This document shows, piece by piece, positions 1 through 64,000 of a stretch of 64,000 bases of DNA. This DNA is from Sphingomonas jeddahensis (GTDB lineage: Bacteria > Pseudomonadota > Alphaproteobacteria > Sphingomonadales > Sphingomonadaceae), in assembly GCF_001981525.1 (NCBI RefSeq), contig NZ_MPSB01000001.1:186001-250000 (forward strand). Direction: 5' to 3'. Numbering within the stretch: position 1 is the first letter of the stretch; each line of letters starts with the position of its first letter. The position numbers and the translations under genes are program-made. The notes under the pieces were generated by a model, which was not told the DNA's origin, did no database searches, and saw nothing but the letters and a program-made list of their open reading frames with translations.

Positions 1-98
1 CCGTCATTCCCGCGGAGGCGGGAATCGATAAGCACCAGCGCTGAGTATAGAGCGGAGACGTCCGAGTTTATGGATCCCCGCCTCCGCGGGGATGACGG
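1..98. repeat. Imperfect palindromic REP-like element
   Basis: Arms at 1-26 and 73-98 are inverted copies matching at 24 of 26 positions, around a core of about 46 bases. Each arm is itself palindromic (CCCGCGG...). The element ends just upstream of hisI and would fold strongly in RNA. Short palindromes of this type recur between genes elsewhere in the window. No gene is visible in this stretch. Confidence 0.75.
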
Positions 99-146
99 AT
101 GAGTCGGGCTGGTGATTCGTGCCTTCAGGACTGTAATGGCGGCGCC

Positions 147-509
147 ATGACCGACCCACGCGAAGCTGGCCTCACCCTCGATCCGAAGTACGATGCCGCC
201 GGCCTCGTCACTGCCGTGGTGACGGACGTCGCCACCGGCGAGGTGCTGATGCTGGCGCATATGAATGCCGAAGCGCTAACGGCGACTCGCGCTAGCGGGA
301 AGGCGACCTTCTGGTCGCGTAGCCGCCAGGCTTTGTGGGTGAAGGGCGAGACTTCGGGGCATTTCCTTAGCGTTCGCGAGTTGCGCATCGACTGTGACCA
401 GGATGCGATCTGGGTGATCGCCGAGCCTGCCGGCCCCGCCTGTCACACCGGCGCACGTTCCTGTTTCTATCGCCGTATCACGGAGGAAGGGCTGGAGCGC
501 GTGGGTTGA
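147..509 (+). CDS. hisI: Phosphoribosyl-AMP cyclohydrolase
   Basis: Third step of histidine synthesis: opens the purine ring of phosphoribosyl-AMP in the cytoplasm. The protein is 120 aa, the usual length of the stand-alone HisI of proteobacteria, with no HisE domain fused. Visible family motifs are the WSRSRQ block near residue 56, the metal-binding DCDQD block (D82, D84, D86, with C83), and C99 and C106 in HTGARSC, which with C83 are the expected zinc ligands. I chose the ATG at 147 because homologues start just before this point and the upstream extension to 99 has no family resemblance and enters the palindrome. Its stop overlaps the next gene by four bases. No other his gene lies nearby. 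Confidence 0.95.
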
Positions 510-991
510 GATATGTGGCGCTGGCGCTGCTGCTTGCCGCCTGCGGCCAACCGGCGCCCGATCCCGCGCGACCGGAGGAAGCCGGCGCTGCGTTGGAGCA
601 GGCGGCCCTGAAAGCCGGGATTGTCGCCGACCCCGCCAATCTTAACCCTGTTGGGGCTTACGCCTCCGAGACGGATCGGGTGTGCATCGTGCCGCACAAC
701 AAGGATTATCGGATCGGCGCCAGCGTTGAATATGGCGAGGGGCAAAGCTGTATCGCACGCGGCGTCGCATCCGGCCGCGACACGTTGCAGATCGACTTCG
801 GGGAGGATTGCCGCTTCGAGGCTGGCGTGGAGGGTGGGCGGGTCGTTTTTCCGGCCGTGCTCCCCCCCGCGTGTGATCGGCGCTGCACCGGGCGTGCTAC
901 GCTTACCGCCATCAACGCCAGCTTGCTCAGCAGCGCCGAAGCGGAAGCGCGGGCTATGCGCGCGCCTGACGGGGAGCCGCTCTGCAGTTGA
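506..991 (+). CDS. Small lipoprotein of unknown function
   Basis: A 161-aa product with a short hydrophobic N-terminus and lipobox LLAAC, putting the lipidated Cys at residue 13, so it should be an outer- or inner-membrane lipoprotein facing the periplasm. The mature part has five further cysteines and no domain I recognise. The start is a TTG embedded in the hisI stop (TTGA overlap); a GTG at 515 is an alternative but would shorten the signal peptide to about ten residues. The overlap implies translational coupling to hisI. Function unknown; the pairing may only reflect shared transcription. Confidence 0.7.
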
Positions 992-1023
992 CGTTCACGT
1001 AAGCGGTAGGTAAACCGCCGGTC

Positions 1024-1437
1024 ATGTCGGTTGCTGGCGTCTTTGACTCGCTCCCGCCTCGCGCGGATCGCACGCATTTTACCATCACTGATCTCGCGTT
1101 GGAGTTCGGCGTGACCCCGCGTGCGCTGCGCTTCTACGAGGACGAGGGGCTGATTGCCCCCGACCGGCGCGGCACCGCGCGTATCTATTCGCATCGTGAT
1201 CGTGCGCGGCTTGCCTGGATCCTGCGTGGCAAGCGTGTCGGGTTCAGCCTGGCCGAGATCCGCGAGATGATCGACCTCTACGACATCGGGGACGGCCGCA
1301 ACACGCAACGCTCCGTGACGATCGCGCGATGTCGCTCCCGGATCGATGCCCTCAACGCGCAGAAGCGCGACATCGACGATGCGATTGCCGAACTCGACGA
1401 GTTCGTCGCCCTACTCGAACAACCCGATAAGGACTGA
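1024..1437 (+). CDS. MerR-family transcriptional regulator
   Basis: A 137-aa DNA-binding regulator. The MerR winged helix-turn-helix covers about residues 18-85 (TITDLALEFGVTPRALRFYE is the recognition segment), followed by a C-terminal coiled-coil dimerisation helix rich in charged residues. There is no C-terminal cysteine cluster, so metal sensing is unlikely. It sits five bases upstream of an acyl-CoA dehydrogenase in the same direction. MerR proteins of this size (LiuR/SoxR-like relatives) commonly control acyl-CoA catabolic genes in proteobacteria, so control of the neighbour is the natural inference. The effector is not visible from sequence. Confidence 0.88.
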   Translation: MSVAGVFDSLPPRADRTHFTITDLALEFGVTPRALRFYEDEGLIAPDRRGTARIYSHRDRARLAWILRGKRVGFSLAEIREMIDLYDIGDGRNTQRSVTIARCRSRIDALNAQKRDIDDAIAELDEFVALLEQPDKD

Positions 1438-1441
1438 TCCC

Positions 1442-3238
1442 ATGCCGCAATACACCCCGCCGGTGCGCGACACGCGCTTCGTTCTCGAGCATGTCGTCGG
1501 CCTGAGCGGCCATGCGAACGTGCCCGGCTTCGCCAACGCCACGCCCGATACGGTCGACGCGGTGCTGGAGGAGGGCGGGCGCTTCGTTGCCGAGGTGCTG
1601 TTCCCCATCAACCAGTCGGGCGATCAGGAAGGGTGCACCCGGCACGACGACGGATCGGTAACGACCCCGGCGGGCTTCAAGGAAGCGTACAAGCAGTTCG
1701 TCGAGTCGGGCTGGGGCACACTGTCGGCGCCGGAAGCGTTCGGCGGACAGGGGATGCCGCACGTCGTCTCGACCGCGTTCCAGGAATATATGATCTCGGC
1801 CAACATGGCGTTCGCCATGTATCCGGGCCTGTCGCATGGCGCGATCGCGGCGCTGGTCGCCAAGGGTTCGCCCGAGCAGCAGGAAAAGTACCTGCCCAAG
1901 ATGGTGTCGGGCGAGTGGGGCGGCACCATGAACCTGACCGAGCCGCAGTGCGGCACCGACCTTGGCCTGATCCGTACCCGCGCCGAGCCGCAGGGCGATG
2001 GATCGTACAAGATCACCGGCACCAAGATCTTCATCTCGGCCGGTGAGCACGACCTCACCGACAATATCATCCACCTGGTGCTCGCCAAGACGCCGGGCGC
2101 GCCGGATAGCTCGAAGGGCATCAGCCTGTTCGTGGTGCCCAAAGTTATGGTGAACGATGACGGTTCGCTGGGTGAGCGCAACGCGGTGTCGTGCGGATCG
2201 ATCGAGCACAAGATGGGCATCCACGGCAATTCCACCTGCGTGCTGAACTATGACGGCGCGACCGGCTGGCTGGTTGGCGAGGAGATGAAGGGCCTTGCCG
2301 CGATGTTCATCATGATGAACGCAGCTCGGCTCGGCGTTGGCCTGCAGGGCCTCGGCGTGGCGGAGACGGCGTATCAGAACGCGGTGCAATATGCCGAGGA
2401 CCGCCGGCAGGGCCGGGCGCTGACCGGGGCGGCTGAGCCCGAGGAGAAGGCGGATACCTTGTTCGTCCATCCGGATGTTCGCCGCATGCTGATGAACGCC
2501 AAGGCTTGGACCGAAGGGCTGCGCGCGCTGTGCCTGTGGGGCGCGCTTCAGGTCGACCTGGAGCACAATGCCGAGGACGAGGCGGCGCGGCAGGAGGCGG
2601 CGGACCTGATCGGGCTGCTCACCCCCGTCATCAAGGGTGTTGGCACCGACAAAGGCTATCAGGTCGCGACCGACGCGCAGCAGGTCTATGGCGGGCACGG
2701 CTACATCCAGGAATGGGGGATGGAGCAATATGTCCGCGATGCCCGCATCGCGATGATCTACGAAGGCACCAATGGCGTGCAGGCGATGGACCTGGTCGGC
2801 CGTAAGCTGGCGATGAACGGTGGGCGCGCGATCCAGCTGTTCTTCAAGGTGGTCACGGAGGAATGTGCGGCGGCCAAGAGCGGGCCTGCGGCGGAGTTCG
2901 CCGGGCGGCTGGAGAAGGCGTTGGGCGAGCTCCAGGCGGCGACCATGTGGTTCATGGGGAACATCAGCAACCCGAACAACATCGGCGCGGGCGCGGTACC
3001 GTACATGCATCTGCTAGGCGTGGTTGCCACCGGCCTGATGTGGCTGCGCATGGCTGTCGCCGCGGCGGCGCTGAAGGAAGCTGGCGAGGGCGATGCCGCG
3101 TTCCTCGACGCGAAGCTGGTGACGGCGCGCTTCTTCGCCGAGCGCGTGCTGCCGGAAGCCGGATCGTACCGCCGCCAGATCGAGGGCGGGGCCGAGGCGC
3201 TGATGGCACTGCCGCCGGAGATGTTCCGCGCGGCGTGA
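1442..3238 (+). CDS. Acyl-CoA dehydrogenase, long form (DmdC/FadE-like)
   Basis: FAD-dependent dehydrogenation of an acyl-CoA to the 2-enoyl-CoA. At 598 aa it belongs to the long class with an extra C-terminal domain (about residues 470-598), not the 380-aa classical class. Visible are the FAD/substrate-binding motif around PQCGTDLGLIRTRA, the hinge GTKIFIS, and the catalytic-base segment IYEGTNGVQ with Glu at residue 441. The same subfamily contains 3-methylmercaptopropionyl-CoA dehydrogenase (DmdC), but many members are generic fatty acyl-CoA enzymes, so the substrate is left open. The ATG at 1442 follows an AAGGA ribosome site and lies five bases after the MerR gene, suggesting one transcript. 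Confidence 0.9.
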   Translation: MPQYTPPVRDTRFVLEHVVGLSGHANVPGFANATPDTVDAVLEEGGRFVAEVLFPINQSGDQEGCTRHDDGSVTTPAGFKEAYKQFVESGWGTLSAPEAFGGQGMPHVVSTAFQEYMISANMAFAMYPGLSHGAIAALVAKGSPEQQEKYLPKMVSGEWGGTMNLTEPQCGTDLGLIRTRAEPQGDGSYKITGTKIFISAGEHDLTDNIIHLVLAKTPGAPDSSKGISLFVVPKVMVNDDGSLGERNAVSCGSIEHKMGIHGNSTCVLNYDGATGWLVGEEMKGLAAMFIMMNAARLGVGLQGLGVAETAYQNAVQYAEDRRQGRALTGAAEPEEKADTLFVHPDVRRMLMNAKAWTEGLRALCLWGALQVDLEHNAEDEAARQEAADLIGLLTPVIKGVGTDKGYQVATDAQQVYGGHGYIQEWGMEQYVRDARIAMIYEGTNGVQAMDLVGRKLAMNGGRAIQLFFKVVTEECAAAKSGPAAEFAGRLEKALGELQAATMWFMGNISNPNNIGAGAVPYMHLLGVVATGLMWLRMAVAAAALKEAGEGDAAFLDAKLVTARFFAERVLPEAGSYRRQIEGGAEALMALPPEMFRAA

Positions 3239-3247
3239 GATCTTCGA

Positions 3248-3278
3248 TCGGTGGAGAGGCGGGGCGCCTCTCCACCGA
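3248..3278. terminator. Hairpin between convergent genes
   Basis: Perfect 13-bp stem (TCGGTGGAGAGGC / GCCTCTCCACCGA) with a five-base loop, lying between the stop of the acyl-CoA dehydrogenase on the plus strand and the stop of the I78 inhibitor gene on the minus strand. There is no clean T run on either side, so termination efficiency is uncertain, but position and stability suit a bidirectional terminator. Confidence 0.6.
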
Positions 3279-3283
3279 CGATC

Positions 3284-3553
3284 TTACCCGCAGGACAGTT
3301 TGACGATCGTGCCGGCTTCGTCGGTTTCGATGTTCAACCGATCTTCGCGATAATCCATGGTGAGCGCGGCACCTGGGCCGTAGCTGCGCACTGCCGCGGC
3401 GCCAGCGCGCTTCTTGGCGTCAGCCTCGTTAGCCGCCAGCGGCTTGCCGACGAGATTTTGCACTGCCGTTGCATCGCACTTGCCACCCGCCGGAGCGGAA
3501 TTCGTCGTTGCACAGGCGCCAAGTGCCAGCGCCGCCATCACGATCATCTTCAT
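3284..3553 (-). CDS. I78-family peptidase inhibitor lipoprotein
   Basis: An 89-aa secreted protein. The N-terminus is a lipoprotein signal (LALGAC, Cys at residue 14). The mature part carries the I78 signature: CDATAVQNLVGKP near the start, a central RAGAAAVRSYGPG, and the strand MDYREDRLNIETD, ending in a paired Cys near the C-terminus. I78 proteins are fungal- and bacterial-type serine protease inhibitors of the potato-inhibitor-I fold; in proteobacteria their targets are mostly unknown. Its ATG overlaps the stop of ribonuclease D by four bases, so it is translated from the same message downstream of rnd. Confidence 0.85.
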   Translation of the reverse strand: MKMIVMAALALGACATTNSAPAGGKCDATAVQNLVGKPLAANEADAKKRAGAAAVRSYGPGAALTMDYREDRLNIETDEAGTIVKLSCG

Positions 3554-4725
3554 GCTTCGATCTCCGTCCGGGTCATCTTGAGCTTGCCGCCGACGACCGC
3601 GAAGCCCAGCCTGCCCTCGACCAGATCGAGCGCATCACGGCCGAACTGATCGAATCGCCAGCCTTCGAGGATCGCGAGATTGTCGCGCGTACCGGCGGCC
3701 AGTGCCTCCAGCTCCTCGCCGCGCGCGAGCAGCCGCGGCGCGACGTCAATATCGCGGGCGCGGATCTTGAGCAGCAGCTTGAGCAGATCGGCGACCAGCG
3801 ATCCGTCTTTGCCAAGCCCGGGCTTGCGATCCTCGCGGGGGGGCATTTCCTCGGCGGAGAGCGGCTCGGCGCTCTCGATCGCCGTCATCAGCCGCTTGCC
3901 GATGTCGTTCGACGCCCAGGTCGCTGACAGGCCGCGCACCTTGGACAGATCGGCCTGCTTCTTCGGTGGGTGGCCGGCGAGGTCAGCGATCGTCTCGTCC
4001 TTGACGATGCGGCCGCGCGGCAGATCCTTGCCCCGCGCCTCGACCTCGCGCCACCGCGCGATCGCCTTGAGGCGGCCGAGTACGTCAGGCCGCCTGCCGG
4101 AAATGCGCACGCGCTTCCACGCGAGATCGGGATCGTTGGCGTAGTTCGACGGATCGGAGATACGCTCCATCTCCTGGTCAAGCCACGCGCCGCGCCCGGT
4201 CTTCTTCAGCCGTTCCAACATCTTGGGGAAAATCCTGGAAAGATGCGTCACGTCGCCGATCGCATAATCCACCTGGCGCTGATCGAGCGGGCGGCGCGAC
4301 CAGTCGGTAAAGCGTGCGCCCTTGTCGACCGCGATTCCCAGCCAGCTGTCGACCAGGTTGGAATAACCGATCTGCTCGCCCTGGCCGAGCGCCATTGCCG
4401 CCACCTGCGTGTCGAACATCGGATGCGGGGTCTTGCCGGTCAGGTTGTAGATGATCTCGATATCCTGCCCGCCGGCATGGAAGACCTTCAGCACATCCTC
4501 ATTGTTGACGAGCAGGTCGAGCAAAGGCTGCATGTCGAGCCCCGGCGTCATCGGGTCGATCGCCGCGGCTTCCTCGGTATCGGCGATCTGGATCAGGCAG
4601 AGTTCCGGCCAATAAGTGTTCTCGCGCATGAACTCCGTGTCGACGCACACAAAGGGGGCATCGGCGAGGCGGGCGCACAGATTGGCGAGCGTGGCGCTGT
4701 CGGTGATAAGCGGGTGAACATGCAT
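3550..4725 (-). CDS. rnd: Ribonuclease D
   Basis: 3'-5' exoribonuclease that trims tRNA precursors and other stable RNAs. The protein is 391 aa, typical of alphaproteobacterial RNase D. DEDD exonuclease motifs are visible: D29 and E31 in VCVDTEF (Exo I), HAGGQDIEI (Exo II) and DYAIGDVTHL (Exo III). An HRDC domain follows at about residues 205-285, and the C-terminal third resembles a degenerate second HRDC. It is divergent from aspS; the I78 inhibitor gene overlaps its stop. Confidence 0.95.
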   Translation of the reverse strand: MHVHPLITDSATLANLCARLADAPFVCVDTEFMRENTYWPELCLIQIADTEEAAAIDPMTPGLDMQPLLDLLVNNEDVLKVFHAGGQDIEIIYNLTGKTPHPMFDTQVAAMALGQGEQIGYSNLVDSWLGIAVDKGARFTDWSRRPLDQRQVDYAIGDVTHLSRIFPKMLERLKKTGRGAWLDQEMERISDPSNYANDPDLAWKRVRISGRRPDVLGRLKAIARWREVEARGKDLPRGRIVKDETIADLAGHPPKKQADLSKVRGLSATWASNDIGKRLMTAIESAEPLSAEEMPPREDRKPGLGKDGSLVADLLKLLLKIRARDIDVAPRLLARGEELEALAAGTRDNLAILEGWRFDQFGRDALDLVEGRLGFAVVGGKLKMTRTEIEA

Positions 4726-4805
4726 AAGCGCGGCTCCTTAGCTCCACGCGCGCGCCTTGACAAAGAGGGGATGGAAGGGGAGGGGCGCGGGCCATCTCCT
4801 AACCC

Positions 4806-4884
4806 GTCATCCCAGCGGAAGCTGGGATCTCGTGGTAGGAAGCGCACCCTTTCCGCACGAGACCCCAGCTTCCGCTGGGGTGAC
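4806..4884. repeat. Inverted repeat between rnd and aspS
   Basis: Arms at 4806-4833 and 4857-4884 are inverted copies matching at 26 of 28 positions around a 23-base core, and each arm contains the palindrome CCAGCGGAAGCTGG. It lies in the leader of aspS, 14 bases before its start codon, so it could affect aspS mRNA, although repeats of this form are generally dispersed elements. No gene is seen in the rest of this intergenic stretch. Confidence 0.75.
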
Positions 4885-4898
4885 GAGAGAAACGAGAC

Positions 4899-6722
4899 AT
4901 GCACGCCTATCGCTCGCACAATTGCGCCCAGCTCGACGCCGATCAGGTCGGCAACGAGGTCCGCCTGTCCGGCTGGATTCACCGCAAGCGCGATCACGGC
5001 GGCGTGCTCTTCGTCGATTTGCGCGATCATTACGGGATCACCCAGATCGTCGCCGACAGCGATTCGCCCGCGCTGCCGGTGCTGGAATCGCTGCGTGTCG
5101 AGTCGGTCATCACGATCGACGGCACGGTTAAGGCGCGCTCCGAAGCGACGGTGAACCCGAACCTTGCCACCGGCGAGATCGAGGTGTTCGCCCGCGCTGT
5201 GACGGTGCAGAGCCAGGCGCAGGAACTGCCGATGCCGGTCGCCGGCGAGCAGGATTACCCGGAGGAGATCCGCCTGCGCTACCGCTTCCTCGATCTTCGT
5301 CGCGAGAAGCTGCACGCCAACATCATGCTGCGATCGAAGGTAATTTCCTCGATCCGCGGCCGCATGGTCGATCAGGGCTTCACCGAATTCCAGACGCCGA
5401 TCCTCACCGCCTCCTCGCCCGAGGGCGCGCGCGATTATCTGGTCCCCAGCCGCGTGCATCCAGGCAAGTTCTACGCGCTCCCGCAGGCGCCGCAGATGTT
5501 CAAGCAGCTGCTGATGGTCGCCGGCTTCGACCGCTATTTCCAGATCGCGCCCTGTTTCCGCGACGAGGACGCCCGCGCCGATCGCTCGCCCGGTGAGTTC
5601 TACCAGCTCGATTTCGAGATGAGCTATGTCACGCAGGAGGATGTGTTCGCTGCCATCGAGCCGGTGCTGCACGGCGTATTCGAGGAATTCGCGGACTGGC
5701 AGGGCAAGGGCCGCACCGTCAGCCCGTTGCCGTTCAAGCGCATCCCGTATCGCGAATCGATGCTGAAATACGGCAATGATAAACCCGATCTGCGCAACCC
5801 GATCGAGATCAACGACGTGTCGGGCTATTTCTCCGGCTCGGGCTTCGGCCGCTTTGCCTCGATCGTCGAGGCCGGCGACGTGGTCCGCGCGATTCCCGCG
5901 CCGAATACTGCCGACAAGAGCCGGAAGTTCTTCGACGACATGAACGCCTGGGCGCAGAGTGAGGGCTTCGCTGGCCTCGGCTATGCGACCCGCAAGGGCG
6001 GTGAGTTCGGCGGCCCGATCGCCAAGAACCACGGCGACATCGGCATGCGTGAGCTTGCCGAAGCGCTTGGCCTGGGCCCCGACGACGGCGTGTTCTTCGC
6101 CGCCGGCAAGGAGGCGCAGGCCGCCAAGCTCGCGGGCCTCGCCCGCACCCGCGTCGCCGAGCAGCTCGACCTCATCGACAAGAGCCGCTTCGAATTCTGC
6201 TGGATCGTCGACTTCCCAATGTTCGAGTACGATGACGAAGCGAAGAAGGTCGACTTCAGCCACAATCCCTTCTCGATGCCGCAGGGCGAAATGGAGGCGC
6301 TGGAGAGCAAGGACCCGCTCGACATCCTCGCCTATCAATACGACATCGTCTGCAACGGCATCGAATTGTCGTCGGGCGCGATCCGGAACCATCGCCCGGA
6401 GATCATGTACAAGGCGTTCGAGATCGCTGGCTACAGCCAGGCCGATGTCGACACCAACTTCGCCGGCATGATCAACGCGTTCAAATACGGCGCGCCGCCG
6501 CACGGTGGCTCCGCGCCGGGCATCGACCGTATCGTCATGCTGCTCGCGGACGAGCCGAACATCCGCGAGGTGATCGTCTTTCCGATGACGCAAAAGGCGG
6601 AAGACCTGATGATGGGCGCGCCGAACTTCGCCACGGCCAAGCAGTTGAAGGAACTGAACCTGCGCTCGACCGCGGATCAGCCCAAGGATGTCGCCAAGTC
6701 GGTCACCCCCGACGCCGGCTGA
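4899..6722 (+). CDS. aspS: Aspartyl-tRNA synthetase
   Basis: Class II synthetase charging tRNA-Asp with aspartate. The protein is 607 aa, the bacterial length with an N-terminal OB-fold anticodon-binding domain (about 1-110), the catalytic core and an inserted GAD domain in the middle (about 290-410). Motif 2 ([10 protein letters not shown]) and motif 3 (GIDRIVMLL) are clear. Residue His33 in the RKRDHGG loop is the residue type associated with non-discriminating AspRS in Pseudomonas; if so the enzyme also makes Asp-tRNA-Asn for conversion by GatCAB. That is inference from one loop. Confidence 0.97.
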
Positions 6723-6759
6723 ATTGGGAACCAGGGGGCGGCGCAAGCGCTAAGCGTTT

Positions 6760-7239
6760 ATGTCGTTGACCGCCTCGCGCGCCGCCCTGCTCCACGTCGC
6801 CCTTCAGGATCTTCGCGCCGGCAAGCAGTTGCTGATCGACCGACTAATGCCGCTGGCCGATGCGGCGTCCGATCCGGGATTGCAGGAAGTAATCGAGCGC
6901 GATCGCGCCAACGCCCGGCGGCACGCAGCGCGGCTCGACGACATGGCGGACCTTGCCGGCGCGCCGCACAACCTGTGGATGAGCGGCATCCTGGATGATG
7001 CCGAACGCGATGCTGACAGCCACATGCGCGGTCCGATCCTCGACACGGCGCTGATCGGGGCGCTGCGCAAGGCCAAGGCTGCGGAGCTTGTCTCGATCGA
7101 GACCGCCATGGCACTCGCTGGCAGTGAGTCGCCGACGATGCTGCCGGGCTTGTCCGCGAACCATGCCGAGGATCGCGCCGTCGAAACACGGCTCGCGCGA
7201 CTTCTTGGAACCATCGGCGGCCACATTCCGGTGGCGTGA
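6760..7239 (+). CDS. Ferritin-like DUF892 (YciE/YciF-type) protein
   Basis: A 159-aa soluble, almost wholly helical protein with a pattern of four amphipathic helices and spaced Glu/His residues (for example ERDRANARRHAARL and SIETAMALAG), as in the DUF892 ferritin-like family. Members are induced by stress in enterobacteria, and a diiron role is presumed rather than shown. The gene stands alone between aspS and fabD with no close ribosome-site consensus. Family assignment is by pattern, not by search. Confidence 0.6.
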   Translation: MSLTASRAALLHVALQDLRAGKQLLIDRLMPLADAASDPGLQEVIERDRANARRHAARLDDMADLAGAPHNLWMSGILDDAERDADSHMRGPILDTALIGALRKAKAAELVSIETAMALAGSESPTMLPGLSANHAEDRAVETRLARLLGTIGGHIPVA

Positions 7240-7327
7240 GCCGCCGCCACAGCACTTCAGTCAAGGCGGTTGACCCCGGCACCCGGACCCGCCTACCGCC
7301 CGCCTCCTCGATTTCAGGAGAGGCTCC

Positions 7328-8263
7328 ATGCGTGCGTTCATCTTCCCCGGACAAGGCAGCCAAGCCGTCGGCATGGGCCAGGCGCTTGCCGCATCGAGCG
7401 CGGCAGCGCGCGAAGTGTTCGGCGAGGTGGACGAGGCGCTTGGACAGAACCTGTTCCGACTGATGGTCGAGGGGCCAGCGGACGAACTGACGCTTACTGA
7501 AAATGCGCAAGCAGCGATCATGGCCAATGCCGTTGCCACCTTGCGCGTGCTGGAGCGGGAAGGCGGCGTGCGGCTGGCCGACAAGTCCGATTTCGTCGCT
7601 GGGCACAGCCTGGGCGAATATAGCGCCCTGTGCGCGGCGGGGGCGATCGACCTCACCACCACGGCGCGGCTGCTGAAGCTGCGCGGGCAGGCGATGCAGG
7701 CGGCGGTGCCGGTGGGCGAGGGCAGCATGGCGGCGCTGCTCGGCGCGGATCTCGACAAGGCGCAGGCGATCGCGGCGGCGGCGGCCGAGGGCGAGGTATG
7801 CACCGTCGCCAATGACAACGATCCCTCGCAGGTGGTGATTTCGGGCGCGAAGGCCGCGATCGATCGCGCGATCTCGATCGCCAAGGATCACGGGGCTAAG
7901 CGCGCTGTTGCGCTGCCGGTGTCCGCGCCGTTCCACTGCCCGCTGATGCAGCCGGCGGCGGACGCGATGGAAAAGGCGCTGGCGGACGCGCGCGTCTCGG
8001 CGCCGCTGGTGCCCGTCTATGCCAATGTCATTGCCGCGCCGGCGAGCGACCCCGACACGATCCGCCGACTGCTGGTGGAGCAGGTGACGGGCATGGTGCG
8101 CTGGCGCGAATCGGTGCTGGCGATGGTGGAGGCGGGGGTGACCGAGTTCGTCGAGTTCGGCGGCAAGGTGTTGACCCCGATGGTCAAGCGCATCGCGCCG
8201 GATGCGAATGCGGTGAGCGTGGTTTCGATGGACGACATCGAGGGATTGTTGAAGACGTTGTAA
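7328..8263 (+). CDS. fabD: Malonyl-CoA:ACP transacylase
   Basis: Transfers malonate from CoA to acyl carrier protein to supply extender units for type II fatty acid synthesis. The protein is 311 aa. Motifs: GQGSQ at the N-terminus, nucleophile S94 in GHSLGEY, the catalytic His in SAPFHCPLM, and a C-terminal PMVKRI segment. It opens the cluster fabD-(GxxExxY gene)-fabG-acpP-fabF. A GGAGAGG ribosome site precedes the ATG. Confidence 0.96.
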   Translation: MRAFIFPGQGSQAVGMGQALAASSAAAREVFGEVDEALGQNLFRLMVEGPADELTLTENAQAAIMANAVATLRVLEREGGVRLADKSDFVAGHSLGEYSALCAAGAIDLTTTARLLKLRGQAMQAAVPVGEGSMAALLGADLDKAQAIAAAAAEGEVCTVANDNDPSQVVISGAKAAIDRAISIAKDHGAKRAVALPVSAPFHCPLMQPAADAMEKALADARVSAPLVPVYANVIAAPASDPDTIRRLLVEQVTGMVRWRESVLAMVEAGVTEFVEFGGKVLTPMVKRIAPDANAVSVVSMDDIEGLLKTL

Positions 8264-8265
8264 TT

Positions 8266-8718
8266 GGTTCTCACAGGGAGCGCAGAGGGCACAGAGAGGG
8301 CGCGATGAAGGATATCGATGCGATCAGCGGCGATGTCCTTGATCTATCAATCAGACTCCATCGTGATCTGGGTGCCGGGCTTCTTGAAAGCGTCTACGAG
8401 ACGGTTCTTGCCGAGTGGCTGGCGCGACGAGGATATAGGATCGCGCGCCAGCGCGCGATCGACATCACCTTTGACGGCATGCATATCGAAAGCGCCTTCC
8501 GGATTGATTTGTTGGTGGAAGAACGCGTGATTATTGAGATCAAATCGGTCGACCGCTTGCTCCCGGTTCATTCGAAGCAGATCCTGACCTACATGCGCCT
8601 GACCGGCCAACCGTTGGGTCTCCTGATCAACTTCGCAGGCGCGACGCTGAAGGAAGGATTCCGGCGGTTCGTCAATAGTCCGACCGTCTCTGCGTCCTCT
8701 GCGCTCTCTGTGAGAACC
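8266..8718. mobile_element. Putative inverted-repeat cassette carrying a GxxExxY gene
   Basis: Arms at 8266-8299 and 8685-8718 are inverted copies matching at 30 of 34 positions (GGTTCTCACAG.GAGCGCAGAGG...). They begin three bases after the fabD stop and end 24 bases before fabG, so they delimit a unit of about 450 bp with one gene inside. The left arm supplies the AGAGAGGG ribosome-binding-like tract for that gene, and the right arm encodes its last dozen residues. No target-site duplication is obvious. Reading this as a mobile or formerly mobile cassette is inference. Confidence 0.55.
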
Positions 8719-8724
8719 CGATAA
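8305..8724 (+). CDS. GxxExxY-family protein with RecB-like nuclease motifs
   Basis: A 139-aa protein. It has the family signature GAGLLESVYE (G25, E28, Y31), then a pattern expected of the PD-(D/E)XK nuclease fold: D68 in FRIDLLVEE, E78-x-K80 in IIEIKS, and Q92-x3-Y96 in KQILTY, which matches the QxxxY motif of RecB-type nucleases. GxxExxY proteins are widespread and scattered in bacteria but their function is not established. All presumed catalytic residues are present, so it may be an active nuclease. The last residues (SPTVSASSALSVRTR) are encoded by the right-hand inverted repeat and so are probably not part of the fold. It interrupts the otherwise conserved fabD-fabG junction. Confidence 0.8.
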   Translation: MKDIDAISGDVLDLSIRLHRDLGAGLLESVYETVLAEWLARRGYRIARQRAIDITFDGMHIESAFRIDLLVEERVIIEIKSVDRLLPVHSKQILTYMRLTGQPLGLLINFAGATLKEGFRRFVNSPTVSASSALSVRTR

Positions 8725-8742
8725 ACCCAGGAGTTAAAAGCA

Positions 8743-9483
8743 ATGTTCGACCTCACAGGCATGACCGCGCTGGTCACGGGCGCGTCCGGCGGGATCGGTT
8801 CGGCGATCGCGCAGGCGCTGGCGGGGCAGGGGGCTCGGTTGGCGGTGTCCGGATCTAATGCCGAGAAGCTGGCCGCTTTTCGTGATCAACTGGGCGGCGA
8901 TCATGTCGCGGTGCCCGCGAACCTGTCCGACGCGGCGTCGGTGGATGGACTGGTGCCGGCGGCGGTTGAGGCGCTGGGCGGGCGGATCGATATTCTTATC
9001 AACAATGCCGGCGTCACGCGCGACAATCTGGCGATGCGGATGAAGGATGAGGAGTGGGATCAAGTGATCCGTGTTAACCTCGAAGCCGCGTTCCGCCTGA
9101 TCCGCGCGGCTGCCAAGCCGATGATGAAGCAGCGTTTCGGCCGCGTGATCTCGATCACGTCGGTGGTCGGGCAGACCGGCAATCCCGGCCAGGCCAATTA
9201 TGCCGCGTCGAAGGCCGGCCTAGTCGGCATGTCCAAGGCCCTTGCGCAGGAGCTCGCCAGTCGCAACATCACAGTGAATTGCGTGGCGCCCGGGTTTATC
9301 CGATCGGCAATGACCGATGTGCTGCCGGACGCGCAGAAAGCTGCGCTGCTGACCAAAATCCCGGCGGGCGATCTGGGGACCGGCGAAGACATCGGTGCAG
9401 CGGTCGTTTATCTCGCATCGCGCGAGGCCGGCTATGTCACCGGCCAGACGCTGCACGTCAACGGCGGCATGGCCATGATTTAA
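8743..9483 (+). CDS. fabG: 3-oxoacyl-ACP reductase
   Basis: NADPH-dependent reduction of 3-oxoacyl-ACP to 3-hydroxyacyl-ACP. It is a 246-aa short-chain dehydrogenase: nucleotide-binding GASGGIG near residue 12, NNAG near residue 86, and the catalytic Ser-Tyr-Lys with YAASKAG at about residues 151-157. The C-terminal VTGQTLHVNGGMAMI is characteristic of FabG. A strong AGGAG lies upstream, beyond the right arm of the cassette, so fabG has its own ribosome site. It is followed by acpP. Confidence 0.96.
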   Translation: MFDLTGMTALVTGASGGIGSAIAQALAGQGARLAVSGSNAEKLAAFRDQLGGDHVAVPANLSDAASVDGLVPAAVEALGGRIDILINNAGVTRDNLAMRMKDEEWDQVIRVNLEAAFRLIRAAAKPMMKQRFGRVISITSVVGQTGNPGQANYAASKAGLVGMSKALAQELASRNITVNCVAPGFIRSAMTDVLPDAQKAALLTKIPAGDLGTGEDIGAAVVYLASREAGYVTGQTLHVNGGMAMI

Positions 9484-9564
9484 ACCGCACTTGTAACGCA
9501 GCGAGCCCCGTTCTACCTGCGTTCAGGATTCTACCCACCCCCGAATTGAATAAAGGGAATGACT

Positions 9565-9801
9565 ATGAGCGAGACCGCCGACCGCGTGAAGAAGATCGTC
9601 GTCGAGCATCTCGGCGTCGAAGCCGACAAGGTGACCGAAGATGCGAGCTTCATCGACGATCTCGGCGCGGACAGCCTCGACATCGTCGAGCTGGTGATGG
9701 CGTTCGAGGAAGAGTTCGGGGTGGAGATTCCGGACGATGCCGCCGAGAAGATCACCACCGTGCGCGATGCGATCACCTATATCGACGAGCACAAGGGCTG
9801 A
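9565..9801 (+). CDS. acpP: Acyl carrier protein
   Basis: Carries growing acyl chains on a phosphopantetheine arm. The protein is 78 aa and very acidic, with the attachment Ser37 in the [12 protein letters not shown] motif. Of two in-frame ATGs (9559 and 9565), the second is chosen because the AAAGGG ribosome site ends one base before the first and seven before the second. Gene order fabG-acpP-fabF is the usual one. A terminator follows, fitting the high separate expression of acpP. Confidence 0.97.
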
Positions 9802-9855
9802 TCGCCTGCGGGCAGCGTGGCTTTGAGCCGACGGCTGCCCGGATCAGGATTTGAG

Positions 9856-9895
9856 CGGCTCCCCGTCCCCGGCTAGAGGGCGGGGAGCCGTTTCG
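9856..9895 (+). terminator. Rho-independent terminator after acpP
   Basis: Stem CGGCTCCCCG / CGGGGAGCCG (9856-9865 with 9881-9890) with a 15-base loop, followed by TTTCGTT. It separates acpP from fabF, so it may act as a partial terminator that sets acpP mRNA above the flanking fab genes. Confidence 0.75.
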
Positions 9896-9919
9896 TTATG
9901 AATTACATGGAGTAGCGCA

Positions 9920-11179
9920 ATGCGCCGCGTCGTCGTCACTGGTCTCGGTCTCGTCACCCCGCTTGGTGCGGAAGTCGAGACCGCATGGGCCAATCTCATC
10001 GCCGGCAAGTCCGGCGCCGGGCCGATCACGCGCTTCGACGCGACCGATTACAAGTGTCGCATCGCTTGCGAGGTGAAGCCGGCCGATCACGCTTATGGCT
10101 TCGACGCGGGCAAGCGGGTCGATCACAAGATCCAGCGGCAGGTCGATCCCTTCATCGTCTATGGCATCGATGCGGCCGGCCAGGCGCTCGAGGACGCCGG
10201 ACTTACCGAGATGAGCGAGGCGGAGCGCTTCCGCGCGGGCTGCTCGATCGGCGCCGGCATCGGCGGCCTGCCGGGGATCGAGAGCGAATCGATCGTCCGG
10301 CATGAAAAGGGACCGAGCCGCGTCAGCCCGCACTTCGTGCATGGCCGTCTCATCAACCTGATCTCGGGCCAGGTGAGCATCAAATACGGGCTGATGGGCC
10401 CGAACCATGCGGTGGTCACCGCGTGCTCGACTGGCGCGCACTCGATCGGTGATGCCGCGCGGATGATCGCGATGGATGATGCCGACGTGATGCTCGCGGG
10501 CGGCGCCGAGGGCGCGATCTGCCCGCTCGGGATCGCCGGGTTCGCGCAGGCGCGCGCGCTGTCGACCAATTTCAACGACACGCCGGAAAAGGCGAGCCGG
10601 CCGTATGACAAGGACCGCGACGGTTTCGTCATGGGCGAGGGCGCGGGCGTGGTCGTGCTGGAGGAATATGAACGGGCCAAGGCACGCGGCGCGAAGATCT
10701 ATGCCGAGGTGATCGGCTACGGTCTGTCGGGCGATGCTTATCACGTCACGGCGCCGCATCCCGAAGGCTCGGGCGCGTTCCGATCGATGGAGATGGCGAT
10801 GCGCAAGTCCGGACTCCGCCTGGAGGATATCGACTATATCAATGCGCACGGCACCTCGACCCCGCTGGGCGACGAGCTGGAGCTGGGCGCCGTGCGGCGG
10901 CTGTTCGGCGACCATATGAGGTCGCTGTCGATGTCCTCGACCAAGTCGGCGATCGGCCATTTGCTGGGCGGTGCCGGCGCCGTCGAGAGCATCTTCTGCA
11001 TCCTTGCCATGCGCGACCAGATCGTGCCGCCGACGCTAAACCTCGATAACCCAAGCGACAATTGCGCGGGCGTGGACCTGGTGCCGCACACCGCCAAGAA
11101 GCGGCAGGTGCGCGCGGTGCTGAACAACAGCTTTGGCTTCGGCGGCACGAACGCGTCGCTGGTGATGAAGGCGATCTGA
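9920..11179 (+). CDS. fabF: 3-oxoacyl-ACP synthase II
   Basis: Condensing enzyme elongating acyl-ACP with malonyl-ACP. The protein is 419 aa. The thiolase-fold Cys-His-His triad is visible: C169 in VTACSTGAHS, His in NAHGTSTPLGD and His in KSAIGHLLGG. The Lys in TKSAIG and the GFGGTN motif near the C-terminus also match. The start codon follows a good GGAG site. It completes the fab cluster and precedes mltG, as in many proteobacteria. Confidence 0.97.
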   Translation: MRRVVVTGLGLVTPLGAEVETAWANLIAGKSGAGPITRFDATDYKCRIACEVKPADHAYGFDAGKRVDHKIQRQVDPFIVYGIDAAGQALEDAGLTEMSEAERFRAGCSIGAGIGGLPGIESESIVRHEKGPSRVSPHFVHGRLINLISGQVSIKYGLMGPNHAVVTACSTGAHSIGDAARMIAMDDADVMLAGGAEGAICPLGIAGFAQARALSTNFNDTPEKASRPYDKDRDGFVMGEGAGVVVLEEYERAKARGAKIYAEVIGYGLSGDAYHVTAPHPEGSGAFRSMEMAMRKSGLRLEDIDYINAHGTSTPLGDELELGAVRRLFGDHMRSLSMSSTKSAIGHLLGGAGAVESIFCILAMRDQIVPPTLNLDNPSDNCAGVDLVPHTAKKRQVRAVLNNSFGFGGTNASLVMKAI

Positions 11180-11188
11180 TAGCAATCT

Positions 11189-11256
11189 GTTCCCCGGCGA
11201 CGCCCGGGGTCCAGTTTCGGGCCGGCCACAACTGGCCCCGGCCTCCGCCGGGGAAC
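11189..11256. repeat. Inverted repeat between fabF and mltG
   Basis: Arms GTTCCCCGGCG...CCCCGGGGTCCAGTT and AACTGG.CCCCGG...CGCCGGGGAAC form an imperfect palindrome about 68 bases long, nearly filling the intergenic gap. It is the same general kind of GC-rich dispersed palindrome as those before hisI and aspS but with a different core sequence. There is no T tract, so it is not a standard terminator. Confidence 0.7.
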
Positions 11257-11264
11257 GGAAGTAG

Positions 11265-12233
11265 ATGCGCAAAATCGGCTGTTTCGGACTCATCATCGGC
11301 CTCGCGCTGATCGCCGCGCTCTTTTGGGTCGCGCGCGACTGGTCGGGCGCCGGCCCGGCGGAAAAGCGGCTGGCGATTGTCGTTCCCGAGGGGGCGAGCC
11401 TAACCCGCGCCGCGGCCGATCTGGAAAAGCAGGGCGCGATCCGCTCGGCGTGGCGCTTCCGCGGCTATGCGCGGGTGTTCGGCACCGGCACCCCGATCAA
11501 GGCGGGTGAATATGCCATCCCGGCAGGGGCGAGCGCGGCCGACATCCTGACCCTGTTGGAAGAAGGCAAGGTCCGCCAACGGCTGGTGCCAGTGCCGGAG
11601 GGCTATCCGTCGATCCTCGTCCATGAGGCGCTGATGCGCGCCGAGGGGCTGACCGGCGACGTTGCCGTGCCCCGCGAAGGGTCGATCCTGCCGGACAGCT
11701 ACGCGTATCAGCTGAACGATACGCGGGCGGCGGTGGTCGGCCGGATGCAGAAGGCGATGGCCGATTATCTCGCGGCGGCTTGGAAGAAGCGCAAGCCCGG
11801 CATTGCCGTCACCACGCCCGAACAGGCGGTGGTTCTCGCCTCGATCGTCGAGAAGGAAACGAGCAAGCCGTCGGAGCGGCGGACAGTTGCAGCGGTCTAT
11901 ACCAACCGACTGAAGCGCGGCATGCCGCTCCAGGCAGATCCCACCGTCATCTACCCGATCACCAAGGGCAAGCCGCTCGGTCGCCGGATCAAGCGGTCCG
12001 AGCTTCAGGCGAAGAACGGGTACAACACTTACGCCAGTGCTGGCCTGCCAATTGGCCCGATCGCCAATCCGGGGCGGGCGTCGATCGAGGCGGTGCTCGA
12101 TCCGGCGGCGAGTTCGGCCCTCTATTTCGTTGCCGATGGCACGGGCGGGCATGTGTTCGCGGACACGCTTCAGCAGCACAATGCAAACGTCGCAAAGTGG
12201 TATGCCATCCGCCGTGCGCGCGGCGAGATGTAG
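11265..12233 (+). CDS. mltG: Endolytic murein transglycosylase
   Basis: Inner-membrane lytic transglycosylase that cuts nascent glycan strands and so sets their length. The protein is 322 aa: one N-terminal membrane anchor (about residues 4-24), a LysM-like region, and the YceG catalytic domain with the active-site Glu in SIVEKETSK and the conserved YNTYASAGLPIGPI segment. fabF-mltG is a common gene pair, linking envelope lipid and wall synthesis. The short spacer to the next gene has no obvious terminator. Confidence 0.95.
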   Translation: MRKIGCFGLIIGLALIAALFWVARDWSGAGPAEKRLAIVVPEGASLTRAAADLEKQGAIRSAWRFRGYARVFGTGTPIKAGEYAIPAGASAADILTLLEEGKVRQRLVPVPEGYPSILVHEALMRAEGLTGDVAVPREGSILPDSYAYQLNDTRAAVVGRMQKAMADYLAAAWKKRKPGIAVTTPEQAVVLASIVEKETSKPSERRTVAAVYTNRLKRGMPLQADPTVIYPITKGKPLGRRIKRSELQAKNGYNTYASAGLPIGPIANPGRASIEAVLDPAASSALYFVADGTGGHVFADTLQQHNANVAKWYAIRRARGEM

Positions 12234-12311
12234 GCTGTTCACTTTGCCGAGCGTGTGGGTAGAACCGACGGGTCACCTTACGGACTCCCCTGCTCCTTGC
12301 CGACCACGCCC

Positions 12312-14636
12312 ATGCTGATCGCCACCGGCGCCGTTCTTCTCCTGCTGGTCGCGGGGGCGTCGATGGCGCTGTACCGCGGGCTGAAGGCGATCGCTGTGGC
12401 GGAGCGCGTGCAGGAGCGAAGCCGCGCGGCAGAGGCGCTGCTTGGCGTTGCGCCGATGCAGCCGATTCTAGTGCGGGCGGATCTGCGCATCGAGATGCCG
12501 CCGCGGGTGGCGGATCTGTTTGGCCTGGTGCAGCCTGCCACTGACTTCGATGGGTTGAGTGCCGCGGGCGGTGGGCTCGATCCGCTGGATGCCGAGCATG
12601 TGCTGTCGGACGTGACCGCGCTTCAGCGATCGGGAAAACCCTTCGTACGTCAGGTCCGACCCCGCGGCGCCGCACGCGCCCTGACGCTGCGCGGCGCGCC
12701 CTCGCCGATCGGGATGAGCAGCGCCGACGTGGTGGTGTGGGTGCATGACGCGAGCGAAGCGCAGGCCGAGGTCGAGCGGCTCGCGGCCGAGCAGGCGCAG
12801 GTGCGCGAGGCATTCGATGCATTGACCGGGCTGATCGAGGCCGCCCCGATGCCGATGTGGTATCGCGGCCCCGATCTGCGGCTGGCGATGGTCAACTCCG
12901 CTTATGTCCGCGCCGTCGAGGGCGCCCATGCGGCGGACGTGGTCGCGCGCGGCGTGGAACTGATCGAGGGATCGGGGCAGGGTGGGCCGCTCGCTGGTGC
13001 CACTGCGGCGCGTGAAGCGGGACGGCCCGAGATCCGCGTGCTGCCGGCGACGATCGGCGGCGCACGCCGCTCGATGCAGCTGCACGACGTGCCGCTGCCC
13101 AACGGCGGCGTGGCTGGCTTTGCAATCGACGTCGAGGAACTGGAGGAAGCGCGCGCGCGGGAGCAGCGGTTCGCCGAGGCGCAGCGCGCCATGCTGGACC
13201 GGCTATCCGCGGGCGTGGCGCAATTCGGCAGCGATCGGTCGCTCGTTTTCTGCAATCAGCCGTTCCGTCGAATGTTCGCGATGCGCAGCGAGTGGCTGTC
13301 CGATCGCCCGGAGTTCGACCGCGTACTGGAACGCATGCGGGAGGCCAATCGCTTGCCCGAAGTGCGCGACTTCCCCGGCTGGAAGGCGGAGCGACGCGAC
13401 TGGTTTACGCGGACGGACGCTGCGACCGAAGAGACGTGGCACTTGCCCAATGGCGTGTACATTCGCGTCGTCGCGCAATTGCTGCCCGACGGCGGGTTGC
13501 TGCTGATCTTCGAGGATCGGACGGAGGAGGTGCAGCTTGCCTCGGCGCGAGACACGTTGCTGCGCGTGCGCACCGCGACCTTCGACAATTTGTTCGAGGC
13601 GCTGGGCGTGTTCGCGGCGGACGGGCGGCTCCAGCTTTGGAACAATCGCTTTCGCGCCTTGTGGGAGCTGGAGGAGGAATTCCTCAGCGGCCATCCGCGT
13701 GTCGATTCGGTGGCGGAGAAGATCGCGCCCAAGCTGCGTACCCCCAATCGAGCCAAGCTGGTGACCGAACTGGTCCGCTCGGCGACGACCGACCGGCAGC
13801 AGCGGGGCGGGCGCGTGGCGCTGGCGGACGGTCGGCATTTCGAGTTCGCCGCCGTGCCGCTTCCCGATGGCAATGCGCTGTTCACCATGCTCGACATTAC
13901 CGACAGCCGCCGCGCCGAACAGGCGCTGCGTGAGCGGGCGGCGGCGCTGGAGGCGGCGGACCGGGTGAAGACCGCGTTCGTGGCCAACATGAGCTATGAA
14001 TTGCGCACGCCGCTGACCTCGATCAGCGGCTTTGCAGAGATGCTGCACGGCGGCTACGCCGGCAAGCTGACGGCGCAGGCTGACCAATATGTCGCGGCGA
14101 TCCTCGAATCGGTCGGTCGGCTGGGTACGATGATCGACGACGTGCTCGATCTGACGCAGGGCGCGGGGGATACGCCGATGGCGCGCGAGACGGTCGATCT
14201 CGCCTCGGTCGCCCGAGCAGCCGCAGACGACATGAGGCAGATGGCCGTGGAGCGCGCGATTGATCTGGCGGTGGAGATCGGCACCACCACCGGGGAGGTG
14301 AACGGCGATCCGCGCCGCTTAGGCGAAGTGATCGATCATTTGCTCCGCCATGCGCTCAGCGCGGCGGAGCCGGGCGGGCGGGTGCTGCTGCATACCGATG
14401 GCGACGAGCGACGCGCGCGGATCATCGTGTCGGACGATGGCGCAGGGATGGATGCGGAGGCGGCGCGTCATGTTTTCGACCGCTTCGCTCAGCCCAGCGC
14501 CAGCGATCGCGGCGTACGTGCGCTTGACCTCGGCCTGCCGCTCGCCAGGCAATTCGCCGAGGCGCATGGCGGTACGATTTCGTTGGTGAGCGAAGTCGGC
14601 GTCGGCTCCCTGGTCACGGTGGAGTTGCCGCGATGA
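12312..14636 (+). CDS. divL: DivL-like cell-cycle sensor pseudokinase (Tyr in the H-box)
   Basis: A 774-aa protein with an N-terminal membrane helix (about 3-22), several PAS-like domains (about 60-540), a HisKA dimerisation domain and a C-terminal HATPase domain (DDGAGMDAEAARHVFDRFAQ; LDLGLPLARQFAEAHGG). The phospho-accepting His of the H-box is replaced by Tyr562 in NMSYELRTPLTSI. In Caulobacter, DivL has the same substitution (Tyr550), similar length and PAS content, and works by binding the response regulator DivK to control CckA rather than by phosphotransfer. The neighbour tsaE supports orthology. The N-box/G-box region is also weak. The start is the ATG before the membrane helix; an upstream GTG at 12255 adds residues without a domain. 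It overlaps tsaE by four bases. Confidence 0.85.
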   Translation: MLIATGAVLLLLVAGASMALYRGLKAIAVAERVQERSRAAEALLGVAPMQPILVRADLRIEMPPRVADLFGLVQPATDFDGLSAAGGGLDPLDAEHVLSDVTALQRSGKPFVRQVRPRGAARALTLRGAPSPIGMSSADVVVWVHDASEAQAEVERLAAEQAQVREAFDALTGLIEAAPMPMWYRGPDLRLAMVNSAYVRAVEGAHAADVVARGVELIEGSGQGGPLAGATAAREAGRPEIRVLPATIGGARRSMQLHDVPLPNGGVAGFAIDVEELEEARAREQRFAEAQRAMLDRLSAGVAQFGSDRSLVFCNQPFRRMFAMRSEWLSDRPEFDRVLERMREANRLPEVRDFPGWKAERRDWFTRTDAATEETWHLPNGVYIRVVAQLLPDGGLLLIFEDRTEEVQLASARDTLLRVRTATFDNLFEALGVFAADGRLQLWNNRFRALWELEEEFLSGHPRVDSVAEKIAPKLRTPNRAKLVTELVRSATTDRQQRGGRVALADGRHFEFAAVPLPDGNALFTMLDITDSRRAEQALRERAAALEAADRVKTAFVANMSYELRTPLTSISGFAEMLHGGYAGKLTAQADQYVAAILESVGRLGTMIDDVLDLTQGAGDTPMARETVDLASVARAAADDMRQMAVERAIDLAVEIGTTTGEVNGDPRRLGEVIDHLLRHALSAAEPGGRVLLHTDGDERRARIIVSDDGAGMDAEAARHVFDRFAQPSASDRGVRALDLGLPLARQFAEAHGGTISLVSEVGVGSLVTVELPR

Positions 14637-15085
14637 CGACAGGGACGATGCGCCTGGGCGATCTCGCCGCGACTGAGGCCGTCGGCGCGAAGCTGGCGAG
14701 TGGCTTGCGGGCCGGCGACGTGATCACGTTGAAGGGGCCGCTGGGTGCGGGGAAGACCAGCATCGCGCGCGGCTTGCTGGCAGCGTTGGGGCTTGCCGGT
14801 GAAGCGCCGAGCCCGAGCTTCGCGATCGTCCAGCCTTATGATCTGCCCGAGGTGCGGCTGCCGGTGATGCACGTCGATCTCTACCGGCTGGACGAGGCGG
14901 CGGAGCTTGCCGAATTGGGTCTGGATGACGCGCTGTACGATTCCGCCTTGGTGGTGGAATGGCCCGATCGCGCCGGCACGGGCGCCTGGCCCGATGCGCT
15001 GCGGCTGACGCTGGCGATCGAACCGGATGGCGCGCGACGCTTGACTTGGGAAGCGCCGGCGGCATGGGAGCGCCGATGGCCATAG
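14633..15085 (+). CDS. tsaE: tRNA t6A37 synthesis ATPase TsaE
   Basis: P-loop ATPase of the TsaBDE complex that makes N6-threonylcarbamoyladenosine at position 37 of ANN-decoding tRNAs. The protein is 150 aa, with Walker A GPLGAGKTS at about residues 36-44, the HVDLYRL motif, and the family's VVEWPDR segment. It overlaps the divL stop and the amgK start, inside a run of coupled genes. tsaB and tsaD are not in the window. Confidence 0.95.
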   Translation: MTTGTMRLGDLAATEAVGAKLASGLRAGDVITLKGPLGAGKTSIARGLLAALGLAGEAPSPSFAIVQPYDLPEVRLPVMHVDLYRLDEAAELAELGLDDALYDSALVVEWPDRAGTGAWPDALRLTLAIEPDGARRLTWEAPAAWERRWP

Positions 15086-16059
15086 ACATGATCCCGCCGC
15101 CCGACGCGCCCGCTTTCCTGGCGGTGAACGGGTGGGGTGGGGCGACGGTGCTGCCGCTGGCCGGCGACGCCTCGTTCCGACGATATTTTCGCGTGGTGGA
15201 TGGCGCACGCAGCGCCGTGCTGATGGACGCGCCGCCGCCACATGAGGACCCGCGCCCGTTCCTGGCGGTGGCGCGCTGGCTGACGGAGCGCGGCTTCGGC
15301 GCACCGGCGATACATGCCGCCGATGAAGAGCGCGGCCTCGTGCTGATCGAAGACTTTGGTGACGACCGGATGCGCGAGGCGATCGACGCCGATCCGCAAG
15401 TTGCGATGTCGCTGTACGCCAACGCGGTGGACGTGCTTGTCGCCCTGCGCGCGCATCCCGCGGGGGACTGGCGTCCGTACGATCGGGCGGAGCTGCAACG
15501 CGAGGCGGCGCTGCTGGTGGAATGGTATTGCCCGGCGCTGGGGCTGACGGTGGACGCGGACGGCTATGTCGCGGCGTGGGACGCGGTGCTGGCGCATGCC
15601 ACCTATGATCGCGCGGTCACGGTGCTGCGGGATTATCATGTCGAAAATCTGATGCTGGTCGGCGCCTCCCGGTCGCTGGGGCTGCTCGATTTCCAGGACG
15701 CGCTCGCTGGCCATGCCGCTTACGATCTTGTCTCGCTGCTGCAGGATGCGCGGCGAGACGTGGATCCCGAACTCGAAACCGCGATGCTGGCGCGGTACCG
15801 CGACGTGACCGGCGAGGGTGAGGCGTTCCTGCGCGCCTATCATGTGCTCGGCGCGCAGCGGAACGCGAAGATCATCGGCATCTTCACCCGGTTGTGGAAG
15901 CGCGACGGCAAGGCGCGCTATCCCAGCCTGTGCCCGCGCGTCTGGACCTATCTGGAGCGCGATCTCGCCCAGCCGGAACTGGCGCCGGTCGCGGCGTGGT
16001 TCGACGCCAACATCCCGCCCCACCTGCGCGGCGATCCGTTGGCGCTGAGCGAACGATGA
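15076..16059 (+). CDS. amgK: N-acetylmuramate/N-acetylglucosamine kinase
   Basis: Anomeric sugar kinase of peptidoglycan recycling: makes MurNAc-1-phosphate. The protein is 327 aa with an aminoglycoside-phosphotransferase fold: GDASFRRYFR near the N-terminus, the catalytic-loop RDYHVENLML, and the metal-binding LLDFQDAL. The ATG at 15076, inside the end of tsaE, has a GGAG five bases upstream; ATG 15064 is possible. Direct coupling to murU, which uses its product, makes the assignment firm. The pathway bypasses de novo UDP-MurNAc synthesis and can lower fosfomycin sensitivity. Confidence 0.92.
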   Translation: MAIDMIPPPDAPAFLAVNGWGGATVLPLAGDASFRRYFRVVDGARSAVLMDAPPPHEDPRPFLAVARWLTERGFGAPAIHAADEERGLVLIEDFGDDRMREAIDADPQVAMSLYANAVDVLVALRAHPAGDWRPYDRAELQREAALLVEWYCPALGLTVDADGYVAAWDAVLAHATYDRAVTVLRDYHVENLMLVGASRSLGLLDFQDALAGHAAYDLVSLLQDARRDVDPELETAMLARYRDVTGEGEAFLRAYHVLGAQRNAKIIGIFTRLWKRDGKARYPSLCPRVWTYLERDLAQPELAPVAAWFDANIPPHLRGDPLALSER

Positions 16060-16808
16060 CCAAGCCACGACTGATCCGGCCTGCGCTGCTCGCGACGATG
16101 CCGTCCACCGCGATGGTGATGGCCGCGGGCCTGGGCAAGCGCATGCGGCCGTTGACCGCGACGCGGCCGAAGCCGCTGGTCCATGTCGCCGGCAAGGCCT
16201 TGCTCGATCATACGCTGGATCATCTGCGCGCGGCGGGCGTGAAGAAGGCGGTGGTCAACGTCCACTATCTGGCGGACACGCTGGAGGCGCATCTTCGATC
16301 GGTGACGGGTATCGAAACCATCGTGTCGGATGAGCGGGCGCAGCTGCTCGAGACTGGCGGCGGGTTGATGAAGGCCAGGCCGCTGCTCGGCGACGATCCG
16401 ATCTTCGTCGTCAACAGCGACAATTACTGGCTCGACGGGCCGATCGACGCCTTGTCGCTGCTCGCCGCGCGCTGGGATCCGGCGGCGATGGATGTGCTGC
16501 TGCTGCTGGTGCCGCTGGCGCGCGCGCATTGTCATGGCGGGCAAGGCGACTTCCATATCGCTGCCGATGGCCGGATCACTGGGCGGCGTCAGCGCGGGCG
16601 GGTGGCGCCGTTCGTGTTCATCGGCGTCCAGATCCTGAACCCGGCAATCCTCGTCAATGCGCCGGACGGGCCATTCTCGACCATGACGTTCTGGGAGCGG
16701 GCGATCGCCACGGGGCGCGCTTATGGTGTCGTCCACCAGGGTCTGTGGGTCGATGTCGGCACGCCCGCCGCCATCGCGCGCGCGGAGGCGCTGCTGACTG
16801 ATGGCTGA
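16056..16808 (+). CDS. murU: N-acetylmuramate-1-phosphate uridylyltransferase
   Basis: Converts MurNAc-1-phosphate and UTP to UDP-MurNAc, the second step of the AmgK-MurU recycling route. The protein is 250 aa of nucleotidyltransferase fold: MAAGLGKRMRPLTATRPKPL near residue 20 (sugar-nucleotide binding), NSDNYW for the metal-binding Asp, and a C-terminal DVGTPAAIARAEALL typical of the family. The start overlaps the amgK stop (ATGA). A second ATG at 16098 is possible, but coupling favours the first. It overlaps addB by eight bases. Confidence 0.93.
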   Translation: MTKPRLIRPALLATMPSTAMVMAAGLGKRMRPLTATRPKPLVHVAGKALLDHTLDHLRAAGVKKAVVNVHYLADTLEAHLRSVTGIETIVSDERAQLLETGGGLMKARPLLGDDPIFVVNSDNYWLDGPIDALSLLAARWDPAAMDVLLLLVPLARAHCHGGQGDFHIAADGRITGRRQRGRVAPFVFIGVQILNPAILVNAPDGPFSTMTFWERAIATGRAYGVVHQGLWVDVGTPAAIARAEALLTDG

Positions 16809-19731
16809 GCGGCGCAGGCCGCGGCTTTACACGATCCCGGCGCATCGTGCCTTTGCCGATGCGCTTGTTGCTGGGCTGATCCGGCAACATGGCGACGATC
16901 TGCTGGGGCTTGCCCGCGGGCTGGTGCTGCTGCCCAACAATCGTGCGAAGCTGGCGGTGACCAACGCCTTTGTTCGCGCGCGGGGCGGGGCGCTGGTGCT
17001 GCCGCGGCTGGTGGCGATCGGTGCGGAGGATCTCGGCGAGGCGATCGGCGCCGCGCTCGACCCGGCGGATGGGGACGATCCGCTGCCCCCCGCCGTCGCG
17101 CCGCTCGCGCGGCGGATGATCCTGGCGCGGCTGGTGCAGGAGGCCCGGCCATCGCTGGAAGCGGCCGAGGCGGTGCGGCTGGCGGGCGAGCTGGCGCATA
17201 CGCTGGACCAGCTGATCGTCGAGGAGGTCGATCCGGCGCGGCTGGCGAGCCTCGATCTCGGCGAACTGACCGATCACTGGCGCGCTGCCCTTGATCTGTT
17301 TCGCATCGTTATCGATCGCTGGCCCGCGGAACTGGCGCGGCTGGGACGGATCGATGCCGGCACCCGGCGCGTGCTGCTGTTGCGTCGATTGGCCGAGCGC
17401 TGGCGCGTAACACCGCCGGCTGGATTCGTCTGCGCGGCTGGCATCACCGATGCGGCGCCCGCGGTCGCGACGATGCTTGGTCGTGTCGCCATGCTGGACA
17501 ACGGCTCGGTGGTGCTGGCCGGGCTGGATCGGGCAATGGACGAGGACGAATGGCGCGCGCTCGGGCCGCACCAGGCCGATCCGGTGACCGGTCGCGCGCC
17601 GCGCTCCATCGAAGTGCATCCGCAATTCCATCTCAAGCAGTTGCTGGAGCGGATGGGCATGGCACGCGACGATGTTGCGACCTGGCGCGATGGCAGCGAC
17701 CATGATGCGTCCGCCGCACGCGGGCGCACCATCGCCACCGCGCTGGCCCCGGCTGAGTTCACCGCGCGCTGGACCGAGCTTCGCCCACAGCAACGCCAGC
17801 TGGTCGGCGTGCGCATCGCCGAGCTCGCCACACCGGCGGAGGAAGCGCAGGCGATCGCGCTGGCATTGCGCGAGGCGCTGGAGGTGCCCGAACGCACCGC
17901 CGCCTTGGTCACGCCAGATCGTGCGCTGGCCCGTCGCGTGTCGGCGCATTGCGCGCGCTGGAACATCGCCGTGGACGATAGTGCCGGCCGTCCGCTGTCA
18001 ATCTCCCCGCCGGGCACCCTGCTGACGGCCATTGTCGAGGCGGCGGCGGAGGACTTCGCCCCGCTGGCGCTGCTGACGCTGCTTAAACATCCGCTGGTGC
18101 GGGCCGGTGAGCGGCGCGGGCAATGGCTTGAGGGCGTGCGGCGGCTCGATCGGCGCTTGCGTGGCCCGCGGCCGGCGCCGGGGCTCAGCGGCATTGAGGC
18201 ACACCTGGGGGAGGCAGGTGGCAGTTGGTGGCGCGAGATGCGGGACCTACTCGATCCGCTGGCCGCCGTCTTCGGTGATGGCGCGCGCGCCCTGCCGGAG
18301 CTGATCGCGGCGCTGCGTGATGCGGCGACGGCATTGGCCGGTGACGATGCGTGGCGGGGCCCCGCCGGTCGCGCCGCGGCGGACCTGCTCGCAGAGTTGG
18401 AGGCTGAGGCGCTTTCAGGTCCGCGCGATGTGACCCCGCACGGCCTGGTTGCCATGCTTCGCCTGTTGATGGACGAGGTCGCGATCCGTCCGCAGGGCGG
18501 CCACACGCGCCTTGCCATCTACGGCCTGATCGAGGCGCGGTTGCAATCGGCCGACTTGATGATCTTGGGTGGCCTGAACGAAGGCGTCTGGCCGGCTAGC
18601 CCTGCGCCCGATCCCTGGCTTGCGCCGCGCATCCGCGCCGCGCTCGGCTTGCCGGGGCTGGAACGCGGCATCGGCGTCGCGGCACATGATTTTGGCCAGG
18701 CGCTTGGCGCGCGTGAGGTGCTGATCACCCGCGCGCGGCGCGACGCGCGCTCGCCGGCGATCCCGTCGCGCTTGTGGTTGCGGCTCGCGGCGATGGCCGG
18801 CGATGAGTTCGAGCGCGCCCGCGCCCATGACGTGGAAGCGTGGACGCGGCTGATCGACGATGGCGGAACGCCGCAACCGGCGGCTCGCCCGGCGCCCCGC
18901 CCAGCGGCGAGCCTTCGGCCGACCGCCATGTCGGTGACGCAGGTCGATCGGCTCAAGGCCGATCCCTATGCCTTTTACGCGCAGCGCATCCTGCGGCTGG
19001 CGGCGCTCGACCCGGTCGATGCCGATCCCAGCGCGGCGTGGCGCGGGACGGCGGTGCACGACATCCTGGAGGCATGGGCGCGCGACGATCGATGCCGGGT
19101 CGACGCGCTGCAGCCGCGCGCGTTGGCGATGCTGAGCGAGCCGACTACGCACCCGTTGCTGCGCGCCTTGTGGCAGCCGCGGCTGCTTGCCGCCGTGGAG
19201 TGGATCGCCGAGCGCATGGCGACGGAGCAGGCGGGCGGACGCCAGGTGCTGGCGGCGGAGGGGAAGGGCGGAACGACGATCGCGGGCATCGACTTGTCGG
19301 GGCGCTTCGACCGGATCGACCGTTTGCCCGATGGCACGCTCGGGATCGTCGATTACAAGACCGGTAAGGCACCGTCCGCTGCGGCCGTCCGAGCCGGGTT
19401 CTCGATGCAACTCGGCCTGCTCGGGGCGATTGCCGAGGCAGGTGGCTTTGCGAACATCCAAGGCACCGCCGGCGGGTTCGAATATTGGTCGCTCGCCAAA
19501 TATCGTGATTCATTCGGCAGCGTGAGCACGCCGGTCGATCCCGCCGGTAAGAACGACCGGATCGTGACGAGCGAGTTCGTCGACAAGGCGCGCGCCGTTT
19601 TCGCCGAAGCCGCCGCACGATGGCTGACCGGGGATGAGTCATTCGTCGCAAAGCTCCATCCGGAATTCGCCCCTTATGCCGAATATGACCAATTGATGCG
19701 TCGTGACGAATGGTACGGGCGTGAGGGGTAA
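16801..19731 (+). CDS. addB: Double-strand break repair protein AddB
   Basis: Subunit of the AddAB helicase-nuclease that resects double-strand breaks for RecA loading. The protein is 976 aa, the size of the alphaproteobacterial AddB. The N-terminal half is helicase-like without a good Walker A, as expected for the group. The C-terminal nuclease domain carries the PD-(D/E)XK motif LGIVDYKTGKAPS at about residues 846-858. It is followed 39 bases later by addA. Confidence 0.93.
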   Translation: MAERRRPRLYTIPAHRAFADALVAGLIRQHGDDLLGLARGLVLLPNNRAKLAVTNAFVRARGGALVLPRLVAIGAEDLGEAIGAALDPADGDDPLPPAVAPLARRMILARLVQEARPSLEAAEAVRLAGELAHTLDQLIVEEVDPARLASLDLGELTDHWRAALDLFRIVIDRWPAELARLGRIDAGTRRVLLLRRLAERWRVTPPAGFVCAAGITDAAPAVATMLGRVAMLDNGSVVLAGLDRAMDEDEWRALGPHQADPVTGRAPRSIEVHPQFHLKQLLERMGMARDDVATWRDGSDHDASAARGRTIATALAPAEFTARWTELRPQQRQLVGVRIAELATPAEEAQAIALALREALEVPERTAALVTPDRALARRVSAHCARWNIAVDDSAGRPLSISPPGTLLTAIVEAAAEDFAPLALLTLLKHPLVRAGERRGQWLEGVRRLDRRLRGPRPAPGLSGIEAHLGEAGGSWWREMRDLLDPLAAVFGDGARALPELIAALRDAATALAGDDAWRGPAGRAAADLLAELEAEALSGPRDVTPHGLVAMLRLLMDEVAIRPQGGHTRLAIYGLIEARLQSADLMILGGLNEGVWPASPAPDPWLAPRIRAALGLPGLERGIGVAAHDFGQALGAREVLITRARRDARSPAIPSRLWLRLAAMAGDEFERARAHDVEAWTRLIDDGGTPQPAARPAPRPAASLRPTAMSVTQVDRLKADPYAFYAQRILRLAALDPVDADPSAAWRGTAVHDILEAWARDDRCRVDALQPRALAMLSEPTTHPLLRALWQPRLLAAVEWIAERMATEQAGGRQVLAAEGKGGTTIAGIDLSGRFDRIDRLPDGTLGIVDYKTGKAPSAAAVRAGFSMQLGLLGAIAEAGGFANIQGTAGGFEYWSLAKYRDSFGSVSTPVDPAGKNDRIVTSEFVDKARAVFAEAAARWLTGDESFVAKLHPEFAPYAEYDQLMRRDEWYGREG

Positions 19732-19770
19732 GGCGGTGCGCTCCTTGCTCGCTGTCGCTGGAGCCGGCGC

Positions 19771-22700
19771 TTGAGCGGCGCCGTCCGCCCACTGCCGCCG
19801 CTGCGGGGCGAGCAGCGCCGCGCCAGTGCGCCCGACGCGCATGTCTGGCTTTCCGCCTCGGCCGGTACGGGCAAGACGCAGGTGCTGTCGGCGCGCGTGT
19901 TCCGGCTGCTGCTGCGCGGTGTCGATCCATCGGCGATCCTGTGCCTTACCTTTACCAAGGCGGGGGCGGCCGAGATGGCGGCGCGCGTCAGCCAGCGGCT
20001 CGCCGCCTGGGTGCGGATGAAGGATCGCGACCTGTTCGCCGACCTTCAGGCGCTGGGCGAGCCGGCCGACCCGGCGCAGCGCGACCGCGCGCGGACCTTG
20101 TTCGCCAAGGTGCTCGACGCGCCGGGCGGTGGGCTGCGCATCCAGACCATCCACGGCTTCTGCCAGGGCCTGCTCGCTGCCTTTCCGGCCGAAGCAGGGC
20201 TGGTGCCCGGTTTTCGCCCGATCGAGCCGCGCGAGGAAGCCGTGCTCGCCCGCGCGACCCTGGCCGAGCTGCTGGTCGATGCCGAGCGGGAAGGGCGCAC
20301 CGCCCCAATCGAAGCGATCGGCCGTCTGAGCGTGCGGCTGGGCGAAGCGGGAGCGGAGCGCTTCCTCAACGACTGTGCGCGTGCCGGCCCCGCGCTGGAG
20401 GAATTGCCGGCAGGCATCCAGCCGTGGTTGCGCCGCGCGCTCGATCTGCCCTCGGGCGATATCGAGACGGTGATCGCCCAAAGGTGCGACGAATTCGACT
20501 GCGATGCCATCGACCGGCTCGCCGCCGCCAATCGCACCTGGGGCACCGCGACCGGCACCAAGCACGTCGAGGCCATCACGCGTTGGCTGGCCGGCACCGG
20601 CACCGATCGCGCCGCCACGCTGAACGACGTGCGATCGGTCGTCCACACGGCCGCCGGCGACCCGCGCAAGGCTTCGGCCAAGCTGATCGCCGCCGAACCC
20701 GATTACGAAACAATTGCCACCATGGTCGGTTCGCGCTGTGCCGAGCTGCTGAGCCTGCGGGATCGTGCCGCCTATGCCGATCTGCTGGCGGAGGCGCTCA
20801 CCGTAGGGCGCGACTATGCCCGCGCCTATGCAAAGGCGAAGCGGCGTGGCGGCGTGGTGGATTTCGACGATCTCATCGCCTCGACGGTGGCGCTGCTCGA
20901 CCAGCCCGGCATCGGCGAATGGGTGCGCTTCAAGCTGGACCAGACCACCGAGCATGTGCTGATCGACGAGGCGCAGGACACCAACATCAACCAGTGGCGG
21001 ATCGTGCGCGCGCTGGTGGACGAATATTTTGTCGGGCGCGGCGTTTATGCGCCATCGGTGCGCACGTTGTTCACGGTAGGCGACCACAAGCAGGCGATCT
21101 TCGGCTTCCAGGGTACCGACCCGATCAACTTCCGCGCTGCCGAGGAGCATTTCGCGCGCAAGGCCGAGGAGGTGCGCGGCGACGATCGCATGCCCGATGA
21201 CGAGCGCGGGTTGCCGTTCGAACGCCTGTCGCTGGTATCGTCGTTCCGCTCAACCCGGCCGGTGTTGCAGTTCGTGGACAGCGCAATCGACGGCCTCGGC
21301 CCCGACGCGCTGGGCCTCGACGGCGAGATGCCGCCACATGCCAGCGAAGTGCCCGGCCCCGGCTGCGTGGAGCTGTGGCCGCCGATTGTCGCCGGCGCGG
21401 CCGAGGACGATGGCGGCGCGGAGGAGTGGATCGACGATGCGGTGCGCGCCAACGCCACACGCATCGCGCGTCAGATTCGCGGGTGGTTGGACAGCGGCAC
21501 GATGCTCGAAAGCAAGGGCCGGCCGATCCGGCCCGAGGACATCATGGTGCTGGTAAAACGCCGCGGAGAGATCGCACGGTTGATCGTGGCGCGACTATAT
21601 GCGGAGGGTGTGCCGGTCGCCGGCGTCGATCGACTGCGGCTCAACGCGCCGCTGGCGGTGCAGGATCTGCTTGCGGCGATTCGCTTCGTGCTTCAGCCCG
21701 ACGACGACCTCAGCCTGGCGAGCCTGCTGGTCTCGCCACTGATTGGCTGGACGCAGGAGGAGCTGCTCGCCCGCGCGGTGCCACGTTCGGGCAGCTTGTG
21801 GCGACATCTGTCGGAGCATCATCGCGATTTGCTGGCGCCGCTTGATGCGATGCTGGCGCGGGCCGACTTCACCACTCCCTATCGCTTCTTGGAAGAAATC
21901 CTGTCGGGCGAGCGTGACGGCAGGCGTCGCTTGCTAGCGCGGCTGGGTGACGAAGCCCGCGATCCGATCGACGAGCTTCTGAGCGCGGCGCTGGAGTTCG
22001 AAACCAGCGCCACGCCGTCGCTGCAACGCTTCCTTGACTGGTTCGATCGCGGCGAGGTGGAGGTGAAGCGCGAGGCGGAGGGGGCGATCAGCGCCGTCCG
22101 GGTGATGACCGCGCATGGCGCCAAGGGCTTGCAGGCGCCGGTGGTGATCCTGGCCGACGCCACCGCCGATCCCGATGCGACCCGCGGTGGCACGCTGATG
22201 TGGACCCCGGAAGGACTGACACAGCCGATCCCGGTCTTTCCGCCGCGCACGGCCGAGCGCGCTGGGCCAATCGCCGATGTAGCTGCGGCCGCGGGGTCGC
22301 GGGAACGCCAGGAGCATTGGCGACTGTTCTATGTGGCGGCGACCCGCGCTGAGGAACGACTGGTAATCACTGGTTCGCTGGGCCCGAAATATCGCAACGG
22401 CGCACCCGAACAGAGCTGGCACGCGGCTGCTGCGCGGGCGTTCGACGCGCTTAGCGTGGCGGGTGAAGGCGCACGCATGTTCCACGGCGCGCCGCCGGGC
22501 GACCCGGTGCCAAACAAGCCGCTCGAGGCTGCGGAGGCGAAGGATCGCCCGGCCCTGCCGGAATGGATACGGCGCGCTGCTCCGCCAGAGGCGCGGCCGC
22601 CGCGGCCGCTCGCCCCTTCATCGATCGGTGAGGATGCGGTGGCTGATCCGCCGCCTAGTGCCGCGATGCGTGCGGCTGCCGAGCGTGGCCGATTGATCCA

Positions 22701-23208
22701 CGGCCTGTTTGAACGATTGCCCGCGGTTACGGTGGACGAACGCCGCGCCGCTGCCGATCGCTGGCTGCTGCGCACCGGTGCACTGGGGGACGCCGCCGAG
22801 CGCGCGGCGCTGGTCGATACCGTCTGCGCGATCCTCGGTGATGCGCGCTTTGCGCCGCTGTTCGGCCCCGGTTCGCTGGGCGAGGCGCCGATCAGCGCGG
22901 TGGTGGATGGCGGCTTGGTGATCGCCGGCACGGTGGACCGGCTGCTGGTTTCCGAGGACCGCGTGCAGGTGGTCGACTTCAAGACCGGCCGCTTTGCGCC
23001 GGGCGGGCTTGAGGACGTGCCGTCCTATCACGTGCGGCAAATGTCGGCTTATGCCGCGGCTTTGTCGGTGATCTTCCCCGATCGGCCGGTGGAGGCCGCC
23101 TTGCTCTACACCGCCGGCCCAACGCTGATCGCGCTGCCGGCCGATCTGCTCGCCGCGCACAAGCCGGGCTTGGCGCGCACGGAGCAAAGCTTGCCAGCTA
23201 CCCGTTGA
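19771..23208 (+). CDS. addA: Double-strand break repair helicase-nuclease AddA
   Basis: UvrD-type 3'-5' helicase plus nuclease, partner of AddB. The protein is 1145 aa. Helicase motifs: Walker [13 protein letters not shown] near residue 30, motif [12 protein letters not shown], motif [20 protein letters not shown], motif [14 protein letters not shown] and motif [14 protein letters not shown]. The C-terminal nuclease motif is [15 protein letters not shown]. The start is a TTG at 19771 with GGAG seven bases upstream; there is no ATG close enough to keep the N-terminus before Walker A. trxA follows. Confidence 0.95.
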
Positions 23209-23255
23209 GTGGGGCGCGCCGCCGACCTAGATTGGCTTGCAAAGGAGTTACTACG

Positions 23256-23579
23256 ATGGCCACCAAGAAGATCACCGACGACAGCTTTCACGCGGACGTC
23301 CTCCAGTCCGACAAGCCGGTGCTGGTCGATTTCTGGGCGGAATGGTGCGGCCCGTGCAAAATGATCGGCCCGAGCCTGGAAGAGATTTCGGATGAGCTGG
23401 GCGAGCAGGTGACGATCGCCAAGATCAACATCGACGAGAACCCGGACGCCCCCGGCCGCTATGGCGTGCGAGGCATTCCGACGATGATCCTGTTCAAGGG
23501 CGGCAACCCAGCGGCGACCAAGGTCGGCGCCGAGCCCAAGGGCCGGATCAAGGCGTGGCTGGAAGGCGAGCTGGCCTGA
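23256..23579 (+). CDS. trxA: Thioredoxin
   Basis: General cytoplasmic disulfide reductase, reduced by thioredoxin reductase. The protein is 107 aa with the classical active site WCGPCK (C31, C34) and the cis-Pro loop GIPTMILF. An ideal AAAGGAG lies seven bases before the ATG. The addA-trxA neighbourhood is common in sphingomonads and other alphaproteobacteria. It ends three bases before the convergent GST gene, leaving no room for a separate terminator. Confidence 0.97.
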
Positions 23580-23582
23580 GCC

Positions 23583-24191
23583 TCAGCTAAGCGGGATCGT
23601 GACCCGGCCGTAACCGGGTCGCGATTTCAGCCGTTCGTACCAGGCGGCGACATACGGCACGTCGGGCCGCTCGATATTCAGCGTGAACCACGTATGGGCA
23701 TAGACGCCCATCGGGATGTCACCGATGCCGAACTGGGTGCCCGAGAGCCACTCTGTTTGGGAGAGATGGTGATCGAGAAGCAGCATTCGCTTCGCGCAAC
23801 GCGCCGCGGCCTGCACCACGGCGACCGTATCACGCTCCTCGGGAGTGCGGCGCACAAGATTGACGAAGGCATCGCGCTGCCCCTCGGCATAATCGATCTG
23901 CCAGTCCATCCAGCGATCAGCGACAGCACGCAACATCGGATCGGCGGGCCACCAGCGTTCGCCGCCATGCCGCGCGGCGAGATAGCGCAGGATGGCGTTC
24001 GACTCCCAAAGGACGAAGCCGTCGTCCTCGATCGTCGGGATCAAGGCATTCGGATTCAGCGCAAGATAGGCGTCGTCCATACCGAAGGTGCCGCCAACGT
24101 CATGTCGAACGTGCGGCAGCGCGAGCTCTTCAGCGAACCACGCCACCTTCTTCACGTTATGCGAGTTGAGCCGGCCCCAAATGGTGAGCAT
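23583..24191 (-). CDS. Glutathione S-transferase family protein
   Basis: A 202-aa two-domain GST: N-terminal thioredoxin-like domain (LTIWGRLNSHNVKKVAWFAEE, the cis-Pro in NALIPTIED, and the GSH-binding WESNAILRYLA) and a C-terminal helical domain with the GIGDIPMGVYAHTW segment. Substrate unknown. The start at 24191 lies two bases after the argJ stop, so it is probably co-translated with argJ; the longer in-frame extension reads through the end of argJ and is rejected. Confidence 0.9.
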   Translation of the reverse strand: MLTIWGRLNSHNVKKVAWFAEELALPHVRHDVGGTFGMDDAYLALNPNALIPTIEDDGFVLWESNAILRYLAARHGGERWWPADPMLRAVADRWMDWQIDYAEGQRDAFVNLVRRTPEERDTVAVVQAAARCAKRMLLLDHHLSQTEWLSGTQFGIGDIPMGVYAHTWFTLNIERPDVPYVAAWYERLKSRPGYGRVTIPLS

Positions 24192-24193
24192 CG

Positions 24194-25420
24194 TCAGCTC
24201 CGATAATCGGCGTTGATCGAAATGTAGCCGTGCGTGAGGTCGCACGTCCACACGGTCGCGCGGCCCTCGCCGAGACCGAGATCGACGCCGATCTCGACTT
24301 CGCTGCCCTTGAGGTGCGCGGCGACGGGGGCTTCGTCATAGCCCTCCACCGCGAGGCCGCCGCTTGCCACCTGCGTGGTGCCGAAGCGGATCGCGAGCTT
24401 GTCGCGCTCGGCCGGCTCGCCTGCTTTGCCGACGGCCATGACGATCCGGCCCCAATTGGCGTCCTCGCCGGCGATGGCGGTTTTCACCAGCGGCGAGTTG
24501 GCGATGGACATGGCGATGCGGTGAGCGGAGCGGTCGCTGTCGGCGCCTTCTACGGTGATCTCGATCAGCTTGGAAGCGCCTTCGCCGTCACGCACGACGA
24601 GCTGCGCGAGTTGGTGGCACAGGTCCGCCAGAGCGGCGCGGAAAGCATCGGCACCGGGGCTGTCGTCATCGGCAAGCGGCGTGTTGCCGGCCTTGCCGGT
24701 GGCGAAGGCCAACACCGTGTCGCTGGTCGAGGTATCGCCATCCACGGTGATGCACGAGAAGGTGCGGGCGTTGGCGCCATTCAGCGCGCCTTGCAAAAAC
24801 GGGGCGTCGACAGCGGCGTCAGTGAAGATGAAGCCCAGCATCGTCGCCATGTCCGGCGCAATCATGCCCGAACCCTTGATGATGCCGACCAGCGTAACCG
24901 TACGTCCGTCGACGATCGCGGTGCTGACGGCGCCCTTGGGATAAGTGTCGGTGGTGCCGATCGCTTCCGCGGCGGCGCGCCAGTTGGCAGGGGTGGCGGC
25001 GAAGGCAGCGTCGAGCCCGGCCTCCGCCTTGTCGATCGGCAGCGGTACGCCGATCACCCCCGTCGAGGCGACGAAGACGTCGGACGGCTGGCAGCCGAGC
25101 TGCGCCGCCGTGCGCGCCGCGATCGCCTCCACCGCGGCGCGGCCGCGATTGCCGGTGAAGGCGTTGGAGTTGCCCGCGTTCACCACCAGCGCGCGTGCTT
25201 CGCCGAGCACCAGTGCCTTGCTGCACCATTCCACTTCCGGCGACGGGCATTTTGACTGGGTGACGACTCCCGCGACGCTGGTGCCTGGATCGAGCGTGAC
25301 GAACGTCAGGTCGCAGCGGTCCCATTCCTTGTAGCGCGCTCGCGCGACCCGCGGAGTCGCACCGGCGATCGGTGGCAGATCGGGGAAGGGCAGGGCGAGC
25401 GGAGAGACAGCGTGGGACAT
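24194..25420 (-). CDS. argJ: Bifunctional ornithine acetyltransferase / N-acetylglutamate synthase
   Basis: Cyclic arginine pathway enzyme moving the acetyl group from N-acetylornithine to glutamate. The protein is 408 aa. It is synthesised as a precursor that cleaves itself before a Thr nucleophile, seen here in PDMATMLGFIFTD. The NAGNSNAFTG and STGVIGVPLP segments and a C-terminal NADYRS tail also match the family. The ATG at 25420 precedes the first conserved residues; ATG 25432 is possible. It is divergent from the small gene before secA. Confidence 0.95.
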   Translation of the reverse strand: MSHAVSPLALPFPDLPPIAGATPRVARARYKEWDRCDLTFVTLDPGTSVAGVVTQSKCPSPEVEWCSKALVLGEARALVVNAGNSNAFTGNRGRAAVEAIAARTAAQLGCQPSDVFVASTGVIGVPLPIDKAEAGLDAAFAATPANWRAAAEAIGTTDTYPKGAVSTAIVDGRTVTLVGIIKGSGMIAPDMATMLGFIFTDAAVDAPFLQGALNGANARTFSCITVDGDTSTSDTVLAFATGKAGNTPLADDDSPGADAFRAALADLCHQLAQLVVRDGEGASKLIEITVEGADSDRSAHRIAMSIANSPLVKTAIAGEDANWGRIVMAVGKAGEPAERDKLAIRFGTTQVASGGLAVEGYDEAPVAAHLKGSEVEIGVDLGLGEGRATVWTCDLTHGYISINADYRS

Positions 25421-25565
25421 GACTGGCGCCATGCCGTGAGCGGTAAAGAAAGTCACGCCGCGCCGGGGCTGGCGGATGCTCGGCTTGCGATCGTTGCCCG
25501 CTTCCTTGCTACTCCTGTGCAAGATCGATGACGCTTTTGGGTTGGCCGCGCTGCCGCGTCATCCT

Positions 25566-25835
25566 ATGTCCCGGATCGTGAACCTCCTGCTTCTCCTCTC
25601 CGCGCTGTTGTCAGCGCTGACCGGCGTGGGCGGGAGCGTGCGGGCGCAGGATCGCGCGCAGGCGGTAGCGGAAGGGTCCGTCGCCGCAGCACGGGTCGCA
25701 TCGGTGCCGCGCAGCGCGACGCAGCGGCCTCAGGCTGTGGCTGTCACGCTGGTGGAGGCGGCGCGCGCTGCTCTTGATACGCGCTGGACCGTGGCGCCGG
25801 TCGAACCGCCGTTCGCTACTCGCCGGCGCGAATAG
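25566..25835 (+). CDS. Small secreted protein of unknown function
   Basis: An 89-aa product with an N-terminal signal peptide (RIVNLLLLLSALLSALTG, then VRAQ as a plausible cleavage site near residue 32). The mature part is Ala/Val/Arg-rich with no domain I recognise. It stands upstream of secA and divergent from argJ. Longer starts exist (25476) but they lack a signal peptide at the end. It could be a non-conserved reading frame; the signal peptide is the main support. Confidence 0.45.
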   Translation: MSRIVNLLLLLSALLSALTGVGGSVRAQDRAQAVAEGSVAAARVASVPRSATQRPQAVAVTLVEAARAALDTRWTVAPVEPPFATRRRE

Positions 25836-25927
25836 GCTCTTCGCCACCGACTTCGTCGGACCAGCACCGCTTTCTTTCGCGCGCGCCCACGGGGTAGCTG
25901 CGCCGCATCGATATCAGGATCAGACCC

Positions 25928-28663
25928 ATGTTCGGCAACATCGCCAAGTCGCTCTTCGGCTCGTCCAACGAGCGCTATGTCCGCTCGCTCAACCCCATCC
26001 TCGCCAAGATCGCGTCGTTCGAGCCGGCGCTGCAAGCGATGGATGATGCCACGCTCTCCAATCAGACGGTGTTGTTCCGCGAACGGCTGGCGAATGGCGA
26101 GACGCTCGACTCGCTGCTGCCGGAAGCGTTCGCGACGGTGCGTGAGGCGGCGCGACGCGTGCTCGGCCAGCGGCATTATGACGTGCAGATGGTGGGCGGC
26201 ATCGTGCTCCACCGTGGCGAAATCGCCGAGATGCGGACCGGCGAGGGCAAGACGCTGGTCGCGACGCTCGCGACGTACCTCAACGCGCTGCCCGGTGACG
26301 GCGTGCACGTCATCACCGTGAACGACTATCTCGCCTCGCGCGATTCCGACTGGATGGGCCGGGTCTATCGCTTTCTCGGGCTGACCGTGGGCGTGATCGT
26401 GCCCAACCTGTCCGATGACCAGCGCAAGCAGGCCTATGCCGCCGACATCACTTACGGCACGAACAACGAATTTGGCTTCGATTACCTGCGCGACAACATG
26501 AAGTACGAGCGCGCATCGATGGTGCAGCGCCCGTTCGCCATGGCGATCGTCGACGAGGTCGATTCGGTGCTGATCGACGAAGCGCGCACGCCGCTGATCA
26601 TCTCCGGCCCGACCGACGACAAGAGCGAGCTGTACATGCAGGTCGACGCGATCGTGAAGCAGATTACGCCCGAGGATTACGAGAAGGACGAGAAGCAGAA
26701 GACCATCGTCCTGACCGAAGAGGGCACCGAGCGGGTCGAGCGACTGCTCGAGGCGGCGGGGCTGCTGGAAGGCGCAAACCTCTACGATTTCGAGAATACA
26801 CAGGTGGTGCACCACCTAAACCAGTCGTTGCGCGCGAACGTGATGTTCAAGGCGGACATCGACTACATCGTCAAGGACGGCAAGGTCGTCATCATCGATG
26901 AATTCACCGGCCGCATGATGGACGGCCGCCGCTGGTCGGATGGCTTGCACCAGGCGGTTGAGGCCAAGGAAGGCGTCACGATCGAGCCCGAGAACCAGAC
27001 CATGGCCTCGATCACCTTCCAGAATTATTTCCGCATGTACCCCAAGCTTGCGGGCATGACGGGTACGGCGGCGACTGAAGCGGCCGAATTCTTTGACATC
27101 TACAAGATGAACGTGGTCACCATCCCGACCAACAAGACGATCCAGCGCGTCGACGAAGAGGATGAGTTCTACAAGGATACGCAGGACAAGTTCCGCGCCA
27201 TCGCCAAGCGCATCCGGCAGCATGCGGAAAAGGGCCAACCGGTGCTGGTTGGCACGGTGTCGATCGAGAAATCCGAGATGCTGAGCGAGTTCCTCCGCCA
27301 GGAAGGCGTCGACCATTCGGTGCTGAACGCGCGCTACCATGAGCAGGAAGCGCATATCGTGGCGCAGGCGGGCCGGCTTGGCGCGGTGACGATCGCCACC
27401 AACATGGCCGGCCGCGGCACCGACATCCAGCTCGGGGGCAACCTGGAGTTTCGCGTCGAGGACGAACTGGCGGGCATGCCGGACGGTCCGGAACGCGACG
27501 CCGCGATCGAGCAGATCAAGGCCGAGATCGCTGCGGAGAAGGAGCGCGTTTTGGAGGCGGGCGGCCTTTTCGTGCTCGGCACCGAGCGGCACGAGAGCCG
27601 GCGGATCGACAATCAGTTGCGCGGCCGCTCGGGCCGCCAAGGCGATCCCGGCCTCAGCCGCTTCTATCTCAGCCTCGACGACGATCTGCTACGCATCTTC
27701 GGGCCGGACACGCTGTTCGCGCGCATGATGCGCAACAATATCGACGATGGCGAGGCGATCGGCAGCAAGTGGCTGACCAAGGCGATCGAAACCGCGCAGA
27801 AGAAGGTCGAGGCGCGCAACTACGACATCCGCAAGCAGGTCGTCGAATATGATGACGTGATGAACGATCAGCGCAAGGTGATCTACGAGCAACGCGCGGA
27901 CATCATGGATGCCGAGACGGTCGGCGATGTGGTGGAAGACATGCGCGCCGAGACGGTCAACGCGATCGTGGGCGAGGCGTGCCCGGTCGGCTCCTATCCC
28001 GAGCAGTGGAACGTGGAGGGGATGAAGGATCGGCTTGCCGACGTCCTGAACCTCACCCCGCCGATTGACCGCTGGCTGGAGGAAGACGCGGTCGACCCCG
28101 AGATGATTACGGAGCGTGTGCAGGCCGAGGCTGATGCCATGGTCGCCGCCAAGGCAGCCGACCTAGAGCCGGAAACCTGGACTCAGGTCGAAAAGTCGAT
28201 CCTGCTCCAGAACCTCGACCATCACTGGAAGGAGCATTTGGCCACGCTCGACGCGCTGCGCCAGGTGGTTCACCTGCGCGCCTATGCGCAAAAGACTCCA
28301 ATCAACGAGTACAAGCAGGAAGCGTTCGCGCTGTTCCAGCGCATGCTCGACAACATCCGCGAGGATGTGACCAAGACGATCGCGCATGCGCAGTTCCAGC
28401 TTCAGGCGCCGCCGCCGCTGCCCGACCTGCCCGACTTCATCACCACCCACTTCGACCCGTTTTCGGGCGAGGACAATTCGGCGGATGTGGATGCCGGCAC
28501 GTTGGGGCTGATCCAGACGCAGATGCCGCCGATGCAGATCCCGCAGCCGACCGGCGCGGAACTCGGCGAGGATCCGGAAAGCTGGAAGGGCATGGTGAGC
28601 CGCAATTCGCCGTGCCCGTGCGGTTCGGGGCGCAAGTACAAGCACTGCCACGGCGCCGTGTGA
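25928..28663 (+). CDS. secA: Preprotein translocase ATPase SecA
   Basis: Motor that drives unfolded proteins through SecYEG. The protein is 911 aa. Walker [14 protein letters not shown] at about residues 102-114, DEAD-like [29 protein letters not shown] and [10 protein letters not shown] are all present. The C-terminus ends in the zinc and SecB-binding motif with the CPCGSG, KYKHCH spacing (C-x-C-x8-C-H). The ATG has an AGGATCAGACC leader rather than a strong Shine-Dalgarno. A bidirectional terminator follows about 170 bases downstream. Confidence 0.98.
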
Positions 28664-28833
28664 GCTAGGCTTCTAGATCTTGGTGCGGTTCCCGCATCTG
28701 CTCGCCGCTCATGGCGGCGCGCAGATGGGCAATCGCATGGGTGCCTACCCAGACCGTCGCGTAATTTGGAATGAAGATCCGCTCATTCCGTCGCGCTTTT
28801 ACGTGCCTAACCGACAAAGCGGCCGCGCACAAA

Positions 28834-28868
28834 AAAGGCCCCGCCATCTCTGGCGGGGCCTTTCTCTT
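28834..28868. terminator. Bidirectional Rho-independent terminator
   Basis: Stem AAAGGCCCCGCCA / TGGCGGGGCCTTT with a four-base TCTC loop, flanked by A6 on the left and TTTCTCTTT on the right. It serves secA on the plus strand and the lipoprotein gene ending at 28885 on the minus strand. The 170 bases between secA and the hairpin hold no convincing gene. Confidence 0.9.
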
Positions 28869-28884
28869 TGCAACTAAGTGCCAA

Positions 28885-29502
28885 TCAGCGCCGGCGCTCT
28901 TGACCCGGCAGGATGATCGTCGGCCCGAGCCGCTGGACCACGTCGCGAGCGTTGAAGGCGCGGGTCTCGCCACGATCGGGCGTGCCCTTGCGCATCAGGA
29001 TTTCGGCGGTCGCTTCGTAGCGATCAACGGTGCGAACGTCGAAATCGTTGAAGCCGCCGCCCCACGGACCCCAGCCGCCCCAGCCGCCCCATGGGCGGCC
29101 GTAGTAGCGCCACGACGGGCCCCAATAGCCCCCCCAGCCGCCGTAGCCCCAGCCGGGCCCGAAGCCACCGCCGAAGCCAGCACCAGGCGTTGAATAGGTA
29201 CGCGCCTGACGATCAGTCTGGCGATCGACCGTCACGAAATAGTCAAAGCCGTTTTGCAGCGTCAGTTCAGCCGCACGATACAACAGGTACCGCTCTACCG
29301 TATCCCGGTCGGTTACGGTGTTACCCGCAAAGGTGACGAGGAAGCGGTTCGCCTCCACTTGCTGTTCGCTGAAGCCGGTACGATTGAAACCACTGCCCGT
29401 CGCGGGACGATACGGCGTCTGAGTGGCACAACCCGCCACCAGCAGGGCACCAGAAGCGGCCGCCGCCAACCAGAGGCTGCGACCGGGACGAAATATTCTC
29501 AT
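28885..29502 (-). CDS. Gly/Trp/Tyr-rich envelope lipoprotein (CC0125/CC1285-like)
   Basis: A 205-aa lipoprotein: signal and lipobox LLVAGC with Cys at residue 25. The mature protein has a conserved N-terminal part (TVTDRDTVERYLLYRAAELT and NGFDYFVTVDRQ), a low-complexity tract of Gly, Trp, Tyr and Pro at about residues 105-148, and a C-terminal strand region (VDRYEATAEILMRKG). The arrangement resembles the CC0125/CC1285 lipoproteins of alphaproteobacteria, whose role is unknown. It is transcribed towards the shared terminator with secA. Confidence 0.7.
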   Translation of the reverse strand: MRIFRPGRSLWLAAAASGALLVAGCATQTPYRPATGSGFNRTGFSEQQVEANRFLVTFAGNTVTDRDTVERYLLYRAAELTLQNGFDYFVTVDRQTDRQARTYSTPGAGFGGGFGPGWGYGGWGGYWGPSWRYYGRPWGGWGGWGPWGGGFNDFDVRTVDRYEATAEILMRKGTPDRGETRAFNARDVVQRLGPTIILPGQERRR

Positions 29503-29619
29503 TATGGCGTCTCCGAAACCGCCGGTGCGGCGGAATAGCGTGCGTTTACCAACTGCATGCGGAACGTCCGATGAACGGATTGGCTCCGGAATGTACCGGC
29601 TCGTCGTACTTCAACCAGG

Positions 29620-30780
29620 TTAAGTCGATTGCTGAGACCGACGTTGAACGACGTCAAGATAGGCGCCGAGTGCAACGTCGTTGATCGACTCCCAACGATA
29701 GCCCGCGGCCTTAACACTTCCTTGTTGGCCCATGGCGATGCGCCGCGTCGTGTCCGCAACCAGCGCGCCGATCGCATCGGCATAGCCCGGCACGTCGCGC
29801 GGGCCGACGAGCAGACCGGTCAAGCCATCGTCGACCAGTCCGACCGCACCGGACGCCCGCGCCGCGACAACCGGTACGCCGGCCGCCATCGCCTCCAATG
29901 TCACATTGCCGAACGTCTCCGTGACGCTGGGATTGAAGAACACATCCATTGAAGCGACGGCGCGGCCCAGATCGTCGCCTGACTGGAAGCCGGCAAATGC
30001 TGCGTCCGGCACTTGAGCGGCAAACCAGTCACGCGCCGGCCCTTCGCCGATCACCAGCACGCGATGCTTCACTCCGCGCCGGCGGAGTTCGGCGGCGACG
30101 TCGGCGAAGATATCGAGCCCCTTTTCCTTCACCAGCCGACCAAGGAAGCCGATCGCGACCTCATCATCCGCGACACCCAGCGAACGGCGCCAGGCGAGAT
30201 CGCGCCGTGCGGGCGAGAAGCGATCGTGGTTCACCCCGCGCGACCAGACGGTGGTCGGTGTATCCACGCCCCAATCACGCAGGATTTCGCCCAGCAGCGG
30301 CCCCGGCACGAGCACGCGATCGACCCTGCCGTAGAAGCGCGCGAGCATTCGCTCCGCCAGCGGCTCGATGAAGCCGAGCCCGTAATAACGGGGGTAGGTT
30401 TCGAAGCGGGTGTGGAGCGAGGCAACACGCGCGATCCCGTTGCGGTGCGCATAGCTGACCGCGCGATGACCAAGGATATCGGGCGCCGCGACATGGATGA
30501 GGTTCGGGGCGAATGCCGCAAGGTCCGCGCGCACCCGTGCAGGGAGACCACGTGCCAGCCGATACTCTCCCCTCCCACCCGGCAGCGACAGCGACGGCAC
30601 GTCGACGAGGTCGCCGGTTGGTGCGAACGCCGGATTGGCAACCGTGGGCGAATAAACCCGCACCTTCACCCCGCGTGACAGCAGGTGCCCGACAAGCAGG
30701 TTCAGCGCTTGGTTCGCGCCATCGCGGGTATAATTGTAATTGCCGCTGAAAAGCGCGAGGCGAAGGTCCGACGGCTGCAT
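29620..30780 (-). CDS. Glycosyltransferase family 4 (GT-B fold)
   Basis: A 386-aa retaining glycosyltransferase with two Rossmann-like domains. The N-terminal acceptor domain begins LRLALFSGNYNYTRDGANQ; the donor domain has FLGRLVKEKGLDIF and the E-x7-E motif in PSVTETFGNVTLEAMAAGVPVVA. Relatives include plant and bacterial sulfoquinovosyl- and mannosyl-transferases acting on lipids (SQD2/PimB type), and a role in glycolipid synthesis would suit a sphingomonad, but the donor and acceptor cannot be read from sequence. No other glycan genes are adjacent. Confidence 0.85.
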   Translation of the reverse strand: MQPSDLRLALFSGNYNYTRDGANQALNLLVGHLLSRGVKVRVYSPTVANPAFAPTGDLVDVPSLSLPGGRGEYRLARGLPARVRADLAAFAPNLIHVAAPDILGHRAVSYAHRNGIARVASLHTRFETYPRYYGLGFIEPLAERMLARFYGRVDRVLVPGPLLGEILRDWGVDTPTTVWSRGVNHDRFSPARRDLAWRRSLGVADDEVAIGFLGRLVKEKGLDIFADVAAELRRRGVKHRVLVIGEGPARDWFAAQVPDAAFAGFQSGDDLGRAVASMDVFFNPSVTETFGNVTLEAMAAGVPVVAARASGAVGLVDDGLTGLLVGPRDVPGYADAIGALVADTTRRIAMGQQGSVKAAGYRWESINDVALGAYLDVVQRRSQQST

Positions 30781-30828
30781 GATGGTCGCGCGGATTACCG
30801 GGGGATTGCGGCGAACGCTGGGCAGGGT

Positions 30829-32604
30829 TCAGATGAGATCGAGTTCGCCTTTCCGGGGCAGCCGGCGAATGCGGGGCTCGCGGCTCAGTTTCGCTTCCTG
30901 GCGGATCGTCTGCCGCAACTGATCGCGCTTCTCGTGAATCGAGGCGATCACCGGGCCCATTGCCACGCCAAGATCGACAAGCACCGCCTCCGATAGCTGC
31001 AGCGAGCTTTCCAGCGTCTCGGGCACCGCGTCAGTAACGCCCGCGCGGTAAAGCTCGGCGGCGTGTGTCGCATCGCGGGCACGGGCGATGATGGGCAATT
31101 CGGGAGCCAGCGCGCGCACACGCCGGGCGATCCGCACCGTCAGTACGGGATCATCCATCGTCAGGATCAGTGCGCTGGCATGCGGCAGGTCAAGCCGATC
31201 GACCAGCTCCGGACGAACCACGTCGCCATACATGATCGATCGGCCGGCCGCGCGTGCGGTTTTTACCACATCGATATCCGCCTCCACCGCTAAATACGGC
31301 TGCTGGTGAACATCGAGCAGCTCGGCAACCAGCCGGCCGACCCGCCCGAAGCCGATGATCACGGCGTGGCGACCCTCCTTGGGTGGCCCGGCGACGGACT
31401 CCGTTCCGCCCTCCAGCCGCTTGGAGATCGCTGTGCCGGCCGCGGCGAGCAGCGGCGTCAGAGTTAGGCCGATCGCCGTCACGGTCTGCCAGAAAGCAGC
31501 GGTGGATGCCTGGATCAGCTGCGCCTGCGCCGCCGTGGCAAGGACGATCAGCGTGGTTTCCGACGGGCTGCCCATAAGCAAGCCGATCTCCGCAGCCGTG
31601 CCGCGACGCGCATTCGCGACGCGTAACAGCAGGTAAGTGACGATCGCTTTCACCGTGACCACGCCGAGCACTGCGATCAACAGCTCTGACCAGTTGCGCG
31701 CGATGAGCCGCAGATCGAGGCTCATGCCGACGGTGATCAGGAACACGCCCAACGCCAAGCCCTTGAATGGCGCGGTGATCACCTCGACTTCGGTGTGATA
31801 TTCAGTTTCGGCGATCAGCAGGCCGGCGAGCAGCGCGCCCACAATCGGCGACAGCCCGGCCGCGGTGGTGCCAACACTAGCGACGATCACGACCAGCAAG
31901 GATGCGGCGAGGAACAACTCCGGGCTCTTGGTGCGCGCGGCCTGAGCGAACAGCCGCGGCAGGACGAGCCGGCCGCCGATATACATCGCGACCACGGTCA
32001 GGCCGCCGCGTAGCGCCACGATACCGATCTCTCCCAGCCCGCTTTCCCCGGCCGAAGGCGCAAAGGCACCCAGCGCGAAGATGATCGGCACCAGTGCCAG
32101 ATCCTCGAACAACAGCATGGCGAAGGCGCCGCGGCCCACCGCACTGGTGGTCCCGACGAGCGGCAAGACGAGCGCGGTCGAGGAGAGGGTGAGCGCCAGG
32201 CCAAGGCCGATCGCGCCAGGCCAATCCTGTCCGACATAATGGAGCGTGATGCCGATGATCAGCGCGGAGCCGAGCAGCTCCGCCGGCCCAATCCCGAAGA
32301 CCAGCCGTCGCATCGCCCACAATCGCTTGAACGAGAGCTCCAGGCCGATCGAGAACAGCAGCAGCACGATGCCGAACTCGGCGAACGGCTCGATCGAGTC
32401 CGGGTCGGAGATGGTGATGTAGTAAAGCCAGGGCGCCCGATCGATCTGACTGCCGAGCCCCGCCGGCCCGACCAGCAAGCCAACCAGGATGAAGCCGATC
32501 ACCGGACTCACCTTGAAGCGGGCAAAGGCCGGGATCACCAACCCAGCCGCGCCGAGGATTACCAGAGCGTCGGAGAAGCCGGGATTGTCGAGACCGATTG
32601 CCAT
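30829..32604 (-). CDS. KefB-type cation:proton antiporter with RCK domain
   Basis: CPA2-family transporter of 591 aa. About 12 membrane segments occupy residues 10-385, followed by a cytoplasmic TrkA-N/RCK nucleotide-binding domain starting at HAVIIGFGRVGRLVAELL (about residues 410-525). The layout matches KefB/KefC/YbaL proteins, which export potassium or sodium in exchange for protons, gated by nucleotides or glutathione. No KefF/KefG ancillary subunit is adjacent. It ends 48 bases upstream of the glycosyltransferase on the same strand. Confidence 0.9.
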   Translation of the reverse strand: MAIGLDNPGFSDALVILGAAGLVIPAFARFKVSPVIGFILVGLLVGPAGLGSQIDRAPWLYYITISDPDSIEPFAEFGIVLLLFSIGLELSFKRLWAMRRLVFGIGPAELLGSALIIGITLHYVGQDWPGAIGLGLALTLSSTALVLPLVGTTSAVGRGAFAMLLFEDLALVPIIFALGAFAPSAGESGLGEIGIVALRGGLTVVAMYIGGRLVLPRLFAQAARTKSPELFLAASLLVVIVASVGTTAAGLSPIVGALLAGLLIAETEYHTEVEVITAPFKGLALGVFLITVGMSLDLRLIARNWSELLIAVLGVVTVKAIVTYLLLRVANARRGTAAEIGLLMGSPSETTLIVLATAAQAQLIQASTAAFWQTVTAIGLTLTPLLAAAGTAISKRLEGGTESVAGPPKEGRHAVIIGFGRVGRLVAELLDVHQQPYLAVEADIDVVKTARAAGRSIMYGDVVRPELVDRLDLPHASALILTMDDPVLTVRIARRVRALAPELPIIARARDATHAAELYRAGVTDAVPETLESSLQLSEAVLVDLGVAMGPVIASIHEKRDQLRQTIRQEAKLSREPRIRRLPRKGELDLI

Positions 32605-32860
32605 GCCACCTTCTTGGCGAGGCGAGTCGCGCTTGTCAGCAAAGACGTGTCAGGCGGCTTACGTTCTTCGTCGATCACGCTGCTCGCTTATCGATGCGGA
32701 GAGCAGGACCGACGCAATCGCGGCGCTACAGTTCGTCCGCGGTGGAATTATTCGAGGCGGGTCGGAGTAGGCGCCACCACGCCATCCCACCGCCTCCTTC
32801 CACTTGGTTAAGGTGAATGATCAAGATGGTGAGGAGTGCGTCATTGGCGGCTGAAAAAGT

Positions 32861-32889
32861 GAAGGCCCCGGTTCATCACCGGGGCCTTC
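32861..32889 (-). terminator. Rho-independent terminator of icd
   Basis: Perfect 12-bp stem GAAGGCCCCGGT / ACCGGGGCCTTC with a five-base loop. Read on the minus strand it is followed by ACTTTTT, a proper T tract, about 140 bases after the icd stop. Confidence 0.88.
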
Positions 32890-32933
32890 AGGATCAAGCG
32901 CTGGCTCTTCAGCCAGGCCTTACATTCACAGGC

Positions 32934-32954
32934 ACCCCGGACCTGATCCGGGGT
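32934..32954. repeat. Short palindromic repeat
   Basis: ACCCCGGA-CCTGA-TCCGGGGT, an eight-bp arm palindrome downstream of icd. The same kind of CCCCGG...CCGGGG core is found in the element before mltG, so it is probably a minimal dispersed palindrome. Confidence 0.55.
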
Positions 32955-33030
32955 CCCGCTACCTTGCACGCTTAGTGAAGAAGCGGAGTCCCGGCGCGAC
33001 GCCGCGGTGAGGAGAAAGGCGCGTTGATGC

Positions 33031-34251
33031 TTACGCCCAGCTCGCCATCTTGTTCTCGAGGTTGACGCGAACCGCCTCAAAGAACTGCTCGGTAGTCATC
33101 CACTTTTGCTCCGGACCGATCAGGATCGCGAGATCCTTGGTCATGTCGCCATTCTCGACCGTCTCGATGCAGACCTTTTCCAGCTCCTCGGCGAAGCGCG
33201 TCACGTCGGGGGTGTTGTCGAACTTGCCCCGGAACTTGAGGCCGCCGGTCCAGGCGAAGATCGAGGCGATCGGGTTGGTCGACGTCGCCTTGCCTTGCTC
33301 ATGCTGACGGAAGTGACGCGTGACGGTGCCGTGCGCCGCCTCGGCCTCGATCGTCTTGCCGTCCGGAGTCATCAGCACCGAGGTCATAAGGCCGAGCGAG
33401 CCGAAGCCCTGCGCCACCTGGTCGGACTGGACGTCGCCGTCATAGTTCTTGCACGCCCAGACGAACTCGCCGTTCCACTTCAGCGCGGAGGCAACCATGT
33501 CGTCGATCAAGCGGTGCTCGTAAACGATGCCCAGTTCCTTGAACTTCTCGACGAACTCGGCCTCGTACACCTCGGCGAAGATGTCTTTGAAGCGGCCGTC
33601 ATAGGCCTTGAGGATGGTGTTCTTGGTCGACAGGTACACCGGCCAATTACGGTTGATGCCGTAGTTCAGCGAGGCGCGCGCGAAATCGCGGATCGACTCG
33701 TCCAGGTTGTACATGCCCATCGCGACGCCTGCGCCCGGAAAATCGAACACCTCGTGTTCGATTTCCTGACCGTCCTCGCCCGTCCACTTCATGGTCAGCT
33801 TGCCGGCGCCCGGCACCTTGAAGTCGGTTGCGCGATACTGGTCGCCGAAGGCGTGACGGCCGACAACGATCGGGTGCGTCCAACCCGGGATCAGGCGGGG
33901 AACGTTCTTGATCACGATCGGCTCGCGGAAGACCACGCCGCCCAGGATGTTGCGGATCGTGCCGTTCGGCGACTTCCACATCTTCTTGAGCCCGAATTCC
34001 TCGACCCGCGCCTCGTCCGGGGTGATGGTCGCACACTTCACGCCCACGCCATACTTCTGGATCGCCTTGGCGCTATCGGTCGTCACCTTGTCGTCGGTGT
34101 CGTCACGATGCTTCATGCCGAGATCGTAATAATCGAGATCGATATCGAGATACGGCTTGACCAGGCGCTCACGGATCCATTCCCAGATGATCCGCGTCAT
34201 TTCGTCGCCGTCGATCTCCACGACGGGCGTTTTCACCTTGATCTTGGCCAT
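33031..34251 (-). CDS. icd: NADP-dependent isocitrate dehydrogenase
   Basis: Oxidative decarboxylation of isocitrate to 2-oxoglutarate in the TCA cycle. The protein is 406 aa of the homodimeric (eukaryote-like, IDH type II) class rather than the E. coli class. Substrate-binding segments such as [17 protein letters not shown], the metal-binding DDMVA...[11 protein letters not shown] region, and [10 protein letters not shown] for NADP are visible. The ATG at 34251 follows AAAAGGAAAC and gives the conserved [20 protein letters not shown] start. The reading frame stays open further upstream across the psd gene, but that part is antisense coding shadow. Confidence 0.97.
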
Positions 34252-34405
34252 TTTCGTTTCCTTTTTGGGAGGAGGTTGCCGCGGTCGATAGGGGGAAGGG
34301 GGCGGGGGATCAACCACCGCTGCGGCAGTGCAGCGCATCCGTCCCGCGTCCAACCGGGCACCCCGTGCGTTGTGCGGTTTGATCGCCCCCGCTACACGAG
34401 GCCGC

Positions 34406-35140
34406 ATGCCTTCCTTGCCAAAGCCCGAAGAACAGGGCCTGCCCATCACCACCACCGTCAAGTGGCGGTTCCCCGCCGTCCATCCGGAAGGGCAGAAGTT
34501 CACCGCCATCGCCTTCGGCATCACGTTGCTGATGACGATCGTCCACAATGTGTTCTTCTGGCCGCTGCTCGGGATCACCCTTTGGGTCGCCGCTTTCTTC
34601 CGCGACCCGATCCGCACCACGCCGCGTGGCGATGACCTTATCGTCTCGCCGGCCGATGGTTTGGTGACAATGATCACCGAGGTGCCGGTCCCGCGCGAAC
34701 TGATTGCTGAGCTCGGCGCCGAGCGGATGATGCGCGTCTCGGTGTTCATGAGTGTGTTCGATGTGCACATCAATCGTTCACCGATCGCCGGCACGATCCG
34801 CCAGGTCGTCTATATCTCCGGCAAGTTCCTCAACGCCGATCTCGACAAGGCGTCAGAGGACAACGAGCGCCAGCATTTCGTCGTCGAGGGGCATGATGGC
34901 CGCAAGGTCGCCTTCACCCAGATTGCCGGGCTGGTGGCGCGCCGGATCATGGGGTTCGTCAAGGTCGGCGACATGGTCGCGGCCGGTCAGCGGATCGGCT
35001 TGATCCGCTTCGGCAGCCGCGTCGATGTGTTTCTGCCTATCGGCTATGCGCCGCAGGTGGCGCTCGGCCAGCGCGCGATTGCGGGCGAGACGGTTCTGGC
35101 ACGCGCCGGCGCCATACCCGCGGTGGGGACGGCGCAGTGA
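34406..35140 (+). CDS. psd: Phosphatidylserine decarboxylase proenzyme (short, PSD-A type)
   Basis: Makes phosphatidylethanolamine from phosphatidylserine at the inner membrane. The protein is 244 aa, the short class. Two hydrophobic segments lie near residues 34-65. The self-cleavage site is Gly-Ser in [12 protein letters not shown]; Ser204 becomes the pyruvoyl group of the 41-residue alpha chain. [10 protein letters not shown] is also a family motif. The ATG at 34406 is preferred over an upstream start that lacks similarity. It overlaps pssA, which makes its substrate. Confidence 0.95.
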
Positions 35141-36003
35141 GGCGCCCGGCACGGACCCGGCGGGGGCTGCCGCTGCGGGCGGTGGCGCCCAACGCCATCA
35201 CCGCGTTAGCCCTGTGCTCAGGCCTCAGCGGCGTTCAGTTTGCGGTCAAGGCGCGGATGATGGAGAACGATCTTGTGCTCCGCCACGGCGCTGATTTCGT
35301 CGCGCTCGCCGACCGCATCGCCACCCATTGGCAATTGGCCGTGGCGTTCGTGCTGGCGGCGGGCATCCTCGACGGCATCGATGGCCGGATTGCTCGGCTG
35401 CTGCATGGCGAAAGCCGGTTCGGCGCCGAGCTCGATTCGCTCGCTGACGCCATTTCCTTCGGCGTGTCGCCGGCGTTGATTCTTTATCTCTGGTCACTAT
35501 CGTCGCTGCCGCGCTTCGGCTGGATGGCGGCGTTGATGCTTGCGGTATTCGCCGCACTTCGCCTCGCGCGTTTCAACGCCAATATAGACGCTGGGGAGCA
35601 GCCGCACAAATCAGCCGGCTTCCTCACCGGTGTTCCCGCACCGGCCGGGGCTGGCCTAGCGTTGCTCCCGATCTTCCTGTGGTTCTGGACCGAGTCGCCG
35701 ATCTTTCGTTCGCCGCTGCTAGTCGCACCATGGACGGCGATGGTGGCGCTGCTGATGGTCTCCAGCCTCGCCACCTGGTCCTGGTCGTCGCTACGCCTGC
35801 GTCGGAACATCCGCTTCGAGGCGCTGGCGCTGGTCGTTATTGTCGCTGCGGCAGCCGTCACGGCGCCGTGGCATACCACCAGCGCGCTCAGCCTGGCGTA
35901 TCTGATCGGCTTGCCGTTCAGTGTCGCCAGCTATGCGCGGATCAAGCGGCTGCGCGCATCCGGTTCGTTGGAGCCGGTCGCCGCTCCGCCGCCCAACGCC
36001 TAA
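35137..36003 (+). CDS. pssA: CDP-diacylglycerol-serine O-phosphatidyltransferase
   Basis: Makes phosphatidylserine from CDP-diacylglycerol and serine. The protein is 288 aa with several membrane helices. The CDP-alcohol phosphatidyltransferase signature D-x2-D-G-x2-A-R-x8-G-x3-D-x3-D is exact: [11 protein letters not shown], then [10 protein letters not shown]. The start is a GTG overlapping the psd stop (GTGA), so the two steps to phosphatidylethanolamine are translationally coupled. Its 3' end overlaps the end of a small convergent gene by about 60 bases. cdsA, which supplies CDP-diacylglycerol, is 6 kb away. Confidence 0.95.
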
Positions 36004-36178
36004 CGGCGATCCGCTGTTCAGCGCGCACCAGCGCCGCCAACGGGTGGGCATTCGGCTGCGGTTGCCCGCGCAGGGCGCCGATGACCCGATCGAACCGCGG
36101 CGCCACCGTTGCCACGATGGCATAGGCGGAAGCCGCGAACGTCCCGGCAAAAACAGCGAAACTCAACACCGTCATCAT
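35942..36178 (-). CDS. Small single-pass membrane protein, unknown function
   Basis: A 78-aa product with one N-terminal hydrophobic helix (VLSFAVFAGTFAASAYAIVAT, split here only by the family-typical start MMT) and a basic, Arg/Ala-rich cytoplasmic tail. It converges on pssA and overlaps the last 62 bases of that gene. Codon use fits the genome on this strand and a tail of this kind is usual in short sphingomonad membrane proteins, but I recognise no family. Start 36175 is equally possible. Confidence 0.5.
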   Translation of the reverse strand: MMTVLSFAVFAGTFAASAYAIVATVAPRFDRVIGALRGQPQPNAHPLAALVRAEQRIAVRRWAAERRPAPTNRMRAAA

Positions 36179-36422
36179 CGTCCGCCTCCGTGCATCATGC
36201 GAACCACCCGCAGCAAACCATTGAAAACATGCCTCGTTCCAGCCCTCTGGTAACAATTACGAAACTTTTTGGCCGATCAATGACACGCTTGGTCGAAGGG
36301 GGTTCTGAAGTTCTCCGTCTGTTCCGCAGCGTGTTCCACATACGTTCCAGCTCGTCAAGCGAGTTGTGCGACCTTGCCTAATCCGCCGCATTGCGCTAAC
36401 CGCGCGGCCCTCAACCCCGCAT

Positions 36423-36478
36423 GGGAAGCATCAAACCACCGGTGTGCCGGCCTTTCAGGCTCGCACCAGCCGCTTCCC
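36423..36478 (+). promoter_or_regulatory. Structured rpsB leader
   Basis: Between the small membrane-protein gene and rpsB lie about 330 bases without a gene. Just before the rpsB ribosome site (GGAAGGA), GGGAAGC (36423-36429) pairs with GCTTCCC (36472-36478), enclosing an inner GGTGTG/CGCACC stem. Many bacteria regulate rpsB-tsf through S2 binding to its mRNA leader; this structure is in the right place, but that it binds S2 is inference. No clear promoter pair could be picked out upstream. Confidence 0.4.
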
Positions 36479-36506
36479 AGAGGCATAACCGGAAGGAAGA
36501 AATATC

Positions 36507-37313
36507 ATGGCGGCACCTGTCGTCTCGATGCAGCAGCTTATCGAAACCGGCGCGCACTTCGGCCACCAGACTCACCGCTGGAACCCGAAAATGAAGCCGT
36601 ATCTGTTCGGCGACCGCAACGGCGTCCACATTATCGATCTGTCGCAGACCGTGCCGCTGTTCGCACGCGCGCTCGAGTTCATCAGCTCCACCGTCGCCAG
36701 CGGCGGCAAGGTGCTGTTCGTCGGCACCAAGCGCCAGGCGCAGGAGCCGATTGCGGATTGCGCGCGCCGCGCGGGCCAGCATTTCGTTAACCACCGCTGG
36801 CTGGGCGGCATGCTCACCAACTGGAAGACGATCAGCAACTCGATCAAGCGTCTGAAGGCGCTCGAGGAGCAGCTGTCGGGTGACACGCACGGCCTCACCA
36901 AGAAGGAAGTGCTCCAGCTCACCCGTGAGCGCGACAAGCTCGAACTGAGCCTTGGCGGCATCCGCGACATGGGCGGTATTCCCGACATCATGTTCGTGAT
37001 CGACGCGAACAAGGAAGAGTTGGCGATCAAGGAAGCCAACACGCTCGGTATCCCGGTCGTCGCAATCCTCGATTCGAACGTGTCGCCGGATGGCATTGCT
37101 TTCCCGGTGCCGGCGAACGACGACGCCGCGCGTGCGATCCGCCTGTATTGCGAAGCGGTGGCGATCGCGGCCACTCGCGGCAACAACGAGCAGCAGCGTC
37201 GTGGTGGCCAGGACTTCGGCGCGATGGCCGAGCCGCCCGTTGAAGAAGCGCTGGGCAGCGATCCGGTGGTGGCCGAGGCCGGCACCGAGGAATCGCGCCA
37301 GATCGACGCGTAA
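36507..37313 (+). CDS. rpsB: 30S ribosomal protein S2
   Basis: Small-subunit protein needed with S1 for initiation. The protein is 268 aa, slightly longer than E. coli S2 because of a C-terminal tail rich in Gly, Glu and Ala. Signatures: [20 protein letters not shown] at the start, the [14 protein letters not shown] block, and [20 protein letters not shown] strong GGAAGGAAG precedes the ATG. It is first in the rpsB-tsf-...-pyrH-frr cluster. Confidence 0.98.
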
Positions 37314-37340
37314 ACGACAGCTTCGACAAGCCTCATTCCC

Positions 37341-37425
37341 GTTCGTGCTGAGCTTGTCGAAGCACTGTCTTTCCCCTGCAACGTCGCGGAGAGAAAGGCA
37401 GCACTTCGACAGGCTCAGTGCGAAC
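37341..37425. repeat. Inverted repeat between rpsB and tsf
   Basis: Arms at 37341-37373 and 37393-37425 (GTTCGTGCTGAGCTTGTCGAAGCAC-type) are inverted copies with few mismatches and a loop of about 19 bases. A related element lies between frr and uppS (40711-40786). A further half-copy, CTTCGACAAG, begins at 37321. These belong to one dispersed family. Placed inside an operon, the hairpin may change the S2 to EF-Ts ratio. Confidence 0.8.
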
Positions 37426-37453
37426 GGGCCAATTTGATCCGAAGGAAGTGACA

Positions 37454-38407
37454 ATGGCCGATATCACGGCAGCGATGGTCAAGGACCTGCGCGAGAAGAG
37501 CGGCGCAGGCATGATGGACTGCAAGAAGGCGCTGAACGAAACCGGCGGCGACATGGATGCCGCGCTCGACTGGCTGCGCACCAAGGGCCTCGCGGCTGCC
37601 GCCAAGAAGTCCAGCCGCACTGCGGCCGAGGGCCTGGTCGGCATCGCCGTCAGCGGCACCAAGGGTGCTGCGGTCGAGGTGAACTCGGAAACCGACTTCG
37701 TCGCCAAGAACGATCAGTTCCAGCAGTTCGTCCGCGAAGTGACCCAGATCGCGCTGGCGACCGGCGGCGATATCGATGCGCTCAAGGCCGAGGCGATGCC
37801 GTCTGGCACCACCGTCGAGGACGTGCTGACCAAGAACATCGCGACGATCGGTGAGAACCAGTCACTGCGCCGTGCCAAGCGCCTCGAAGTCTCCAAGGGC
37901 GCGGTTGTCGGCTATGTCCACAATCAGCAGGCGCCGGGTCTCGGCAAGATCGGCGTGCTCGTCGCGCTCGAGAGCGAGGCGTCGGACGAGGTGCTCCAGG
38001 GGCTTGGCAAGCAGCTGGCGATGCACGTCGCCGCGGCTTTCCCGAAGGCGCTGAACGAGGAAGACCTCGATGAGGCGGAGATCGAGCGCGAGCGCGCGAT
38101 CGCGGCCGAGAAGGCGGGCGAGAGCGGCAAGCCGGCCGATATCATCGCCAAGATGGTCGAGGGCTCGATCGCCAAGTACCGCAAGGAGCATGCTTTGGTC
38201 AGCCAGCTGTTCGTGATGGACGGCAAGACCAAGATCAGCGACGTGGTGGCCAAGGCCGGCAAGGACGCCGGCACGTCCATCGTGCTGAAGGACTATGTCC
38301 GCTTCCAGCTGGGCGAGGGCATCGAGAAGGAAGCGTCCGACTTCGCCGCCGAAGTCGCCGCCGCCTCGGGCGTGCCGCAGAACAAGCAGCCCGAGCCGAC
38401 TGCCTGA
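37454..38407 (+). CDS. tsf: Elongation factor Ts
   Basis: Guanine nucleotide exchange factor for EF-Tu. The protein is 317 aa: the UBA-like N-terminus [20 protein letters not shown] with MMDCKKAL, the TDFVAKN core motif that contacts EF-Tu, and the C-terminal module. The ATG at 37454 follows GAAGGAAG; the upstream frame extends into the repeat and is rejected. Confidence 0.98.
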
Positions 38408-38417
38408 TTGTCACGGG

Positions 38418-38442
38418 GCGCTGCCGAGATGGTCGGCAGCGC
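38418..38442 (+). terminator. Hairpin after tsf
   Basis: Ten-bp stem GCGCTGCCGA / TCGGCAGCGC with a five-base loop, 11 bases after the tsf stop and just before the convergent stop of the small secreted gene. The downstream TCCGCTTCATT is only weakly T-rich. A likely end for rpsB-tsf transcription. Confidence 0.55.
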
Positions 38443-38448
38443 TCCGCT

Positions 38449-38799
38449 TCATTGCTTATCGGCGATCGGCGCGCCGAACTGATCGACGGACAACGGATCG
38501 TTCCGCTTTAGATCACGCGTAAACGCCGCATTTATTCTGTTGAGCTTGGCTTGCAGTTCGGCTTTGCTCGACTCACGCAATGTGCCTCCGTCTGCTCGTT
38601 GCTGGCGTAATGCCTCGTCGCGGAGCTTGTTGAGGCGATACAGATGAATCTGCCGCAAATCCGCCGGGCTGTGATATTCCCGGACGCCGTTGAATACCTG
38701 TCGGTCGCCTTGATGCACGGGCAGTACGGACTGCGCGCTCGCCTGTGTATCGACGCTGACCGATGCTATTATCAATGCTGCTCCGGTAAAGCTTTTCAT
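38449..38799 (-). CDS. Small secreted protein, paralogue A
   Basis: A 116-aa product with an N-terminal signal peptide (cleavage probably after SAQ near residue 23). The mature part is polar, helical and Arg/Gln-rich, with the core IHLYRLNKLRDEALR, a Q-ADGGTL linker, KAELQAKLNRINA and a C-terminal RND-x2-SVDQFG motif. The neighbouring gene at 38910-39230 shares the same core in the same order, so the two are a tandem duplication. I know no named family. The pair sits on the minus strand between tsf and pyrH. Confidence 0.7.
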   Translation of the reverse strand: MKSFTGAALIIASVSVDTQASAQSVLPVHQGDRQVFNGVREYHSPADLRQIHLYRLNKLRDEALRQQRADGGTLRESSKAELQAKLNRINAAFTRDLKRNDPLSVDQFGAPIADKQ

Positions 38800-38909
38800 G
38801 TCGGCAATCCTAGAAGTTAAACGTGGTGTGCCTCAACTCGTTTGAGCTAGATTCCATGGGACTGGCTCCAGGTGATCGGCTTTAGATGTTCGGCAGCATC
38901 AGATGGACA

Positions 38910-39230
38910 TCATCGTTCTGATCGTCGCTCGACGCCGAACGCATCCACGGACATGATATCGTTTCTACGCGCGTCGCGTGCGCGCGTGGCATTGATGCGA
39001 TTGAGCTTGCTTTGAAGCTCCGCGCGACTTTCAGGCGTCAAGCTGCCACCATCGGCGGCTTGCCGGCGGAGCGCCTCGCTTCTTAGGCCTTGCAGTCGAT
39101 GGAAATAGATTTGCTGCAGCTCGACCCGGTCATAGCTCGGTCGTGTCGAGCCGGGACCTGAGTACACGATCTGAGCCGTGGCAGGCGCTCCCACAATCAT
39201 TGCCAATGCACACAGTCCGACGCCCCGCAT
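38910..39230 (-). CDS. Small secreted protein, paralogue B
   Basis: A 106-aa product with a signal peptide ([16 protein letters not shown]). The mature core [46 protein letters not shown] and SVDAFG lines up residue for residue with paralogue A, while signal peptides and linkers differ, which points to an old duplication under selection on the mature part. The function is unknown; the length and helical, charged composition suggest a periplasmic protein. It has its own upstream region and is divergent from pyrH. Confidence 0.7.
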
Positions 39231-39397
39231 TACTGACCTCCTGCCTCTGGGATAGCCGCATCCGACAGACAGCCTCGATCGGACCAGATGAACAACGCCT
39301 GTATCGGTCGGCTTTTCAAACGAACACGCGCCGCGCGGGTTGCGGCAGCAACGCCCCCCGCCTAAGGTCCGCGCCGCCTCCAGCCATATCGGAACAG

Positions 39398-40141
39398 ATG
39401 ACCAACCCCCGCTACAAACGCATCCTCCTGAAACTCTCGGGCGAAGTCCTGATGGGCCCCGACGGCGTGGCCATCGATCCCGCTGTGACCGGCCGGGTGG
39501 CCGAGGAGATCGCGGATGTGAAGGCGCAGGGTTATGAGCTGTGCGTGGTGGTCGGGGGCGGCAATATCTTCCGCGGCCTTGCTGCAGCCGCCAAAGGCTT
39601 CGAGCGCGCCACCGCCGATTACATGGGCATGCTCGCCACCGTCATGAATGCGCTGGCGGTGCAGAATGCGCTGGAGCAGATCGGCGTCGATACGCGCGTT
39701 CAATCCGCCATTCCCATGCAATCGGTGTGCGAGCCGTTCATCCGCCGGCGCGCCGTCCGCCACCTAGAAAAGAACCGCGTAGTGATCTTCGCCGCCGGCG
39801 TCGGCTCGCCGTTCTTCACCACGGACAGCGGCGCCGCCTTGCGCGCGGCCGAGATGAATTGCGATGCCCTGTTCAAGGGCACCAGCGTGGACGGCATCTA
39901 CGATGCCGACCCGAAGAAGGTTGCCGGTGCGACCCGCTACGACACGATTTCGTATGACACGGTGCTGTCCAAGAACCTGAAGGTCATGGACGCCAGCGCC
40001 GTTGCCCTTTGCCGTGATTCCAACATCCCGATCGTCGTCTTCAACATTCGCGAACACGGCAATTTCGCTGCCGTGCTGCAGGGCGAAGGTGTATCGACGG
40101 TCGTCAGGAACGAACAGGAGTTGATCGATGCCCGCGTATGA
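39398..40141 (+). CDS. pyrH: UMP kinase
   Basis: Phosphorylates UMP to UDP; the bacterial enzyme is a hexamer of the amino-acid-kinase fold. The protein is 247 aa, with [13 protein letters not shown] at the N-terminus, [11 protein letters not shown] for substrate binding, and [19 protein letters not shown] for the nucleotide site. The ATG at 39398 gives the standard start; an upstream open stretch to 39143 lies over the promoter region. Its last 14 bases overlap frr. Confidence 0.96.
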
Positions 40142-40685
40142 CAAGGCTGATCTGGAACGTCGCATGGCCGGTGCCGTGGAGTCGCTCAAGGGCGATCTGG
40201 CGGGTCTGCGCACCGGCCGCGCCTCCACGGCGCTGCTCGATCCCGTGACGGTCGAGGTTTATGGCGCGCACATGCCGCTCAGCCAGGTCGCGACCGTCTC
40301 CGCACCTGATCCGCGCATGCTGTCGGTGCAGGTCTGGGACAAGAGCAATATCGGCCCTGTCGAGAAGGCGATCCGCTCGGCCGGTCTAGGCCTTAACCCG
40401 ATTAACGACGGCCAGACCTTGCGCCTGCCAATCCCCGATCTGACGGAGGAGCGCCGCAAGGAATTGGCCAAGCTCGCCGGCTCCTATTCGGAAAAAGCCA
40501 AGATCGCCGTGCGCAACGTGCGCCGTGACGGCATGGACAATCTTAAAACCGACGAGAAGAAGGGCGTTCTTAGCGAAGACGAGCGCAAGCGCCACGAAAC
40601 CGAGGTGCAGAAGCTGACCGATGCGACGATCGCCGAGATCGACGCGGCCTCGAGCGCCAAGGAAAAGGAAATTCTCGGCAAGTGA
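40128..40685 (+). CDS. frr: Ribosome recycling factor
   Basis: Splits post-termination ribosomes with EF-G. The protein is 185 aa, exactly the family length. Motifs: [14 protein letters not shown] near residue 27, [16 protein letters not shown], and [13 protein letters not shown]. It starts inside the end of pyrH (14-base overlap, different frame), so the two are translationally coupled. Confidence 0.97.
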
Positions 40686-40710
40686 CGCTGCCGTCCCGCC
40701 AAGCTTGCCC

Positions 40711-40786
40711 CTTCAGGCTGAGCTTGTCGAAGCGCTGCCTTTCTTCGCTTGGAGAAGTGCAGCCCTTCGACAGGGTTAGGGCGAAC
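40711..40786. repeat. Inverted repeat between frr and uppS
   Basis: Arms at 40711-40745 and 40752-40786, each containing a TGTCGAAG..GCTGC core in inverted orientation with a six-base loop. It is related to the repeat between rpsB and tsf. Its right arm ends three bases before a potential ATG of uppS (40789), one reason for preferring the later GTG. Confidence 0.75.
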
Positions 40787-40803
40787 GGATGAAGGGGCAC
40801 CTC

Positions 40804-41520
40804 GTGAGCACGGTGCCCGTGATCGCAGGACGAGACATCGCCCTGCCGCGCCATGTCGCCATCATCATGGACGGCAACGGGCGCTGGGCGAAGAAGCGCC
40901 TGCTGCCGCGGGCCGCCGGGCACAAGGCAGGGGTGGAGGCGGTGCGCCGCGTCACCCGCCATGCGCGCGCGATCGGCATTGAGGCGCTGACTATCTATGC
41001 TTTCTCCTCGGAAAACTGGCGCCGTCCGGAAGAGGAGATCGGCGATCTCATGGGCCTGCTGCGGCTGTTCATCCGTAGCGACCTCGCCGAGCTTGTCCGC
41101 GAGAACGTCCGCCTGAAGATCATCGGCGACCATCGGCGCTTCCCGAAGGACGTGGTCGCGTTGATCGACGATGCGGTGGCGCGCTGCGCCGCGAACACCG
41201 GGCCGATCCTCGCCATTGCGCTCAACTATGGCGCGCAAGCGGAGTTGGTCCGCGCCGCGCAACGCCTCGCAGAACGGCTGCCGCCCGATCAGATCGACGC
41301 CGCGGCGCTCGAAAGCGAGCTCGAGACCCGCGATCTGCCGCCACTTGATCTGCTCATCCGCACCTCGGGCGAGCATCGCTTGTCCAATTTCCTGCTGTGG
41401 CAGGCGGCGTATGCCGAACTGCTGTTTGTCGATACGCTTTGGCCTGATTTTGGCGCGGCGGATCTCGACGCTGCGGTAGTGGCGTTTGGCTCACGCAATC
41501 GCCGGTTCGGAGGCTTGTGA
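40804..41520 (+). CDS. uppS: Undecaprenyl-diphosphate synthase
   Basis: cis-Prenyltransferase that makes the C55 lipid carrier for peptidoglycan and glycan synthesis. The protein is 238 aa from the chosen start. Motifs: HVAIIMDGNGRWAKKR with the catalytic Asp, YAFSSENWRRP, and DLLIRTSGEHRLSNFLLWQ. The GTG at 40804 is preceded by GAAGGGG at ideal distance; ATG 40789 adds five residues and lies in the repeat element. The stop overlaps cdsA. Confidence 0.94.
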   Translation: MSTVPVIAGRDIALPRHVAIIMDGNGRWAKKRLLPRAAGHKAGVEAVRRVTRHARAIGIEALTIYAFSSENWRRPEEEIGDLMGLLRLFIRSDLAELVRENVRLKIIGDHRRFPKDVVALIDDAVARCAANTGPILAIALNYGAQAELVRAAQRLAERLPPDQIDAAALESELETRDLPPLDLLIRTSGEHRLSNFLLWQAAYAELLFVDTLWPDFGAADLDAAVVAFGSRNRRFGGL

Positions 41521-42353
41521 GCCCGACTCCGGTGACGCCGCCGCCTGTCACGCCCCCCGACGCGAAGTTGCGCACGCCCTCCAACCTGCGGCTGCGGATG
41601 ATTGCCAGCGTGGCAATGATCGCGGTCGCCAGCGCCGCCTTGTGGTTCGGCGGCATTGCGTTCTGGCTGCTCGCGGTGGTGATCGCCTTGTTTATGATGG
41701 CGGAATGGTCCGATCTTCAGAAGGTAGCGTCACGCGAAAAGCGAGTTGCGCAATATGGCCTATCGGTGCCGCTGGCCGTGATGGCGCCGGCATCGCTGGT
41801 GCTTGAGGAACATCATTTTTTCTCGCTGGGCCTTCTCGTCGGCGCGGCCTTCTTCGTTACCATTGTCACTCGGCGTTCGGCGCTGGGGCAGGGGGTGATT
41901 TACTGCGGGCTGCCAGTGCTCGCCCTGGTCTTCCTGCGCCGCCAGGACGAGGGTTTGCTCTGGGCGTTCTGGGCACTGGCCCTGGTGTGGGCGACCGACA
42001 TCGGTGCCTTCTTCGCCGGCCGCACGATCGGCGGGCCGAAGCTCGCGCCGCGCCTGTCGCCCAACAAGACCTGGGCCGGCCTGATTGGCGGTGTGATGGC
42101 CGCCAGCGCGCTGGCGTTGCTTCTTCATGTCTACTACGGCCTGCCGTGGCGCATGACGCTGGCGACGCCACTGCTCGCGGCGCTCGCGCAAGGAGGGGAT
42201 CTGTATGAAAGCTGGCTCAAGCGACGGGCAGGCGTGAAGGACTCGGGCAACATTCTGCCCGGCCATGGCGGCGTGTTGGATCGGCTCGACGGCCTCGTGC
42301 CAGTGGCGCCAGTGGCGGCGCTGCTGGTGGTTGTGCCGTACCTGTACCGATGA
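41517..42353 (+). CDS. cdsA: Phosphatidate cytidylyltransferase
   Basis: Makes CDP-diacylglycerol, the precursor of all phospholipids including the PssA product. The protein is 278 aa with about eight membrane helices and a short N-terminal cytoplasmic tail. The C-terminal signature is visible as SPNKTWAGLIGG, GDLYESWLKRRAGVKDSG and PGHGGVLDRLDG. The GTG start overlaps the uppS stop (GTGA); the stop overlaps dxr (ATGA). Confidence 0.94.
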   Translation: MSPTPVTPPPVTPPDAKLRTPSNLRLRMIASVAMIAVASAALWFGGIAFWLLAVVIALFMMAEWSDLQKVASREKRVAQYGLSVPLAVMAPASLVLEEHHFFSLGLLVGAAFFVTIVTRRSALGQGVIYCGLPVLALVFLRRQDEGLLWAFWALALVWATDIGAFFAGRTIGGPKLAPRLSPNKTWAGLIGGVMAASALALLLHVYYGLPWRMTLATPLLAALAQGGDLYESWLKRRAGVKDSGNILPGHGGVLDRLDGLVPVAPVAALLVVVPYLYR

Positions 42354-43507
42354 AGACCGTCACGATCCTGGGGGCGACTGGCTCGGTCGGCACGTCGACG
42401 CTTGACTTGGTGGAGCGCGCGCCGGACCAGTTCCGCGTGGTCGCGCTTACCGCCAATTGCGACGTCCAGCGGCTCGCCGCAGCGGCGATTCGAACGCGGG
42501 CGCAGCGTGCCGTGGTGGCCGATGAAAGATGTCTTCCCGCGCTTCGCGACGCCCTCGCGGGAAGCGACGTCACGGCGGCTGGCGGCGCCGCCGCGGTGTG
42601 TGAGGCCGCCGCGATGGGCGCAGATGTGACCGTCGCGGCGATCGTCGGCTGTGCGGGGCTCAAGCCGTCGATGGCGGCGGTGGAGCAGGGCGGCACCCTT
42701 GCGCTCGCCAACAAGGAAGCGCTGGTCTCGGCGGGCGAGGTAATGAAGGCAGCGGTTCGCCGCAGCGCCACGACCTTGCTGCCCGTCGATAGCGAGCACA
42801 GCGCGATCTTCCAATGTCTCGACGCCAACCTGGCCAATCGGGTGAGCCGGATCATCCTGACCGCCAGCGGCGGCCCGTTCCGTGATCGCCCACTCGCCGA
42901 GATGCGGCAGGTTACGCCCGCCCAAGCGGTGTCGCACCCGAACTGGTCGATGGGTGCCAAGATCTCCGTCGATTCCGCGACCATGATGAACAAGGGCCTC
43001 GAACTGATCGAGGCCTATCATCTATTTGCCGTTACTCCCGACCAGATCGAGATCGTCGTCCATCGGCAATCGGTGGTTCACTCCATGGTCGAGTATGTTG
43101 ACGGCTCGGTGCTGGCGCAGCTCGGCACGCCGGACATGCGCACGCCCATTGCCTGCGCGCTCGCCTGGCCCGACCGGATGGTGACGCCGGGTGAGCGGCT
43201 TGACTTGGTCAGGATCGGCCGGCTCGATTTCGAGGCACCCGATCCCGAGCGGTTTCCGGCGCTGCGCCTCGCGCGCGAAGCCTTGCTGGCGGGCGGCGCG
43301 CGGCCAGCAATTCTCAACGCCTCCAATGAGATCGCGGTCGCAGCGTTCCTTGCTGGGCGGATCGGCTACCTCGAAATTGCCGCAATCGTCGCCGATACGC
43401 TGTCGCGCTTTGACCCGGCAGCGCCCGCGACGCTCGACGCCGTTCTAAGCGTCGATCGCGAGGCGCGGGCGCTGGCGGAAGAGCGTGTAAAGGAACGCGT
43501 CGCTTGA
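42350..43507 (+). CDS. dxr: 1-deoxy-D-xylulose 5-phosphate reductoisomerase
   Basis: Second enzyme of the MEP isoprenoid pathway, the target of fosmidomycin. The protein is 385 aa. NADPH-binding GATGSVGTSTLDL starts at residue 7; LALANKEALVSAG, LPVDSEHSAIFQC, and LTASGGPFR with NWSMGAKISVDSATMMNKG cover the metal and substrate site. Placed between cdsA and rseP, feeding isoprenoid precursors to UppS encoded just upstream. Confidence 0.96.
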   Translation: MKTVTILGATGSVGTSTLDLVERAPDQFRVVALTANCDVQRLAAAAIRTRAQRAVVADERCLPALRDALAGSDVTAAGGAAAVCEAAAMGADVTVAAIVGCAGLKPSMAAVEQGGTLALANKEALVSAGEVMKAAVRRSATTLLPVDSEHSAIFQCLDANLANRVSRIILTASGGPFRDRPLAEMRQVTPAQAVSHPNWSMGAKISVDSATMMNKGLELIEAYHLFAVTPDQIEIVVHRQSVVHSMVEYVDGSVLAQLGTPDMRTPIACALAWPDRMVTPGERLDLVRIGRLDFEAPDPERFPALRLAREALLAGGARPAILNASNEIAVAAFLAGRIGYLEIAAIVADTLSRFDPAAPATLDAVLSVDREARALAEERVKERVA

Positions 43508-44637
43508 TCGATACTCCCGGGCTGCCGCTCACATTGCTGGCCTTCATCCTGGTGATCGGACCTCTCGTCTTCGTGCACGAGATGGGCCATTATCTCGCCG
43601 CGCGGTTGTTCGGTGTGAAGTCCGACGTGTTCTCGATCGGCTTCGGACGCGAGATCGCCGGTTGGACAGACAAGCGCGGCACGCGCTGGAAGGTCGGCTG
43701 GATGCCGCTGGGTGGCTATGTCCGCTTCGCCGGTGACATGAACGCGGTCAGCCAGCCGTCTGCCGAATGGCTGGCCTTGCCGGCGGACGAGCGCAACCGG
43801 ACGTTCCAGGCCAAGCCGGTGTGGCAGCGTGCAATAATCGTCGCCGCTGGGCCGGTCGTGAACTTCGTGCTCGCCATCCTGATCCTCGCTGGCTTCGCGC
43901 TGGCTTACGGCGACACGCGCACCCCGCCCGTGGTCGGCACGGTGCTGGAGGGCAGCGCCGCCGCGACCGCCGGCTTGCAGGAGGGCGATCGCATTACCCG
44001 GCTCGGCGACCGTGACATTGCGGTGTTCGAGGACATGCTGTCCTACACCAGGATTCATCCTGGCGAGACGACCACGGTTGGCTTCGAGCGCGCCGGGCAA
44101 GGGCAGACGCTGCCGGTGACGATCGGTGTCGAGGAACAGACTGATCGGTTCGGCAACAATTATCGCATCGGCATGCTCGGCATCGCGCGCGGCGAACGGG
44201 TTACGGTGTCGATCGGCCTGTTTGAAGCGCCAGTCGTCGCAGTGCAGCGCACGGGTGAGATCGTGTCGATGATGGTTGAAACGATCGGCCAGATCATCAC
44301 CGGGCGCCGCTCAGTGAAAGAACTCGGCGGCCCGCTGTCGATCGCCAAGGTTTCAGGCGAGCAGATCACGCTGGGTGTGGACGCCTTTGTGTTCCTGATC
44401 GCGCTGGTGTCCATCAATCTGGGGTTCATCAACCTGCTGCCAGTTCCAATGCTGGATGGCGGCCACCTGCTCTTCTATGCGATCGAGGCGGCACGGCGCC
44501 GGCCGGTCGGCCCGCACGTGCAGGAATGGGCGTTTCGTGGCGGAATGGCGGCGATCCTCGGGCTGATGCTGTTGGTGACGTTCAATGATCTTGGCAATTT
44601 CGGGCTGTGGCGTAGCCTCGCACGCTTGATCGGTTGA
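43504..44637 (+). CDS. rseP: RIP site-2 metalloprotease
   Basis: Intramembrane zinc protease cleaving membrane-anchored regulators in the envelope stress response. The protein is 377 aa: the HExxH zinc motif VHEMGHYLA (H25, E26, H29) in the first membrane segment, one PDZ domain at about residues 130-215 (two in E. coli), and the LDG motif PMLDGGHLLFY with the third zinc ligand in the C-terminal membrane region. The start is a TTG overlapping the dxr stop. Caulobacter calls the orthologue MmpA. Confidence 0.94.
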   Translation: MIDTPGLPLTLLAFILVIGPLVFVHEMGHYLAARLFGVKSDVFSIGFGREIAGWTDKRGTRWKVGWMPLGGYVRFAGDMNAVSQPSAEWLALPADERNRTFQAKPVWQRAIIVAAGPVVNFVLAILILAGFALAYGDTRTPPVVGTVLEGSAAATAGLQEGDRITRLGDRDIAVFEDMLSYTRIHPGETTTVGFERAGQGQTLPVTIGVEEQTDRFGNNYRIGMLGIARGERVTVSIGLFEAPVVAVQRTGEIVSMMVETIGQIITGRRSVKELGGPLSIAKVSGEQITLGVDAFVFLIALVSINLGFINLLPVPMLDGGHLLFYAIEAARRRPVGPHVQEWAFRGGMAAILGLMLLVTFNDLGNFGLWRSLARLIG

Positions 44638-44686
44638 CGATTCAAGGGCAGGGCGCGCCCGCAGGGGCTGGTTTGGGCTTACCGGG

Positions 44687-47431
44687 GTGGAATTGGTGAC
44701 TGTTTTGAACACTTCGTTTGCTCGGCCGCGCGCGGCTTTCCTTCTGGGCTGCACGATGCTGGCCGGCGTTCCGTCGCTCGCGGCGGCGCAAGCTGGGCCA
44801 GGTGTGCAGCCGCAACCCCAGGCTCGGCCGCAGGCGCAAGCGACGCTGCCCGCAGCGGCCCCCGTCGCTCCGCCCGTGGAGCGGACGATCCGCTCACTGC
44901 GTGTCGAAGGATCGCAGCGTATCGAGGCCGATACCGCACTCAGCTATACCAAGCTGCGCATTGGGCAGACTTACACCAACGAAACGCTCGATCAGGCGAT
45001 CAAGGATCTTTACGCCAGCGATTTGTTCGCCGACGTCACCGTCGCGGGTGCGGAGACGGGCGACATCATCCTGCGCGTCCGCGAAAATCCGATCATCAAT
45101 CGCGTCATCCTTGAGGGCAACAAGCGCCTGAAGGACGACAAGATCACCAAGGAAATCCGGCTCAAGCCGCGGCAGGTCTTCACTCGCTCCGCCGTGCGGC
45201 AGGACGTTGCACGCATTGTCGAGCTGTACCGCCGGCAGGGCCGGTTCGCTGCGAGCGTCGATCCCAAGATGGTCTCGCTCGATCAGAACCGCGTCGATGT
45301 TGTGTTCGAGATCAGCGAAGGTCCCAAGTCCAAGGTTCGTCAGATCAACATCCTCGGTAACGAGGTGTTCGATGACGACAAGCTGCGCCAGCAGATGGCG
45401 ACCAAGCAGGCTCGCTTGTTCCGCATCCTGTCATCCAACACCACCTACGACCAGGATCGTCTCGCCTACGATCAGCAGAAGCTGCGGCAGTTCTACCTCA
45501 CTGAAGGCTATGCCGATTTCCGTGTCACCAGCGCAGTCGCCGAACTGACGCCCGACAAGGAAGACTTCATCATCACCTACGTGGTGGAGGAGGGGCCGCG
45601 TTATAAGTTCGGCGACGTGAGCGTCGACAGCGACATCCGCGATTTCGATGACAAGGCGCTCGCCAAGACCCTCGCGGTCAAGAAGGGCGATTGGTACAAT
45701 GCCAAGCTGGTCGAAGACACGGTCGACAGCCTGAGTCAGACCACCGGCCTGTTCGGCTACGCCTTTACCGAGATCAATCCGGAGTTCCAGCGCGACAAGG
45801 ACGCGCTGACGATGTCGATCAACTTCCACATCGGCGAGGCCAAGAGGACCTATGTCGAGCGGGTGGAGATCACCGGCAACACCCAGACACAGGACAAGGT
45901 AATCCGCCGCGAGATCCGTCTTGCGGAAGGCGACGCGTTCAACAGCTTCCAGGTGCGCCGCTCACAGGATCGCATTAACAGCCTGGGTTATTTCCAGGAC
46001 AAGTTCGAGATCAAGCAGACGCCGGGCTCTGCGCCCGACCGCGTCGTGCTGGGCGCAAACGTAGAGGAACGCGCGACCGGCGAGTTGCAGCTGTCGGCCG
46101 GTTTCTCGAGCCTCGAGCGGTTCATCCTCCAGTTCAACCTAACGCAACGCAACTTTCGCGGTAAAGGCCAGGAACTGCGTCTCGGCGTAAATTACTCTAG
46201 TTACTCCAAGTCTATCGAGTTGGGCTTCACCGAGCCATATCTGTTCGACAAGAATATCGCAGTCGGCGTTGATGTGTTCCGCCGCGATTTCAACGCGTTC
46301 AATTTTCGCGGCAATGATCGCGAAACGACCTACAGTCAGGTGTCCACCGGCTTTCAGGTCCGCGCTGGTGTGCCGCTGACGGAATATTGGTCGCTGTCCG
46401 CGCGCTATGGCCTGACCTATGACGAAGTCAGCCTGGACGAGGATCAATTCTTCCGCAGCGGCAAATGTGATCCGCTGCTGGCTGGCCGCTATCTCTGCGA
46501 CGCGCTCGGCAATCGCCTCACCTCGTCGCTGGGCTATTCGCTGATCTACGACAGCCTCAACAGCCGCCTGCGTCCATCGGCGGGCCAACGGTTCACCTTC
46601 AGCCAGGATTTCGCCGGGCTGGGCGGTGACGTGAAGTACCTGCGCACCCGCGCCGACGCGGCGAAATATTGGGGACTGGGTGGCGGTTTCATCCTGTCGG
46701 CCTTGGCCGAAGGTGGCTACATCCACCCGTTGGAGGACAGCCGCGGGCCTGGCATCGACCCGATCCGTATCACGGACCGCTTCTATCTCGGCGAGCCGCA
46801 GTTCCGCGGCTTCGACATCCGAGGCGTCGGTCCGCGCGTGTTGCGCCAATATTATACCACCGATACCACCGGCGCGCAGGTGCTGATCACCGATCGTGAC
46901 CAGATCGTCGATGACGCGTTGGGCGGCACCGCTTACTATCTCGGCCGGATCGAGATGGAGATCCCGCTCGGTTCTGGCGCGCGCGAGCTCGGCTTGCGTC
47001 CGTCGGTCTATGTGCAGGCGGGCAGCTTGTTCAATATCACCCGGCCCGAGCTGACGGCCGAGTTCCCGACCACCACCGACGCCAACGGCAACACGATCGT
47101 GCTGCCGCTGCCGGTGTACAACAGCGCCGGGCAGCCGCTCTACACCTATACAACACCTGGGCAGGGCATCATCTCGACGACCTGCGCGGCCGGTATCCCG
47201 GACGCCAGCGGCAATTGTAACGGGATCATCCCGAACTCGCCGCAGATCGCCTCACAGCCGTTCCAGGAGAGCTTCCTCGGCAATTCCGCCAAGCCGCGCC
47301 TGTCGGTCGGCTTCGGTGTCAACTGGACATCGCCGTTCGGGCCGCTGCGCATCGATGTCGCGCGTGCGCTGATCAAGCAGCGTGGCGACGACGACAAGCT
47401 TATCACCTTCAACGTAGGGACTCAGTTCTGA
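44687..47431 (+). CDS. bamA: Outer membrane assembly factor BamA
   Basis: Outer-membrane barrel that folds other beta-barrel proteins. The protein is 914 aa, about 100 longer than E. coli BamA. A signal peptide is followed by five POTRA domains (about 65-440) and a 16-strand barrel ending in the C-terminal Phe signal (ITFNVGTQF). FYLGEPQFRGFDIRGVGPR matches the conserved RGF/Y loop. Extra length is in outer loops: one near residues 588-608 with Cys (SGKCDPLLAGRYLCDA), and one of about 80 residues before the last strands, also with two Cys. The GTG at 44687 is the most upstream start; GTG 44696 is possible. Confidence 0.95.
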   Translation: MELVTVLNTSFARPRAAFLLGCTMLAGVPSLAAAQAGPGVQPQPQARPQAQATLPAAAPVAPPVERTIRSLRVEGSQRIEADTALSYTKLRIGQTYTNETLDQAIKDLYASDLFADVTVAGAETGDIILRVRENPIINRVILEGNKRLKDDKITKEIRLKPRQVFTRSAVRQDVARIVELYRRQGRFAASVDPKMVSLDQNRVDVVFEISEGPKSKVRQINILGNEVFDDDKLRQQMATKQARLFRILSSNTTYDQDRLAYDQQKLRQFYLTEGYADFRVTSAVAELTPDKEDFIITYVVEEGPRYKFGDVSVDSDIRDFDDKALAKTLAVKKGDWYNAKLVEDTVDSLSQTTGLFGYAFTEINPEFQRDKDALTMSINFHIGEAKRTYVERVEITGNTQTQDKVIRREIRLAEGDAFNSFQVRRSQDRINSLGYFQDKFEIKQTPGSAPDRVVLGANVEERATGELQLSAGFSSLERFILQFNLTQRNFRGKGQELRLGVNYSSYSKSIELGFTEPYLFDKNIAVGVDVFRRDFNAFNFRGNDRETTYSQVSTGFQVRAGVPLTEYWSLSARYGLTYDEVSLDEDQFFRSGKCDPLLAGRYLCDALGNRLTSSLGYSLIYDSLNSRLRPSAGQRFTFSQDFAGLGGDVKYLRTRADAAKYWGLGGGFILSALAEGGYIHPLEDSRGPGIDPIRITDRFYLGEPQFRGFDIRGVGPRVLRQYYTTDTTGAQVLITDRDQIVDDALGGTAYYLGRIEMEIPLGSGARELGLRPSVYVQAGSLFNITRPELTAEFPTTTDANGNTIVLPLPVYNSAGQPLYTYTTPGQGIISTTCAAGIPDASGNCNGIIPNSPQIASQPFQESFLGNSAKPRLSVGFGVNWTSPFGPLRIDVARALIKQRGDDDKLITFNVGTQF

Positions 47432-48075
47432 TGACCAAGTTCAAGCTCATGCTGCTCGCCGCGACGCTCGCTGCGCCGGGCACCTTTGTCGCCGGCAGCG
47501 CTGCGGCGCAGGTTTCCGGCATCGCCGTTGCCAATCCTGAGCAGGCCGTCGCCGCTTCCAAGGCATGGACCGCCGCACGCGGTCAGATCCAATCGACCTA
47601 CAAGACCCAGCTCGATCAGGCGAACACCCGTCGTAACGCGATCCAAGCCGAGCTTCAGCCGTTGGTGACCGCCTACCAGACGGCGGCGCGCGCGCCCGGT
47701 GCAAGCGAAGCCTCGCTCCGCCCGCAGGCGCAAGCGATCCAAACCAAGCAGCAGGCTGCCCAGGCGGAGCTTTCGCGCCTGACCCAGCCGGCTCAGCGCG
47801 CCGAGGCTTATGCAATCGAGCAGATCAGTGCCAAGCTGAGCGACGCAGTGCAGGCCGCAGTGCGCGCCCGCAACGTGACGTTGCTGCTCCGCCCCGAAGC
47901 GGCGCTGTTCGCGCAGCCCGCGGCAGACATCACGTCTGCGATCACTGCCGAGCTCGACAAGTCGGTGCCGAGCGTCGGCATCACCCCGCCTGCCAACTGG
48001 CAGCCGGGTGGCGCGGGCCAGCAGGGCGCGGCCGCAGCACCGGCCGCACAGCGCGCGCAGCCGCAGGGCCGCTGA
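47431..48075 (+). CDS. skp: OmpH/Skp-family periplasmic chaperone
   Basis: Holds unfolded outer-membrane proteins on their way to BamA. The protein is 214 aa: signal peptide ending near residue 27 (GSAAAQ), then a conserved [15 protein letters not shown] strand and a long coiled-coil-like helical section (about 40-150) forming the tentacles, and a Pro/Ala/Gln-rich C-terminal tail. It overlaps the bamA stop by one base. In most proteobacteria lpxD would follow; here fabZ follows directly. Confidence 0.85.
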
Positions 48076-48086
48076 GTCCGATCCCC

Positions 48087-48563
48087 ATGACGGACGCGCA
48101 GACCAAAGCCGCCATCGGCCCGCTTGATGTTACGCGGGTGATGGCGGCGCTGCCGCATCGCTATCCGATGCTGCTCGTCGACCGGGTCGAGGCGCTGGTG
48201 CCGGACGAATCGATCGCCGCGATCAAAGCCGTGACGATCAATGAGGGCTTCTTCCAGGGCCATTTCCCCGGCCGTCCGATCATGCCCGGCGTGCTGATCG
48301 TCGAGGCGCTGGCCCAGGCCGCCGGCGTTCTCGCGGTGGAAAGCCTCGGCCTCGCGGGCACGGGCAAGCTGGTTTATTTCATGTCAATCGATGGCGTGAA
48401 GTTCCGCAAGCCGGTGGAACCTGGCGTGCTGCTCCGCCTAGAGGTGTCTTTTGTCCAGAAACGTGCGCGCGTGTGCAAATTTGCCGGCCGTGCGCTAATC
48501 GAGGGCGAACTGGCGGCGGAATGCGAATTTACAGCGATGATCGCGGATCCGCCCGCCGCTTGA
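48087..48563 (+). CDS. fabZ: 3-hydroxyacyl-ACP dehydratase FabZ
   Basis: Dehydrates 3-hydroxyacyl-ACP in fatty acid elongation. The protein is 158 aa, hotdog fold. Motifs: [13 protein letters not shown] with the catalytic His, and [20 protein letters not shown] with the catalytic Glu. It stands 11 bases after skp, without lpxD between or lpxA/lpxB after. A hairpin follows. Confidence 0.96.
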
Positions 48564-48590
48564 TCGGCTTTTTCAACCACATTGCACCGG

Positions 48591-48615
48591 CGGCGCGCCT
48601 CTGCTAGGCGCGCCG
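48591..48615 (+). terminator. Hairpin between fabZ and rpmE
   Basis: Perfect ten-bp stem CGGCGCGCCT / AGGCGCGCCG with a five-base loop, followed by CTTCCTTCC. It probably ends the long rpsB-fabZ cluster. A second small hairpin (GGCTGGT/ACCAGCC, 48626-48642) follows in the rpmE leader. Confidence 0.55.
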
Positions 48616-48662
48616 CTTCCTTCCAGGCTGGTCGGAACCAGCCACTTCGGAGTTTGTGAGAC

Positions 48663-48890
48663 GTGAAGAAAGATACCCACCCCGATTATCACATGATCAA
48701 GGTGCAGATGACCGACGGCACCGTGTACGAAACTCGCTCCACCTGGGGCAAGGAAGGCGACACGATGACGCTCGAAATCGATCCTCTGGCGCATCCGGCG
48801 TGGACCGGCGGCAAGGGCCAGATGCTCGACGCGGGTGGTCAGGTTGCGCGCTTCAACAAGCGTTTTGGCGGTCTCACGCTCCGTAAGTAA
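48663..48890 (+). CDS. rpmE: 50S ribosomal protein L31
   Basis: Large-subunit protein at the intersubunit bridge. The protein is 75 aa and begins [20 protein letters not shown]. It has no CxxC zinc motifs, so it is the zinc-independent (C-minus) form. A GAGACGTG leader precedes the ATG. A strong terminator follows. Confidence 0.95.
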
Positions 48891-48963
48891 CGGTTGGCTC
48901 ACCGAGGCGACGCTCGTTGACGAGTTATGTTCGCTGCGGAAAGTTGAGCCATCGAAAAGAACG

Positions 48964-48998
48964 ACCGGCGCCGCAGCAAGCGTGCGCCGGTCTTTTTT
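48964..48998 (+). terminator. Rho-independent terminator of rpmE
   Basis: Stem ACCGGCGC / GCGCCGGT with a 12-base loop, followed by CTTTTTT. It is about 75 bases downstream of the rpmE stop. Confidence 0.88.
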
Positions 48999-49005
48999 CG
49001 CGCCG

Positions 49006-49239
49006 GTCGGGCCGGGTGGCATCGGTTGCACGCTTTGCTGGGTCGCCGATCTGTCGCTTCGGCGCACGGCCGCAAAGCTGCTTGGCGCACCGCAAGGCAT
49101 GACTATCTCGCTCACCTTGCGCGAGGTCGGGCCAGTCGCCGCTCAGGTGATGTGGCGACGATTTCCTCGTCAGCTGCCGCTTCCATAAGCTGCTTGACCA
49201 GCAAGTGTTCGGGCGGACCGGAAAGCCGATCCAGCTAAG
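49006..49239 (+). pseudogene. Degenerate PilZ-domain gene
   Basis: Between the rpmE terminator and the tRNA gene, the plus strand reads, in one frame, GGIGCTLCWVADLSL, then APQGMTISLTLREVGPVAAQ and VMW at 49153, which matches the middle of a PilZ domain (D-L-S, then P-x-G-x-V/I-x-L, then G-x-V-x-A-x-V-x-W). Directly after the Trp a +1 shift at about 49156 gives DDFLVSCRFHKLLDQQVFGR, the expected PilZ C-terminus (G/SCRF...L...VF). There is no start codon with a normal N-terminus and no stop before the tRNA gene, so this is a remnant. PilZ domains bind cyclic-di-GMP; this one can hardly do so. Confidence 0.5.
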
Positions 49240-49329
49240 TGGCGGATGGGGTGGGATTCGAACCCACGGTGAGCGTGAACCCACGACGGTTTTCAAGACC
49301 GTTGCCTTAAACCACTCGGCCACCCATCC
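49240..49329 (-). tRNA. tRNA-Ser (anticodon UGA)
   Basis: On the minus strand a complete 90-nt class II tRNA can be folded: acceptor GGATGGG with CCCATCC, D arm GCC...GGC, anticodon arm ACGGT-CTTGAAA-ACCGT with anticodon TGA, a long variable arm of 18 nt, T arm GTGGG-TTCGAAT-CCCAC, discriminator G and an encoded CCA. The long variable arm and anticodon identify serine (UCN codons). Confidence 0.96.
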
Positions 49330-49425
49330 GCACCGGTGCGCTCCTCTGCCGTGCTGCGGCGATACGTGCAAGCCCGTCGATGATTGGCGGTTCCGCCGAT
49401 CCGCCGCCTGTGTCACACAGCGCGG

Positions 49426-50472
49426 ATGAGGGGCACGCAAACCATCGTCCGTTTTCTTCGTTCTGCGGCGCTCGCGGCCGTTGCGCTGGCGGTGCCCGGC
49501 TCGGCGCTCGCGCAGGATGAGGCCGGCTTCCAGGCCTATCTGGCACAGCTGCGTGCCCAAGCGCTTCGCGAAGGCGTGCGCTCCTCGACCGTCGATGCCG
49601 TGCTGCCGACGCTCACCTACAACGCTCGCGTGGTAGAGCTCGATCGTGGACAGCCCGGCGGCACGCCGCAATCGAACGCTTTCCCGCCCTTCGCTCCTTA
49701 TAAGGCGCGCCACGTCGATGCCGCGCGGATCAGCCGCGGCCGCACTGCTTACGTTAACAACCGCAGCCGTCTCGCGCGCGTCGAGGCGGAGACTGGCGTT
49801 CCCGAATCGATCATGGTCGCCATTTGGGGCCATGAAACCAATTACGGCAGCTACACCGGCGATTTCGATCTGCTGCGCAGCCTCGCCTCGCTCGCCTATG
49901 AAGGCCGTCGCCGCGCGCTTTTCGCGGGCGAGTTTGTCGCCACGCTCAAGATCATGGATCGCGGAATCTCCCGAGACACGCTGAAGGGCAGTTGGGCGGG
50001 CGCCACCGGCAATCCGCAATTTCTGCCGTCGATCTACCTGCGCCTTGCCAAGGACGGCGACGGCGACGGCCGTGCGGACATTTGGAACAGCCAGGCCGAC
50101 ACGCTGGCTTCGATCGGCAATTATTTTGTCAGTGCCGGTTGGCGCCCCGGCCAGCCGTGGGGGTTTGCGGTGAGCGTGCCGTCCGGTTTCGACCGCAGCG
50201 GCCAGCGCAACCGGCTCGTTTCCCCGCGCTGCCCGCGCGTGTTCGAACGGCATAGCGCATGGCGTACGATGGCCGAATGGCGCGCGCTCGGGGTGGTGCC
50301 GCAGGGACGCGCCTGGCCGGCGGACAATGTACTGGCGACGCTGATGGAGCCCGATGGCCCAGGCGCCACCGCTTATCTCCTAACCGGCAATTACCGCGTG
50401 ATCCTCGACTATAACTGCTCAAACTTCTACGCTTTGTCGGTCGGGCTGCTGGCCGATGCGGTTGAACGCTAA
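49426..50472 (+). CDS. MltB-type lytic murein transglycosylase
   Basis: Periplasmic enzyme cleaving glycan strands to 1,6-anhydro ends. The protein is 348 aa with a signal peptide (ALAAVALAVPGSALAQ). The MltB/SLT catalytic domain has the active-site Glu in VAIWGHETNYGSY, then LKGSWAGATGNPQFLPS and the Ca-like DGDGDGRADIWNS. The membrane-anchoring lipobox of MltB is missing, so it should be soluble in the periplasm. It overlaps rlpA by 17 bases, and the pair fits a septal or daughter-cell separation role. Confidence 0.92.
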   Translation: MRGTQTIVRFLRSAALAAVALAVPGSALAQDEAGFQAYLAQLRAQALREGVRSSTVDAVLPTLTYNARVVELDRGQPGGTPQSNAFPPFAPYKARHVDAARISRGRTAYVNNRSRLARVEAETGVPESIMVAIWGHETNYGSYTGDFDLLRSLASLAYEGRRRALFAGEFVATLKIMDRGISRDTLKGSWAGATGNPQFLPSIYLRLAKDGDGDGRADIWNSQADTLASIGNYFVSAGWRPGQPWGFAVSVPSGFDRSGQRNRLVSPRCPRVFERHSAWRTMAEWRALGVVPQGRAWPADNVLATLMEPDGPGATAYLLTGNYRVILDYNCSNFYALSVGLLADAVER

Positions 50473-51319
50473 GGCGCTCGCCGCGCTGCTTTGGCTGGCG
50501 GGGTGCAGCGGCGGCGGTGATTTGCCCCGTCCGCCAATCGCCGACACCGCGGTACGGAGCCGCGACGCCCCCGCGCCGCTGCCGGCCGAAGCAGGGGACG
50601 CGCGTGGCCCGGCCGGCACCTCCGGCATGGGCGCGTCTCGCTATGACACCGTCGGTTATGCCAGCTGGTATGGCGACGAGTTCGCCGGCTCACCCACCGC
50701 GAGCGGCACGCCCTTCGCGCCCGACGCGATCACCGCCGCCCATCGCACGCTGCCGCTCGGTTCGCACGCCGAGGTAACCGCGCTCGGCAGCGGCCGAACC
50801 ATCTTGGTCCTGATCAACGATCGCGGGCCAACGCACGCCGAACGCGAGATCGACTTGTCGCGCGGCGCCGCGGCGCTGCTCGGGCTCGGCGGCGAGCCGA
50901 CCGCACCGGTGCGCGTCCGTGCGGTGACCGCCACTTCGTCAGATGCTGCCGCGCTCGCCGCCGGTCGCCCGGCCGGCCTGCGCCTCAGTGCACCGCCCTC
51001 GCTGTTGGCCGCCCTGCGGGCGCAGTTAAAGCCCGCCGCAAGCACCGCTACTCCCCCACTACCCCGTCGCCGTGCCCCGCCCGGCGCCGCGGGCTATCTC
51101 GTCCAGGTCGCCGCTTTCTCCAGCGAGTCGCGCGCCAGGGCACTCGCAACCACGCTTGACGGCTATGTGGAACCCGCGGGTCGCCTCCACCGCGTTCGTC
51201 TTGGTCCATTCCCCGACGCCGCCGTCGCTCAACGCGCGCGTGACGACGCCGCACGGCGCGGCTATGGCGATGCCACCATCATTATCCAGCCCGACCAGCC
51301 CCGAGTAGAGCGTCCATGA
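50456..51319 (+). CDS. rlpA: RlpA-type septal ring lytic transglycosylase lipoprotein with SPOR domain
   Basis: A 287-aa lipoprotein: lipobox LWLAGC (Cys 17), a double-psi beta-barrel domain (about 68-165; GYASWYGDEFAGSPTASG and INDRGPTHAEREIDLS with the catalytic Asp region), a Pro/Ala linker, and a C-terminal SPOR domain (about 210-283; YLVQVAAFSSESRA) that binds denuded glycan at the septum. RlpA of Pseudomonas cleaves such glycan. It overlaps the upstream transglycosylase and the downstream carboxypeptidase (ATGA). Confidence 0.92.
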   Translation: MRLNAKALAALLWLAGCSGGGDLPRPPIADTAVRSRDAPAPLPAEAGDARGPAGTSGMGASRYDTVGYASWYGDEFAGSPTASGTPFAPDAITAAHRTLPLGSHAEVTALGSGRTILVLINDRGPTHAEREIDLSRGAAALLGLGGEPTAPVRVRAVTATSSDAAALAAGRPAGLRLSAPPSLLAALRAQLKPAASTATPPLPRRRAPPGAAGYLVQVAAFSSESRARALATTLDGYVEPAGRLHRVRLGPFPDAAVAQRARDDAARRGYGDATIIIQPDQPRVERP

Positions 51320-52491
51320 CCAAGATTCTGCATTATCTCGCAGCACCCGCGATTGCGCTGTCGATCGCTTATCCATCGGCCGCTTCCGCCCCGCAGTTCC
51401 AGACGGAGGCGCCCGTCGCCTTCATGAAGGATCTATCGTCGGGCGCGGTGCTGTTCGAAAAGGACGCCGATCGCCGCATGCCGCCGGCCTCGATGGCGAA
51501 AATGATGACAGCCTATGTCGCGTTTGATCTCATCAAGCGCGGCGAGCTGAAATTGAGCACGGAGTTCGAGGTTCGTCCGGAGACTTGGCAAAAATGGCAT
51601 GGCCCATCAGCGGGTTCCACCATGTTCCTTTCGCCGGGTGAGAAGGTTTCCGTCGAGAACCTGCTCTACGGCATCGTCGTCCTTTCAGGAAATGATGCCT
51701 GCGTCGTGCTGGCGGAGGGCATTTCCGGTACCGAGGAAGCCTTTACCCAGCGGATGAACGAAGCGGCGCAGCGGATCGGCCTCACCAACAGCCATTTCGG
51801 CACCTCAAACGGATGGCCCGACAATGGTGCCACTTATGTCACCGCGCGCGACCTGGCGAAGCTCGCTGCATCGACGATCGAGGATCACCCGAAGCTCTAC
51901 AAGCAGTTCTATTCACGCCGTGAATTCACCTGGGGCAAGACGCTAGGGGCGGGCGCTGCCATCACGCAGGCGAACCGCGATCCGCTGCTCGGCCGCGTCG
52001 CTGGCGCCGACGGGCTTAAGACCGGTCATACCGAGGAAGCGGGCTATGGCTTCACCGGGTCGGCCGAACAGAACGGCCGCCGCTTGGTGATGGTGCTGGC
52101 GGGCCTGACCAGCTTTAGCGGTCGCGCCAACGAATCCGTTCGTTTCATGGAATGGGGCTTCCGCGCCTGGCAGGCCAAGCCCGTGGTGAAACAGGGCCGT
52201 AAGGTCACCGATGCCAGTGTGCAGCTTGGTGATGCGTCTACCGTCGGGCTCGTCGCCCCGCGAGATCTCAACGTTGCACTGCCCTCGGGCGCGGTGCCGC
52301 AGATGACCGCCAAGGTCGTCTATCAGGGTCCGATCAAGGCGCCGATCAAGGCGGGGGCGCATGTCGCCGATCTCGTCATCACCTCACCGGGTCTGCCCGA
52401 ACAAACGCTGCCGCTCGTCGCCGAAGCTGATGTCGAGGAAGCGGGCTTCTTCGGCCGCGCCTGGGCCGGCCTCACCGGTCTGTTCGGGTGA
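51316..52491 (+). CDS. dacA: D-alanyl-D-alanine carboxypeptidase (PBP5/6 type)
   Basis: Trims the terminal D-Ala from peptidoglycan stem peptides. The protein is 391 aa with a signal peptide ending near residue 25. Class A carboxypeptidase motifs: SxxK at S59-K62 (PASMAKMM), SGN in VVLSGNDACVV, and KTG in GLKTGHTEEAG. A C-terminal PBP5-type beta domain and an amphipathic membrane-attaching helix (AGFFGRAWAGLTGLFG) follow. tmk overlaps its stop. Confidence 0.95.
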   Translation: MTKILHYLAAPAIALSIAYPSAASAPQFQTEAPVAFMKDLSSGAVLFEKDADRRMPPASMAKMMTAYVAFDLIKRGELKLSTEFEVRPETWQKWHGPSAGSTMFLSPGEKVSVENLLYGIVVLSGNDACVVLAEGISGTEEAFTQRMNEAAQRIGLTNSHFGTSNGWPDNGATYVTARDLAKLAASTIEDHPKLYKQFYSRREFTWGKTLGAGAAITQANRDPLLGRVAGADGLKTGHTEEAGYGFTGSAEQNGRRLVMVLAGLTSFSGRANESVRFMEWGFRAWQAKPVVKQGRKVTDASVQLGDASTVGLVAPRDLNVALPSGAVPQMTAKVVYQGPIKAPIKAGAHVADLVITSPGLPEQTLPLVAEADVEEAGFFGRAWAGLTGLFG

Positions 52492-53114
52492 CCGGGCGCT
52501 TCCTCTCGCTGGAAGGCGGGGAGGGGGCGGGCAAGTCGACGCAGGCACGGGCGCTCGCCGCGGCGCTTGAAGCGCGTGGGCTGCCCGTGCTCGTCACGCG
52601 CGAGCCCGGCGGCAGCGAGGGTGCGGAGGCGATCCGCGCGCTGTTGATGCAGGGCGACGTAAAGCGTTGGAGCGCCCACGCCGAAACCCTGCTGTTTGCC
52701 GCCGCGCGCGCCGATCATGTCGAAAAGGTGATCCGTCCTGCGATCGAGGCGGGGACATGGGTGATCACCGATCGTTTCATCGATTCGACCCGCGCCTATC
52801 AGGGCGGCGCCGGCGGGATCGACGATGCCGCGATTTTTGCGCTGCATGGCTTCGGCTCGCGTGGGCTGCTGCCCGATCGCACCTTCGTACTCGACCTGCC
52901 GATCGCGGAGGGCGCACGCCGGGCCGCGCTGCGCGACGGCGCGATGGCCGATCGCTTCGCGATGCGTGGCGAACATTTCCATGCCGATGTGGCGCGCGCT
53001 TTCCGGACCTTCGCCGCGCGCGAACCGAGCCGCTTCCGCATCGTCGATGCCAATCGCTCACCCGGTGATGTCACCGCCATGTTGCTCGCGCAGATGAGCG
53101 ATCTGCTGCCGTGA
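52488..53114 (+). CDS. tmk: Thymidylate kinase
   Basis: Phosphorylates dTMP to dTDP. The protein is 208 aa, with P-loop SLEGGEGAGKSTQ at about residues 6-18, the DR(F/Y) motif in ITDRFIDSTRAYQG and a LID with the Arg-rich segment. The start is a GTG overlapping the dacA stop; the stop overlaps holB, a common pair (tmk-holB). Confidence 0.96.
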   Translation: MTGRFLSLEGGEGAGKSTQARALAAALEARGLPVLVTREPGGSEGAEAIRALLMQGDVKRWSAHAETLLFAAARADHVEKVIRPAIEAGTWVITDRFIDSTRAYQGGAGGIDDAAIFALHGFGSRGLLPDRTFVLDLPIAEGARRAALRDGAMADRFAMRGEHFHADVARAFRTFAAREPSRFRIVDANRSPGDVTAMLLAQMSDLLP

Positions 53115-54058
53115 CGACGCTGCGCGGCAATGCGCCGGCGGCACGGGCGTTCCAGGCCGCCGCAGCCGGCGGCATCATGCACCACGCCTGGCTGCTCGCC
53201 GGTCCGCAAGGCGTGGGCAAGGCGAGCTTCGCGCGCGAGGCGGCGATCGACATGCTGGCGCGGGCCACCGGCGAGCTCGGCCCGGATCGCACCCGCGCGC
53301 TGGTCGATGCCGGCTCCCACCCCGATTACCGCGTGCTCGATCGCTTGCCGAAGGACGGCAAGCCTGATGCAGATCTCGCGCGCAGCATCACCATCGCCCA
53401 GGTCCGCTCGCTTCAGCCGCTGTTCGCAACCACGCCCTCGCTGGGGCCGCGGCGCGTGGTGCTGATCGATGCCGTCGATGATCTCGAACGCGCCGGCGCC
53501 AACGCGCTGCTCAAGAATTTGGAAGAGCCGCCGGCGGGGACGATCTTCCTGTTGATCAGCCACGCCCCCGGCCGGCTTCTGCCGACGATCCGCTCGCGGT
53601 GCCGGTTGCTCCGCTTCGAGCCGCTGACTGGCGAGGACATGCTGGCGGCACTGTCCGATCTGCTGCCGGAATCGAGCGGCGACGAACGCGAGGCGCTGGT
53701 CCGCGCCGGCGCGGGATCACCTGGGCGCGCGCTTCGCTTCGCGGGGCTGGACCTCGACAAGATCGATGCCGCGCTGGGCCAGATCGCGCGCCACGGCGAT
53801 CGCGACAATACCGAACGCGTCCGGCTGATGCGCGCATTGTCGCTGAAGGCGGCGCAGCCGCGTTACGAGGCGTTCCTGGATCGCGTGCCGACATTCATTG
53901 CCGAACAGGCGCCGTATCGGAACGGACCGGCGCTGCGCACGGCGCTCGACGCTTATGATCAGGCGCGCAGCATCGCCGCCAGCGCGCGGGCGCTGTCGCT
54001 CGATGCCGGGGGCACGGTGTTCGAACTGGCGGGGGTGGTCGCGCGGCTCGCACGATAG
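53111..54058 (+). CDS. holB: DNA polymerase III delta' subunit
   Basis: Clamp-loader subunit. The protein is 315 aa with a AAA+ domain (LLAGPQGVGKASFAREAA at the P-loop position near residue 30), DAVDDLERAGANALLKNLEEPP for Walker B and sensor I, and the C-terminal collar domain. The Cys4 zinc module typical of the DnaX group cannot be made out. The start is a GTG overlapping the tmk stop. Confidence 0.93.
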   Translation: MTTLRGNAPAARAFQAAAAGGIMHHAWLLAGPQGVGKASFAREAAIDMLARATGELGPDRTRALVDAGSHPDYRVLDRLPKDGKPDADLARSITIAQVRSLQPLFATTPSLGPRRVVLIDAVDDLERAGANALLKNLEEPPAGTIFLLISHAPGRLLPTIRSRCRLLRFEPLTGEDMLAALSDLLPESSGDEREALVRAGAGSPGRALRFAGLDLDKIDAALGQIARHGDRDNTERVRLMRALSLKAAQPRYEAFLDRVPTFIAEQAPYRNGPALRTALDAYDQARSIAASARALSLDAGGTVFELAGVVARLAR

Positions 54059-54073
54059 TAGAGGCGGCTGCCT

Positions 54074-55621
54074 ATGGGCGACCCCTTCTACATCACCACC
54101 GCGATCAGCTACCCCAACGGCAAGCCGCACATCGGCCATGCCTATGAAGCCATTGCCGCCGATGCCATCGCGCGTTTCCAGCGCCAGGCGGGGCGCGACG
54201 TGCGTTTCCAGACCGGCACCGACGAACACGGGCTGAAAATGGTCCAGACCGCGCGTGACCGCGGCGTGGCAGTTGCGGAACTGGCAGCGGAAATGTCATC
54301 GCTTTTCCGCGCGATGTGCGACGCATTGCACATCTCCTATGATCGTTTCATCCGCACCACCGATGCCGATCATTATGCCGCCAGCCAGGCGATCTGGCGG
54401 GCGATGGAGGCGGCCGGCGATCTGTACCTCGATCGCTACGAGGGCTGGTATTCGGTGCGGGACGAGGCCTTCTATGACGAGAAGGAACTGGTCGAGGGGG
54501 AAGGGGGCGCCAGGCTCTCGCCGCAGGGCACGCCGGTAACCTGGACTGCGGAGGAGACCTGGTTCTTCCGCCTGTCCAAATACCAGCAGCCGTTGCTGGA
54601 TCTGTACGCGAGCAACCCGGATTTCATCCGCCCGGAATCGCGCCGTAACGAGATCATGCGCTTCGTCGAGGGCGGGCTGTCGGACCTGTCGGTCTCGCGC
54701 ACCAGCTTCGATTGGGGCGTCCCGGTGCCCGACAGCCCCGGCCACGTCATGTACGTCTGGGTCGATGCGCTGACCAATTATCTCACCGGGGCCGGCTACC
54801 CCGATGGCGACATGACCTATTGGCCGGCCGACCTGCACCTGATCGGCAAGGACATCGTTCGCTTCCACGCCGTTTATTGGCCGGCCTTCCTGATGTCCGC
54901 CGGCATTGCGCTGCCCAAGTCGGTCTTCGGCCACGGCTTCCTGCTCCATCGCGGCGAGAAGATGTCGAAGAGCCTCGGCAATGTCGTCGATCCCGCCGAC
55001 CTTGCCGGGGCGTTCGGCGTCGATGCGCTGCGCTACTTCCTGCTCCGCGAAGTCAGCTTCGGACAGGACGGCAGCTATTCCGCGGAAGCCATTGTAACGC
55101 GGGTAAATGCGGAGCTTGCCAACGCGTTCGGCAATCTCGCCCAGCGCACCCTCTCGTTCATCGCCAAGAACCTCGGCACCTTGCCCGAAGACGGCCGCGC
55201 CGAGGAGGCGGACGGCGTGCTGATCGAGGAGGTGATCGTCGCCGCTGCGGGGCTGAAGGCAGCGTTTGGTGACCTGATGCTGAGCCAGGGCATCGATGCC
55301 TGGATGCGAGGCGTGGTGGCCTGCAACCAATATATAGATGTTCAGGCGCCGTGGAGCCTCCGCAAGACCGATCCCGAGCGGATGCATGCGGTACTCCGCA
55401 CCCTCGTGCGCGCGATCCGAACCCTCGCCATTGCCATTCTGCCGGTGGTGCCGACCGGGGCAGGGGCGATCCTCGATCAGCTCGGCGTCGGGCCTGAAGA
55501 ACGCGATCACGCCGCGATCGACGATGAGAGCTGGTACGCACGCCGCGCGGAAAGCGGCGAGCCGTTGAGCTCGCCGACCCCGGCCTTCCCGCGGCTCGAG
55601 CTGCCGGTGGAGGTCGCCTGA
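54074..55621 (+). CDS. metG: Methionyl-tRNA synthetase
   Basis: Class I synthetase charging initiator and elongator tRNA-Met. The protein is 515 aa, the short type without a C-terminal EMAP-like domain and without the zinc-binding four-Cys knuckle. HIGH motif is HIGHAYEA near residue 18, KMSKS is GEKMSKSLGN at about residue 295. Holding the place after holB and before tatD is the usual bacterial order. Confidence 0.97.
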   Translation: MGDPFYITTAISYPNGKPHIGHAYEAIAADAIARFQRQAGRDVRFQTGTDEHGLKMVQTARDRGVAVAELAAEMSSLFRAMCDALHISYDRFIRTTDADHYAASQAIWRAMEAAGDLYLDRYEGWYSVRDEAFYDEKELVEGEGGARLSPQGTPVTWTAEETWFFRLSKYQQPLLDLYASNPDFIRPESRRNEIMRFVEGGLSDLSVSRTSFDWGVPVPDSPGHVMYVWVDALTNYLTGAGYPDGDMTYWPADLHLIGKDIVRFHAVYWPAFLMSAGIALPKSVFGHGFLLHRGEKMSKSLGNVVDPADLAGAFGVDALRYFLLREVSFGQDGSYSAEAIVTRVNAELANAFGNLAQRTLSFIAKNLGTLPEDGRAEEADGVLIEEVIVAAAGLKAAFGDLMLSQGIDAWMRGVVACNQYIDVQAPWSLRKTDPERMHAVLRTLVRAIRTLAIAILPVVPTGAGAILDQLGVGPEERDHAAIDDESWYARRAESGEPLSSPTPAFPRLELPVEVA

Positions 55622-56397
55622 TGCTCGCCGACAGCCACTGCCATCTCAACTACAAAGGGTTGGCAGAGGACCAGCAGGCGGTGCTCGAACGCGCCCGCGC
55701 GCGCGGCGTCACCGCCATGCTCAACATCGCGACGCGCGAAAGCGAATGGGCCGACGTTCTCGCCACGGCCGAGCGTGAACCCGATGTCTGGGCCACCGTC
55801 GGCATCCACCCGCACGAAGCGGATCAGCACCCGCACGTCGATACCGCCAAGCTCGTCGAGCGCGCGCAGCACCCGCGGATCGTCGGCCTCGGCGAGACCG
55901 GGCTCGATTATTATTACGATCATTCTGATCGCGCGCGCCAGCAGGCCAGCTTCCGCGCCCATATCGCCGCCGCGCGCGAAGCCGGCGTGCCGATCGTGGT
56001 CCACACCCGCGATGCGGAGGATGATACCGCGGCCATCCTGCGCGACGAATTGGGAAAGGGGGCCTTCACCGGCGTCATCCATTGTTTCACCGGTACGGCG
56101 GCCTTTGCGCGAATTGCCCTGGATCTTGGCTTTTATGTGTCGATCTCTGGCATCGTGACGTTCAAGAGCGCCAAAGCTCTGCAAGATGTCGCCAAAACTC
56201 TGCCGATTGACCGCCTGTTGGTCGAGACAGATGCGCCCTTTCTGGCCCCCGTGCCGCACCGGGGGAAGACCGGCGAGCCTGCCTTCGTCGCCGACACCGC
56301 CGCCTTCCTGGCAGAGCTGCGAGGCGATGATCTCGATACGCTGCAAGAGGTTACGGCCCGTAACTTCCATGCGCTCTTCGCCAAGACCGCGGCGTGA
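55621..56397 (+). CDS. TatD-family deoxyribonuclease/hydrolase
   Basis: Metal-dependent amidohydrolase-fold protein of 258 aa: DSHCHLNY (the HxH metal ligands at residues 5-7), GETGLDYYYDH, VVHTRDAEDDT, GVIHCFTG, and LLVETDAPFLAP. TatD-type proteins act as 3'-5' DNA exonucleases or D-aminoacyl-tRNA-like hydrolases; the exact subgroup (YcfH type after metG) is implied by position. It overlaps metG by one base and the MBL gene by four. Confidence 0.92.
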   Translation: MLADSHCHLNYKGLAEDQQAVLERARARGVTAMLNIATRESEWADVLATAEREPDVWATVGIHPHEADQHPHVDTAKLVERAQHPRIVGLGETGLDYYYDHSDRARQQASFRAHIAAAREAGVPIVVHTRDAEDDTAAILRDELGKGAFTGVIHCFTGTAAFARIALDLGFYVSISGIVTFKSAKALQDVAKTLPIDRLLVETDAPFLAPVPHRGKTGEPAFVADTAAFLAELRGDDLDTLQEVTARNFHALFAKTAA

Positions 56398-57158
56398 AGG
56401 TCCGCATCCTCGGCTGCGGCACCTCATCGGGTGTGCCGAGGATCGGCAACGACTGGGGGGATTGCGACCCCACCAACCCCCGCAACCGCCGCACCCGCGT
56501 TTCCATCCTGATCGAGCATCAAGACACTCGAATTCTGGTCGATACCGGTCCTGATATGCGTGAACAACTGCTGGCGGCCAACGTCGCCAAGGTTGATGCG
56601 GTGCTCTGGACGCACGAACACGCCGATCACGTCTTTGGCATCGATGATCTGCGGCAGATCTATCACCACCGGGGCACGCCCGTGCCTGGCTACGCTCGGC
56701 TGGCAACGCGGGGGCGGCTGGAGGACATGTTCGGCTATGTCTTTCAAGGCCGTCACGGCTACCCGCCAACGGTCATGATGAATGATCTGCCGGACGTACT
56801 GCAAGTCGGCGCCGTCACGATCCGCGTCGTCGATCAACCACATGGATCGATCAGTTCGGCTGGACTGCGTTTCGAATGCGATGGCAAGTCAATCGGCTAT
56901 GCAACTGATATCAGCGACATGACTGATGGCATGCGCGCACTATACACCAAGCTCGACGTCTGGATCGTCGATGCGCTTCGGCGCAAGCCGCATCCGACCC
57001 ATCCGCATCTTGAACAGGCGCTTGGCTGGATCGCGGAACTGGCGCCGAGCCGCGCCGCGCTAACCCACATGGATCAGTCCATGGACTATGCGACGCTTGC
57101 GGCTGAACTGCCGCCGAGCGTCGTTCCGGGCTACGACGGGCTGGAATTCGAAGCATGA
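56394..57158 (+). CDS. MBL-fold metal-dependent hydrolase (PhnP-like)
   Basis: A 254-aa metallo-beta-lactamase-fold protein. Starts KVRILGCGTSSGVPRIGNDW as in PhnP-like phosphodiesterases, with zinc motif WTHEHADHVFGIDDLR, later GYATDIS and ALTHMDQSMDY for further ligands. PhnP cleaves cyclic ribose phosphates, but no phn genes are near, and the tatD-MBL pair is a housekeeping one of unknown substrate. The start is a GTG overlapping tatD. Confidence 0.88.
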   Translation: MKVRILGCGTSSGVPRIGNDWGDCDPTNPRNRRTRVSILIEHQDTRILVDTGPDMREQLLAANVAKVDAVLWTHEHADHVFGIDDLRQIYHHRGTPVPGYARLATRGRLEDMFGYVFQGRHGYPPTVMMNDLPDVLQVGAVTIRVVDQPHGSISSAGLRFECDGKSIGYATDISDMTDGMRALYTKLDVWIVDALRRKPHPTHPHLEQALGWIAELAPSRAALTHMDQSMDYATLAAELPPSVVPGYDGLEFEA

Positions 57159-57738
57159 ACGGCGGCGGAAGCGCCTGGCTGCTCGCGCTGATGCTGATCC
57201 TGCCGCTGTCCGCACTGGTGGCCCGGCGCGTGCCCTTGGGTCAGGCGACGAGGTTGGCTGCGATCTGGGCTGCGCTCTTCGCCGTAGCTGCCGTGATCGT
57301 CACTCAGTTCGATCGCCTGCGTACCGGAAGCGGAGGCGACCCGTCTGTGATGAGCGGCAGCACCACTCGAATCGCGCGCGCCGACGACGGCCATTATCGG
57401 GCAACAGCGCAGATCAACGGCCTCGACCGCCGCATGCTGATCGACAGTGGCGCCACCACGACTGCGCTGTCGGCAGCAACCGCAAAAGCGGCCCGCATCG
57501 ACATCGAAGAAAGCACGTTTCCACGGCTGGTCGAAACCGCCAACGGCCAAGTGCTGGTACGCACCGCGCACGTCGCTCGTCTGACAATCGTCCGATCGAA
57601 GCGCGCGATCTGCCGGTGGTGGTTTCCGAAGCGCAGGGCGGACAAGACATCATCGGCATGAACTTTCTGTCTCGTCTGCAGTCATGGCGGGCTGAGCGCA
57701 ACGAGTTGATCCTCACTCCCTATCCACCTCCCACTTAA
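57155..57738 (+). pseudogene. Retropepsin-like clan AA aspartyl protease, frameshifted
   Basis: The first frame (from ATG 57155, overlapping the MBL stop) encodes two membrane helices and the active-site segment RRMLIDSGATTTALSAATA of a single-domain aspartyl protease (TIGR02281-type). At about 57590 the frame is lost: it goes on as VRSKRAICRWWF to a stop at 57661, while the next frame gives PIEARDLPVVVSEAQGG and IIGMNFLSRLQSWRAE, the normal C-terminal flap region, ending at 57738. One extra G (ATCG-TCCG to ATCGGTCCG) would restore LTIGPIEARDLPVVV. Either a real one-base loss or a sequencing error. Confidence 0.75.
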
Positions 57739-57776
57739 CATAATATATATTATCGCTTTGGTCCTCTAGTTAGATG

Positions 57777-57821
57777 AACGCGCCGGCAATTAACGCGCCG
57801 GCAATTAACGCGCCGGCAATT
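57777..57821. repeat. Three tandem copies of a 15-bp unit
   Basis: AACGCGCCGGCAATT occurs three times head to tail without mismatch. Each copy contains the palindrome CGCCGGCG-like core. About 25 bases to the left, ATAATATATATTAT (57740-57753) is a perfect AT-rich palindrome, strikingly unlike the GC-rich surroundings. The stretch 57739-57965 between the protease remnant and mazG holds no gene; these may be part of the mazG control region. Confidence 0.85.
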
Positions 57822-57965
57822 CTCGTGTTCGCGGTCTTTCGGTGCGACGTCACCGCTAGACCTCAATCCTACCTTGGCGCATTATGGCGTGTGCCGACGG
57901 CGGTTCCCGCTGCGCTCTGATGGAAGTTCGCTCCTAACAAGCCCACCACAACAAACGAGGAAGCA

Positions 57966-58718
57966 GTGTCCCCGATTGGACGGCTACGCGCAATCATGTC
58001 GCAACTGCGTGATCCCGATCACGGCTGCGAGTGGGACAAGGCACAAACATTTGAGACCATCGCACCGTACACCATTGAAGAGGCCTATGAAGTTGCCGAT
58101 GCCTGCGCCCGCGGAGATGTCGCCGATCTCAAGGATGAACTAGGTGACCTGCTCCTTCAGGTCGTCTTCCACAGCCGGATCGCTGAGGAAGCCGGCGCCT
58201 TCGACTTCGACGACGTAGCATCGACGATCTCAGACAAAATGGAACGTCGCCACCCACATATCTTCGGCAACACAGCAGAGGGCGGGCACCACCTCTGGGA
58301 AACGATCAAGGCCGAAGAACGCGCGGCCAAGCAAGACAAGGGCGCGCTCGCTGGTGTCGCATTAGGGTTGCCCGCCCTCTTGCGTGCAGAAAAGCTGCAG
58401 AAGCGCGCGGCGCGTGTCGGCTTTGACTGGCCCAATGCCGACGGCCCACGCGCAAAGATCGACGAAGAGCTGTCCGAGATTGTCGAGGCATCCGACGCAA
58501 CTCGCGCCGAAGAGGTCGGCGATCTCCTGTTCGCGGTCGTGAACTGGGCGCGACATCTCCGCATCGATCCGGAAGCCGCGCTGCGCAGCGCTAATGCTAA
58601 GTTCGAGCGCCGCTTTCGGGCCATGGAAACGATGGCAGGCGGCTCTGTCGCCGGCCAGGATCTGGTGGCGCAAGAGGCGCTTTGGGCAGCGGCGAAAGAA
58701 GACGAGCGACGCCGCTGA
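57966..58718 (+). CDS. mazG: Nucleoside triphosphate pyrophosphohydrolase MazG
   Basis: Hydrolyses (d)NTPs to monophosphates, a house-cleaning enzyme. The protein is 250 aa with two MazG domains. First domain: GCEWDKAQTFETIAPYTIEEAYE and the metal-binding EExxE-x12-ExxD pattern (LKDELGDLLLQVVFHSRIA). Second domain: KIDEELSEIVEA and EEVGDLLFAVVNWARHL. The start is a GTG with GAGGAAG six bases upstream. It converges on hflX. Confidence 0.93.
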   Translation: MSPIGRLRAIMSQLRDPDHGCEWDKAQTFETIAPYTIEEAYEVADACARGDVADLKDELGDLLLQVVFHSRIAEEAGAFDFDDVASTISDKMERRHPHIFGNTAEGGHHLWETIKAEERAAKQDKGALAGVALGLPALLRAEKLQKRAARVGFDWPNADGPRAKIDEELSEIVEASDATRAEEVGDLLFAVVNWARHLRIDPEAALRSANAKFERRFRAMETMAGGSVAGQDLVAQEALWAAAKEDERRR

Positions 58719-58732
58719 GGCGGGCACCGGCA

Positions 58733-60043
58733 TCACCCTGCCGCGTCGTCCGCCTCACGCCGTTCAATAAAGCGGTCATGATCCTTGGGCGACATGCGCA
58801 CTTCGTAGATCGCCTGCTCGCCCTCGATATGCTGGTCCAAAACTTCACCATGTTGATGAAGCCAAGCGGCACTCGCCCCGTCGGCCGCACCAAGGGTTAT
58901 CGTATAACGCTGGTGCCCGGCGGTGAGCCGATCGGACAATAGCCGAACAAGGGTGTCCACGCCCTCCCCGCTCAGAGCGGACAGCGCCACCACGTCGCTC
59001 CGCCGGGCAGCATCGTCAAGCAGCTCTTCGCGAGAACGCTCGTCCAGCAGATCAAGCTTGTTCCAAGCCTCGATCCGCAGCGTCGTCTCGGAAACGCCGA
59101 TCTCCGCCAACACCGACTCCACGTCCGCCTTTTGCGCCACGGTATCCGGATGGGCGACGTCACGCACATGCACGAGGATGTCAGCTGAGACCACTTCCTC
59201 CAGCGTCGCCTTGAATGCCGCGACAAGCTGGGTCGGCAGTTCGGATACGAACCCCACTGTGTCCGACAGGATCGCCTTGTCGATCCCAGGTAGGCTGATC
59301 TGCCGCAGGGTCGGATCAAGTGTCGCGAACAATAGATTTTCCGCCATCACATGCGCGCCCGTCAGCCGGTTGAACAGCGTCGACTTGCCGGCATTGGTGT
59401 AGCCCACCAGCGCGATCACCGGCCAAGGCGCACGCTGGCGCCGCTCGCGATGCAGCCCGCGCGTCCGCGTCACCTGATCAAGCTCGCGGCGCAATCGCGC
59501 CATACGATCCCGAATCAGGCGGCGGTCGGCCTCGATCTGCGTCTCGCCCGGCCCGCCCAGAAAGCCGAATCCGCCTCGCTGGCGTTCCAGGTGGGTCCAA
59601 CTGCGCACGAGGCGACCGGCCTGGTAATCAAGGTGGGCGAGTTCGACCTGTAACCGACCTTCCGCGGTGGCGGCACGCTCACCAAAAATTTCCAGAATCA
59701 AGCCGGTGCGATCGATCACCTTGGCTTCGAGCTGAGTTTCGAGGTTCCGCTGCTGAATTGGCGAGAGCGCAGCATCAAAGACGAACAACGTCGCTTCTTC
59801 CTGCCGCCCCAGCACCGCCAATTGCTCGACTTGGCCTGAGCCGATCAGCGTTGCTGCGCGCGGTGCGCGCACGCGCACCGCCTGCCGCTCGACTACCTCT
59901 ACGCCGATTGCAGCAGCCAGCCCCGCTGTCTCCTCCAGTCGAGCATCAGCATCGCGTGATGAACTACCGAGGTCCGGATAGACGACGATGGCTCGCGCGC
60001 CGCGCGCAAACTCCTGGCGATCGCGGTCAAAACCCGTGCTCAA
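58733..60043 (-). CDS. hflX: Ribosome-associated GTPase HflX
   Basis: GTPase that binds and can split stalled 70S ribosomes. The protein is 436 aa. An N-terminal domain with [11 protein letters not shown] is followed by the linker [19 protein letters not shown] and the G domain: G1 [15 protein letters not shown]3 [11 protein letters not shown]4 NKLD. I chose the TTG that overlaps the hfq stop (TTGA); it gives the usual length, whereas the frame stays open 39 codons further inside hfq. Coupled expression with hfq is common in proteobacteria. Confidence 0.93.
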
Positions 60044-60531
60044 TCCTCGTCCGCTCCCGTCGTTTCGTCGGCCAAGTTGAGCGGTCGCGCTGGTTGAATG
60101 GTGGACACCGCATGCTTGTACACCAGCTGCGACGTCCCGTCGCGCTGAAGCAGCATGCAAAACAGATCAAACGCCGCAATCTGGCCCTGCAGCATCACAC
60201 CGTTAACGAGGAACATGGTTACCGAGTCTTCGGACCTACGCACCGCATTAAGGAAGATTTCCTGAAGTAGGGGCTGCTTCTTGGTCCCTTCACCGAGCTG
60301 ATCCACGATCGCGTTCACATCGACCTGCGCACCCGGCATGATCGTCGAAATCGCGTGCTTGTAGATCAGCTGGCTTTGCCCATCACGGCGCAGCAGGACC
60401 GAGAAATTGTCGAACCAGGTAACGATGCCCTGAAGCTTGACACCCTTGACAAGAAAAAGGGTGACAGGAGTTTTCGACTTCCGGAGTGCGTTGAGAAACA
60501 GGTCCTGAAGCGAGCTTTGCTTGTCGGCCAT
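60040..60531 (-). CDS. hfq: Hfq with two tandem Sm domains
   Basis: RNA chaperone for small-RNA pairing. Ordinary Hfq has one Sm domain; this 163-aa protein has two. Domain 1 (residues about 5-70): [30 protein letters not shown] and YKHAIST. Domain 2 (about 86-151): [30 protein letters not shown] and YKHAVST. Both keep the proximal-site Gln, Phe and Tyr-Lys-His; domain 2 has Glu91 and Met113 where domain 1 and E. coli have Asp and Lys. A 15-residue linker joins them, with a short acidic tail. A ring of six Sm folds would then need three chains. The ATG at 60531 gives the standard [10 protein letters not shown] start. Confidence 0.95.
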
Positions 60532-60656
60532 GCGATGATGCCCTTTCATTTTTGGCGGAGTTTGCCCCGCGATGCGCCGGTGCCCGGCGTCGGGTTGCGG
60601 CCCTTGCGGCACGCTGACCGCTATCTAGGGAGCCGACCCGGCCCGGTCCAGTTGCA

Positions 60657-62027
60657 TCAATCCTCGCGTGTCTCTGTGATCCCAAGCAGCTTCAGTTTCC
60701 GGTGCAGGGCGGAACGCTCCATCCCGATAAAGGTGGCGGTGCGCGATATGTTACCCGAGAAACGGCGGATCTGAACCTTGAGATACTCTCGTTCGAACGT
60801 CTCCCGAGCTTCCCGCAGCGGCGCGCCCATGATCGCGTTGGCACCGCCACCGCCGCCTTGGTCGCCGAGCACCTCTGCCGGAAGCAGGTCGATGTCGATC
60901 CTCCCGATCCGATCGCCTGGCGCGAGAATGATCGTCCGCTCCACCACGTTGCGCAGCTGACGAACATTGCCCGGCCAATCATAGGATTGCAGCGCCACCA
61001 TCGCATCGGTTGCTACCTCCGGCGTGGTGACGCGGCGCTCGGCCGCGTAATGCGCCACGAAGTGCTCGACCAGAGCGGGAATGTCCTCGCGGCGTTCGGT
61101 GAGGGGCGGAATCGATACCGGCACGACGTTGAGGCGATAGTATAGATCTTCACGGAAACGGCCGTCGGCAATCTCTTGCGTCAGGTCGCGACCTGTCGCC
61201 GAAACCACTCTGACATCGACCTTGACGACCCGGGTACCGCCCACCCGGGTGAAGCTCTGGTCCGTCAGCACACGCAAGATCCGACCCTGCGTCGTGATCG
61301 GCATATCCGCGATTTCGTCAAGGAACAGCGTGCCGCCATGCGCCTGTTCCAACAAGCCTGGCCGGACGAGGTCCCCCCCCTCCTCTACCCCGAACAGTTC
61401 CTCTTCGACACGCTCAGGGGTCATGTTAGCCGCGCTGACCACGACGAACGGCGCGCCTGCGCGCTGGCTCCAGCCGTGCAGCAATCGTGCGGCGACTTCC
61501 TTGCCGACCCCTGCCGGCCCGACAATCATCACGCGACTGCCCGTCGCGGCGACCCGCTTGAGCGTCGCGCGAACCGCGTTGATCGCGCCGGAACTGCCCG
61601 TGAGGTCCGTATCGCGGCCCGCGGTTGCCCGCAGACTTGCGACTTCGCGCCGCAGCCGCTCGGTCTCGGTGGCACGCTCCACCATCAGCAGCAGGCGTTC
61701 GGCCTGGAATGGTTTCTCGATGAAGTCAGCCGCGCCCTGCCGGATCGCGGCAACTGCCGTGTCCAGGTTGCCGTGCCCCGAGATGACCAGCACGGCTATG
61801 GACGGATCACGCCGCTTGATCTCGGCGAGCAGATCAAGCCCGTCAAGTCGGGAGCCCTGAAGCCACACGTCGAGCAACACCAGGCTGGGCCGGCGCACCG
61901 CAATGGCCTCCAGCGCAGAGTCGCTGTCCGCAGCGGTGCGGGTGTCATATCCCTCATCCTCAAGCACGCCCGAGACGAGTTCGCGGATATCATGTTCGTC
62001 GTCGACGACGAGAATGTCTAACGCCAT
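60657..62027 (-). CDS. ntrX: NtrX-type nitrogen/redox response regulator
   Basis: A 456-aa response regulator: receiver domain with D9, D10 and phospho-acceptor D53; central AAA+ domain (Walker A GPAGVGKEVAAR; Walker B GGTLFLDEIADMP) and a C-terminal Fis-type helix-turn-helix. Where activators of sigma-54 have GAFTGA, this protein has ELFGVEEGGDLVRPG, as is usual for NtrX, so it probably does not act through sigma-54. It is four bases from ntrY, its sensor, and upstream of hfq. The ntrYX pair acts in nitrogen metabolism, redox and envelope control. Confidence 0.92.
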   Translation of the reverse strand: MALDILVVDDEHDIRELVSGVLEDEGYDTRTAADSDSALEAIAVRRPSLVLLDVWLQGSRLDGLDLLAEIKRRDPSIAVLVISGHGNLDTAVAAIRQGAADFIEKPFQAERLLLMVERATETERLRREVASLRATAGRDTDLTGSSGAINAVRATLKRVAATGSRVMIVGPAGVGKEVAARLLHGWSQRAGAPFVVVSAANMTPERVEEELFGVEEGGDLVRPGLLEQAHGGTLFLDEIADMPITTQGRILRVLTDQSFTRVGGTRVVKVDVRVVSATGRDLTQEIADGRFREDLYYRLNVVPVSIPPLTERREDIPALVEHFVAHYAAERRVTTPEVATDAMVALQSYDWPGNVRQLRNVVERTIILAPGDRIGRIDIDLLPAEVLGDQGGGGGANAIMGAPLREARETFEREYLKVQIRRFSGNISRTATFIGMERSALHRKLKLLGITETRED

Positions 62028-62030
62028 GGT

Positions 62031-64000
62031 CTATGCCGTCCGGTTGCGGGTCAGGGCGGCAATGCCTCCGCCGTCACCGTCATTTGAATCGTGGTCCCGT
62101 CCGGTTACGCCGGCGAGCATCATTGTATCGAACGTCATGGTCACCAGCGTCCCGCCAACGGGACGGTCGGCGAACGAAATCGTTCCGAAATGTTCCTCGA
62201 CGATCTTCTTAACGATCGCCAGGCCAAGGCCAGTGCCGCGCGCGCGGGTAGTCATGTATGGCTCGACGATCCGGTCGCGCTCCGGCGGCAGCCCCACGCC
62301 GTCATCCGCAACGGTGATGATTGCACGATGGTCCTCCTCAAGCACCTCCATCACGATCGCGCCCTCGTTGCGCCCAGTTGCTTCGATGGCTTCGACGGCA
62401 TTCTTGACGATATTGGTGAGCGCCTGACCGATCTGCCGCCGGTCGCATACCAGCATTGGGCCTGGCTCATCATGGCGGATCTCGAAGCGGATGGCCGCGT
62501 GCGCCACCTCGTGGAGGAACATCGTCTGCCGCGCGACATCGACCAGGGACTCCTCGCGAAATACGGGCTTCGGCATGCGTGCGAAAGAGGAGAACTCATC
62601 CACCATTCGTCTCAGGTCACCGACCTGGCGAACGATCGTCTCGGTCAGGCGGCTGAAGGTAGTGTCTCCTTCCTCCACCTTCCCGCCATAGCGACGCTGT
62701 AGCCGCTCGGCGGCAAGCTGGATCGGGGTCAGCGGGTTCTTGATCTCGTGCGCGATGCGCCGGGCGACGTCGGACCAAGCGGCGCGACGCTGGTCGAGCA
62801 ACTGCTGCGTGATATCGTCAAAGGTCAGGATCGGCCCGGTGCCATCGCGGGCAATACGCACGGCCAGCGTGCGCGCCTCGCCAGCGGCAGTCAGTTGAAT
62901 GATTGCCTCACGCGCGGTGCCGTCGAGCAGCCTTTCGAGCTCCGGCGCAATGCTGGCGAGTGGGCGGCCGATCGGAGGATCAGCAAGGCCCAGCAGCATC
63001 TGGGCCGAGCTGTTGATTAATCGGATCGTGCGATCGGGCGCGATTGAGACGACGCCCGCCGATACCCCCGACATCACCGCTTCGATCAAGGCGCGCCGAT
63101 TGTCGAGCTGCGCATTCGCGGTGACAAGGGCGTGATTCTGCTCTTCCAGTCGCTCCGTCATTCTATTGAATGCGTTCGACAAGGTGCCGACCTCGTCGCG
63201 GTCACGCGTTTCCTGTACGCGGGCGGCGAGGTCCCCACCCTCCACTCGCCGCGCTGCGTCGACCAGTTCGGCCACAGGCCTGACCAGCCGGTCAGCCACC
63301 GCAAGCGCGATCCAGACCGCCACGCCGACGATCAGCAATGACAACAAGAGCAAGGCCGCATTGAAGCGTAGCTGCAAGGTTCGCGCTCGCACCAGCAGCG
63401 CGCGATAATTGGCGAGCGCAGCCTCGGCACGCTCTGTCTGTGTCGTCATCTCCTTCGGGTTTGTGACGCGGGCGGCGTAAAGGAAGATCCTGGAAGAACC
63501 GGGCAGCCGCGCCACAGTCTGGATCCGATCGCCGGTGACCGTTACCTTGCTCTGCTGTCCCTCGCGCAATGCACCCACTGCTTCCGCGGATACTTGGCGC
63601 GCAAGATCGAGGTCGTAGGGGTTGACGAAGGCGAGCGTCTGCAGTTCGCCCTTCGGCGAAACCTGGAACAGCAACGCCTCGGAGAGGCTGCGGAAATACG
63701 TCTGCTGGAACAAAAAAGCGCGGAACTGTGGATCCTCGATCGGCCGCTGGTCGAGCTCACTCGCGATATCGCTGGCCATCGTCACGGTCGCCTCCTGCCA
63801 GCGCTGAAGGATCTGGTTGTACGATGTGCGAGTAAGCGTGGTCGCATTCTCGAACACGCCGCGAGCGCGATCCGAGTACCAGAATTGCACGCCATATTGG
63901 AACAGCAGCGAGGCTGCGATCGTCACCAGCACCATCGGCACGGCAGCGACAATCGAGAAGAGGGCGACCAACCGGACGTGCAGTCGCCCTTCGCCGCCAA
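62031..64000 (-). CDS. ntrY: NtrY-type sensor histidine kinase (5' end outside the window)
   Basis: Membrane sensor kinase partner of NtrX. At least 656 codons are present: a membrane helix at the start (VALFSIVAAVPMVLVTIAA), a periplasmic or extracytoplasmic sensing part, a second helix, HAMP (RRVEGGDLAARVQETRD), PAS, and HisKA with the phospho-accepting His in RRIAHEIKNPLTPIQL, then HATPase (NIVKNAVEAIEA, VADDGVGLPPERD, GTGLGLAIVKKI). The frame stays open to the window edge reading GGEGRLHVRLVALFS, which matches the membrane region of NtrY homologues, so the true start and first helices lie beyond 64000. Confidence 0.93.
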   Translation of the reverse strand, partial: GGEGRLHVRLVALFSIVAAVPMVLVTIAASLLFQYGVQFWYSDRARGVFENATTLTRTSYNQILQRWQEATVTMASDIASELDQRPIEDPQFRAFLFQQTYFRSLSEALLFQVSPKGELQTLAFVNPYDLDLARQVSAEAVGALREGQQSKVTVTGDRIQTVARLPGSSRIFLYAARVTNPKEMTTQTERAEAALANYRALLVRARTLQLRFNAALLLLSLLIVGVAVWIALAVADRLVRPVAELVDAARRVEGGDLAARVQETRDRDEVGTLSNAFNRMTERLEEQNHALVTANAQLDNRRALIEAVMSGVSAGVVSIAPDRTIRLINSSAQMLLGLADPPIGRPLASIAPELERLLDGTAREAIIQLTAAGEARTLAVRIARDGTGPILTFDDITQQLLDQRRAAWSDVARRIAHEIKNPLTPIQLAAERLQRRYGGKVEEGDTTFSRLTETIVRQVGDLRRMVDEFSSFARMPKPVFREESLVDVARQTMFLHEVAHAAIRFEIRHDEPGPMLVCDRRQIGQALTNIVKNAVEAIEATGRNEGAIVMEVLEEDHRAIITVADDGVGLPPERDRIVEPYMTTRARGTGLGLAIVKKIVEEHFGTISFADRPVGGTLVTMTFDTMMLAGVTGRDHDSNDGDGGGIAALTRNRTA

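Follow-up and report, generated by a model that had tools for sequence, protein, structure and literature searches.

The closest described counterpart of the locus studied here is the REPIN-RAYT system, which the consulted sections of PMC3116915 present as an enzyme gene of low copy number that passes on mainly by vertical descent and is flanked by a repeat, with gene-less inverted doublets elsewhere and with repeats that are tied to enzyme lineages. The gene at our locus encodes a GxxExxY protein. The open literature, a scope that leaves aside most subscription journals and all preprints, holds no account linking GxxExxY or PDDEXK_3 proteins to inverted repeats, nor any that reports the arm strings described below. 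The consulted portions of open-literature accounts of GxxExxY make no mention of repeats, and the inverted repeats in the consulted portion of PMC1189080 concern RmuC. The occurrence of arms at many relatives in several phyla, together with gene-less elements, suggests a widespread and apparently undescribed element-spreading system.

A GxxExxY gene between inverted arms

The window, a stretch of 64,000 nucleotides from Sphingomonas jeddahensis that was analysed as a whole, contains the following features:

7328–8263, + strand: fabD, the upstream neighbour
8266–8300, + strand: left arm of tandem heptamer-like units, from inverted-repeat comparison; holds the ribosome-binding stretch of the gene
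8305–8724, + strand: GxxExxY gene, 139 aa, ATG start, from the ORF, profile matches, residues and model
8684–8718, − strand: right arm, the inverted copy of the left arm; encodes C-terminal residues of the GxxExxY ORF
8743–9483, + strand: fabG, the downstream neighbour

All three genes lie on the + strand. The names fabD and fabG were given in the original prediction and are consistent with the annotated locus of S. parapaucimobilis. The prediction of inverted arms around a single 139-aa gene was borne out: the arms measure 35 nt each, are 89% complementary and are separated by 383 nt. The ORF likewise agrees with the proposed roles of the two arms, since the left arm, with the ribosome-binding tract, stops immediately 5' of the ATG and the right arm lies inside the reading frame, where it is translated as the C-terminus.

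Arms were scored per locus by aligning the upstream flank to the reverse complement of the downstream flank. The window pair scores 25.0; when family flanks were shuffled 2000 times, the 99th percentile was 13 and the highest score 15.5. Under the same scoring, a value of at least 15 was reached by none of 26 fabD loci and by 2 of 400 and 3 of 285 random segments. Because laxer limits pass more random segments (9/400 at a limit of 13, 38/285 at a limit of 12), we relied on the limit of 15. Chance pairing of the arms is ruled out by the shuffles and by the three control sets of real sequence.

The window protein matches TIGR04256 with 121.7 bits (cut-off 35) and PF13366 (PDDEXK_3) with 123 bits (cut-off 22). 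These two were its sole matches in a profile search at E values up to 0.01, with no Y1/HUH, recombinase or transposase family among them. The predicted nuclease pattern D68, E78-x-K80 and Q92-x3-Y96, a D-ExK-QxxxY motif that we read as a Cas4/RecB-like nuclease signature, holds up in alignments of 48 and 34 rows, where D68, E78, K80 and Y96 are invariant and Q92 is at least 90% conserved. The invariant residues suggest that the protein may be an active nuclease.

In the AlphaFold2 model (pLDDT 88.6, pTM 0.84), the predicted fold of the protein is PD-(D/E)XK, and the D, the ExK and the fold core on which membership rests are all present. Foldseek returned SSO0001 (4ic1), which we take to be Cas4, as the top match with an E value of 1.1e-3; no match lay below 0.001. 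A second structure aligner superimposed the model on 4ic1 with Z 9.3 over 107 residues at 4.1 Å, and on the Hjc resolvase 1gef with Z 7.0 over 86 residues at 3.4 Å, where a Z below 8 may reflect merely a common arrangement. Restriction-endonuclease-like proteins, Hjc resolvases and exonucleases are among the structure matches. By sequence, solved structures yielded no relative of the window protein at E values up to 1. Models of defence systems gave weak matches alone, to RT-associated PDDEXK and Cas4, and there was no match at E 1e-5 among 50,697 phage records. A Cas4-type iron-sulphur site requires a cysteine cluster; because the 139-aa translation contains no cysteine, the window protein has no such site.

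Arms around GxxExxY genes and the history of the fabD-fabG copy

Across 199 genomes of the window's family, TIGR04256 was found at 58 places in 40 genomes, with one to eight copies per gene-bearing genome. One place, in G017, fell below the cut-off and was left out, giving 57 loci. Inverted arms score at least 15 at 51 of the 57 loci and at least 12 at 54, the weak pairs being those of L037, L034 and L020 (12, 14 and 14.5). Arms are absent at L041, which lies at a contig end, and at both genes of G153 (L064 and L070). In the protein tree described below, the armless L064 groups with two armed copies of G108.

A diverse set was formed from the best 80 of at least 571 relatives across phyla, 77 of them with usable flanks. 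Among these 77 loci, 53 score at least 15; 58 beat all 100 shuffles and 19 do not. According to the record titles, this sample of the best 80 of at least 571 covers Bacteroidota, Planctomycetota, Chloroflexota, Verrucomicrobiota, Cyanobacteria, Acidobacteria and Ignavibacteria groups as well as two archaea, with arms at L157 (Methanosarcinales) and none at L153 (Methanothrix). Bracketing by arms, which the original prediction raised as a possible constant of GxxExxY genes, is thus usual in both sets and extends to nearly all family loci, but it is not universal.

Plasmid copies from eight records are divided. The flanks of four (Sphingomonas, Bacteroides, Bernardetia and Gemmatirosa) form arms that outscore 300 shuffles, and the other four (Prevotella, Persicobacter, Fusobacteria and Treponema) lack such arms. 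The Gemmatirosa plasmid (L117) carries a GxxExxY copy with a broken frame and long heptamer arms. At L119 (Fusobacteria) and L118 (Prevotella) there are no inverted heptamer arms; judged by eye, similar stretches lie on both sides in direct orientation.

The arms consist of tandem CRCNRAG heptamers, whose spacing, judged by eye, is 8 nt in most arms of the family and varies elsewhere. In the diverse set (best 80 of at least 571), the density of heptamer pairs is 12.25 per kb (+) within 100 nt upstream of the gene, compared with 0.16 at 500 nt or more, and 12.72 per kb (−) within 100 nt downstream, compared with 0.14. The family set gives 14.0 upstream (+) and 15.8 downstream (−) per kb versus 0.03 and 0.02 at 500 nt or more. 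Heptamer pairs stand on both sides in inverted arrangement at 44 of 77 diverse loci (best 80 of at least 571) and 47 of 56 family loci; the reversed orientation is seen at 6 diverse loci of the same sample and at 0 family loci. A reversed control pattern also gains matches inside the arms (13 and 7, 12 and 15) because it partly fits the same repeats.

Left and right arms were compared in a test with equal windows, in which arms were not chosen beforehand. The left arm finds its strict best match in the right arm of the same locus at 30 of 56 family loci and 21 of 77 diverse loci (best 80 of at least 571), where about one is expected, and at 8 of 20 fabD-fabG loci, again with about one expected. 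At the other 12 fabD-fabG loci, the right arm of another locus matches the left arm equally well or better. An earlier contrast of arm identity within and between loci (92% versus 60%) was discarded as biased, the arms having been picked to match, and was replaced by the equal-window test. Within the window's genus, the arms of three fabD-fabG copies all differ from one another, and in each copy left and right match. Left-right matching suggests that the two arms share a function and that both are replaced or converted.

The fabD gene was found in 197 of the 199 family genomes. A GxxExxY gene lies between fabD and fabG at 23 loci, namely 20 of the 57 family loci, that of S. parapaucimobilis, and those of G420 and G472 of the same genus. 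The original prediction had proposed comparing this junction in relatives that lack the gene, and the comparison did reveal junctions without the cassette. Among the 30 best fabD loci, four hold the cassette (G000, G027, G168 and G149), nine have a junction of 2–14 nt (G017, G127, G118, G050, G071, G091, G055, G177 and G035), and two (G185, and G155 of the window's genus) show, by eye, a right-arm scar without the gene. The remaining loci hold other sequence, with 2 of the 30 left unsorted. The target duplication that had also been envisaged was not clearly seen at the short-element sites compared below. Nor does the gene behave as an ancient armless core gene at this place: the fabD-fabG loci have arms, albeit weak ones at L037.

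Nuclease divergence tracks FabD divergence (Mantel r 0.52, p 2e-4). A tree of 60 proteins, built on few columns and with 22 open forks, places all 23 fabD-fabG copies in one clade of 31 (SH-aLRT 97), and the fabD-fabG label changes 4 times on the tree versus 18.6–18.8 times in shuffles. Within this clade, the cassette sits at three other places: of the other eight members, six adjoin one and the same gene, one adjoins a dnaN-like gene, presumably dnaN, and one a FAD oxidoreductase gene. We take the gene beside the six (L021, L022, L027, L040, L043 and L052) to be carboxynorspermidine dehydrogenase and the gene on the other side in five of them to be a decarboxylase gene; L052 ends there. Beside these probable polyamine-synthesis genes, the six loci form a second common home of the cassette.

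Because its copies form one old clade with divergence tracking that of fabD, and because two relatives that lack the gene at this junction keep arm scars, as left by loss, the fabD-fabG copy is old and not a recent hop. Since eight clade members sit elsewhere, the cassette seems to change place rarely, in a direction that we infer. The original suggestion of a small mobile element therefore stands in part. Mobile character is well supported, because arms are usual, gene-less elements occur in the same genome and several sites are occupied within one clade, but it does not extend to a recent hop into the fabD-fabG junction. Turnover seems to be more frequent among the short gene-less elements.

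Gene-less arm elements and their sites

The source genome (G000, 3.11 Mb) contains one GxxExxY gene by profile search and five inverted pairs of the gene's arm core, one around the gene itself and four short pairs of 130–173 bp. A second arm type, TTCACGCGAAGNNGCGAAG, gives 38 matches with up to 2 mismatches, mostly in inverted pairs, versus 3 for the reversed control. The genome holds at least 16 short gene-less elements. The 16 inspected span 140–449 bp between outer arms, and under a strict test 11 of them are nested, with an outer arm pair surrounding a second, inner pair and its short core; this count leaves out L075, which ties with its best shuffle. The outer arm type belongs to no gene within G000.

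Matches to the arm pattern CRCNNAGNCRCNNAGNCRCNNAG were tallied across these 199 family genomes, with two arms subtracted per gene. Extra arms are present in 27 of 40 genomes with the gene versus 26 of 159 without it (Fisher 8e-10, kinship ignored), with medians of 4.5 and 0, respectively; one gene-less genome holds 27 arms. G108, with 8 genes, has 172 arms and 1 control match. Many of the 30 arms listed out of these 172 form hairpins of ~75 bp, and some lie between inverted GC-rich palindromes. At the level of the phylum, a count of the stricter CRCNRAG form in 398 genomes, which includes the gene's own arms and ignores kinship, finds arms in 40 of 65 genomes with the gene versus 25 of 333 without (p 4e-21). 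Within this set the values are 6/7 versus 3/12 for the window's family (p 0.02) and 4/13 versus 8/292 for other families (p 8e-4); for family f38 the association is not significant (30/45 versus 14/29, p 0.15). Pure tandem arrays of CGCTAAGC lie at G539:C23:227220-227314 and G499:C21:74155-74201, and the arm counts of these two genomes are inflated because of them.

Gene and short elements share arms in at least two genomes. In G042, the left arm run of the gene is CACAAAGACACAAAGACACGAAG (23 nt). Of the four short elements inspected there, L300 and L303 carry the exact gene arm run, L302 is one letter off and L301 has another outer arm. For 108 listed arms from nine genomes, mean similarity is higher to the gene arms of the own genome than to those of other genomes in 8 of 9, by a modest margin; the best match is to the own gene arms for merely 1 of 15 in G186, 1 of 10 in G079 and 2 of 10 in G420. 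Arms in G186, G001, G095 and G165 also stand back to back (minus then plus, ~38–48 nt apart), besides plus-minus pairs.

The short elements might alternatively be MITEs moved by an unrelated transposase, with the GxxExxY gene caught between arms long ago and carried as cargo only. In keeping with such an origin, arms persist in 26 of the 159 family genomes that lack the gene, no gene in G000 has its outer arm type, and many arms elsewhere poorly match the gene arms of their own genome. This origin is nevertheless improbable, given that arms with the same heptamer occur at most sampled genes (best 80 of at least 571) in several phyla and at hardly any control. Capture as cargo would need to have happened repeatedly, each time involving this gene family and this heptamer, and left and right arms remain matched per locus beyond chance.

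Joined flanks of five G000 elements were compared with six genomes of the genus, and those of three G042 elements with 60 genomes of G042's genus. From their protein sequences, we take the flanking genes to be probable ruvC, ruvA, glyQ and glyS. At one and the same intergenic site, a short element can be found in one species and missing from another. The ruvC-ruvA site (15 rows) holds heptamer elements in G042, G627 and G600, and measures 8, 8 and 13 nt in G633, G637 and G593; in the other rows it measures 25–75 nt in five and contains an unrelated inverted repeat in four. G608, with flanks 93–98% identical, shares the L303 element and has a 148-nt gap at L300. At the glyQ-glyS site, heptamer elements of different types are found in G000 and G420 and none in G517, with a small hairpin in G155 and another inverted repeat in G091. 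In G432 (L294), this site holds an ORF with a PF04480 (DUF559) match within inverted repeats of its own. Neither a clear case of target-site duplication nor an exact insertion point was found at the sites compared, where flank identity is 71–99%.

Some element-free L303 sites (L325, L327, L328 and L338) hold TTTCGCACAA, which is like one arm end and could be a scar or a preferred target; the 25-nt site of G601 holds GGTTTCACGC. The 8–13 nt sites of G633, G637 and G593 contain no arm-like word.

A homing-like drive, in which the nuclease cuts sites that lack a complete pair of arms and the element is then copied in by host recombination, would involve no strand transfer by the protein. A single small nuclease in which no transposase domain was found, the lack of visible target duplication and the words just described at L303 sites and in G601 are consistent with it. 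The short sites without an arm-like word fit it poorly, and copying by homology leaves entry at unrelated sites unexplained, so that we regard this drive as conceivable but doubtful.

The arms could also be regulatory or structural sites, such as an operator, an mRNA stem hiding the ribosome-binding site or a terminator, that serve an immobile, domesticated repair or defence nuclease. The left arm does hold a Shine-Dalgarno stretch and, once transcribed, might base-pair with the right arm, and the position by the fab genes is old. However, gene-less copies, presence or absence between species and nesting are not expected of a private operator, related cassettes lie at several sites within one clade, and no known RNA element was matched in Rfam for six loci. 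We consider such a purely local role quite unlikely.

Proposed mechanism and relation to known systems

The explanation that we favour, and hold to be probable, is a REPIN-RAYT-like repeat system that employs a PD-(D/E)XK nuclease, with the cassette as the enzyme-bearing copy, its gene mostly inherited and its arms spread as short elements. The GxxExxY protein would recognise its own arms, that is, the inverted tandem CRCNRAG, and cut or nick them. Recognition would concern the paired arms, probably when extruded or single-stranded, with cleavage at their base. The freed or copied hairpin could then enter other intergenic sites, by preference the loops of inverted repeats, as nesting may indicate. 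Gene-less arm pairs of ~75–450 bp would thereby be multiplied in trans into intergenic sites, often within other inverted repeats, and the gene itself would pass mostly vertically and move only rarely together with its arms. We infer arm binding, cutting and entry, and that these drive the copying.

A second nuclease family, DUF559 (PF04480), is present in 172 of the 199 family genomes. Thirty of its loci were fetched (L342–L371), and 25 of them have inverted arms by a shuffle test, two of the 25 weakly. Hairpins of the form CCYTCNCCC-N-GGGNGARGG occur on at least one side at 21 of the 30 loci and on both sides at 16. These hairpins resemble the intrastrand-triplex motif given in the consulted part of PMC4666352, with the exact consensus at 2 of 30 loci and a relaxed form at 10 of 30; the off-gene background is 1 exact and 2 relaxed matches in 44.8 kb. 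The open literature holds nothing on DUF559 with an inverted repeat.

We tentatively propose a broader view, which is possible rather than probable. A stand-alone PD-(D/E)XK nuclease, found in several phyla and some archaea, could move its own miniature elements via CRCNRAG, a heptamer kept across phyla, DUF559 could run a parallel system on GC-rich hairpin arms, and nuclease-driven repeats could form a general class beside RAYT-driven REPINs. Under the favoured explanation itself, a widely annotated family of no known function gains a concrete, testable substrate, and the intergenic repeats of several phyla a candidate enzyme. If that explanation is right, short mobile repeats of bacteria can arise in at least one way independent of transposases, and an inverted repeat together with a nuclease gene would be a signature worth scanning for.

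When comparing the cassette with IS elements and MITEs, the terminal inverted repeats, the one coding copy and the short non-coding copies with similar ends are shared. Unlike in IS elements, the coding copy here matches no known family of recombinases or transposases, such copies are few in number and old, and comparison of flanks that are 71–99% identical showed no clear target duplication. With Cas4/RecB-like PD-(D/E)XK nucleases and Hjc resolvases, the modelled protein appears to share the fold and the D-ExK-QxxxY residues, whereas it differs from Cas4 in lacking cysteine. As a member of the GxxExxY family (TIGR04256/PF13366), it adds to that family the arms, a feature that we did not find described in the open literature.

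The differences from REPIN-RAYT concern both the enzyme and the repeat. Whereas the REPIN-RAYT enzyme is a Y1/HUH transposase, the enzyme here is a PD-(D/E)XK nuclease, and whereas REPs are single palindromes, the arms here are direct heptamer runs that pair with each other. REPs carry GTAG/GGAG tags. Both systems combine inverted doublets with the same repeat beside a gene that is low-copy and mainly vertical. Overall, the cassette is like REPIN-RAYT in its old low-copy gene, its adjoining arms, the short inverted pairs elsewhere and the arm types that vary from lineage to lineage.
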